36,103 bases of DNA from a virus. Below the pieces are notes generated by a model. That model was not told the DNA's origin. It made no database searches and saw nothing but the letters and a program-made list of their open reading frames with translations. Positions 1-36,103 of this stretch are shown here, piece by piece. A program made the position numbers and the translations under genes. The stretch spans positions 1 to 36,103 of IMG/VR virus record IMGVR_UViG_3300006919_000169; one strand, written 5' to 3'. Position 1 is the first letter of the stretch. Each line of letters begins with the position of its first letter.

Positions 1-1602
1 CCTAGCCAAGCAACAGATGCACAAGAAGTAGCAGATGACAGACGAACCCAACTACCTGAGGGAGCATTTGTCCTAAACGCATCTTCTGTAGAGTTTGCGG
101 GTGAACAAGACATATCCAAGATGCTACTCGACGCACACGAAGAAGCAATCCGCAGGGGTGCGGTATCACAGGGTACATCAGTAGATGCTACTCGTAAGAT
201 GATTGACGTTGCGATATCTCGCGGTGAAGTTGTTGTAGCCCCTTACATGGTGAAGATTATTGGTCTTGACCGCTTAGAAAAAATAAACAAGCGTGGCATT
301 AGGGATACTGAGCGTAAGATAGAAGAGAATGGGCAGCAGGTTCAGGGGGCAGCAAAAGGTAAACTTATAAATACTTACAGGGGAGAACCTCTAGACTCTG
401 ATGAGGTAGATTTCACAGTTGATTATGGTTACGGAAAAGAAGACGTAGGAAAATTTCATACTCCTGACATAAACAGGGCAAAAAGTTACGTCAATACTCC
501 CTTTGTAGAAAAAGGTAATAGAGTAATTAAAAGTAGAAAAGTAACTGTGGATGAATTGTTTGATGGTGTTAAAGACGCGTGGAAAACACACGCCAAACAA
601 AACACAGACTATTTTGCAAGAATGCCAAAATCTGAATTAAAGAAAAATATAGATTTTATCGACACTTTAAAAGAAGAAGTTAAGAGTGGTAAAGGACGTT
701 CTATAAACGATATAGCAATTTTTATTCAAGAACAAGTATTTCACGATGATAAATCTAAGATAAATTTTATAGAAACATTTAAAAACGACCCGAAAAGTGC
801 ATTTAAGTTAGCAGGTAGGGCCATGACTAAAATAGCTACTAAGATGACACCACCAATTGCTATTTTAGAAATGGCGGTAGGGGCATTTGCACCCACCACC
901 GTTGCCGATGCAACTCTGCAGGGAGAGAATGGTCAGGAACTAGAAGGCGCGGCTATAAGACGTTCTTTTCTAAGGGGTGGATTTTTAGATTCTGCTGTTG
1001 GGCTTGACTCTCCCACCCTAACTAGTCCTCAGGGGACTGAAGATATTCCTCTACCTGACAATAGTGGTATGTCTAAAAACAACAATATGTACTTTGATTA
1101 CAGGTTTGGGGACATTAAGGATGCTATACGTCAGGTAGAAATTAAAGGATTTGAAGACCAACCTTACATATTTACTGGTGTAAAAAAGAAGGGTGGTAAA
1201 GCTTCATCTGCATTCGGACCTATGCAAATTACCTCATCAACATTACGTGATTTGAAAGAGCGTAGTGGCGATTACGAAATGTTTTCTGATGATATAAAAG
1301 ATTACGTAGAAAAACTTATTCAACAGGGTGACGATAAGGTGAACCTAGAATTGTATGGCAGTGTTTACAGAGATGAAAAAAGACAGACAATAGGCAAGGA
1401 TGCGAGAAACAAATTAAAAGGCTACGGGGCAGGAATTATACCTATCGACGACCATGAAAAATATTATGAAGTAGTTTCTGACGCTACCCTCAAACAAAAA
1501 TTACTCGACCACGGCACACTAGAGGAAGCTCTATCTTCTTACGGAGAAGGTATGGAGTACGCTAGTAAAGTGTTAAAAGGTTTGGGTATTTCCAAGAATT
1601 AG
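1..1602 (+). CDS. Virion protein with lytic-transglycosylase-like C-terminal domain (5' partial)
   Basis: The frame is open from the first base, so the N-terminus lies outside the window and the ATG at 121 is probably internal. Just before that ATG the frame reads LPEGAFVLNASSVEFAG, which I recognise from structural proteins of marine phages. The C-terminal third looks like a lytic transglycosylase: a candidate catalytic Glu (codon 1138-1140, VEIKG), then SAFGPMQIT (about 1207-1233), like the family's G-x-M-Q-I signature, and finally SYGEGMEYASKVL, like the family's Y-N-A-G-x-x-Y region. The likely role is local peptidoglycan cleavage during genome entry, with the enzyme carried in the virion just upstream of scaffold and capsid. 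A hydrophobic Ala/Met-rich stretch (about 820-920) may contact membrane. The SLT assignment rests on motifs only. Confidence 0.6.
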   Translation, partial: PSQATDAQEVADDRRTQLPEGAFVLNASSVEFAGEQDISKMLLDAHEEAIRRGAVSQGTSVDATRKMIDVAISRGEVVVAPYMVKIIGLDRLEKINKRGIRDTERKIEENGQQVQGAAKGKLINTYRGEPLDSDEVDFTVDYGYGKEDVGKFHTPDINRAKSYVNTPFVEKGNRVIKSRKVTVDELFDGVKDAWKTHAKQNTDYFARMPKSELKKNIDFIDTLKEEVKSGKGRSINDIAIFIQEQVFHDDKSKINFIETFKNDPKSAFKLAGRAMTKIATKMTPPIAILEMAVGAFAPTTVADATLQGENGQELEGAAIRRSFLRGGFLDSAVGLDSPTLTSPQGTEDIPLPDNSGMSKNNNMYFDYRFGDIKDAIRQVEIKGFEDQPYIFTGVKKKGGKASSAFGPMQITSSTLRDLKERSGDYEMFSDDIKDYVEKLIQQGDDKVNLELYGSVYRDEKRQTIGKDARNKLKGYGAGIIPIDDHEKYYEVVSDATLKQKLLDHGTLEEALSSYGEGMEYASKVLKGLGISKN

Positions 1603-1639
1603 TCAGCTACCCGTACTACGGCCCTGACATAACCGAAGC

Positions 1640-1661
1640 GGCTACCTACAGCCAAGTAGCC
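1640..1661 (+). other. Intergenic hairpin before the scaffold gene
   Basis: GGCTAC (1640-1645) and GTAGCC (1656-1661) form a perfect 6-bp stem around a 10-nt loop, between the transglycosylase-like gene and the scaffold gene. No T-run follows, so it is not a classical terminator. It could be an RNA processing or stability element for the capsid transcript. The scaffold ribosome site (GAGG, 1671-1674) lies just downstream. Confidence 0.3.
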
Positions 1662-1681
1662 CCGCATTATGAGGTAAATAA

Positions 1682-2590
1682 ATGGCAAAAGTAAAAGGCC
1701 ACAGAGCCAATAAACCTAACGACTCTTTCGGAACTATAAATAATGAAAATTTATACCGTGGAAATTATAAGGATGAAGTATACAAAGATGAAGAAGATAC
1801 TACAGAAAATGTTGAAGCTTCCTCAGACGATAATCAACCTGACCCTGCAACAAATGCAGCTACTCAGGATGCAAATAGCTTTGTCAGTAAACCAGACTCT
1901 TCTGAGCCTGAACACGACTATAAAAAACGTTATGACGACCTTAAAAAACACTATGACAGCAAAGTTTCAGACTTTAAAGAAGAGCTTTCGTCTCTTCGTA
2001 AAACGATGGAAGAACGCGCTGTTGAAATGCCTAGGGGAGTAACACCACCAAGGACTCAAGAAGAACTTCAAGAGTTTAAGGAACGTTACCCTGATGTATT
2101 TGAAGTAGTGCAAACGGTTGCGTCTATGCAGACGGAATCACAGGTGTCACAGCTTCGGCAGGAAATAGGCACTATCAAGGAACGAGAAAAGGAACTAGAA
2201 AAGCAGAAAGCGTACGAAGAACTGCTACGGTTGCACTCAGACTTTGATGAGCTTAAATCTTCAAAAGAGTTTTTAACATGGCTCGAAGAACAGCCAAAAA
2301 CAATTGCTGAAGGTATCTATAAAAACAGTACTGATGCAAAATGGGCTGCTCGTGTAGTGGACCTTTATAAGGCCGATACTGGTCTTAACAAACCAACAAA
2401 GAAGAGACAGCCAAGTGCGGCAGATGCCGTTACAAAAACACCTGTCAGGGATGTCCGTACAGACTCTAATAGTGGAAAACGTACATTCAAATCTTCAGAA
2501 ATCGTCAAGATGAAACCTTGGGAGTTTGAACAGATGGAATCTGAATTAGACGCTGCAAGGGCTGAGGGGCGAATAGACTTTAACTCCTAA
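1682..2590 (+). CDS. Capsid scaffolding / assembly protein
   Basis: 302 residues directly upstream of the major capsid gene, the usual place for a scaffold. The protein is charged and Cys-free. It has a disordered acidic N-terminal third (Asp/Glu/Ser/Asn-rich, residues about 30-80), a predicted coiled coil (about 80-190, with many E/K/Q heptads) and a basic C-terminal stretch near TKKRQPSAADAV. Such coiled-coil proteins direct assembly of HK97-fold procapsids and are usually removed before DNA packaging. The start at 1682 has GAGG eight bases upstream. Assignment comes from composition and synteny more than from a catalytic motif. Confidence 0.75.
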   Translation: MAKVKGHRANKPNDSFGTINNENLYRGNYKDEVYKDEEDTTENVEASSDDNQPDPATNAATQDANSFVSKPDSSEPEHDYKKRYDDLKKHYDSKVSDFKEELSSLRKTMEERAVEMPRGVTPPRTQEELQEFKERYPDVFEVVQTVASMQTESQVSQLRQEIGTIKEREKELEKQKAYEELLRLHSDFDELKSSKEFLTWLEEQPKTIAEGIYKNSTDAKWAARVVDLYKADTGLNKPTKKRQPSAADAVTKTPVRDVRTDSNSGKRTFKSSEIVKMKPWEFEQMESELDAARAEGRIDFNS

Positions 2591-2624
2591 AAACCTCAAA
2601 AAGAGACAAGGAAGGAACTAGAAC

Positions 2625-3614
2625 ATGGCGTTCACTACTTCTTCTGGATATGGAAACTTACCTAGTGGTAACTTTGCACCAGAAATTTTTAGCCAAAAGG
2701 TTCTCAAGTTTTTCCGTCGTGCTTCGGTTGTAGAAGATATTACTAACACCGATTACGCTGGCGAAATTGAAAATTTTGGCGATACTGTTCGTGTCATTAA
2801 AGAGCCTACAGTAACTGTGTCATCATATCAGCGTGGTTCAGTGGTTAATCCACAGGATTTAGCTGATGACCAAATCACTATGGTTGTTGACCAAGCAAAC
2901 GCATTTGCGTTTAAGATTGACGATATTGAAGAGCGTCAGTCTCACGTTAACTTTGAAGCATTGGCTACATCTTCAGGTGCATTCGCTCTGAAGCGTAAGT
3001 ACGATGCAACAGTCTTGCAAGCAATCTCAGACGGTGCAGGTATTGCCGCGTCTGCTGTTTCTGGCACGACTCTAACCACAACTGCCGCGGCAGGCGACAT
3101 TGGTACAGCTAACGCTCCTATCAACGTTGAAACAGATGATAACGGCATCAACATGATGTTAGCTATGGCTCGTCTACTAGACGACCAATCTGTGCCTGAA
3201 GAAAACCGTTGGTTTGTAGCACCTCCAATCTTCTATCAGAAGATGCTACAAGCTGGTAACAAACTAGCTGAAGTTCAAGTAACTGGCGACAATAGCTCCC
3301 CATTGAGAAATGGTTTAGCATTGCCGGGAACATTTGCAGGCTTCCGTTGTTACAAGTCAACTGCGCTTAACAGCACAGGTGGCACAGACCAAGTGACCCT
3401 AACTGACGCATCTGCAACTCTTGCAACTGATGCTTCTGAGAACATTGTTCTTGCAGGTCACATGTCAGCAGTTTCTACTGCATCCCACATCGCTAAAACC
3501 GAAGTGGTTCGTTCAACTGAATCGTTCTCTGACGTTATTCGTGGATTACATGTTTTTGGGCAAAAAGTATTGCGCCAAGAAGCTGTTGTTCGCGGTGTCA
3601 TTGACTTCGCATAG
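2625..3614 (+). CDS. Major capsid protein (HK97-fold, podovirus type)
   Basis: 329 residues that build the icosahedral shell. Recognisable marine-podovirus coat segments include an N-terminal SGNFAPEIFSQKVLKFFRR, then IENFGDTVRVIKEPTVTV, and a helix-rich middle (FKIDDIEERQSHVNFEALA, about residues 90-110). The end ADVIRGL-like region finishes in GVIDFA. It is preceded by a strong ribosome site (AAGGAAGGAA, about 2609-2618), as expected for the most abundant late protein. Its codon use looks smoother and more GC-rich than its neighbours, typical of a highly expressed gene. The scaffold lies upstream and a small head protein downstream. The capsid call is firm; the exact fold is inferred from the family. 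Confidence 0.88.
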   Translation: MAFTTSSGYGNLPSGNFAPEIFSQKVLKFFRRASVVEDITNTDYAGEIENFGDTVRVIKEPTVTVSSYQRGSVVNPQDLADDQITMVVDQANAFAFKIDDIEERQSHVNFEALATSSGAFALKRKYDATVLQAISDGAGIAASAVSGTTLTTTAAAGDIGTANAPINVETDDNGINMMLAMARLLDDQSVPEENRWFVAPPIFYQKMLQAGNKLAEVQVTGDNSSPLRNGLALPGTFAGFRCYKSTALNSTGGTDQVTLTDASATLATDASENIVLAGHMSAVSTASHIAKTEVVRSTESFSDVIRGLHVFGQKVLRQEAVVRGVIDFA

Positions 3615-3627
3615 AGGAGATTGACTA

Positions 3628-4086
3628 ATGGCTACTTTTGACCATACCATCACTGGTGGTGGAACTGTAGGACATCCCGCTCATGCGATTCGTCCTTACA
3701 TCGTGCAGTCAAAAATCTTTGATGCTGCCGATGACAACCTTACAGCTAACGATGTTATCAAGATGATTGACCTTCCTGACAACTCCATCGTTCTTGGTGG
3801 TTGTCTAGACGTTCTTGAAGCTGGTGGTTCTAGTGTGACTTTTGATGTTGGTATTAGTACTGACATTGATGCCTTCTGTGATGGTGTCGATGGCAACGCT
3901 GATGCTATCTACAACTTTCACCCAACAGCCGCAGGTATTAACACTGTAATTGCTACAGATGCTATCCAAGTTAAAATCTTGGGTGCAGACTCTGCAGTAG
4001 TTCGCTTCCGTGTTATTGCTTTGATTGCTGATATTGGCGACCCAACTAAATTAGTACAGACTGCCGCAGTTCAAACTGGGGTCTAA
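3628..4086 (+). CDS. Small head protein, possible capsid decoration protein
   Basis: 152 residues starting 13 nt after the capsid stop, with GAGGAG at 3613-3618. It is rich in Val, Ile, Asp, Ala and Gly with alternating beta patterns (for example DNSIVLGGCLDVLEAGGSSV and VKILGADSAVVRFRVIALIAD), suggesting a compact beta-sandwich. Position straight after the capsid gene and its base composition suggest a virion protein made in large amounts, perhaps on the outside of the shell. No catalytic motif is visible. A head completion or fibre-anchoring role is an alternative. Confidence 0.55.
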   Translation: MATFDHTITGGGTVGHPAHAIRPYIVQSKIFDAADDNLTANDVIKMIDLPDNSIVLGGCLDVLEAGGSSVTFDVGISTDIDAFCDGVDGNADAIYNFHPTAAGINTVIATDAIQVKILGADSAVVRFRVIALIADIGDPTKLVQTAAVQTGV

Positions 4087-4097
4087 TACTAACACTC

Positions 4098-4121
4098 AGG
4101 GGGCAGGGTAACTTGCCCCTT
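4098..4121 (+). other. Hairpin after the head genes
   Basis: AGGGGGCA (4098-4105) pairs with TGCCCCTT (4114-4121), giving an 8-bp stem with one G-T pair and an 8-nt loop. It sits between the head genes and the minigene/lysis block. There is no T-run after it, so it would at most attenuate transcription or protect the 3' end of the abundant capsid message. Confidence 0.4.
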
Positions 4122-4144
4122 GAACTCTAGAAAGGTAATTGACT

Positions 4145-4297
4145 ATGACTAAACGTAAAGGTCTATATGCCAACATCGCAGCCAAGCGTAATCGTATCAA
4201 AGCAGGTAGTGGAGAGAAGATGCGTAAGGCGGGTAGCAGTGGCGCACCTTCTAAGGCTAATTTTAAACGTGCATCACAAACAGCAAAGAAGAAGTGA
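4145..4297 (+). CDS. Very basic 50-residue protein
   Basis: MTKRKGLYANIAAKRNRIKA is followed by a Lys/Ser/Gly-rich tail ending in three Lys. I count 11 Lys and 5 Arg against one Glu. I recognise this as a small conserved protein of marine phages and some bacteria with no known function. AAAGG at 4131-4135 provides a ribosome site, and its stop overlaps the next start (TGATG). The charge suggests DNA or RNA binding, or packaging in the head, but that is inference. Confidence 0.7.
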   Translation: MTKRKGLYANIAAKRNRIKAGSGEKMRKAGSSGAPSKANFKRASQTAKKK

Positions 4298-4581
4298 TGG
4301 CACGTAAACCTGACAACATGCCCAAGCGAAACAAGAAGAATTTCCGACCAACCAAGTCGGGAGCAGGTATGACTGAGGCTGGTGTTAAAGCGTATCGTAA
4401 GAAAAATCCCGGAAGTAAGCTGAAGACGGCTGTTACGGGTAAGGTTAAAGCAGGAAGCAAGGATGCAAAACGTCGTAAGTCATTCTGTGCTAGGTCTGCA
4501 GGACAAATGAAGAAGTTTCCTAAGGCGGCTAAAGACCCGAACAGTCGTCTGCGTCAGGCACGTAAGAGGTGGAAATGTTAA
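4297..4581 (+). CDS. DUF6321-like basic protein
   Basis: 94 residues, start overlapping the previous stop by one base. A GTG three bases earlier is possible but less likely. The block SGAGMTEAGVKAYRKKNPGS followed by LKTAVTG, RRKSFCARSAGQMKKFP, KDPNSRLRQARKRWKC matches what I remember as DUF6321, a short family in phages and bacteria of unknown function. Two conserved Cys (in SFCARSAG and the C-terminal WKC) and strong positive charge suggest a small nucleic-acid-binding or metal-binding fold. It overlaps the holin gene by 13 nt. Confidence 0.7.
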   Translation: MARKPDNMPKRNKKNFRPTKSGAGMTEAGVKAYRKKNPGSKLKTAVTGKVKAGSKDAKRRKSFCARSAGQMKKFPKAAKDPNSRLRQARKRWKC

Positions 4582-4958
4582 ACATGTTGATAGGGCCTGT
4601 AGCTGATTTAGCAGGTACATGGTTAAATGGTAAGGTAGAAGAGAAGAAGGCTCAGTCAGCAACTAAAGTAGCTAGGGCGCAAGCCGAGGCTGTAGTGATG
4701 CAGAAGAAAGCTACTGGTGAAATTGATTGGGATTTGGAAATGGCGAAGGGTAGCCAATCCTCGTGGAAAGATGAGTGGTTGGTAATTTTGTTTTCAATAC
4801 CCTTAATATTAGCCTTTATTCCGGGGATGGAGGAAGTAGTATCAAATGGGTTTGCACAGCTTGAAGCCATGCCACAATGGTATCAGTACAGTCTTGGCAT
4901 TATTGTTGCCGCTTCTTTTGGTGTACGCAGTGCTACTAAACTCTTCGGTAAGAGGTAG
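4569..4958 (+). CDS. Holin, GTA_holin_3TM-like family
   Basis: 129 residues. An amphipathic N-terminus (IGPVADLAGTWLNGK) leads to a charged helix with EEKKAQSATKVARAQAEA. A Trp-rich junction SSWKDEWLVILFSIPLILAF then enters a first membrane segment (about 71-86), and a second runs about 107-120. This layout matches the three-TM holins first named from gene transfer agents (PF11351). Holins pore or depolarise the inner membrane at lysis time and release the endolysin, which is encoded 390 nt downstream. AGAGG at 4565-4569 fits the start at 4569; ATGs at 4575 and 4584 are alternatives. Confidence 0.72.
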   Translation: MEMLNMLIGPVADLAGTWLNGKVEEKKAQSATKVARAQAEAVVMQKKATGEIDWDLEMAKGSQSSWKDEWLVILFSIPLILAFIPGMEEVVSNGFAQLEAMPQWYQYSLGIIVAASFGVRSATKLFGKR

Positions 4959-5000
4959 TCCTAGCCCCGATATAGAATTTGTTAGACCAAAGAAGAAGCA

Positions 5001-5201
5001 ATGGCCGCACAAACAATTTTAGAATATAAGATAGTACCTCGTTTAATGATGCTCGTAGTGACAGTTATGTACATTAGAGTAATTGAATGGGGTATGTCCT
5101 TAGATGACTTGAGTACACAGCAGAGTGCGATGATATCTGTAGTCTCAGGTGCGATGACAGGAGCGTTTGCAGTATGGTTAGGTTCGGAGACTAAGAAATG
5201 A
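5001..5201 (+). CDS. Small two-TM membrane protein, lysis-linked
   Basis: 66 residues with two hydrophobic helices (about 11-30 and 43-61) joined by a short polar loop SLDDLSTQQSAM. The sequence ILEYKIVPRLMMLVVTVMYI and the GAMTGAFAVWLG helix are familiar from small proteins near lysis genes of marine phages. It lies between the holin and the lysozyme, so a second holin, antiholin or holin partner is plausible. No motif distinguishes these options. Confidence 0.65.
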   Translation: MAAQTILEYKIVPRLMMLVVTVMYIRVIEWGMSLDDLSTQQSAMISVVSGAMTGAFAVWLGSETKK

Positions 5202-5350
5202 AGAAATCAGTACAAGCACCCAAGGGATTTCACTGGATGAAATCAGGTAACGGATACAACCTTATGAAAGACCCTAAGGAAGGTTACAAATCCCATAAAG
5301 GTTCGTCTAAGAAGGCATCTTTTGATATACAGAAGGTTCACAAAAAATGA
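5198..5350 (+). CDS. Basic 50-residue protein (APKGFHWM family)
   Basis: The start overlaps the previous stop as ATGA (5198-5201), and its own stop overlaps the lysozyme start as ATGA (5347-5350), so it is translationally coupled on both sides. The peptide starts MKKSVQAPKGFHWMKSGNGY and ends in a Lys/His-rich tail. I recognise it as a recurrent marine-phage minigene, function unknown. Its fixed place between membrane protein and endolysin hints at a lysis-related or translation-coupling role. Confidence 0.65.
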   Translation: MKKSVQAPKGFHWMKSGNGYNLMKDPKEGYKSHKGSSKKASFDIQKVHKK

Positions 5351-5799
5351 ACATAGACAAGTTAAGAGAAGAGCTAGCCGAAGACGAGGGGTGTAAGTAT
5401 GAAATTTACCTCGACCATCTAGGGTTGGCTACATTTGGAATAGGGCATCTAATAACAAAAAATGACCCAGAGTACGGTAAAAATGTAGGCACTGTCATAG
5501 AACAGGGTCGTGTACAGTCTGCATTTAATCTTGATATCGCTGTTACAATAGAAGACTGTCACAGGCTCTATAAAAACTTCGATGAACTACCCGAAGAAGT
5601 GCAATTAATTGTTGCGAACATGATGTTCAATCTTGGTTATCCGCGTCTGTCCAAGTTCAAGGGTATGAAGGCAGGAGTCGATGCTAAAAGCTGGTCTTCT
5701 GCAGCCGATGAGATGGTTGACTCAAGGTGGTACACCCAAGTCCCTAACCGCGCAAGACGTTTGGTAGATAGGATGAGACAGGTAGGTAGAGATGGCTAA
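5347..5799 (+). CDS. Endolysin, T4-type lysozyme (glycoside hydrolase 24)
   Basis: 150 residues, close to T4 lysozyme (164). The catalytic triad pattern is present: Glu14 in EDEGCKYEIY, Asp23 in LDHLG, and Thr29 in ATFGIGHL. The C-terminal SRWYTQVPNRARRLVDRMR matches the conserved end of the T4 family. It hydrolyses the beta-1,4 bond between N-acetylmuramic acid and N-acetylglucosamine. No signal peptide or SAR segment is visible, so release should depend on the holin encoded upstream. Its ATGA overlap with the previous minigene indicates coupling, and it overlaps the next gene by 8 nt. Confidence 0.9.
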   Translation: MNIDKLREELAEDEGCKYEIYLDHLGLATFGIGHLITKNDPEYGKNVGTVIEQGRVQSAFNLDIAVTIEDCHRLYKNFDELPEEVQLIVANMMFNLGYPRLSKFKGMKAGVDAKSWSSAADEMVDSRWYTQVPNRARRLVDRMRQVGRDG

Positions 5800-5977
5800 A
5801 GCAAAGAGTAAAGTTAATCAAGCTGGTAACTACACTAAGCCTACGATGAGAAAAAGACTATCTATTTTAGACGATGCAGCAATAAGTTTAGAAAAGTCAG
5901 GGTACTATAAACATTTCCCTGAAGACACATATCAATCCCTAGTTATAGAGAGAAGGAAATTATATAATGGCTATTAA
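5792..5977 (+). CDS. Small protein with VNxAGNYTKP N-terminal motif
   Basis: 61 residues. The start overlaps the lysozyme stop by 8 nt and is preceded by GGTAGAG. Residues 8-22 read VNQAGNYTKPTMRKR and match 14 of 15 positions in the protein encoded at 6341-6541. The rest (DDAAISLEKSGYYKHFP and onward) is unrelated to that protein, so the two share an N-terminal module on different bodies. Function unknown. The basic N-terminus could be a targeting or nucleic-acid-binding tag. Confidence 0.65.
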   Translation: MAKAKSKVNQAGNYTKPTMRKRLSILDDAAISLEKSGYYKHFPEDTYQSLVIERRKLYNGY

Positions 5978-6236
5978 CACAACAAGAGCAAAACAAATCA
6001 AGAAAAAATTCCGTAAAAACTATGGCTCAAAGCCAAAAATAACAACATCGGAGATTAAGGGAAGACGTGGGGCAGTTAAGGCTGGACAGAAAACTTACGC
6101 AAAAAAAGATGGAACTATAAGCCGACTAACTCGTGAGCAAACATTACGCACTATGCGAAAGTTAAATCAAACAGCAAAGAATAGACCAAAAACACCTAAA
6201 CGTATTGGTGGTACTACTACGCTAAAGAAGAAGTAA
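5967..6236 (+). CDS. Basic protein of unknown function
   Basis: 89 residues, overlapping the previous gene by 11 nt, with GAGAGAAGGAAA just upstream of the start. Lys, Arg and Thr dominate and acidic residues are rare. The stretch KKKFRKNYGSKPKITTSEIK and the Lys-rich tail have no recognised domain. It is one of a run of tiny basic genes around the endolysin. Its stop shares a base with the start of the SET remnant (TAATG). Confidence 0.6.
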   Translation: MAINTTRAKQIKKKFRKNYGSKPKITTSEIKGRRGAVKAGQKTYAKKDGTISRLTREQTLRTMRKLNQTAKNRPKTPKRIGGTTTLKKK

Positions 6237-6313
6237 TGCCATTTATCGCAGATTCTAAAATACATGGTCATGGTGTATTTGCAGATAAGGAATACTCTAA
6301 GGGTGATACCTAA
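6236..6313 (+). pseudogene. Truncated SET-domain protein, N-terminal remnant
   Basis: A 25-codon frame begins at an ATG overlapping the previous stop (TAATG). It reads MPFIADSKIHGHGVFADKEY then SKGDT and stops. The IHGxGVFA...KGD pattern is the first strand motif of SET-domain lysine methyltransferases, small versions of which (about 120 residues) occur in marine phages. The catalytic regions (NHSCxPN and the final Tyr) are missing. Only about 27 nt separate this stop from the next gene, so the body of the gene has been deleted. It could still be translated, but not as a methyltransferase. Confidence 0.6.
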
Positions 6314-6340
6314 GTGGTCAGTAAATTGTATAGATAGAGT

Positions 6341-6541
6341 ATGGATAAAATAGCCATGAGAAAAGTACCTAAGAAATCTACAGTAAATAAAGCAGGTAAT
6401 TACACAAAACCAACAATGCGTAAACGGCAGTTTAATCGTATTAAAGCTGGAAACAAAGGCGGTGCTTCAGGTCAATGGTCTGCACGTAAGGCACAGATGC
6501 TTGCAGTTGCATATAAGAAAGCTGGTGGCGGTTACAAATAA
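6341..6541 (+). CDS. DUF5872-like N-terminal half (QWSARKAQML protein)
   Basis: 66 residues from this ATG; the ATG at 6356 gives a 61-residue form beginning MRKVPKK that may be the true start, since neither site has a clear ribosome site. It contains VNKAGNYTKPTMRKR, then FNRIKAGNKGGASGQWSARK and AYKKAGGGYK. The GQWSARKAQ...AGGGYK block is what I remember as the first half of DUF5872, a basic family of unknown function in bacteria. The second half appears in another gene at 7277-7519. Small, basic and Cys-free. Confidence 0.65.
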   Translation: MDKIAMRKVPKKSTVNKAGNYTKPTMRKRQFNRIKAGNKGGASGQWSARKAQMLAVAYKKAGGGYK

Positions 6542-6567
6542 TATGCATATCATAAAAGGAGAGGGTT

Positions 6568-7029
6568 ATGATAGCGGAGACAATGGCAGGTATTGCTCTT
6601 GTCAAAGCAAGTGTGGACGGAATAAAGAAAGCCATCACAACTTGTAATGATATAGGCGATATAGCAAAATATATAGATGGCATATTCGAGGGCGAACAGC
6701 AGATACAAAAGAAAAGAAGCAAAGCCCAGAAAGACCCCTTTGCTGTAAACACAATCGCTGAAGAAACCATAAACGCTAAACTTGCACAAGAACATATGCA
6801 AGAAATGAAGAACCTTATTAATATGAGATTTGGGGCTGGTGTTTGGGAAGGTATAATAGCTGAACGTGCTAGGAGAATACACGAGCAGAAGGAAGCGGAG
6901 AAGCAGGAACGCATAGAAAAAAGGCGTAGACATAAAGAGTTTGTACACAACGTAGAAATAGGCGGGCTAGTAGTAGCAGGAGGTTGTGTGGCTATTGCAA
7001 TTATAGTTGCACTAGTAATGTTTTTATAA
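6568..7029 (+). CDS. Coiled-coil protein with C-terminal membrane anchor
   Basis: 153 residues with a strong ribosome site (AAAGGAGAG, 6554-6562). An Ala/Ile-rich N-terminus is followed by a long helical, charged region: AEETINAKLAQEHMQEMKN, then INMRFGAGVW, and a Lys/Arg/Glu-rich coiled coil ending RIEKRRRHKEF. A single hydrophobic helix (about 131-153) closes the protein. I recognise the family from marine phages. A tail-anchored membrane protein next to the lysis genes could be spanin-like or a virion protein, but there is no diagnostic motif. Confidence 0.6.
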   Translation: MIAETMAGIALVKASVDGIKKAITTCNDIGDIAKYIDGIFEGEQQIQKKRSKAQKDPFAVNTIAEETINAKLAQEHMQEMKNLINMRFGAGVWEGIIAERARRIHEQKEAEKQERIEKRRRHKEFVHNVEIGGLVVAGGCVAIAIIVALVMFL

Positions 7030-7034
7030 AAAGC

Positions 7035-7063
7035 TTGCTAAATTTACCTAGAACTTGTATAAT
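7035..7063 (+). promoter_or_regulatory. Sigma70-like promoter inside the late module
   Basis: TTGCTA (7035-7040) and a perfect TATAAT (7058-7063) are separated by the ideal 17 bp in the 54-nt gap between two genes. Transcription would start near 7070, followed by TTTAGGAG (7070-7077) as ribosome site for the gene at 7084. It could raise expression of the tail genes or fire early, before late control is set up. Confidence 0.6.
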
Positions 7064-7083
7064 AGAGTATTTAGGAGTTTATA

Positions 7084-7359
7084 ATGAATTTTGTCTTGGA
7101 TACCCTTAGATACAGGTATAAACACACTGCAGAAAAATCCCTACAAAGAGTCAAAGAACTTATAGTTCAAAAACCAACAGTTTGGGATGATATAGACGAC
7201 GCTCTAGATAAACTGCAGAGAGACGAATCTCGCGAACAAACTTATCAATACGTTCTTAAAATCATGGAGAAGGAAGATGGCGTTAAAGAAGAGCCAACGC
7301 TCTTTGAAAAACTGGACGAAGCAGAAGTGGAGGACGAAGAGTGGGAAACCGTCCAGTAA
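7084..7359 (+). CDS. Small acidic protein of unknown function
   Basis: 91 residues, first gene after the predicted promoter, with AGGAG at 7073-7077. The N-terminal half is basic and helical (YRYKHTAEKSLQRVKEL), the C-terminal half very acidic (KLDEAEVEDEEWETVQ). The last 83 nt overlap the start of the next gene in another frame, so this acidic tail is dual-coded with the next protein's basic start. No family recognised. Its acidic tail next to several basic minigene products raises the possibility of binding one of them. Confidence 0.55.
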   Translation: MNFVLDTLRYRYKHTAEKSLQRVKELIVQKPTVWDDIDDALDKLQRDESREQTYQYVLKIMEKEDGVKEEPTLFEKLDEAEVEDEEWETVQ

Positions 7360-7519
7360 AACTGGAGAACGGTATCTACCGTCAGCAGCTATCAAGAGCC
7401 TCTCGTCGGAGGAGTACGCAGCCACCACGCGTGCTAAACGAAAAGCAACTAAAGCTGGTAAGCAGTTCTCCAAACAGCCTAAAAAGATACGTGATAAAAC
7501 AAGAAAATACAGAAAATAA
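7277..7519 (+). CDS. DUF5872-like C-terminal half (KSQRSLKNWTKQKW protein)
   Basis: 80 residues starting inside the previous gene with GGAAG just upstream. The pattern KKSQRSLKNWTKQKWRTKSG, then ERYLPSAAIKSLSSEEYA and TRAKRKATKAGKQF, is the second half of what I recall as DUF5872 in bacteria, where it follows the QWSARK...GGGYK half in one chain. Here the halves are separate genes about 730 nt apart. Highly basic, no Cys. Function unknown; nucleic-acid binding is a guess from charge. Confidence 0.65.
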   Translation: MALKKSQRSLKNWTKQKWRTKSGKPSSKTGERYLPSAAIKSLSSEEYAATTRAKRKATKAGKQFSKQPKKIRDKTRKYRK

Positions 7520-7537
7520 CGAGTAGTGAGATAGTAT

Positions 7538-8602
7538 ATGGCTAGCACGTTTCTTAGTTTAGTAAATGATGTCCTGCGAGATATGAACGAAGTAGAGCTA
7601 ACAAGTTCTAACTTTAACACATCTCGTGGCGTTCAAACCACAGTTAAAGATTATGTAAATCGCTCTATAGCCGATATCATCAATTCAGAATTAAACTGGC
7701 CTTTCACGCGTTCTGAAGGGTCGACCGATGTTATCGCAGGAAAAGCACTATACAGTTACACATCTATTAGCTCCACACTAAAATATATTGATTATGATAA
7801 CGTTTTTTTACAGCCTAAAAATTACATAACTAACGGAACATACGAAGCATCAGGGTCGGCAAGCATAGCAAACTGGACTACTGTAAGCGGTAGTCCTGCG
7901 GCTAGCTCTAAATTTGGAAACACACTTCTTTTAACAAATGCAGAGGCTTCTCAAGAAGTATCTGACCTTATAGTAGGACGTAGCTATACAATTTTAGCTC
8001 AGACTAGTGGGGCTACTCTAACCCTAGAAGTAGGAACGTCGTCAGGGGGTTCCCAAACTTCATCTTCTACACTAACTATCAGCAATGCTAATGAAGTGCT
8101 AATATCAAAAATAACTTTTACAGCTACAGCTATAACACATCACGTTAGTTTTACAGAGGCATCAGGAAATGCCGCGTATGTAAAGTTGGTTGAGTTAAGC
8201 GAGGATGTGCAGTCTATACCTTTAAAATATATTTCATATGAGGAATACACAGAAAGGTTTAGGGAGCGCGATGCTAGACTTAGTACAGATAAGTTCGGTG
8301 ACCCAGAATACGTATATACAACTTACAACAATGAACTTGGGCTGACACCTATTCCTAAGAATAGCAACAGGGTGTTGTCCTTTGACTTCTACGTAACTAA
8401 TACAGAGCTAACAGGCTCTACCGATACTTCTATTATACCCACGAGGTTTGAGCCTGTTATTATAGCTCGTGCTAAATACCACACTTACACGTTTCGTGGG
8501 GATATTCAAACAGCGCAGTTCGCACTAAGAGAGTACGAGGATGGCATAAAACGAATGCGCGTAGAACTACTCAACAGAAAAGATTATATGAGAGCAGTAT
8601 AG
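7538..8602 (+). CDS. Tail adaptor (T7 gp11-like) with inserted carbohydrate-binding-like domain
   Basis: 354 residues. The N-terminus (FLSLVNDVLRDMNEVELTS, then VKDYVNRSIADIINSELNW) and the C-terminus (PTRFEPVIIARAKYHTYTF and the following helix) look like the head-to-tail adaptor of T7-like phages, which forms a ring below the portal. Between them (about residues 97-222) is an inserted all-beta domain beginning ITNGTYEASGSASIANWTTV with VGRSYTILAQTSG and LEVGTSSGG. That is the layout of CBM4/9-like jelly rolls. Without the insert the protein is about 230 residues, near T7 gp11 (196). The next gene starts on the following base, as for a co-expressed tail pair. Confidence 0.65.
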   Translation: MASTFLSLVNDVLRDMNEVELTSSNFNTSRGVQTTVKDYVNRSIADIINSELNWPFTRSEGSTDVIAGKALYSYTSISSTLKYIDYDNVFLQPKNYITNGTYEASGSASIANWTTVSGSPAASSKFGNTLLLTNAEASQEVSDLIVGRSYTILAQTSGATLTLEVGTSSGGSQTSSSTLTISNANEVLISKITFTATAITHHVSFTEASGNAAYVKLVELSEDVQSIPLKYISYEEYTERFRERDARLSTDKFGDPEYVYTTYNNELGLTPIPKNSNRVLSFDFYVTNTELTGSTDTSIIPTRFEPVIIARAKYHTYTFRGDIQTAQFALREYEDGIKRMRVELLNRKDYMRAV

Positions 8603-10117
8603 ATGTCAGATTTAAGTGGTGTTACTCCTGTAGCTTTTAACTGTCAGGGCGGTCTTATTCTAAATCGTTCTACTTTTATGATGCAACCGGGGGAAGCCTT
8701 AGAGCTAGAAAACTTTGAACCTGATGTTACGGGCGGTTATAGGCGTATATCTGGTTTTTCAAAGTACGTTTCTGCTATAGTCCCTGCAACTGCTTCTGCA
8801 TCTGAGAAAATTCTTATGGTGGCTACTTTTGGTAGTAAAGTACTAGCCGCGAGAGGTACTAATATATTTAGTGCTGACCCCGGAGGTTCATCTTGGACTA
8901 GTATAGATAGTGGTAGAACAGGAGCGTTAAAGTATAGATTTGAAAGATTTAACTTTAATGGCACAGATAAAATAGTTGTTGTTGATGGTGCAAACGCACC
9001 CACTGTATTCAACTCAAGTTTATCAGCAACAGACGTAAGTGAAAGCTCAGTAGCAGGTTCTAAGTTTGTTGCTTCGTTTAAAAACCATATGTTTTATGCT
9101 GGTAAATCGACAAGTAAACAGGAAGTAGTGTTTAGTGAACCGTTTGATGAGGACGGTTTTAATTCAGGGGGTGGTGCTGGTAGTATTAAAGTTGACGATA
9201 CTGTAACGGGCATAAAAGTTTTTCGTGATGACTTATTTATATTTTGTGAAACTAGAATATTTAAACTAAGTGGAAGTTCCCTTTCTAATTTTGCTGTGTC
9301 TGATGTGACAAGAGATATTGGCTGTATAAATGGCGATACAATACAAGAATTTGCTGGTGACCTAATATTCTTAGGCCCTGATGGTTTAAGAACTATCGCT
9401 GGTACTGCTCGTATTGGCGACGTGGAATTGGGTACTATAAGTTCAAATGTGCAATCTATATTTAACGATAATATATCTAGTGCATCAGAGTTTGATAGTA
9501 TAGTAATACCAGATAAAACACAGTACAGAATATTCTTTACAAAGTCAGGACAAGCTGAAGCCGCAACCAAGGGCATTATCTGTGTAATGAGAGGTCAAAA
9601 ATTTGAGTTTGCGGAGTTGCGAGGAATAAAACCTGCTTCCACAGACCATTTTGTATCTTCTGGTGATGTTATAGTTTTACACGGGGCGTATGCTAATGGT
9701 TATGTGTATAGACAAGAATTAGGAGATGATTTTGATGGGGCAACTATATTGGGTAAGTATAGAAGTCCTGATTTAACATTCAATGACCCCGGCATACGAA
9801 AGCATATGCAGAAGATTATTGTAAATTACAAACCTGAGTCGAGCATCAATGCAAATTTATTTGTAAGATATGATTATGAAGCGTCAGATTCAGCAAGACC
9901 TGCAGCGTATGCATTGGATTCAACAGATGTTGTAGCCATATATAACACATCAGTCTACGGAGTACCTACGTATGGGGGCGCATCACAGCCTTTAGTCAGA
10001 CAGGCAGTAGAGGGTTCAGGTTTTGCTGTTGCCCTGAGAGTTAATGATGGTGGGGCTACAGCACCCTACTCACTAAAAGGATTTCAACTAGAATACAAAC
10101 TTGGAGCAAGAAGGTAA
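8603..10117 (+). CDS. Tail nozzle-like protein (T7 gp12 role), beta-propeller type
   Basis: 504 residues starting one base after the previous stop. The N-terminus GGLILNRSTFMMQPGEALEL followed by ENFEPDVTGGYRRISGF is a signature seen in podovirus tail proteins in this position. The body has repeated beta strands with aromatic turns (KNHMFYAGKS, DDLFIFCETRIFKLSG, DLIFLGPDGLRTI), as expected for a propeller. In T7-like phages the protein after the adaptor forms the nozzle of the short tail and carries the fibres. Much shorter than T7 gp12 (794), so it could instead resemble P22 gp10. The tail role is well supported by synteny. Confidence 0.65.
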   Translation: MSDLSGVTPVAFNCQGGLILNRSTFMMQPGEALELENFEPDVTGGYRRISGFSKYVSAIVPATASASEKILMVATFGSKVLAARGTNIFSADPGGSSWTSIDSGRTGALKYRFERFNFNGTDKIVVVDGANAPTVFNSSLSATDVSESSVAGSKFVASFKNHMFYAGKSTSKQEVVFSEPFDEDGFNSGGGAGSIKVDDTVTGIKVFRDDLFIFCETRIFKLSGSSLSNFAVSDVTRDIGCINGDTIQEFAGDLIFLGPDGLRTIAGTARIGDVELGTISSNVQSIFNDNISSASEFDSIVIPDKTQYRIFFTKSGQAEAATKGIICVMRGQKFEFAELRGIKPASTDHFVSSGDVIVLHGAYANGYVYRQELGDDFDGATILGKYRSPDLTFNDPGIRKHMQKIIVNYKPESSINANLFVRYDYEASDSARPAAYALDSTDVVAIYNTSVYGVPTYGGASQPLVRQAVEGSGFAVALRVNDGGATAPYSLKGFQLEYKLGARR

Positions 10118-12895
10118 ATGGGAGCTACATATACTAGACAATCTTCGTATACCGATGGCGATACTATTACTGCCGCACATACTAATGATGAGTTTAATCA
10201 GTTATTAGCGGCCTTTGCCGCAAGCACAGGGCATACTCACGACGGCACTACAGCCGAAGGAGGCCCCGTTACTACATTACTGGGTAACACTCTTTCGTTT
10301 GGTGATGGTACTACTGACGCAGACATAGTTATTACATTTAATGCTAATAATAATGATGGTGTTTTATCGTGGAAAGAAGATGAAGATTATTTTGAATTTT
10401 CAGATGACGTACTTCTTGCTTCTACAGAAAAATTACAATTCCGTGACACGGCAATATATATCAACTCAAGCACAGATGGACAGCTAGACCTTATAGCAGA
10501 TACTGAAATACAGTTAGCCGCTACAACTATAGACATAAACGGTAACGTAGACATATCTGGCACACTAACTATTGGTAGTGCTGGGATATCTGAAGCTGAA
10601 CTTGAGATACTTGATGGTGCAACAGTAACAACTGCTGAATTAAACATTATGGATGGTGACACATCTGCATCTGCTACTACTGTAGTTGACGCAGACCGTG
10701 TTGTATTCAATGATGCTGGAACTATGAAACAGGTGGCGGTCACGGACTTAGCTGCCTATTTTGACGACGAGATTACGGCTATGCCTAATCTTGTAACAAC
10801 CGCCGCTACTACTGTAGGAGCATTAAACTCTGGTTCTATCACATCTGGCTTTGGAACTATCGATACTGGCTCATCTACGATTACAACTACAGGGCTAATA
10901 TCTGGTGGCTCACTTGATATTGATGATGTACTTATCAACGGTGCAACGATTGGACACACAGACGATACAGATTTAATAACGCTATCTAATGGTATTGTTA
11001 CTATAGCAGGTGAATTAGAGGCTGTTAGTTTAGATATTTCTGGTGATGCTGACATTGATGGTACATTAGAGGCTGATGCAATCACAGTAAATGGCACAGC
11101 ATTATCCACAGTAATCGCAGGAACAACCGTTACTAACGCAACTAATGCAACTAATGCAACTAATGCAGTACATGTAAGTGTTGCGGATAATGAAAGCACG
11201 GATGAAGAAAATCTTATTACCTTTATAGAAGATGCTTCAGCAACTGGTAACGTAGGTTTAGAAAGTGATGGTAACTTTAGTTATAACCCAAGTACAGGTA
11301 CTGTTACTGCTACTATATTTAAGGGTAATATTGATGCTGTAGACGGGGACTTTGATGGTACACTTGAAGCTGATGCTATTACCGTAGGTGGCACTGCATT
11401 AGCAACAGTGATAGCAGGAACAACAGTTACTAACGCTACAAACTCTGCTCACGTACTGGTTACGGACAATGAAAGCACTGATGAAGAAAACTTAATTGCT
11501 TTTGTAGAGGGTGCAACATCAAGCACAGGCAATGTTGGCTTAGAGATGGATGGTAATTTAACTTACAATCCAAGTACTGGCACAGTAACCGCAACAGCAT
11601 TCGCTGGTGATGGCTCTAATCTAACAGGAATTAGCGCAGGTGATATTGTTGGAGATACTAGCCCACAGCTAGGCGGTAACTTAGACTTAAATTCCAACAA
11701 CATTACTGGCACTGGTAACATTAACATCACTGGCCATTTCACCGCAACCGATGGAAGCACAATAACCACAGCAGATAATTCTACTCAGCTTACACTAAAA
11801 TCAACTGATGCTGATAATGCTGAAGGACCACGGTTAGATTTTGTTAGAGACAGCGCAAGTCCTGCGGATGATGACCAGATAGGCATTATGCGGTTTAGAG
11901 CTGATGATAGTGCAGGTACAGAAGTTACTTTTGCAGAAATAGCTACAGTACTAAGAGACGTTACCGATGGTACATTAGATGGTGAATTAAGCTTTTATGT
12001 AATAAGAAACAGTAATCTTAGAGAAGCTATGTCGCTAAGTAATGCTAATGTTATTTTTAACGAATCAGGCGATGATGTAGACGTTAGGATTGAATCTAGC
12101 GGCAATGTCAATATGTTCAAATTAGATGGTGGAACTGATAGAATTGGCATTGGAAAAGCACCAACGCAGGGCGTACTTGATGTTAATGGTGATGTATTTT
12201 CTACTGGGCTGACTGTTGATTCAACAACATTGCACGTTGATTCTACGAATAATAATGTCGGAATCGGCATAGCGGCACCTGCCGACAAGCTACATGTCTT
12301 TAAAGGTTCGTCTGGAATATCAACTTTTTCTAGTAACACTGCCATTCTTATTGAAGATGATGCGGCAGTAGCACTACAGTTTGCAACACCCAACACCTTC
12401 AATCAACAAATCGTATTTAGTGACCCTGAAGATAACACCGTAGGTAAAATTCAATATGCTCATAGCAGTAATGTCATGACTTTTGATACAGACGGTGACG
12501 AAAGTATGCGGATAACTGCTGGTCATGCAGTCATAGGTAAATCTGAGGGTGGCACTGCAAATCGTGTTAGTTTTACTCAAGGTTCTGCAAAGGCTTGGGG
12601 CGATATTGATGGTACTGGCACTGTACACCTTGATGGTAGTTACAACGTCAGTAGTGTTACTGACAATGGCGTTGGGGATTATTCACCTCAAATTGACAAT
12701 GATATGAACAATGCGGCTTTTGCATGTAGTGCTATGACCTCCAGTCCAACGGCTGATAGCAACAGACCAATTGTTGCAATTGTCCAATCAAAAACCACAA
12801 GTGCAATTAACATAAAAACAGTTGGAACTTTTAACAATAATACAAATATTGACTCAGACCCTACCCACTTTACTATTCACGGTGACCAAGCATGA
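10118..12895 (+). CDS. Tail fibre / receptor-binding protein
   Basis: 925 residues. The N-terminal attachment region contains TNDEFNQLLAAFAASTGHTH and EGGPV, common in marine tail fibres. The shaft is rich in Thr, Asp, Gly, Asn, Ala and beta repeats such as AELEILDGATVTTAELNIMD. It holds two tandem copies of a module of about 85 residues (ADAITVxGTAL ... YNPSTGTVTATxF) and a NVGIGIAAPADKLHV element typical of trimeric fibres near a knob. The C-terminal domain (KAWGDIDGTGTVHLDGSYNV and following) is one I recognise as a receptor-binding tip in marine phages. No peptidase S74 chaperone is evident. Its stop overlaps the next start (ATGA). Confidence 0.82.
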   Translation: MGATYTRQSSYTDGDTITAAHTNDEFNQLLAAFAASTGHTHDGTTAEGGPVTTLLGNTLSFGDGTTDADIVITFNANNNDGVLSWKEDEDYFEFSDDVLLASTEKLQFRDTAIYINSSTDGQLDLIADTEIQLAATTIDINGNVDISGTLTIGSAGISEAELEILDGATVTTAELNIMDGDTSASATTVVDADRVVFNDAGTMKQVAVTDLAAYFDDEITAMPNLVTTAATTVGALNSGSITSGFGTIDTGSSTITTTGLISGGSLDIDDVLINGATIGHTDDTDLITLSNGIVTIAGELEAVSLDISGDADIDGTLEADAITVNGTALSTVIAGTTVTNATNATNATNAVHVSVADNESTDEENLITFIEDASATGNVGLESDGNFSYNPSTGTVTATIFKGNIDAVDGDFDGTLEADAITVGGTALATVIAGTTVTNATNSAHVLVTDNESTDEENLIAFVEGATSSTGNVGLEMDGNLTYNPSTGTVTATAFAGDGSNLTGISAGDIVGDTSPQLGGNLDLNSNNITGTGNINITGHFTATDGSTITTADNSTQLTLKSTDADNAEGPRLDFVRDSASPADDDQIGIMRFRADDSAGTEVTFAEIATVLRDVTDGTLDGELSFYVIRNSNLREAMSLSNANVIFNESGDDVDVRIESSGNVNMFKLDGGTDRIGIGKAPTQGVLDVNGDVFSTGLTVDSTTLHVDSTNNNVGIGIAAPADKLHVFKGSSGISTFSSNTAILIEDDAAVALQFATPNTFNQQIVFSDPEDNTVGKIQYAHSSNVMTFDTDGDESMRITAGHAVIGKSEGGTANRVSFTQGSAKAWGDIDGTGTVHLDGSYNVSSVTDNGVGDYSPQIDNDMNNAAFACSAMTSSPTADSNRPIVAIVQSKTTSAINIKTVGTFNNNTNIDSDPTHFTIHGDQA
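11057..11604 (+). repeat. Two diverged tandem modules in the tail fibre gene
   Basis: Copy 1 spans about 11057-11320 and copy 2 about 11354-11604. Both encode DGTLEADAITV, TVIAGTTVTNATN, DNESTDEENLI and YNPSTGTVTAT in the same order. The DNA copies differ mainly at third codon positions, so the duplication is old and the protein has been kept similar. Confidence 0.75.
11132..11167 (+). repeat. Four 9-bp tandem repeats (ACTAAYGCA)
   Basis: Four head-to-tail copies of ACTAA(C/T)GCA encode the tripeptide Thr-Asn-Ala inside fibre module 1. Module 2 has a single short Thr-Asn version. In-frame slippage would change fibre length by three residues per unit. Confidence 0.8.
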
Positions 12896-13338
12896 TGGAT
12901 TGGAGAAACACAAAACTTATAGATAGAATTGAATGGGCTAGGCAAAACCTAAAACCGTTTCAAACAGAATATTGCGTTGTTTATGAAGACATAAACATGG
13001 GTTGTTCTGCTATCCTTTATCCTAGTTCTCACAAGATGGCGGCTTTAATGCATGGCGGGATACATCCACCTGCGTGGGTAAAAATCAAACTAAAAGAAGA
13101 TGAACAGCATCCTGACTTTGTAAGACACTCTGATTGGAATGGACACTTACTTCATGAGACAGAACCAATGCCTTCACTCACAGAAAAACAAGCGATTGAA
13201 CATTTGATTCTCACCGATATACCAAAGTCTATTTGGGAAACTTGGGATAAAGGCAACAAACCAAAGATAGTTATCTGCAAGAAAACACAATTACCACAAT
13301 CAAGAGAATGGCGAGACGCTTGGAGAATAGCGGCATGA
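12892..13338 (+). CDS. Tail-fibre-associated protein of unknown function
   Basis: 148 residues, start overlapping the fibre stop (ATGA at 12892-12895; the ATG at 12895 is also possible). It begins MMDWRNTKLIDRIEWARQNL and ends SREWRDAWRIAA. The final (R)-x-W-R-D-A-W element recurs as FRDAW near the N-terminus of the next protein and is found in many genes that follow fibre genes. Fibre assembly or capping is therefore likely, but no enzyme motif is visible. Translational coupling to the fibre supports partnership. Confidence 0.5.
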   Translation: MMDWRNTKLIDRIEWARQNLKPFQTEYCVVYEDINMGCSAILYPSSHKMAALMHGGIHPPAWVKIKLKEDEQHPDFVRHSDWNGHLLHETEPMPSLTEKQAIEHLILTDIPKSIWETWDKGNKPKIVICKKTQLPQSREWRDAWRIAA

Positions 13339-13718
13339 CAGATGTAGAACCAACAACAATCATTATAGATAAGAATGATGCATCCATTGATGCGAGTACA
13401 GCAACCATACCTACAAACAGACTATTCAGAGACGCTTGGGTTTTAAATGGAACTGTAATTACAGAAGATTTGGATACTGCAAAAGAAATCTTCAAGGATA
13501 AAATACGTGCAGTAAGAACGCCTCTGCTTAAAGCTGAAGATGTTGTGTATATGAAAGCATTAGAAGCTGATGATGCAACCGCAAAGGCGGCTTCAGTCAC
13601 TAAGAAGAATGCGTTGAGAGATGCACCAGCCGCACAAGCCATCATAGACGCTACGACAATAGATGAACTTAAAGCGGCTTGGAATAGTAGCTTACTTGGC
13701 ACTAGCCCTTACGCATAG
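13335..13718 (+). CDS. Fibre-downstream protein with RDAW motif (tail assembly type)
   Basis: 127 residues from the ATG at 13335, chosen because it overlaps the previous stop as ATGA and has GGAG nine bases upstream; an ATG at 13308 would add nine residues. TNRLFRDAWVLNG is followed by helices with AKEIFKDKIRAVRTPLL, VYMKALEADD and LRDAPAAQAII, then ATTIDELKAAW. I know this architecture from proteins following phage tail fibre genes, probably assembly helpers or fibre-tip components. No enzymatic residues are seen. Confidence 0.6.
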   Translation: MTDVEPTTIIIDKNDASIDASTATIPTNRLFRDAWVLNGTVITEDLDTAKEIFKDKIRAVRTPLLKAEDVVYMKALEADDATAKAASVTKKNALRDAPAAQAIIDATTIDELKAAWNSSLLGTSPYA

Positions 13719-13727
13719 AGAAGACTA

Positions 13728-13958
13728 ATGGAAATAGACCCTATGTTATTTTGGAATATTGTTCTTACTATGGTAATCGCACCAGTGTTCTGGGCATTCC
13801 GTCAGATGTTTACAGAAATTAAAAGACTGCAAATTTTATTAAATAAAACAAGAGAAGACTATGCGACCAAGATAGAGCTACGTAGTGACGTAGACAGAGT
13901 TATGGAAGCATGTCACAGAATAGAAGATAAACTAGACAGAGTATTGAGTAAGGCTTAG
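13728..13958 (+). CDS. Small membrane protein with coiled coil
   Basis: 76 residues. One hydrophobic helix (about 7-24, LFWNIVLTMVIAPVFWAF) is followed by a charged coiled coil (EIKRLQILLNKTREDYATKI and onward) ending near LDRVLSKA. I recognise similar small proteins between fibre and internal core genes of marine podoviruses, function unknown. It could be a membrane-associated tail or core factor, or a spanin-like lysis component. GAAGA at 13720-13724 is a weak ribosome site. Confidence 0.55.
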   Translation: MEIDPMLFWNIVLTMVIAPVFWAFRQMFTEIKRLQILLNKTREDYATKIELRSDVDRVMEACHRIEDKLDRVLSKA

Positions 13959-13960
13959 AT

Positions 13961-15304
13961 ATGGCACAAGATGGCGTAATTAATACTGATAAAGAACTAA
14001 CAGACCAAGTTGGGGCAATGGCGGCTACGGGAGTTCCTACTGTAGACCCTGTTTTACAGCTGGTGCAGGAAAACGAAAAACTCACTGGGGAGGGTTTGAA
14101 CTTACCTAACACTGCCATAACTGCAGACCAAGCATCTACGGCTAACCTAGCAGTAAACGCACCTGTTGCAACTACAGACTTAGGGCAGGTGGGTGCAGTA
14201 ACGACAACAACCCCACAGTTAGGTAATATTTCTTTAGAGTCTGCTACTCTAGACCGTCCTGACGCATACATGACCGCCCCTCAAGGGCAAGTATCAGCGG
14301 AGTCCTTATCAATTGCCGCAACCGAAGAGCTAGATGAACGTGGAACAGTTCAATATCAGCTTGGACAACTGATGTCCTCCCTAGAAGAGGGTAAACCCAT
14401 GCCATCATGGGCATCCCCGCAAGTTCGCAAGGTAAATGCCATCATGCAACAGCGAGGGCTAGGAGCATCTAGCATGGCTTCTGCGGCTATTACCCAAGCT
14501 CTTATGGAGTCTGGAGTGCAAATAGCATCTGCAGACGCAAACAAGTATTCTGCTATACAACTTCAAAATCTCAATAACAAACAGGCATCTGCTCTTCAGA
14601 ATGCGGCAACATACGCGGCTATGGATAAAGCAAATCTTAATGCTCGTCTTCAGGGTGCTGTTACGAACGCACAAGCGTTCCTGTCTATAGATTTAAGAGA
14701 GTTGGATAACGAACAGAAGTCTAACACCCTAGCGTATCAAACCCTAACTACGGGGTTGTTTAAGGATGCCGCTGAAGATAATGCTCGTAAGGAGTTTAAT
14801 GCGAAGAATGAGCTACAAGTAGAAGAGTTTTTTGCAGAGCTAACTGTTCAAACAGAGACAGCGACTGCAAACAGAGAGGCTTCTATGAGACAGTATAACG
14901 TGTCTGAGTCGAACGCTATGAAGCAATATAATGCGACCCTAAAAGATTCGCGGGATAAATTTAATGCCAACATGGGTTTTGCAGTTGACCAGAGTAACGC
15001 TGTTTGGAGGAGAACAGTTAATACTGCGAATACGGCACTTCAAAACGAGGCCAATCGTGTGAATGTTCAGAACACGTTTGCTGCATCTCAAACCGCTTTA
15101 AATTCTATTTGGCAACAATATAGAGACAATGCTTCTTGGAATTTTCAGAAGGGCGAAAATCAACTGCAGAGAGAACACGCTATAGGTATGGCGGCTCTTG
15201 AGTTCGCAAATACAAAAGAGTTATTTGAAATGGAAAACCAACAAGAATACGCGCAGTCAATTGGTGAGTTTATTTTTAATTTGTTTAACACTAGCGAAGA
15301 GTAA
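13961..15304 (+). CDS. Internal virion protein (T7 gp14-like)
   Basis: 447 residues, rich in Ala, Gln, Asn and Thr. The first 120 residues are low complexity. The rest is long helices with repeated Asn/Gln patterns such as NTANTALQNEANRVNVQN and MRQYNVSESNAMKQYN, a hallmark of gp14-like core proteins that are ejected into the host and form a channel in the outer membrane. PQVRKVNAIMQQRGLGASSM is a recognisable conserved stretch. It precedes the larger core genes, matching the T7 order gp14-gp15-gp16. Confidence 0.65.
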   Translation: MAQDGVINTDKELTDQVGAMAATGVPTVDPVLQLVQENEKLTGEGLNLPNTAITADQASTANLAVNAPVATTDLGQVGAVTTTTPQLGNISLESATLDRPDAYMTAPQGQVSAESLSIAATEELDERGTVQYQLGQLMSSLEEGKPMPSWASPQVRKVNAIMQQRGLGASSMASAAITQALMESGVQIASADANKYSAIQLQNLNNKQASALQNAATYAAMDKANLNARLQGAVTNAQAFLSIDLRELDNEQKSNTLAYQTLTTGLFKDAAEDNARKEFNAKNELQVEEFFAELTVQTETATANREASMRQYNVSESNAMKQYNATLKDSRDKFNANMGFAVDQSNAVWRRTVNTANTALQNEANRVNVQNTFAASQTALNSIWQQYRDNASWNFQKGENQLQREHAIGMAALEFANTKELFEMENQQEYAQSIGEFIFNLFNTSEE

Positions 15305-15317
15305 TGGATAGAGTATT

Positions 15318-15785
15318 ATGTTTAATTTTGTAACAGCAATTACTAGCGCACTAGTAACAGGGCTTGGGAAGAGTGTAGATGTAGGAACAGCAGTTGTAAA
15401 GAAAGCTGATTCTTTTCTTGATAACCCTCTAGGTAAGAAGATTATGTCATCTGCAGGTGCTAGTTTCTTTGGGGATGCTACAGGGGAGCAACAACAACAA
15501 CAGGCTCGTCGACAGTTTCCAACACTAGACTATGAGCCGGGACAAACTCAGAACGTAGGGCAGATGACCCCCCTTGATAATGCTAGGTTTCTACGGGCAG
15601 TAGAAAATATACGTAGTCGTCCTATAAACACGGATGTTAAACTACAGCGCATTTTAGATAACAATACAGTTCGACCAACAGCCAGAAGGAGGGCGGCCGC
15701 GTCCCCCGGAAGTACTTCTGTGAGAGGAAGAATATTAGCTCCTAAAGCTATACCAACTACAGCTACAACAACAAGAAAAGTCTGA
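15318..15785 (+). CDS. Small virion-region protein of unknown function
   Basis: 155 residues between the gp14-like gene and the next small gene. The N-terminus (FNFVTAITSALVTGLGKSV) is amphipathic or weakly hydrophobic. A Gln run (about residues 58-62) and a basic, Arg/Thr/Ala-rich C-terminus follow. No family recognised. Location in the middle of the core-protein genes suggests a minor structural or core-assembly protein. Confidence 0.5.
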   Translation: MFNFVTAITSALVTGLGKSVDVGTAVVKKADSFLDNPLGKKIMSSAGASFFGDATGEQQQQQARRQFPTLDYEPGQTQNVGQMTPLDNARFLRAVENIRSRPINTDVKLQRILDNNTVRPTARRRAAASPGSTSVRGRILAPKAIPTTATTTRKV

Positions 15786-15796
15786 GGAGCATACCT

Positions 15797-16318
15797 GTGG
15801 CAAGATTTAACGTAGACCCATTTAGCGCACCACCTGCAGGGCATTCCCTGACCGAGGACAACACCAAGTGGCCTTGGGGTAATCCACCACGAATGGTAGA
15901 CCCTAATCAGGTCTTGGACATGCTTGTAGATAAATTTGAAGGCCCTAAGCGTAGACAAGAATTATTTAAGATGATGTTGGTTGGTGTTTCTATAGAGACA
16001 ATTGTTGAAGGGGTCATATATCAGGGGTTTACAGAGGGGGCTTTCAGTCCTGACGTAGGCTTGCTAATCAAAGGGCCTCTTGGGATAATACTAGCAAACA
16101 TGGCTGAGGAGGAGGATATTCCGTATCGCCTGTTTGAAAATGAGGATGTCCTAGAAGAGGGTACTATGGACGACAAGACCTTTATGAACCTTATGAAGAG
16201 CAACAATCCTAGAATGTTTGGGTTCATTAGAGAGGCACTAAATCAGAGTATACGCGAAGGTTCTCAGAAGAATGCCCCTGAAGATACATTCTTAAATACA
16301 GAAAAAGGGGACAAGTAG
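15797..16318 (+). CDS. Conserved virion-region protein (GTG start)
   Basis: 173 residues beginning with GTG, supported by GAGGAG (15784-15789) seven bases upstream and no closer ATG. The N-terminus contains PPAGHSLTEDNTKWPWGNPP and PNQVLDMLVDKFEGPKRRQE, a block I associate with structural-region proteins of marine and cyanophages. A hydrophobic middle (SIETIVEGVIYQGFTEGAFS, then VGLLIKGPLGIILANMA) is followed by an acidic C-terminus. The gene abuts the next with no gap, suggesting a core or tail assembly role. Confidence 0.55.
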   Translation: MARFNVDPFSAPPAGHSLTEDNTKWPWGNPPRMVDPNQVLDMLVDKFEGPKRRQELFKMMLVGVSIETIVEGVIYQGFTEGAFSPDVGLLIKGPLGIILANMAEEEDIPYRLFENEDVLEEGTMDDKTFMNLMKSNNPRMFGFIREALNQSIREGSQKNAPEDTFLNTEKGDK

Positions 16319-18562
16319 ATGAGCTTTTTTCAAAATGTTGCACTAGGCATGGTCAAAGCTGCTAATCAAGACAGCAGGCAGAGAGCTATAAGAGCGCGAG
16401 AAGACGAGTTGTTGCGGGATGAGAGAGAAGCTAATTTTTCTAACATGCTATACACAGGAGTTATAAATAGAACACTGGATAAGAGTGTACTAGAACAAGA
16501 CTTGGGAACGTTAATGTCTCGCGACAAGTCTAGTCTGGGAGACTATGTTATACAGCCTAGTCAAATACCAGATATAATGAATTTCATGAACCCCTATTTG
16601 CAGGATGAACGTGTAGACCCTACTGCACTAGCAAATTATTTACGCACTGAGGGAGCTAGCACACAGGGTGCATTATCTTTAATAGGGCCTGCTCCTGAAG
16701 AAGAGGGTGAGGACAATAGCCTTGAAATCTTAAAGTGGGGAGCCGAGCTTGTTAAGAACAAACTGATACCGCAGGAAAAATTCGATGAAGTTAAACTAGA
16801 GTTTGAAACCACGGGGAAAATTAACCAAGACAGTTTATTCAACGCAATAAACGTGGTATCAGAAGAGGCAAAAACCCACACTGTAGGAGGACATACATTT
16901 CCCTACTTACAGCCTAACTTTGGAGAAGCTGACGAAATTCTAAACAGTGTAGCCTTGTTGGAAATTCATTTAGCAGACCCCACGGTTCGTAAAAATATAA
17001 TAGCCCAAGCTACTGAAGACGAGGGCTTAAAGTCTTACCTAAATCAAATATATACTCGTAACAATGTGTACTATAACTCTACCTCTAGTAAAACAGATGT
17101 TGAGGCAGGCATTGTACAAAATCAATATTTTCAGTACGACAAGGATGCTCCTAACTTTTTAGAAGTTTTAAAGGGTGTGGGTATTATACCTAATAGTCAA
17201 TTTAAACCTGCCGCGTTTGGTAATGATACCCAAGCAAGCACAGGAACAGTTTTTATACCTGACAATGAACAACCAGAAGAAGGGGGACTTATAGGTATTT
17301 CTGTTCCTGAACAAATGATAATTGACCAGTATAATGTTGATTCTAAGATGTTAGATGGATTAGCAAATCATCACGATATGGAACAGGGAAAAGACCAACT
17401 CTATACGAACCTAGATTATTTGACATACTCTGAAGCTCCAGAACCTAACCTAGATGCTACAGCATTTGTTCAGAGTGAAGATAAGATGGAGTCCGTGGCT
17501 ACTGGTGCAAAGCTTATACAGGTTGGCGCACAGAATATGTTTTCATTAGAGGGGGGCGCAACTAGAGGGCAGGTAGATGCTACATCTAGTCTTCTCATAA
17601 ATGTAGGGGGAGGAACAGCAGAGAACGGTTATACCAACCTAGATACAGGAAAAATGACCCGCGCAGTATTTACTATCACTAAACCTGACGCTAGACAATA
17701 CGGTAAACCCTCTAGTCATCTAACTGGTCAAACAGGAACACAATACATGTTAGACCGCAAGTTTGATGTGGAAGGGTTTAGAGAACAATCAGAGGCCGCT
17801 AAAGAAGCTAATGAAATGTTGGCTGAGTTAATTCGTCTTCAAGAAGAATTGGGTGCGCCCGGTATAGTAGCGATAGTAGAAAAGTTTGCTCTGGGTTTTG
17901 TAGGGCAGGGTAAACAAATAAGTAATTTGTTTAGCATCTACGGTGAGCAGAGTGACCCTACATTTAGTGATAAGTTAGCTAGAGACCAAGGGACAACAAG
18001 TGCTACTCTGCAAGAGATAGCTAGGGAAAAGTTAGGAATAGGCAGAGATGCAAAGCTTAGTCAAGCGCAAGCACTACGACTAACCCTAGCCGCTAAAATG
18101 GCTCGTGCGGTAGACCCATCAGGTCGTCTATCTAACCAAGATTTTGAAATACAGCTAGATAGATTAGGAAGCTCTGGATTATTTAACACAGAAGCAGGCA
18201 CAATGGCAAAATTGGGTACTGTTAAAAAAGAGTTTGAAACTAGAGTTAAGAACAATATGTTTTTTGAGAGCATAATAAGTAAGGATAATATTACCTCTGA
18301 GGACACACGATTTATAAAAGCACACAATCTTGTTAAGAGGGCTGTTCTTCACCAGAAAATGAAGGGGGCGCAGAGGAGAAGTGATTTTGGAGGGAAGGTT
18401 GATGATGGTGAGGGTCAAGCATCACGAGGAAAGCCTTTCAAGGGTATAGACGGAGCTACCTTTACATTTGAAAACAAGATTATTAAAGTTTTTAATAGTG
18501 ACGGTGAAGATATAACAGATAGTGAAGAAGTTAAAAATTTACTAACCAATACGGGGTCTTAA
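16319..18562 (+). CDS. Large internal virion protein (T7 gp15-like position)
   Basis: 747 residues, exactly the length of T7 gp15 (747), in the equivalent position before the largest core gene. Mostly helical and polar, with an N-terminal helix (ALGMVKAANQDSRQRAIRAR) and repeated charged helices. No enzyme motif was found. In T7-like phages this protein is ejected with DNA and helps build the periplasmic conduit. The assignment rests on synteny and size, so confidence in role is moderate, but the gene is certainly real. Confidence 0.6.
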   Translation: MSFFQNVALGMVKAANQDSRQRAIRAREDELLRDEREANFSNMLYTGVINRTLDKSVLEQDLGTLMSRDKSSLGDYVIQPSQIPDIMNFMNPYLQDERVDPTALANYLRTEGASTQGALSLIGPAPEEEGEDNSLEILKWGAELVKNKLIPQEKFDEVKLEFETTGKINQDSLFNAINVVSEEAKTHTVGGHTFPYLQPNFGEADEILNSVALLEIHLADPTVRKNIIAQATEDEGLKSYLNQIYTRNNVYYNSTSSKTDVEAGIVQNQYFQYDKDAPNFLEVLKGVGIIPNSQFKPAAFGNDTQASTGTVFIPDNEQPEEGGLIGISVPEQMIIDQYNVDSKMLDGLANHHDMEQGKDQLYTNLDYLTYSEAPEPNLDATAFVQSEDKMESVATGAKLIQVGAQNMFSLEGGATRGQVDATSSLLINVGGGTAENGYTNLDTGKMTRAVFTITKPDARQYGKPSSHLTGQTGTQYMLDRKFDVEGFREQSEAAKEANEMLAELIRLQEELGAPGIVAIVEKFALGFVGQGKQISNLFSIYGEQSDPTFSDKLARDQGTTSATLQEIAREKLGIGRDAKLSQAQALRLTLAAKMARAVDPSGRLSNQDFEIQLDRLGSSGLFNTEAGTMAKLGTVKKEFETRVKNNMFFESIISKDNITSEDTRFIKAHNLVKRAVLHQKMKGAQRRSDFGGKVDDGEGQASRGKPFKGIDGATFTFENKIIKVFNSDGEDITDSEEVKNLLTNTGS

Positions 18563-18565
18563 ACA

Positions 18566-21500
18566 ATGGTTCAACAACAATCGCCTGTAGTTTTAAGCGA
18601 CGAAGACGAAAACAAATTTAGAAGTGCAAACGAAAGTTACACGTCCGATACCCGAACTTTAGCTGAAAGAGAGGCTGCAGGAGAGGTGGTAGTGGACGAT
18701 ACACCTGTGACCTATACAGAAGAGGGCATTCCTAGGTTAACAGTATCTGCTACTCCTGTAAAATTAAAACCAAAGCCAGAAGCAAATGTTCCTGAAATCG
18801 TTTCAGTTACGTCCCCTATTGAGAGTGTTATCCCACCTAAACTTAAAGTTCCTAAAGTTACGTTTAAGAGTTTACAAACAGAAGCAGAAGAGTCCGTTGC
18901 AGAGAAGAAGGCGCAAGTCACCACATATGATGACGTGGTTAGAGAACTTGAGGCAGGTAATGACGTTACTATAGATACAGGGGATGGGGTTCAAACTTTT
19001 ACGGGTACTCCTAGTAACGCGGCACTTGCTAAAAATGAAAGTGTGGCTACTCAGATAAAACTTGGTTTACGCTTACAGAACCAGAACACAAAAACCCAAG
19101 AAGAAGAAACCTTTCCTGATGAACCTAAGATTTCCTTTGTAACCCAGACGGGAAGAATAGATACCTCATCCCTAGACCCTGAGTTTAGACCCCACGCACA
19201 GGCGTTCGCAGAAAGTAGAAAAGCTTTAGACGACGTGTTACGTCCCATAATAAATACAGGCAGACCTGACATTGATGTGGCTGTCCGTCAGTATTTTATA
19301 GACGATTTTACCACGGGGGACATCCTATCAAACCTTAATAGGAGACTAGCTGAGACAGGCAGGGCTGTACCCATACTCCCTACTTTTGGAGCGCAATTTC
19401 TTGGAAGTGCTGTAGAAGCAATTACACGTGCCAATCGACTAGGAACTACTTTTTCGGAGGAGTGGGAAAGTCTGGCAGGTAAGAGAGATGAAGCTCTCAA
19501 GGATATATTAGAACAAATAGACGAGTTTATACCTGCTCCGACAATGGCTATGGGCTTAAACGATGCGATACGAGAGAGAGCAAAAGAGGATTTTGAAGAG
19601 GGTAAATTTAGCGACGACCCTGAACTAAACAAGGCAATATATGAAGACTTTGTTTTTGAAACTTCTCGTATAAATGGAGAGAAGGTAGAACGACAGTTTA
19701 TTGACGAGGAGACTGCATATCAGATAATTGAAGAGTCCTTTAGTCAGATGAATGGTGTTGAGCAGTTTGTAACGATAGCTGGAGAGAATGTACTTGGCGG
19801 GGGTATACTAGGCAAAACAAAGAATATGTCGGCTGCCAAAGAGTTGGCAATAGCCGAAAGGTCGCGCAAACTGCTAGGGGCAAGTGACGATATTTCTGTG
19901 TTTGATTTACAAAAATTAGCCCTAGAACAGAGTAAGAAAATAAAGTTGAATGATGACCTCTTAGAGTTAGCGTTATATAACAAAGCTCTAAGTAGAGAAC
20001 TACAGGATGCTAAAGTCCGTATAAAAGCTTTAAAAAATCAAGCCGCAACTATTGGTATTTCTTCAGTAGAAAAAGAAAGACTTCTAGCAGAAGCTCTAAA
20101 CCTATCTAGAATGAGAACAAGAAACTTTGCTAGAAGAACATTAAGCCCGTACATAAAAGAAGTTATTGGTGGAGAAACTAGTGTGGCTCTTGCGGCTACT
20201 ATAGGTAGAAATACTCTAGAAGGCACTTTTGGTATGTCAGGCGACCAAGCGGAATTAGCTGGTTTTGCAGGGGGTCTACTAACTGAGGTTTCTGGTGCTA
20301 ACAAACTTTTGTTTAAGGGTGGCGTAAAACTTACAAAGACAGCAGTAGGTGTTCCGTTAAAGGGAGCATTAAATCTATCTCCTGAGGGAATCAGAACCCC
20401 TTTCAACGCTATGATATCCAAACTTACGCAGGCTGATTTAACAGTGCAACAATATGAAGACCTGTTCCTAGGGTCAAAACTAAGCTTAGATGAGAGAAGA
20501 GGCGTTATAGCTGCATTTAAACAAGTTGAAAAGATGGATGACGAAACAAAAGAGTTTTTCCTAGAAACTCTCCAAGCTCAACTTGATATAGAAGATGACT
20601 TGTTAAAAATGTTTCCTGAAGGGGAAGAAAGAATGAGGGCAGGAAAATTTCTTCGTCAAAGTCTTGCGGAGTTAACAGGATTACCCCGCGCTATATCTGC
20701 TTATCAACTAGCTTCAGAAGCTACCTCAATACGGAAAGCTAAGAAGGGTGGTTTAGGAGCTATGCTAGAGTCTGCGGTAGAGGTAGATAGAAGAGTTGCG
20801 AGAGCGCAGATACTGATTGATGGATTTAAAAAACATGCTTCGGAGTTTGCCAATCCAGACCAGAAGGCGGCAGTCTTAGAACTTATTGAAACAGCCAATG
20901 CTACTGTACAACGAGTAAAAACAGATATGGATTCAGAGTTTGTTAAGATGAACAAACATATTGATAAGATGATATACGATATAACTTCTGACATATCTGA
21001 GCCTCTACCAGAAACATTCTACGAAGATTTTGCGGAAGCGAAGGCTGTCCTCAACAAGAGAATAAACACAGGCGATAGTAAAGAAATTATAGAGGCGTTT
21101 TCAGACTTGGATGATAATAGAAAATACAGCCTAGATATATTAAAAGCTTTAGAAGACCGTTTTGAACAAATTCGTTTAGTACGAGATAGAAGACAGCTAC
21201 ACAGGAGTAGTCTAGAAACTGCTGTAGAAGCGATGATATTTGAGAGGCAGGGTAACTTAGCAACAAAGATGGATGCCGTTTATGATGATTTTAGAAAGTT
21301 TGTAGCTGAAACAGATAGACCTAACATAGACATATCGGAAGCAGTATCTGAAATGCTTCGTCTTGCTAGTTCTGATGACAAGGACATTACAACTTTCTTC
21401 GGTCCTACTTCTACTTTCTTCTCTGGTTACTTGGGTAGAAAATCTATGAAGATGTTTGACAGGATGGTTACAAGAGGGCTGGACAAGTTCAACGAAGATG

Positions 21501-23278
21501 AAATATCTGAAATGGCTCGTGAGATAGTTGAGAACAGTGGGGGTAGGCTTACTGTAGATGATGTAGATAATCTTATGAAAACTAACCGTACTGGCTTTGG
21601 TTTACTTCTTCATCAAACAGGAGCTGCAAACATATTTGCGAATGCAAACATAGAAGAAGTGGAAGAGTTTCGTCGGGCTTTTAGGGATTATGGATATAAA
21701 ACATCGAACCCTGCGGTTGCTCGTGAGTACAAACAGTTTGAAGAACTTATAGATGGAATTATGCAGGAGGGCGACCCTGAAGCACATAAAGTTTTAGTCA
21801 AAACCAGAAAAGTGTATACACAATTAAATGACCCTAACCGTCCCAATTCCCCCTTGAACAGGATACTGCGTTCTAAGGTTAAGGACAAAGAGTCTATGGA
21901 TTCAAGTCCTTACGCAGGTATGTATAAGAACATAACACCTATAAAATTATTTGACGAGATTGGAAAGTCTGTTCGTACAATGATGTCAGGGGGAGACGAA
22001 AAACCTAGAGCAGTTTCAAACCTAAAAGAACAGTTGGGATATCTAACACAACTATTCGGAACACCCCAGAAGGGTGGGGAAATACGGATTGATTTACGAA
22101 CAGAGGAAGGTGAGATAGCCATTGATTTAATAGAGGAAGTACTAGAAGCTATTATCTACGATGGCTGGGCTGCAGATTTCTTATCTAAAAGACCTGCTGT
22201 AGGCGCACGAGTTGACCCTAGAAATTTGGGCTTTAAACAAACTGTGATAGATGAGCTAGAAGCCCTAAACGATGAGTTTTTGATAAATGTAGTAGACCTA
22301 AAAGGTAAAGATGAGCGGGTACTAGCTGTCAACATAACAAAGTTAATCAGTGAAGAAAAGGATATTGCTAAGCTGGTTGTCCAAGGCGGTAAATTTCATA
22401 AGCAAGGTCAGAAAGCAGCCTCTAATTTAAGTATTGCATTAAAGGCAGGAAAAGAAACTGCACAAATTGTAGCCAACGAAGAACAAGCAACTATGAAAAT
22501 TCTAGAAGATATCACACAACTTAAAAACTCTGGAGATTTTTACACCAAGTATATACGAGAATATGGTAACTTGGATGCTCTGAGGATGCAGTTTGTAGAG
22601 ACAGTCAAGAAAGACCCTAGCATGGCAGGGGTAGATACTGACTTTCTATTCGATAACGCAATCTACAATCTAACCTATCAAGGTCTTATGCAGGTGGGGG
22701 GTTACGGTCCTGTTGCTAAGAAAGCAGCGGGACGAATTGCTGACGCACAATCAGCAGGACTACTGGGAGAGGGCATTGTTATGAACGGTTTCTCCGACGT
22801 AGTTGGTGCTTTGGCTGAACTTGAGAACCCTGAAGTTTTGAAAAACTTAGAGAAGGTTATGGACACCGAACAAATAGGACATATCAGAAACATATTCACC
22901 TACCTTGCAAATCAAAACATAGTCCAGACTGCTAACGAATTAGTTGCTACCAAAGGAATAAGCATGAATGAAGCACTTAGCCGTGCTTACAACATAGCCA
23001 GAGGACTGGTTAGTCCGACGTACGTTGCATCGGATGTGGGGCTTCGTGTGTTAAGAAAAATAAACTCTGATGCTCTTATGTTAGCCTTTCAGAGTAAGGA
23101 AGCAGGTAGGATAATGGCTAAATTACTTATGTACCCTAAGTCTATGACACCAAGAGAACTTAAAACTTTTGATACTATATTAACAGAGTTTTTGGTAACA
23201 GAAGTATCTAGAAAACAATTAGAGATAACTCTAACAGATTACTTAGATTCATACACAGGAGAAAACAACGATGAATAG
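18566..23278 (+). CDS. Giant internal virion protein (T7 gp16-like position)
   Basis: 1570 residues, larger than T7 gp16 (1318). The first 220 residues are low-complexity, acidic and Pro/Thr-rich; the rest is nearly all helical with many charged coils, for example EEFLINVVDLKGKDERVLAV. Near residues 400-600 are Ala/Gly-rich helices (AATIGRNTLEGTFGMSGDQ) that could insert in membrane. I see no lytic transglycosylase signature here; in T7 that activity sits in gp16, while here a likely one lies in the gene at the left end of the window. Proposed role is DNA ejection across the cell envelope, by synteny. Confidence 0.6.
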   Translation: MVQQQSPVVLSDEDENKFRSANESYTSDTRTLAEREAAGEVVVDDTPVTYTEEGIPRLTVSATPVKLKPKPEANVPEIVSVTSPIESVIPPKLKVPKVTFKSLQTEAEESVAEKKAQVTTYDDVVRELEAGNDVTIDTGDGVQTFTGTPSNAALAKNESVATQIKLGLRLQNQNTKTQEEETFPDEPKISFVTQTGRIDTSSLDPEFRPHAQAFAESRKALDDVLRPIINTGRPDIDVAVRQYFIDDFTTGDILSNLNRRLAETGRAVPILPTFGAQFLGSAVEAITRANRLGTTFSEEWESLAGKRDEALKDILEQIDEFIPAPTMAMGLNDAIRERAKEDFEEGKFSDDPELNKAIYEDFVFETSRINGEKVERQFIDEETAYQIIEESFSQMNGVEQFVTIAGENVLGGGILGKTKNMSAAKELAIAERSRKLLGASDDISVFDLQKLALEQSKKIKLNDDLLELALYNKALSRELQDAKVRIKALKNQAATIGISSVEKERLLAEALNLSRMRTRNFARRTLSPYIKEVIGGETSVALAATIGRNTLEGTFGMSGDQAELAGFAGGLLTEVSGANKLLFKGGVKLTKTAVGVPLKGALNLSPEGIRTPFNAMISKLTQADLTVQQYEDLFLGSKLSLDERRGVIAAFKQVEKMDDETKEFFLETLQAQLDIEDDLLKMFPEGEERMRAGKFLRQSLAELTGLPRAISAYQLASEATSIRKAKKGGLGAMLESAVEVDRRVARAQILIDGFKKHASEFANPDQKAAVLELIETANATVQRVKTDMDSEFVKMNKHIDKMIYDITSDISEPLPETFYEDFAEAKAVLNKRINTGDSKEIIEAFSDLDDNRKYSLDILKALEDRFEQIRLVRDRRQLHRSSLETAVEAMIFERQGNLATKMDAVYDDFRKFVAETDRPNIDISEAVSEMLRLASSDDKDITTFFGPTSTFFSGYLGRKSMKMFDRMVTRGLDKFNEDEISEMAREIVENSGGRLTVDDVDNLMKTNRTGFGLLLHQTGAANIFANANIEEVEEFRRAFRDYGYKTSNPAVAREYKQFEELIDGIMQEGDPEAHKVLVKTRKVYTQLNDPNRPNSPLNRILRSKVKDKESMDSSPYAGMYKNITPIKLFDEIGKSVRTMMSGGDEKPRAVSNLKEQLGYLTQLFGTPQKGGEIRIDLRTEEGEIAIDLIEEVLEAIIYDGWAADFLSKRPAVGARVDPRNLGFKQTVIDELEALNDEFLINVVDLKGKDERVLAVNITKLISEEKDIAKLVVQGGKFHKQGQKAASNLSIALKAGKETAQIVANEEQATMKILEDITQLKNSGDFYTKYIREYGNLDALRMQFVETVKKDPSMAGVDTDFLFDNAIYNLTYQGLMQVGGYGPVAKKAAGRIADAQSAGLLGEGIVMNGFSDVVGALAELENPEVLKNLEKVMDTEQIGHIRNIFTYLANQNIVQTANELVATKGISMNEALSRAYNIARGLVSPTYVASDVGLRVLRKINSDALMLAFQSKEAGRIMAKLLMYPKSMTPRELKTFDTILTEFLVTEVSRKQLEITLTDYLDSYTGENNDE

Positions 23279-23615
23279 AATGAAGGGCGACCTAAATAAG
23301 GACGGCAAGATGTCTGGCTATGAAAACGCTAGGCAGACTGCCATAGAAAAAAACATGAAAAAGGAGAAGAAGATGGCAGGCGGTGGAATGATGAAACCCA
23401 TGACTAAGATGGGTCACGGTGGCGAAATGAAGAAGATGGGCAAGGGCGGTAACATGATGAAAACCTACGCTTACGGTTCTATGGTTCGCAAGCCTATGCA
23501 GATGGGAGGCATGGCAATGTCAGCTAACCCTATGGCCCCTCGTGAACAGAAGGGTATGGCAGGCGGTATGTCTGGTATGATGTATGGTGGCATGATGAAG
23601 AAGAAGAAGTCTTAG
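23271..23615 (+). CDS. Methionine/glycine/lysine-rich protein with EF-hand-like loop
   Basis: 114 residues, overlapping the previous stop by 8 nt, with CAGGAG upstream. About 25 residues are Met, mostly in GGMM, KKM and NMM clusters, with Lys and Gly making up most of the rest; Cys is absent. Residues 7-18 (DLNKDGKMSGYE) fit the 12-residue EF-hand loop with acidic or polar ligands at 1, 3, 5, 9 and Glu at 12. Related small phage proteins also start this way in my memory. Possible roles are metal binding or packing into the virion core; neither is shown. Its stop overlaps the stop of the opposing gene. Confidence 0.65.
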   Translation: MNRMKGDLNKDGKMSGYENARQTAIEKNMKKEKKMAGGGMMKPMTKMGHGGEMKKMGKGGNMMKTYAYGSMVRKPMQMGGMAMSANPMAPREQKGMAGGMSGMMYGGMMKKKKS

Positions 23616-23623
23616 GTACTTCT
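23605..23623. other. Hairpin across the convergent stop codons
   Basis: AGAAGT (23605-23610) and ACTTCT (23618-23623) form a 6-bp stem with a 7-nt loop that contains both stop codons of the convergent late and replication modules. In the leftward direction pyrimidines follow (TTCTTCTTC), in the rightward direction no T-run. It may be a weak two-way terminator. Confidence 0.35.
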
Positions 23624-23827
23624 ACCTGCCCTAACACACTTGTACTTAAATAAATGGGGAATACCTGACGGTTCTACTAGGTGGATAATCAGGTCTTCTC
23701 TCATTTTTTGTGCGCGAATGATGCACTCTTCTTCTGTAAAGTAAGGACCGTAGTCGTCCACCCATTCTGTGCATCTAGGTTCTTGATTTAACATGTAAGC
23801 GCAAGATAATACGTAAGCTGTAAACAT
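23612..23827 (-). CDS. Small Cys-containing protein, last gene of the replication operon
   Basis: 71 residues from ATG at 23827, chosen because this ATG overlaps the upstream stop (TGATG) and has AGGAAGG eight bases before it; a GTG one codon earlier is possible. A short hydrophobic N-terminus (FTAYVLSCAYML) is followed by four spaced Cys (about 9, 19, 35, 64) and the pattern EWVDDYGPYFTEEECIIRA. Cys spacing suggests two disulfides, so export is possible. I recognise it as a recurrent marine-phage small protein. Function unknown. Confidence 0.55.
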   Translation of the reverse strand: MFTAYVLSCAYMLNQEPRCTEWVDDYGPYFTEEECIIRAQKMREDLIIHLVEPSGIPHLFKYKCVRAGRST

Positions 23828-24048
23828 CACACATACCTTCCTGAGTTATTCATAACTTCATCTGCATTCTGTCTTAGGTAACGTATGAGAGACGATACCT
23901 TGAATGTTCCTTCATACTGGGGGAACTTGTTCTCCATCTCCCTAGCAAAATCGTCGGGGTTCACAGAGTTATACTCTAACTCCACGTTCCCGTCAGTATT
24001 AAGTTTGCAGGTAAGACTAAACAAGTCTGCTCTAGGTTTCTTTGGCAT
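23827..24048 (-). CDS. Small protein of unknown function
   Basis: 73 residues: MPKKPRADLFSLTCKLNTDG, then DDFAREMENKFPQYEGTFK and a helical end SLIRYLRQNADEVMNN. It overlaps the upstream gene by 17 nt and the downstream one by one base, showing operon membership. No catalytic motif or family recognised. Confidence 0.5.
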   Translation of the reverse strand: MPKKPRADLFSLTCKLNTDGNVELEYNSVNPDDFAREMENKFPQYEGTFKVSSLIRYLRQNADEVMNNSGRYV

Positions 24049-24451
24049 TCTTGTAAGCCTTTATAACATCTGAAGAAAACAACTTCTGCAGATTAACAAG
24101 ATACATTCTAGACGCACCGTTGTCCCCGCCCGACACGGTGCGTTTTTCGTCTAGGTTATCTATGATATGTTTGAGGGACGGCACATCAAAGACGAGTGTT
24201 GCAAACGTATCGTCTCCTATGCACAGGTTGTGAAACCAGTAGTCTGATTCTGTAGACGATATGCCAGAGGGTTTGCCATAACATTCATACTCTATAGCAA
24301 TATTACCTGTTCTAGCCCACATGTTCCGTTCTGACTTAACTTCTATTTTCTTGTCTTGCAACATGTCGGCAACTCGCTGTTCACGAACTTTACCATAAGA
24401 TAAATCTAGGTCAAACTTCTTTCTATCCTGTATTTTCGGCTGTAGGTTCAA
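24032..24451 (-). CDS. PD-(D/E)XK-like nuclease, TTG start
   Basis: 139 residues. The best start is TTG at 24451, with GGAGG nine bases upstream (24461-24465) and no ATG before the conserved region. The fold signature is partial: Glu24 in SYGKVREQRVADML, then IEVKSER (Glu37-x-Lys39), followed by TGNIAIEYECYGKPSGISST and SDYWF. This matches a small nuclease-like family I know from marine phages, related to Holliday-junction or VRR-type folds. Likely role is DNA processing or host DNA attack during replication. The first acidic metal ligand is not certain, so activity is inferred. Confidence 0.6.
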   Translation of the reverse strand: MNLQPKIQDRKKFDLDLSYGKVREQRVADMLQDKKIEVKSERNMWARTGNIAIEYECYGKPSGISSTESDYWFHNLCIGDDTFATLVFDVPSLKHIIDNLDEKRTVSGGDNGASRMYLVNLQKLFSSDVIKAYKNAKET

Positions 24452-24632
24452 CTTCTGTATCCTCCGTAGATTTTATTAGTTTAGCAATAAACACCTCTTT
24501 GGCTACTCGTACCTGAGCTATTTTTAAATTTAATTTATTCTCATCATCCTGCAAGAGCCTTACCTGTGTAGCAAGATATTTCTGCTCTTCAGTCAGGGAG
24601 TCTTGGTCATATTCTTTCCCGTTTATTTTCAT
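24423..24632 (-). CDS. DUF6447-like small protein
   Basis: 69 residues from the second of two adjacent ATGs (24632), which places GAGG five bases upstream; the first ATG (24635) is also possible. KINGKEYDQDSLTEEQKYLA begins a helical protein with LNLKIAQVRVAKEVFIAKLI, the pattern I recall for DUF6447: an INGKEYD strand and helical turn, then a coiled coil with an Ala-rich end. Function unknown; small coiled coils of this kind may pair or bind a phage enzyme. It overlaps genes on both sides. Confidence 0.6.
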   Translation of the reverse strand: MKINGKEYDQDSLTEEQKYLATQVRLLQDDENKLNLKIAQVRVAKEVFIAKLIKSTEDTEVEPTAENTG

Positions 24633-24744
24633 CATTACCTCTAAATCTGTGTCTAAAAAATACTATTAAATTAATGACGGTGTTGACGCTGATAGCTGTA
24701 ATCATACCAACCTCCCACCAGTTTGGTGTATAGTCTATAATCAT
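24607..24744 (-). CDS. 45-residue single-TM membrane protein
   Basis: This small frame lies between the ribonucleotide reductase and DUF6447-like genes. Its ATG overlaps the reductase stop as ATGA (24744-24741). It reads MIIDYTPNWWEVGMITAISV then a hydrophobic helix (about residues 14-31, VNTVINLIVFF) and a basic end RHRFRGNDENKRERI. An internal ATG at residue 14 has a strong GGGAGG five bases upstream and may be used. I recall PNWWE-type membrane peptides in marine phages. A hydrophobic peptide coupled to the reductase suggests membrane localisation of an unknown partner. Confidence 0.6.
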   Translation of the reverse strand: MIIDYTPNWWEVGMITAISVNTVINLIVFFRHRFRGNDENKRERI

Positions 24745-26669
24745 CCTGCGTTTAAGTCAACCACTTCACATACTCCTGCAGTACAAGCTAACTCCCGTGA
24801 GCCAGAAGTGTTGTCCTCTTTCTCAAAGTCTGCCATCTTGTCCCAATCGATAGTTACATGCTTGTGGGCAATTTGCCACTCATTATAGGCATCCACGTCT
24901 ATGTCCTGATAGGGTGCTTGCTGATAGGTGTGGTCAGAGTGTGGCAGGAAGGATACCCCAGAAGCAACGTCAAAGTTCTCATACACCCATGCTCCTACTC
25001 CCATCCACTCTTCTTCCTTGACGGTTATGGTGACACTAGGCTTGTGTTCACACCAGTTGAGGGCATATGTCTTCCACAACTCCAGTTGTTCTACAGCAGT
25101 TAGTTGAGTACGTGTGACTGCTCCAGTAGGAGACTTCATAGCGAAACTAAATACTGTGGTAGACTTTGGTTTCATCACATCAGGTTCGGCAGGAACACCC
25201 TGCTTTACCAAGAACTGCGTCAAGGGGTCTTTGTTGTCACCCCTGACAGTGCGTATATAATAGTCATTATGTCTAGCGTGAATACCGCTAGCCGCGTCCA
25301 CTAGTTGAGACACAGTACCCGACGGCTTTACACAAGTAATGGCAACGCTCTGTGGGATTCCAAGCATCTGGGCATACTCTTTGTTGACCGCTACCGCTTC
25401 GTCTCTCATCTCGCGCAACCACTTTGCGCTGTCTACGTTCTTTGATAGAACGGGATGGTCCATGATACCAGTTAAGGATACGCCCAATAAACGTTCTTCT
25501 TCTGTGTTGTCTTTCCATACTTTCCTCAAGTATTTAAAATCTGTAAGGGTTGACTGTAGTGTTCCTAGAATAGTAGCCAGACGAACTTTACGTTTCAGGC
25601 TCTTGAGGTCATCACTCTCTCGCACAACCACTTCCGATAAATTGCAGAATTGATACGGACGTAGGATAATCTCCGAACATGGATTAGTTCCCCACATATG
25701 TCCTGTCTCGCGTCTACCGTTCTTCGCAACTTGCCTGTCTGCGGCATCACGATTGAAGATACCGCGCTCACCAGACTTACTATCATACAGGGCTAACCAC
25801 TCACGCATGAACGTACCTATCTCTGGCTTACCCTTGTAGGCAACAGAGTTATTAGATAGAGCGCGTTGTGGCTCGTTGTCCCACCACTGTCCTGCTTTAG
25901 CGTGAGCCATCTGGTCATCGTTTAAGTTTGACAGGCTGATTAGGGCTGACCTACGCACACCCCCAACGACCACAACCTCACCAATTTTACACATGATGTC
26001 GTGACATTCGATAGGGTATAGTCTCCTACCCTTTGCCTTTGTAAACACTTCTATACAGAACCTAAACAAGTCAACTAATGGTTGCGGTCCTGATGCTCTA
26101 CCTCCCATCACCTTTAGGCGAGAACCTGCCTCTCTAACCTGAGAGACATCCCACACAGGTACTTCTCCTGCATATAGTAGTGCAATCAACTCCTTGAAGG
26201 CTTTCGCCCAGCCGGGCTTACTGTCTGCTACCTGTATCACAGTATATGAATTACTGAAAGTATCACTAACTATGGGTAGCTTATCGACGTTCTCACGTTC
26301 TACGCTGAAGCCTACTCCTGTTCCACACATAAGTATATACATACACTCATCAAAAGAACGAGGACTATCAACAGGAATATAAGAACAATTATATCCACAA
26401 ATGTTATCACGAGATAGTGCAGTCCCTGCTGTCATCATTGCCCTCATAGAAGGCATTACATCTAAATTTGTTATACCCTCTACTATATCATTCTTGTCCT
26501 GCTCAGGCAACTTAACAGCGTGCTTAACGTGTGCATGGTCTAACATAAAGTTTACATATCGCTCTACTGTTTCGTTCCAATCTTCTCGACGTTGACTATC
26601 ATCTATCCAACGAGCGTAGCGGGACTTGTGTATAAATTGCTGATATGTGCTTGGTAACATGTTATTCAT
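24741..26669 (-). CDS. nrdJ: Ribonucleotide reductase, class II (adenosylcobalamin-dependent, monomeric type)
   Basis: 642 residues. It converts ribonucleotides to deoxyribonucleotides for phage DNA synthesis. The active-site set is visible: Cys95 in NICGYNCSYIPV, the catalytic NPCSEI (Asn329, Cys331, Glu333), the second substrate Cys342 in FCNLSEV, and the C-terminal shuttle pair CTAGVCEV. GTGVGFSVE (117-125) and KPSGTVSQLVDAASG (about 450) are further family landmarks. No separate small subunit is present, as expected for class II, which uses B12 for radical formation. The length resembles the Lactobacillus type (739) more than dimeric class I. The start at 26669 overlaps the DUF3310 gene by 8 nt. 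It implies the host makes or imports cobalamin. Confidence 0.92.
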   Translation of the reverse strand: MNNMLPSTYQQFIHKSRYARWIDDSQRREDWNETVERYVNFMLDHAHVKHAVKLPEQDKNDIVEGITNLDVMPSMRAMMTAGTALSRDNICGYNCSYIPVDSPRSFDECMYILMCGTGVGFSVERENVDKLPIVSDTFSNSYTVIQVADSKPGWAKAFKELIALLYAGEVPVWDVSQVREAGSRLKVMGGRASGPQPLVDLFRFCIEVFTKAKGRRLYPIECHDIMCKIGEVVVVGGVRRSALISLSNLNDDQMAHAKAGQWWDNEPQRALSNNSVAYKGKPEIGTFMREWLALYDSKSGERGIFNRDAADRQVAKNGRRETGHMWGTNPCSEIILRPYQFCNLSEVVVRESDDLKSLKRKVRLATILGTLQSTLTDFKYLRKVWKDNTEEERLLGVSLTGIMDHPVLSKNVDSAKWLREMRDEAVAVNKEYAQMLGIPQSVAITCVKPSGTVSQLVDAASGIHARHNDYYIRTVRGDNKDPLTQFLVKQGVPAEPDVMKPKSTTVFSFAMKSPTGAVTRTQLTAVEQLELWKTYALNWCEHKPSVTITVKEEEWMGVGAWVYENFDVASGVSFLPHSDHTYQQAPYQDIDVDAYNEWQIAHKHVTIDWDKMADFEKEDNTSGSRELACTAGVCEVVDLNAG

Positions 26670-26943
26670 TAGGTTCTCTTCCTTCCAATTGATTAATACG
26701 CATCTCTATATATCTTATTGCTTTCTTTAAATCTTGTACCTCATCCGTGTCATCCTTAGTTCCTGCACGCATAACATACTTTATAACGTTGCCCATCCAG
26801 AAGGATAGCTCGTTCTTCATTATAAACGATACAGGTTCAAACTCGTACTGCTCGTAATGTCTTGGGTTCTTAATAACATCAGGCTGTTGTTCTGCCTGTT
26901 CTAATCTACGTGTCATATAATCTTCATGTTTTTCTTGAGTCAT
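26662..26943 (-). CDS. DUF3310 protein (T7 gp1.7-like family)
   Basis: 93 residues: NPRHYEQYEFEPVSFIMKNE, then LSFWMGNVIKYVMRAG, and DLKKAIRYIEMRINQLEG. This is the classic DUF3310 pattern (P-x-H-Y ... F-x-x-G-N-x-x-K-Y-x-x-R), related to the T7 gene 1.7 nucleotide kinase family. Position directly upstream of the ribonucleotide reductase suggests nucleotide metabolism. Start overlaps the previous stop by ATGA. Family call is strong; precise reaction is not. Confidence 0.85.
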   Translation of the reverse strand: MTQEKHEDYMTRRLEQAEQQPDVIKNPRHYEQYEFEPVSFIMKNELSFWMGNVIKYVMRAGTKDDTDEVQDLKKAIRYIEMRINQLEGREPNE

Positions 26944-27299
26944 TGTTCCTTACCAAAATCTACCTTTATTATATTGCCAGTTCTAGACAAGACGTTCTCT
27001 ACAGCCTCATCCACCTCGTCATCATCTAACTCTATCTGTATACTATCTATTGCAGCCATAAACTTAGTACGCGCTACTCCCGCATCCCAGATAGTATCAA
27101 AGTGGTTCTCCATAAGTTCAATAATTCCTGACAGAATTACCATACCTGCAGGAACTTCTGGTTCACCATCACTAGATGTGTTCGTATCATATGCCGCCAT
27201 AGTAAAGCTATCTGAATCATTATTATTAAGTATAAGATAATAACGTCCACCTAGAAGACTTGCAACCTCTAAGTTCCTATCCATTTCATCTGTTGTCAT
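26940..27299 (-). CDS. Acidic protein of unknown function
   Basis: 119 residues, acidic (many Asp/Glu, for example QIELDDDEVDEAVENVL), with an N-terminal beta region (GGRYYLILNNNDSDSFTM) and a helical end. No family recognised. It sits between endonuclease I and the DUF3310 gene with overlaps of 14 and 4 nt, so it is in the same operon. Possible inhibitor or regulator of a neighbouring nuclease, by charge only. Confidence 0.5.
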   Translation of the reverse strand: MTTDEMDRNLEVASLLGGRYYLILNNNDSDSFTMAAYDTNTSSDGEPEVPAGMVILSGIIELMENHFDTIWDAGVARTKFMAAIDSIQIELDDDEVDEAVENVLSRTGNIIKVDFGKEQ

Positions 27300-27786
27300 T
27301 CTTTAGCCACTCCTCTGGGATAGCACCCTCTGCCCAAGGAAATTCGTACTTGGTTGCCCACATACTGTATGTAGTCTTGCTACCCCTATAAATTTTATTT
27401 CTAGCATTTAAGAAAACTATACGGATATCCAAATCGGGGTACTGTTGCTTAATCAACAACATCTTAACCCTGTCTCCCTTATCGAAATGCCCCTTCGCTT
27501 CTATGTAAATGTCTTGGTCTACAAGATAAAAGTCAGGGGTATACACACGAGGCTTTGGTATGTACGGTAGTTTCTTCTTCTCATACTCAAACGCTATCTT
27601 CTGTTGTGATAAATTCTTTGCTATGTTTATCTCGAACATAGAACGGTACTTTGTATTTCTCATAATCCTTGAAGCAGAAACTCCTGCTTTATCCTCTCTA
27701 GCCTTCTTAATAGATACTGTTCTACTTTTGGGGTGTGTTTTTCTAAATTGTTTAGCTCGTCGCTTAATCGCAACGTCGGAAGACAT
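27286..27786 (-). CDS. Endonuclease I, Holliday-junction resolvase (T7 gp3-like)
   Basis: 166 residues from ATG at 27786, supported by an AAGGAGAGGGG ribosome site. The PD-(D/E)XK nuclease residues are clear: Glu52 in RSMFEINIAKNL, Asp85 in YTPDFYLV, Glu96 and Lys98 in IYIEAKGHF. The conserved end KIYRGSKTTYSMWATKYEF also fits. T7 endonuclease I has 149 residues; here the first 41 are an extra basic extension. A later ATG at 27663, overlapping the upstream gene's stop as ATGA, would give a 125-residue form close to the T7 core. It resolves branched DNA and degrades host DNA. It overlaps the upstream gene by 127 nt. Confidence 0.85.
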   Translation of the reverse strand: MSSDVAIKRRAKQFRKTHPKSRTVSIKKAREDKAGVSASRIMRNTKYRSMFEINIAKNLSQQKIAFEYEKKKLPYIPKPRVYTPDFYLVDQDIYIEAKGHFDKGDRVKMLLIKQQYPDLDIRIVFLNARNKIYRGSKTTYSMWATKYEFPWAEGAIPEEWLKNDNR

Positions 27787-28055
27787 ATGGTTGCCCCTCT
27801 CCTTAATTGATACATTATAGCCTGTGATTCTTCTTCAATCTTCTTTATGTCCCGTGCTTCTGTGTCTGACACGAGATACCCAGACTTAGAGAAGTTGTTT
27901 TTTACTGTAAGGGGAAAGGAAGTTTGTAAACTCCTAACTTCAACAGTTGCAGAGTCGCCTCCCCTACTCTCGTGGCTCTCTACAAATACACACATCAACT
28001 GCGGGTTTAACTTCATAATCTTTATAGGATATGTTTCGGTGAAGAGTACTGGCAC
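27660..28055 (-). CDS. Unknown replication-module protein (GTG start)
   Basis: 131 residues starting with GTG at 28055, overlapping the exonuclease stop (TAGTG), with AAGGAAA about eight bases upstream. The central block is FVESHESRGGDSATVEVRSL followed by SFPLTVKNNFSKSGYL. The C-terminus is helical and charged. It is dual-coded with the N-terminal extension of endonuclease I over 127 nt. Family unknown to me, but similar frames seem to occur beside exonucleases in marine phages. An internal ATG at 28016 is an alternative start. Confidence 0.55.
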   Translation of the reverse strand: MPVLFTETYPIKIMKLNPQLMCVFVESHESRGGDSATVEVRSLQTSFPLTVKNNFSKSGYLVSDTEARDIKKIEEESQAIMYQLRRGATICLPTLRLSDELNNLEKHTPKVEQYLLRRLERIKQEFLLQGL

Positions 28056-28942
28056 TACACTTTCCTTGTCTTAACTGTAGTGTACCATGCCATTGGGGGG
28101 AACTTAGCCTTAGACGTGACCTTAGGCAGATGTTCTGCATTCTTCCAACATATACTCTTGAAGGAGCAGAAGGTGCAGGTCTTAGGCATTAGTTTATTAC
28201 CTGTTTCAACTTTTTGTTTTGAGACGGTGTACGTCTCGTCTGTAGGTGTGAAGGGTATCTTGAACCCTTTATCTTCTAACAGGCTACGTACGCGCTCCTT
28301 AGCGTCAGCAATGTACTGTTTCCTGTCCTCTTCTTGGTCTTCAGGAGCTTCAGCAAAAGCCCACTCTCCTGTAGACTTATTTATAGCTATCCACCCACCA
28401 AACGGCATACCCTGCGCTTCTGCATATAAGAAGCCCTGCATGATGTATCCGAATGGGTCATCCTCTTTTATGACATCGTAGCCACCACGGTTGGCAAACT
28501 TGTTATCGTATGACCAAGGACTTGTAGACTTGATATCCCAAACCTTATCTACCCCATCATTCATAATGAGGTCTAGAGTACCCTTAACTATTGTACCGTC
28601 TATGTCTAGTTCACAAGCTCGTTGAGTATCCACAACTTTGACATCCGCAGACTTGAGAACAAACACAGCAACAGCTTCAATCAAGTCACCCATCAGGAAA
28701 CGCATGATGTCGTTATACCCCATCTCCTGCTTGTTACCCTGTTGCTCTAGCTTCTGCTGACATAGGGGACGACCAAGCCCCGACATACGTATTCGGTAGC
28801 CTTCTTTGCGAGATAGTTGTTTTCTAAGAGACTCTTTGCAGTCCTCACCAAACTGCTCTATTAAATGCTCAAGACGAGAAGAGTCTACCTCTCCTCGCCC
28901 TGCACGTTTAAGAAAGTCCTGTACTTCAAACAGGGCTAACAT
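28055..28942 (-). CDS. Cas4/RecB-like exonuclease with Fe-S cysteines
   Basis: 295 residues. The RecB nuclease motifs are in order: GDLIEAV (about 85-91), GTLDLIM with Asp124, DIKST with Asp136 and Lys138, and QGFLY (Gln169, Tyr173). Four Cys in the Cas4/AddB iron-sulfur arrangement frame it: Cys61 upstream and Cys256, Cys259, Cys265 (CTFCSFKSIC) at the C-terminus. Such enzymes degrade DNA ends, so this may act like T7 gp6 in recombination or host DNA breakdown. Its start overlaps the preceding stop by one base (TAATG). Confidence 0.85.
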   Translation of the reverse strand: MLALFEVQDFLKRAGRGEVDSSRLEHLIEQFGEDCKESLRKQLSRKEGYRIRMSGLGRPLCQQKLEQQGNKQEMGYNDIMRFLMGDLIEAVAVFVLKSADVKVVDTQRACELDIDGTIVKGTLDLIMNDGVDKVWDIKSTSPWSYDNKFANRGGYDVIKEDDPFGYIMQGFLYAEAQGMPFGGWIAINKSTGEWAFAEAPEDQEEDRKQYIADAKERVRSLLEDKGFKIPFTPTDETYTVSKQKVETGNKLMPKTCTFCSFKSICWKNAEHLPKVTSKAKFPPMAWYTTVKTRKV

Positions 28943-29775
28943 TAGCCGAATCGTTGTGCTAAATCAACGTCCTCGTCTGTTGCTACAAGTTTGAGGGAGT
29001 CACGATGCTCCTGTAGTACCTTCTGATTAGAAGCAGACACACCATCATGGAAGCTCTGTAATAGTTCCTTAGCTTCTAAAGTGAAGGGTATTTCCTTGAC
29101 CAACTCTGGTTGTGGTATCCAGTAGGTCACCCCACCATTCGCCATACGTTTAGTCTTCAACTCTATATAAGCAGTGGGCAGTGGTATCTTATTACCAAGC
29201 TTCTGATTAATAAAGTCATTTATAGGTCTAAACCCTGAACGCTTGAAGTAGGATATGAATGGTAAGTCTTTTACAGGGGTCTTCTTACCTTGTGCATTCT
29301 TAGCATCAGGCATATCGACCTTACCATATAGTATCACGTTGCACGTCACCGACTTACTAAGAAGCAACTGCGGGTCATCATCAGACAGCCCCTCCTCTTC
29401 TGCTCGTGTCAGTCGTCCACACTTCATCGTCCCCAGTTTGTCAGGGAATGAGTCAGACATCTTCTTACGTTGCACTGATTTGCAAGAGAAAGTGTTCTCC
29501 TCTGTGTCAAATACAGAGTACTCGTAAGTCCTCATCATTGGAACTATAAAGGCAGATTCGGCATACACAATCTCTGAGCCATTATACATCTTCCATGTAC
29601 CACGTTTTAGGGTTTCCCCATTCTCCGTGTCTGCATCGTAATTGATGCGAAGCGATGACAGTGCATCACTCTTTGATTCAGCCAATCCGTCCTGCCCTAG
29701 CATGGCAATAAGACTAGCGTTATCATCTCCTACATTAACGTCAAATTCATTAATTAAGTCTAAGTCTGTACCCAT
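28942..29775 (-). CDS. Probable single-stranded DNA-binding protein
   Basis: 277 residues from the ATG at 29775, which has AAGGAG (29782-29787) six bases upstream; an ATG eleven codons earlier (29808) overlaps the polymerase stop but lacks that site. The middle is beta-rich with aromatics (YEYSVFDTEENTFSCKSVQR, then PFISYFKRSGFRPINDFINQ) and a Lys-rich strand TAYIELKTKRMANGG. The acidic C-terminus ends DEDVDLAQRFG, resembling the acidic tail with a terminal aromatic of T7 gp2.5. Position between polymerase and exonuclease fits an SSB. I cannot confirm the OB fold from sequence alone. Confidence 0.5.
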   Translation of the reverse strand: MGTDLDLINEFDVNVGDDNASLIAMLGQDGLAESKSDALSSLRINYDADTENGETLKRGTWKMYNGSEIVYAESAFIVPMMRTYEYSVFDTEENTFSCKSVQRKKMSDSFPDKLGTMKCGRLTRAEEEGLSDDDPQLLLSKSVTCNVILYGKVDMPDAKNAQGKKTPVKDLPFISYFKRSGFRPINDFINQKLGNKIPLPTAYIELKTKRMANGGVTYWIPQPELVKEIPFTLEAKELLQSFHDGVSASNQKVLQEHRDSLKLVATDEDVDLAQRFG

Positions 29776-29807
29776 TTCTTTCTCCTTGGGTTGGTTGCGT
29801 AAAATCA

Positions 29808-31346
29808 TTATACTTCTAAGACAGCTTCTAAGTCAAGCCAGTTTTTACCCATCTTTAATTCAATGCCTATTGGCATGTCATACTCGTTACCATAACGACG
29901 AAGTGTCTCCTGTGGTAGGGACAGCATCGCTTCAGCCATAATATCAATGCACTGCTGTTCTTCAGAAGGGTAAACATCTATTACTATAGAGTCGTGAACT
30001 GTGTTGCAAATGAGAGATTTCATACCTGCATTTTTCATATCGTGATACAACTTAACCAAGGCTATAGGCAATAGGTCAGCCGTAGCAAATCCCTGCACAG
30101 GATAATTACATATAGCAGTGCGGTTAGTAGCAGTACCCCAATCTGTCCACTTGGAATCTGGGAAGGCATACACCCTGCCCGATGGTAGGGTTATTTCTTT
30201 CTTGGTTACAGCATCCTTCTGTAAGTCCTTGTGCCATTCTTTAACACCCGCATACTTCTCCTTGAATGCTCTGTAGTATCTCTGTTGGCTATCCGTCCCG
30301 CTAACTCCACCGTATAAAGGCTTGAAAGTATGAGCTTTTGCCTCTTGTCGGGTGCAGCCAATGATGCTAGCAGTGTAGTTATGAACGTCTGTTCCTGCCT
30401 CTACATCAAGTCGAATGTTATCATCTTTGGCTAGATACCCCGCAACTCTGAACTCCAGTTGTGCATAGTCCCCCTCTAGGATTGACCCTCCCTCGAACCT
30501 ACTCTCTATCGCCTTACGAATGGCAAACGTCGAACCCCGTGGCATGTTCTGGAAGTTAGGATTACGACTAGACAGCCTACCAGTAGCTGTGATGCATTGC
30601 ATATACTCTGTATGTACAAAGCCCTTACTGTCGACATTGTTGAACATACCCTCTACAAACGAACGCAGATATGTTCGCAGGGCAGAGTATCGTATGTAAC
30701 TCTGTGAAAACTCTTGAGCTTCTCCTCGTAGTGTTAGGGACACGTCCTCTAGTGTAGTCTTGTCTGTCTTGAAACCCCCTGATGCTGTATCGAATGCGTC
30801 CCGCGGCAGAACTTTGAACCCTGCCACCTCTTTAAGCTTCTTGTATCGGACACCCTTGCCTTCACAAAGCTTGCAGATACGAACAGCCTTCCCCAGACTA
30901 CCATCCTTCTTGAGCGGAGAATATCGTCCTGTACCCCTACAGGCAGGACACTGTGAACCCTCCGTTTTATAGACCACATCTGTGTGTCGTATGACATGAT
31001 GCTTAAACTCTGTGCGCGTCATGCGCTTACGTAGTTTTGGTTTCTTAGTAGCCCCGCGAAACTCGTGACCAAGATTGAAGAGGATAGCCCACTGCTTCTT
31101 GTCCTTTACCTTGCAGGAGTATAACAGCATAGACCTATCATCGGGACTATCCAAGTTGACAGGAGTATCACCCATAGCATTCCGTGCCAGTTCGTTAAGC
31201 CTACGTTCAAGGACGAACATCTCCTGCTCGTACTCCTCTTTAATCTGTAGTAGGGTGTCTGTGTTTATCTTAATACCGTTCTGCTCTATGTGAGCCAGAA
31301 CATCCGTCATCTCAAACGACAAGCGTAGTGTGGGTAACAGGTTCAT
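29808..31346 (-). CDS. Family A DNA polymerase, polymerase domain, with DnaJ-type zinc module
   Basis: 512 residues from ATG at 31346, chosen for GAGGAG seven bases upstream (a TTG nine codons earlier is weaker). Residues 133-164 form two CxxCxGxG elements (CPACRGTG and CKLCEGKG), a half DnaJ zinc finger. Polymerase motifs follow: TATGRLSSRNPNFQNMP, motif A EGDYAQLEFR (Asp293), motif B with Lys337 and Phe341 before YGG, and motif C VHDS (Asp452). The 3'-5' exonuclease lies in a separate gene overlapping by 35 nt. It replicates the phage genome with the helicase and primase encoded upstream. Phe341 occupies the position of E. coli Phe762. Confidence 0.93.
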   Translation of the reverse strand: MNLLPTLRLSFEMTDVLAHIEQNGIKINTDTLLQIKEEYEQEMFVLERRLNELARNAMGDTPVNLDSPDDRSMLLYSCKVKDKKQWAILFNLGHEFRGATKKPKLRKRMTRTEFKHHVIRHTDVVYKTEGSQCPACRGTGRYSPLKKDGSLGKAVRICKLCEGKGVRYKKLKEVAGFKVLPRDAFDTASGGFKTDKTTLEDVSLTLRGEAQEFSQSYIRYSALRTYLRSFVEGMFNNVDSKGFVHTEYMQCITATGRLSSRNPNFQNMPRGSTFAIRKAIESRFEGGSILEGDYAQLEFRVAGYLAKDDNIRLDVEAGTDVHNYTASIIGCTRQEAKAHTFKPLYGGVSGTDSQQRYYRAFKEKYAGVKEWHKDLQKDAVTKKEITLPSGRVYAFPDSKWTDWGTATNRTAICNYPVQGFATADLLPIALVKLYHDMKNAGMKSLICNTVHDSIVIDVYPSEEQQCIDIMAEAMLSLPQETLRRYGNEYDMPIGIELKMGKNWLDLEAVLEV

Positions 31347-31893
31347 TATATATCTCCTCAAAAGATGAGCCAAAGGCTTTGAGTTGTTCTAGGGCTACTT
31401 GCTCTGTAGCCAGTACGTCGGCTATACCGTACTCTACTATCGTGTCCCACGGTATATCATAGAAAGTCTTGCCCTCCTTGAAGTAGGGAGTAATGAGGTC
31501 TTTCTCCTTCTGCACTCCACCATACTTCTCTGCAACAGAAGCAAGCGACAAAGCCCAACGTCTTGCCTTCGATAGAATATATTCTGAAACCATCGTATCA
31601 TAAACTTTCCCTTCATACTTAAAATTAGATTCGCGTATCCACGACAGGTCAAACTTGATGTTGTGTCCTATCACAATGTCGGCACGGTCTAGCTCTGATT
31701 GAAACCTGTCGAACGCATCGGGTGTTGGTTCTTCTGTACTGTGGTAGTAACAGTCGTAGGTTACGTCTTCCTCGTCCAACCACTTGTATCCTATTGCCAC
31801 GAGCATATTGCCAAAGTAGGGCAGGGGAGTAGTAGAACCGTTAGACTTCTCCTTGTGGGTAGTCTCTACATCAAAAGTGAGGATGTTAGTCAT
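31312..31893 (-). CDS. 3'-5' proofreading exonuclease domain of the DNA polymerase, separate gene
   Basis: 193 residues. DnaQ-like motifs match the N-terminal domain of T7 gp5: Exo I FDVETT (Asp8, Glu10), Exo II IGHNIKFDLSWI, and Exo III VEYGIADVLAT. It ends just before the polymerase start and its last codons overlap that gene in another frame. Together the pieces total 705 residues, the size of T7 gp5 (704), although this polymerase also carries a zinc module. GGGGGGAG precedes the start. The two chains are expected to associate; this is inferred. Confidence 0.88.
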   Translation of the reverse strand: MTNILTFDVETTHKEKSNGSTTPLPYFGNMLVAIGYKWLDEEDVTYDCYYHSTEEPTPDAFDRFQSELDRADIVIGHNIKFDLSWIRESNFKYEGKVYDTMVSEYILSKARRWALSLASVAEKYGGVQKEKDLITPYFKEGKTFYDIPWDTIVEYGIADVLATEQVALEQLKAFGSSFEEIYNEPVTHTTLVV

Positions 31894-32167
31894 GCTCCCC
31901 CCCGTTGCCCCTGCCTAGCCCACCAAAGTATTGAGGTCTGCGCTTTGCTGTCTCGAATGTTCCAACAGTGGTGAATATACCTGCAAGTATTAGAGCATGT
32001 ATGATAGCACTAACACCGAAGGCAAGAACTGAGCCTAGATACATACTGAATATGATGCACCACATCCAAGCCAAGACTTGCATTATCATGTGTCGAGTAT
32101 TCACGTCAGGTATGTTAGACAGCGGGTTCTTGGTGCTGTCCATGATGTTTCTATATATTCCTAGCAT
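31886..32167 (-). CDS. Two-TM membrane protein in the replication operon
   Basis: 93 residues from ATG at 32167, with GAGGAAGG ten bases upstream; an earlier start would add 17 residues of a different style. MLGIYRNIMDSTKNPLSNIP then PDVNTRHMIMQVLAWMWCII leads into two hydrophobic helices (about 28-50 and 52-72), with a basic loop TAKRRPQYFGG at the end. I recognise the DSTKNPLSNIP motif from marine phages. Placement between helicase and polymerase genes suggests membrane-associated replication or a superinfection role. Function unknown. Confidence 0.65.
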   Translation of the reverse strand: MLGIYRNIMDSTKNPLSNIPDVNTRHMIMQVLAWMWCIIFSMYLGSVLAFGVSAIIHALILAGIFTTVGTFETAKRRPQYFGGLGRGNGGEHD

Positions 32168-32316
32168 GAGCAAACCGCCTTCCTCAAAAGTTCTACAACA
32201 ACTACGTAAGCCCCACAAGCAAATACAAACATGATAAGAAAACGCAACACATTGTCCATGCTGGGGTCTTGCATCTCATCCTTGTTCATCCAGAAGGTAA
32301 GTATCTTAATAAGCAT
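32161..32316 (-). CDS. 51-residue single-TM membrane protein
   Basis: This small frame fills the gap between helicase and the two-TM gene. Its ATG overlaps the helicase stop (TGATG at 32318-32314), and its stop overlaps the next start region by 7 nt. It reads MLIKILTFWMNKDEMQDPSM, DNVLRFLIMFVFACGAYVVV, then VELLRKAVCSC, with one hydrophobic helix (about 26-43) and Cys at the end. Tight coupling on both sides supports expression. Function unknown. Confidence 0.6.
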   Translation of the reverse strand: MLIKILTFWMNKDEMQDPSMDNVLRFLIMFVFACGAYVVVVELLRKAVCSC

Positions 32317-33554
32317 CAGTAGTATACCCCCGTGTTTATATCAATATGACTTGTAAACATACCATGCCACCCATTGAGTTTGTTCTTGGATATGCAGATA
32401 TGCCGTGCGGTGTTCTCCTCATCAGAGCCACCCGTCTTGCCAATACCTATGATAACATCCGCTTCTCCTGCCTTACCAGTTCGCGAACCATCTAGCATAG
32501 CATAGTCAACAAATTGACGGTCATGGGCATCGTAGCTAGCCTGAGACACAGACCAGAGTAGTAACTTGTTACGCTTGGCTATCTCACGAGCCATCACATA
32601 CGTTTCCTTCAGGCGTTCGTCGCCCCTGTTAAACTCACCATCTATTCTAAACTTATCTAGTTGGTCACAGAACATAACGTCAGGTTCATTTAGTTGAGCA
32701 TAATCATTTAGTTCAGCCATAGACGTACCAACAGAGTCCATAACTGTGAGGTAGGGTTCTATCCTGTCTGTGTAGATAGAGTGGAGCATGTGCATCTCCT
32801 CTTCCATTGCATGTCGTGTCAGACCAAAATAGGATTGAATTATACGCAACTTAATCTTCGGGGCAGGTTCTTCATTAGCCCAGTAGACAACACGCTTGCC
32901 TTGTTTGATGTAGCTAGAAGCTAGGAAGGAACAGAACGTTGTCTTACCTACCTCAGGTCTAGCGAAGATGATACCTAAGTTACCCCTGTCCATGCCCCCA
33001 AGGTTCTGGCTCATCAGTTCCCAATCGAAGGGGAAGTCAGGGTCAGACACAGCCTCTTTAACTAAGTCGGAGAAGTCCGTGACAACCTCACTATAGGTAG
33101 TCTTGTCAGACATCCTACCATCCTCTACCATATCAATCAGGGTCTTCAGTTCCCCAAAGTGTTCGGACTCACCAGTGAAGATTGCTATAGCCTTCTCACC
33201 TATCTGCCTAGCCTTATCCCTAACCCAGAAGTTCCTGACCACATCCATCTCCAACTCCATGTTGGGAGACATCTCCGTAGGTATCGAATCTATAGTGTCG
33301 TATATTTCTTGTATCGCACTGCTTGGCATAGCAGGGTTACGGTCATATACCACCGCTGATATCTGTCGTGGGTGCATGTCTTGTTCGTACTTCTTGTGTG
33401 CGTAACCAATGCAATCAAATATTGTTGCATCCCTACCAGTAAACATGTCCTTGGTGACTATGTTCTTTACCTTCTGGTAGAACTCGTAATTGAGTAGGTA
33501 ACCCAGTACCTGTTTCTCAATCGTAACTTGCGAGTATTCTTTCTCTTGTGTCAT
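32316..33554 (-). CDS. Replicative DNA helicase, DnaB-like
   Basis: 412 residues. An N-terminal helical domain resembling DnaB-N (about 10-60, IEKQVLGYLL) precedes a RecA-like motor. Walker A is ARPEVGKTT (198-206, Lys204), catalytic Glu is in WANEEP, Walker B is DVMFCDQLD (Asp297), and the sensor SVSQAS (Gln338) follows. DGSRTGKAGEADVIIGI matches the DnaB motif H4 region. It unwinds the fork and loads primase; in T7 both reside in one protein, here they are separate genes overlapping by 38 nt. Confidence 0.88.
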   Translation of the reverse strand: MTQEKEYSQVTIEKQVLGYLLNYEFYQKVKNIVTKDMFTGRDATIFDCIGYAHKKYEQDMHPRQISAVVYDRNPAMPSSAIQEIYDTIDSIPTEMSPNMELEMDVVRNFWVRDKARQIGEKAIAIFTGESEHFGELKTLIDMVEDGRMSDKTTYSEVVTDFSDLVKEAVSDPDFPFDWELMSQNLGGMDRGNLGIIFARPEVGKTTFCSFLASSYIKQGKRVVYWANEEPAPKIKLRIIQSYFGLTRHAMEEEMHMLHSIYTDRIEPYLTVMDSVGTSMAELNDYAQLNEPDVMFCDQLDKFRIDGEFNRGDERLKETYVMAREIAKRNKLLLWSVSQASYDAHDRQFVDYAMLDGSRTGKAGEADVIIGIGKTGGSDEENTARHICISKNKLNGWHGMFTSHIDINTGVYY

Positions 33555-34305
33555 CTCTCATATCCTTCAAATCTTGATTTAAAATCATCATCTTTGTCGT
33601 TACGACATCTTGTAATTTAATTACAATATCTAGTGCCTTCTTTGTAGCATCCTTATCAAGAGCTACATAGAGCTTTTTATATCTGCGTAGGATAGGTATG
33701 TAGCTATCCAGTAGGCTTGTACCTAGTAGTGCTATTCCTGTAAAACTACATGAAACACTACAAGCACTAGCACAATCTTCAACAATAATCCCCACGCGTC
33801 CGTTACCGCAAACGAAAGGATGACCACTTCTTCCATATCTCCACCACTTCGGTTTTTCATCTGTTAAACTTCTACCAACTGCATCAACAACCCTATTGCC
33901 ATCCTTAATCAGATAGACCACACGGTTACGTTTGAAATCAAATCGTAGGTCTACCCAACCACTATTGTAGGCTTTGGATACGTTGACACTCCTAATATAA
34001 CTGAAAGCCTTCTCACTACGAGATATCGGGACAAACGTGTTAGGCTCTTCAAACACAAGACTAGGTTCTGCTCTTACTGGAGAATGTACTCTTAATGGAA
34101 GAGGGTTAGTGTTGTCTGTTGTTAATCGTAGTTTAGTCCGTCCCTTCGCAGTACATTGAGCGTGAAAGCAGTTGTACAGCCTCTGTCCATTCTGTTCCGC
34201 TACACTAAACGTGTTCTTCCTATGGCATAGAGGACAGTCTAGGCGCATTGTGCCGTTTGGCTGCAATGGCAAATCTGTCACATAGTTTTTAATCCAATCA
34301 GTCAT
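33517..34305 (-). CDS. DNA primase, zinc-finger plus TOPRIM (T7 gp4 N-terminal half)
   Basis: 262 residues from ATG at 34305. The longer open frame upstream runs through the divergent promoter and the opposite gene and has no protein-like start, so it is not used. Zinc ligands are Cys24, Cys27, Cys46 and Cys51 (CPLC ... CFHAQC). The TOPRIM core shows VEDCASA (Glu176) and ALDKDA (Asp217, Asp219). It makes RNA primers for the polymerase. It is the first gene of the leftward operon, with no clear ribosome site. Compared with T7 gp4, it has lost the helicase half to the neighbour gene. Confidence 0.85.
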   Translation of the reverse strand: MTDWIKNYVTDLPLQPNGTMRLDCPLCHRKNTFSVAEQNGQRLYNCFHAQCTAKGRTKLRLTTDNTNPLPLRVHSPVRAEPSLVFEEPNTFVPISRSEKAFSYIRSVNVSKAYNSGWVDLRFDFKRNRVVYLIKDGNRVVDAVGRSLTDEKPKWWRYGRSGHPFVCGNGRVGIIVEDCASACSVSCSFTGIALLGTSLLDSYIPILRRYKKLYVALDKDATKKALDIVIKLQDVVTTKMMILNQDLKDMRDDTRERILASYD

Positions 34306-34314
34306 GCTATAAGA

Positions 34315-34341
34315 TGTATAGGTTACAAAAACATCTGTCAA
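34315..34341 (-). promoter_or_regulatory. Candidate leftward promoter for the replication operon
   Basis: On the - strand a perfect TTGACA (34336-34341) is followed by TATACA (34315-34320) at 15 bp, or TACATC at 17 bp. It lies directly upstream of the primase start and back-to-back with the rightward promoter. The -10 match is imperfect, so it is less sure than its partner. Transcription would begin within a few bases of the primase ATG. Confidence 0.5.
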
Positions 34342-34354
34342 CAAATCTTTTCGC

Positions 34355-34383
34355 TTGACGAATGATTTTTCTGTATCTATAAT
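34355..34383 (+). promoter_or_regulatory. Strong sigma70-like rightward early promoter
   Basis: TTGACG (34355-34360) and TATAAT (34378-34383) with a 17-bp spacer, one mismatch from consensus. Transcription would start near 34390, about 34 nt before the ATG at 34424. It drives the regulator and early genes and should be read by host RNA polymerase. Confidence 0.75.
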
Positions 34384-34391
34384 CGCGTATA

Positions 34392-34401
34392 CCCTGCAGG
34401 G
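34392..34401. promoter_or_regulatory. Candidate operator, 10-bp palindrome
   Basis: CCCTGCAGGG is a perfect palindrome at about +2 to +11 of the rightward promoter, between the start site and the ribosome site of the RHH-like gene. A bound repressor here would block transcription, so it is a reasonable site for autoregulation. No second copy was seen nearby. Confidence 0.4.
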
Positions 34402-34423
34402 CAAACCCCCCAACGAGGCAAAC

Positions 34424-34621
34424 ATGGCGAGACCAAACAAGATAGAAGAAGAAACTAAGTCGTACAATCTACTGATGACACAAGCGCAATGGGACAAACT
34501 ATCCCACATGGCAAGTGAACAACAGAAGACAAGCATGGAACAGGTAAGTGTTGCTGACCTTATTCGTGATGCTATAGACCTAACCATAGAAATATACGAG
34601 GAAGACAATGAACAAGCGTGA
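34424..34621 (+). CDS. Ribbon-helix-helix-like early regulator
   Basis: 65 residues from ATG at 34424 with GAGG (34415-34418) upstream; the longer open frame through the promoter is rejected. A beta strand (KSYNLLMTQ) is followed by a helix (AQWDKLSHMASEQQ) and a second helix (VSVADLIRDAIDLTIEIYEE), the layout of Arc/CopG-type DNA-binding proteins. It probably represses its own or the leftward promoter. As the first gene after the strong promoter it would be made early. The RHH call is from pattern, not a definite family match. Confidence 0.55.
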   Translation: MARPNKIEEETKSYNLLMTQAQWDKLSHMASEQQKTSMEQVSVADLIRDAIDLTIEIYEEDNEQA

Positions 34622-34859
34622 AACTAAGACCGAAGTTGTACAAAGACCCTACGACAAGCTCTGGCTAGTCAACGCAAGAGTATCGTCTGCTAGGATAGGC
34701 TTGACAAATAAAGAACGCGTTAAGAATGGAACAGCAGTTGACCTTCCAACTTGGGCAACTATTCATGTGACAAATTCTGAACGCGAAGCAAAAAAATGGC
34801 TTGACACTAATAAAGATAAAGTGATACTCTTAGGGATACCATACGAAGTTTCTGCGTAG
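34608..34859 (+). CDS. Early small protein of unknown function
   Basis: 83 residues, overlapping the regulator gene by 14 nt, with GAGGAAG just before the start. It reads MNKRETKTEVVQRPYDKLWL, then VNARVSSARIGLTNKERVKN, and ends WLDTNKDKVILLGIPYEVSA. Basic N-terminus, no recognised domain. It is followed directly by a strong terminator, so the first early transcript carries this gene and the regulator only. Confidence 0.55.
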   Translation: MNKRETKTEVVQRPYDKLWLVNARVSSARIGLTNKERVKNGTAVDLPTWATIHVTNSEREAKKWLDTNKDKVILLGIPYEVSA

Positions 34860-34888
34860 TATCTATAGTATGGTGTTTTCCTTTCCTT

Positions 34889-34920
34889 AAAGGGGGTTAT
34901 CTTCGGGTAGCCCCTTTTTT
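34889..34920 (+). terminator. Rho-independent terminator with UUCG loop
   Basis: AAAGGGGGTTATC pairs with GGTAGCCCCTTT around a TTCG tetraloop closed by C-G, giving about 13 pairs with three G-T wobbles and followed by six Ts. This is a strong intrinsic terminator in the rightward direction, placed after the second early gene. Confidence 0.88.
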
Positions 34921-34922
34921 GT

Positions 34923-34951
34923 TTGACAGGCATATACATTAGGTGTACAGC
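34923..34951 (+). promoter_or_regulatory. Possible second rightward promoter after the terminator
   Basis: A perfect TTGACA (34923-34928) begins two bases after the terminator T-run. The -10 at 17 bp is only TACAGC, a poor match, and a TGTACA lies at 15 bp. It may need an activator. Some promoter is expected here because genes beyond the terminator must be expressed. Confidence 0.4.
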
Positions 34952-34973
34952 TATTGTATTGAAAGGAGTTACC

Positions 34974-35255
34974 ATGATAAAAAGAATACACGTTAATCAG
35001 CACGTCATTCGTTCCAACAAGAAGAATGATAAGCGAGAACCAGTAATTACAGTTAAGGCGGGTAAGCAGAATATCTATTGTGATAGGGTGCTAGTCGATG
35101 GCTTGACTGAGGTAGTCTATAGTCCTGATAAGCCACTATCATGTGGTGCTAAAGTCTGGATAGAGACTAGTGATGTAGTAGAGTGTTGGGATAGGGTCGA
35201 GGGTGAGGTTCTATCCAATGATGAGGATTATATCAACAGGAGGGTGCTAGCATGA
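34974..35255 (+). CDS. Conserved marine-phage protein (IHVNQHVIRSN family)
   Basis: 93 residues from ATG at 34974, with AAAGGAG seven bases upstream; an earlier in-frame start lies in the promoter and is not used. MIKRIHVNQHVIRSNKKNDK, then REPVITVKAGKQNIYC and PDKPLSCGAKVWIET form a beta-rich small protein that I recognise as recurrent in phages and some bacteria, function unknown. Overlaps the next start as ATGA. Confidence 0.65.
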   Translation: MIKRIHVNQHVIRSNKKNDKREPVITVKAGKQNIYCDRVLVDGLTEVVYSPDKPLSCGAKVWIETSDVVECWDRVEGEVLSNDEDYINRRVLA

Positions 35256-35392
35256 GTAATCACGAACACGAGGAATACTTAGAACGCAAGTATGAAGAGA
35301 TACTTGAAATGAATGTAAGTGACTTTATTGATTCACTACCACAAGAATTTGAGAAAGATATAGTTCGTTTAATATGGGCGAGTATAGAATAA
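35252..35392 (+). CDS. 46-residue acidic protein
   Basis: Starts at ATG 35252 overlapping the previous stop (ATGA), with AGGAGGG upstream (35238-35244). The peptide is MSNHEHEEYLERKYEEILEM followed by NVSDFIDSLPQEFEKDIVRL and IWASIE: helical and acidic. No family recognised. Coupling to the gene before and the ribosome site for the next gene after its stop support it as real. Confidence 0.6.
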   Translation: MSNHEHEEYLERKYEEILEMNVSDFIDSLPQEFEKDIVRLIWASIE

Positions 35393-35666
35393 GGAGATAC
35401 CAGATGAATGAATATGCAGAAGACATAATGGAAAAGCGAGAGAAGTGGTTTCAGGAATACTATGGACAACTTGAGGGATATACTATAAGCAAGTTCGACG
35501 GTATGAAGGATACTGATGGTGTAGGTGAGGATGGGTTTGCTAGTTTCATACTACACAAAGCGGGACATCAAACATTGCGTGTAGAAGTGTCTAAGGATGA
35601 GGAAGGCAATGGTGGTGGTTTCATGTTCGTATCAGAATATAAGTTAAGTAAGGAGATACCAGATGA
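35390..35666 (+). repeat. Repeated 18-bp translation-start cassette
   Basis: TAAGGAGATACCAGATGA occurs at 35390-35407 and 35649-35666, each time carrying the ribosome site and start codon of a gene (35404 and 35663). The identity stops just outside the cassette. Confidence 0.75.
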
Positions 35667-35676
35667 GAGTGCTTAG
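35404..35676 (+). CDS. Conserved small protein (DEEGNGGGF motif)
   Basis: 90 residues from ATG at 35404, with AAGGAG (35391-35396) seven bases upstream; the earlier ATG in this frame has no such site. It contains WFQEYYGQLEGYTISKFDG and the motif SKDEEGNGGGFMFVSEYKL, which I recall from small marine-phage proteins. Function unknown; beta-rich and acidic. Overlaps the methyltransferase gene by 14 nt. Confidence 0.65.
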   Translation: MNEYAEDIMEKREKWFQEYYGQLEGYTISKFDGMKDTDGVGEDGFASFILHKAGHQTLRVEVSKDEEGNGGGFMFVSEYKLSKEIPDESA

Positions 35677-36103
35677 TCTGTTTGATGGTATGGCTTGTAC
35701 CAGAATTGCTCTAGATAGAGCGGGTGTTCCTGTGACAAAATACTACGCTAGTGAGATAGATAAGTATGCTATCAAGGTAGCGATGGCAAACTATCCTGAC
35801 ATAGAACAGCTAGGAGATGTGACCAACATACTCAAGCGTTCGCACCTACACAACGAACCTATCGACTTACTTGTTGGTGGCTCACCATGTCAAGGGTTTA
35901 GCTTTGCGGGTAAGCAACTAAATTTCGATGACCCACGCAGTAAGTTATTCTGGGAGTACGTCAACATATTGCGTGTACTCAAGCCCAAGTATTTCCTACT
36001 TGAGAACGTCAAGATGAAACAACAGTATCAGGACATAATATCTGATGCACTAGGGGTGAAGCCAGTAGAGATAAACAGTTCTCTTGTGTCTCCCCAATGT
36101 CGC
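35663..36103 (+). CDS. DNA cytosine-5 methyltransferase, DNMT3-like (3' partial)
   Basis: 147 residues before the window ends. The ATG has AAGGAG seven bases upstream. Motif I is LSLFDGMACT, motif II Glu31 in ASEID, motif IV GGSPCQGFSFAG with catalytic Cys76, motif VI LLENVKM (Glu114). LSLFDG at the N-terminus and short spacing to PCQ resemble the DNMT3-type phage methylases. The partial motif VIII SPQCR is also visible. It transfers a methyl group to C5 of cytosine, probably shielding phage DNA from host restriction. No companion restriction enzyme gene is seen. The target recognition region is outside the window. Confidence 0.92.
   Translation, partial: MRVLSLFDGMACTRIALDRAGVPVTKYYASEIDKYAIKVAMANYPDIEQLGDVTNILKRSHLHNEPIDLLVGGSPCQGFSFAGKQLNFDDPRSKLFWEYVNILRVLKPKYFLLENVKMKQQYQDIISDALGVKPVEINSSLVSPQCR

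Follow-up and report, generated by a model that had tools for sequence, protein, structure and literature searches.

The window analysed here is a virus record of 36.1 kb that carries two very small genes, A and B, separated by two other genes (Table 1). It raises the question of whether A and B are parts of one protein and, if they are, how they came to lie apart. An earlier note on this DNA had described both ORFs, the conserved block of each and two genes of other types between them, and all of these were found at the positions listed in Table 1. It had further proposed that one protein family, DUF5872, is spread here over two non-adjacent minigenes.

Table 1. Features of the A-B region in the window
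Feature	Position	Strand	Description
Hybrid ORF	5792..5977	+	A-type N-block followed by ~40 aa from the C-terminus of a phage protein (~180 aa, phrog_28122)
25-codon ORF	6236..6313	+	MPFIADSKIHGHGVFADKEYSKGDT*; just 5' of A; candidate truncated gene remnant
Gene A	6341..6541	+	66 aa, pI 11.3; N-block and helical-hairpin module GQWSARKAQ..AGGGYK; phrog_17747
N-block of A	6377..6412	+	STVNKAGNYTKP; present in intact split-type A, absent from A-B fusions
Intervening gene 1	6568..7029	+	153 aa; C-terminal hydrophobic segment; phrog_32327 (E 4.5e-6)
Intervening gene 2	7084..7359	+	91 aa, acidic, pI 4.5; 83-nt overlap with the start of B
Gene B	7277..7519	+	80 aa, pI 11.2; module KSQRSLKNWTKQKWRTKSGK..GERYLP; phrog_14910

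Membership of A and B in one family

A and B are clear members of PHROG 17747 and PHROG 14910, respectively: residues 5-66 of A align to positions 2-63 of the 63-position profile (E 3.8e-34) and residues 1-80 of B to positions 1-80 of 80 (E 4.7e-38). Searched alone, neither A nor B listed any Pfam family at E<=1, PF19197 (DUF5872) included, and NCBIfam gave no match for either protein or for the fused forms. In a tblastn search of phages, 17 records contained A and 19 contained B, and these were nearly the same phages. Single-chain A-B proteins, with both blocks in the order that the earlier note had given, were read directly at the loci of Pelagibacter phage Hodr and Synechococcus phage S-CRES1 and were found on genome contigs as chromosomal genes of Roseomonas, Sphingomonas and Methylobacterium; fused forms reach the chromosomes of Planctomycetota as well as Alphaproteobacteria.

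These fused proteins provide the tie to DUF5872, because they match PF19197 though the halves alone do not. At E<=1, 42 of the 64 fused homologues were listed against PF19197 (best E 4.2e-8), a count that refers to this listing and not to a check of each protein against the Pfam gathering cut-off. The Paludisphaera fused protein scored 30.1 bits against a gathering value of 27.5 and covered profile positions 2-101 of 116, which include both halves, and the cut-off was also passed by fused homologues in two alphaproteobacterial genomes. PF19197 describes a single chain of about 116 positions with both blocks in A-B order; the window differs in that its halves are separate genes and in that split-type A carries an extra N-terminal block. 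The profile check proposed in the earlier note therefore succeeded for the fusions and failed for A and B themselves, and sequence comparison confirms A and B as two halves of a DUF5872-like protein, whereas in the PHROG resource they stand as two distinct families with no assigned function, which are now joined into one. In the literature searched, one paper names DUF5872, in a gene table for an algal virus.

Since A and B are small and very basic, their similarity to the fused proteins might be suspected of reflecting lysine-rich composition. We give this practically no credence: tryptophan, tyrosine, glycine and proline motifs are conserved, the alignments are full-length with 50-80 percent identity and the profile E-values lie below 1e-30, so that the motif and profile matches refute it.

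The fused chromosomal proteins have long Lys/Ala/Pro tails or a Rho_N/SAP-like C-terminal segment (Roseomonas, L022-L032; Sphingomonas and Methylobacterium, L025-L042), the Rho_N match in some bacterial fusions being sub-threshold. The bacterial fused gene has no conserved gene neighbours beyond small clusters of close relatives. In Synechococcus phage S-EIVl (L006, 3046-3700) the same family is cut elsewhere, inside B, with a 76-aa ORF in the gap.

Linkage, spacing and the N-terminal block of the split form

To avoid circularity, linkage was counted from one-sided queries with A only or B only. From A, a B gene was found downstream on the same strand in 77 of 80 viral contigs, and the other three end within 616 nt. 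From B, an A gene was found upstream in 70 of 80; nine of the ten exceptions have at most 1475 nt of upstream sequence and one has 4358 nt, so that 12 of the 13 exceptions from both queries lie near contig ends. A third query, made with A halves of the fused type, returned 42 fused contigs, 31 split ones and 4 that are cut, and left the picture unchanged. The co-occurrence across marine phages that the earlier note had suggested as a check is thus found, and wherever the genes are separate their order is A then B. Both proteins are under purifying selection, with median dN/dS values in phages of 0.16 (A) and 0.107 (B).

The spacing of the halves is far less constant than their order. The non-adjacency described in the earlier note holds in the window and is not general, since A abuts B in most cultured relatives. 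The stop codon of A and the start codon of B overlap in 95 of 219 split loci, by one base in 74 (TAATG) and by four bases in 15, and the gap exceeds 60 nt in 115 of the 219, the whole range extending from overlap to 2.7 kb. Because 95 of the 219 pairs overlap with nothing between the genes, the split would have come first and the intervening genes later. Entry of these genes into an already split pair is therefore most likely, and of the earlier proposal that insertion split an ancestral gene only the split itself is favoured (see below); insertion as the first step is rejected on account of the many pairs that abut or overlap.

The A-B gaps hold about 59 ORF families, and their cargo includes the Rieske-type oxygenase alpha subunit of HMO-2011, an endonuclease VII and a methyltransferase. 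Intervening gene 1 of the window belongs to the family numbered 1 in our clustering, which comprises 27 intervening ORFs, and its phrog_32327 relatives also adjoin B in HMO-2011 and CRP-1. Intervening gene 2 belongs to family 15, which has members in loci L216 and L248 as well. The end of this very acidic ORF shares its nucleotides (7277-7359), in another frame, with the start of the very basic B. Among known systems, the HMO-2011-type phages (PMC9038755) share with the window A, B, neighbouring genes and the presence of an A-B interval; the interval of HMO-2011 differs in also holding a gene annotated as methanesulfonate monooxygenase, which the window lacks. This gene is the Rieske-type oxygenase (L004, 2735-4504), and members of its ORF family were observed in the A-B interval of three other contigs (L218, L223 and L240). 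In HMO-2011-type phages the A-B interval is thus a site of cargo-gene uptake, a metabolic gene included.

The split form is also marked by a block resembling VNKAGNYTKP (VNxAGNYTKP) at the start of intact A. We found this N-block in 191 distinct split-type ORFs and in none of 89 fused ones; the only two split A proteins without it are that of S-EIVl and a contig-truncated copy. Among the approximately 500 loci, the only other protein with an N-block is the hybrid ORF of the window, and no further N-block-only ORF was found. The hybrid copy differs from the N-block of A at 18 of 57 nt compared; silent sites are saturated and few residues are changed, and on this basis the peptide looks conserved.

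A reversed fusion in SAR11

The same two modules occur in the opposite order, B then A, in one ORF of six SAR11 single-cell genomes. Of 297 sampled genomes of the SAR11 family, 14 have this permuted gene as an uninterrupted ORF of 138-142 aa with no stops, and split copies are present in a few further genomes. In most carriers the permuted gene is flanked by SDR and TspO genes in a setting that is chromosomal; the two split copies examined on SAR11 contigs lie among phage genes, with terminase or peptidase M15. A median dN/dS of 0.115 shows that the B-A fusion, which the earlier note had not described any more than the split-specific N-block, is under purifying selection. In trees computed without the N-block columns, whose root is not certain, the permuted clade received support of 100/100 and was nested in the split part, and the permuted protein retains the YTKP stretch of split-type A.

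Circular permutation by fission and fusion is known in the nicotinamide nucleotide transhydrogenases, and separate halves in relatives are the evidence usually cited for it (PMC3320104). The present family resembles the transhydrogenases in having its halves as separate genes, in one order and in reverse order; it differs in where the forms reside, most split copies being in phages and prophages and the permuted gene in a bacterial chromosome. With the reverse domain order in one conserved ORF, and separate halves in pelagiphages and in SAR11 prophages, the SAR11 protein is best explained as a circular permutant that would have arisen by fission and then re-fusion in the other order. It is unlikely, we think, that it arose instead by tandem duplication of an A-B unit and loss of the outer halves. 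That route would also yield B then A with the N-block kept within the chain, and one tandem copy of an overlapping A-B pair would be enough; however, no A-B-A-B intermediate was noticed in about 500 loci, which were surveyed without a dedicated test for it, and related phages and SAR11 prophages do have separate halves, the kind of evidence usually taken to indicate fission and fusion (PMC3320104).

The N-block, which appears only when A is separated from B, could be read as a docking peptide that makes up for the loss of the covalent link between the halves. SAR11 might then have domesticated a pair of prophage genes and turned it into a permuted protein of the host, with the N-block at the B-A junction. 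We regard this combined reading as tentative, and it is more probably wrong than right.

Direction of change and the role of the two domains

The trees imply a minimum of seven architecture changes, and a single split clade had an AU p value of 0.07 and was not formally rejected. In loci L074, L169, L175 and L008 the A half groups with fused proteins and the B half with the B of split phages, which suggests that B modules may have been exchanged between the forms. Given the seven state changes, the AU result and the different grouping of the A and B halves of some fusions, it is not certain that fission took place only once. We nonetheless favour fission of a fused ancestor over the joining of minigenes, since both Pfam DUF5872 and the deepest relatives that we found are single chains, although the root is not proven.

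In the opposite scenario, A and B were first separate, neighbouring phage minigenes, and fusion later produced the single chains now seen in bacteria, cyanophages and giant viruses. The root of the tree is not secure, the state changes more than once and the fused Hodr-type clade falls within split pelagiphage copies, all of which would fit this order of events. However, the single chain of PF19197 spans both halves, fused forms extend to the chromosomes of Planctomycetota and Alphaproteobacteria, among the fused forms checked, the A halves cluster with those of other fusions, and S-EIVl illustrates that a fused-type gene can be split. We therefore consider that minigenes came first with low probability and retain fission of a fused ancestor.

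Structure models and coevolution bear on whether the halves touch each other, as the earlier note had suggested. The fused model reached a pLDDT of 90.3 with a pTM of 0.62 and the permuted model 83.4 and 0.66; the latter has the same secondary-structure elements in swapped order, and both match the same viral models. A fold search of the PDB returned no resembling solved structure, its one match (E 6.4) being meaningless. In 303 sequences (Neff 97), the top 20 couplings all fall within a domain, with no convincing inter-domain signal. Physical interaction of the halves is thus not borne out by the couplings, which stay within each half, or by the pTM, and the pLDDT of 90 next to a pTM of only 0.62 suggests that A and B are two small, separately folding domains.

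Phage A, phage B and a phage fusion all have a pI of about 11, and a late role in association with nucleic acid is plausible for these basic proteins, though with no resembling solved structure the function is a guess. The Sphingomonas fusion is much less basic (35 K+R versus 25 D+E), which weakens a purely charge-based role on DNA. That A and B act jointly is a weaker proposal, to which linkage and fusion point. A and B may instead be independent small basic proteins that travel in a late operon, so that fusion and permutation reflect neighbourhood and not joint function. The lack of inter-domain coupling and the modest pTM of the fused model despite its pLDDT agree with this, as do the many other small basic genes that crowd the region and an A-like domain that apparently stands alone in a ParB/Sulfiredoxin protein. 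Linkage is nevertheless kept over gaps of up to 2.7 kb while the intervening genes turn over, and there are two single-chain orders, both conserved; we hold independence to be a minority possibility and keep joint action as a tentative part of the preferred reading. The protein with the A-like domain is an uncultured phage protein of 1022 aa (BFVD A0A6J5PCY7), in which the domain shows 52 percent identity across 48 columns and B seems to be missing.

Taken as a whole, we favour, with fair though not high confidence, a scheme in which one DUF5872-like protein had its gene cut at the domain boundary in marine phages and was re-fused in reverse in SAR11. The ancestral A-B gene would have undergone this fission in a marine phage lineage, split-type A would have gained its N-terminal block, and translational coupling through TAATG or ATGA would balance the two products. 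In SAR11 the pair would then have been joined again, now with B first, probably following carriage in a prophage, and this would give the circular permutant. Within this scheme, support is strongest for fission followed by reverse fusion; contact between the halves and their function are inferred. More weakly, the two small basic domains may act jointly in the same cell as a late, nucleic-acid-associated phage accessory in genome handling or packaging, a job for which it may be irrelevant in which order the domains are covalently joined. The ocean of today contains this small family in fused, split, split-with-cargo and permuted forms together, so that the steps of circular permutation by fission and fusion can be traced in living lineages; the family also connects SAR11 with phages that are abundant in the sea.

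Two further ORFs of the window lie upstream of the pair. The 25-codon ORF, whose sequence we took to resemble a SET domain, gave no Pfam match over its 25 aa and was rejected as a SET-domain remnant; it is possibly a truncated gene start or remnant. The gene at 4294-4581 encodes a DUF6321 protein (51.5 bits, cut-off 28.5), a family that also forms the C-terminal part of several large phage PHROGs.
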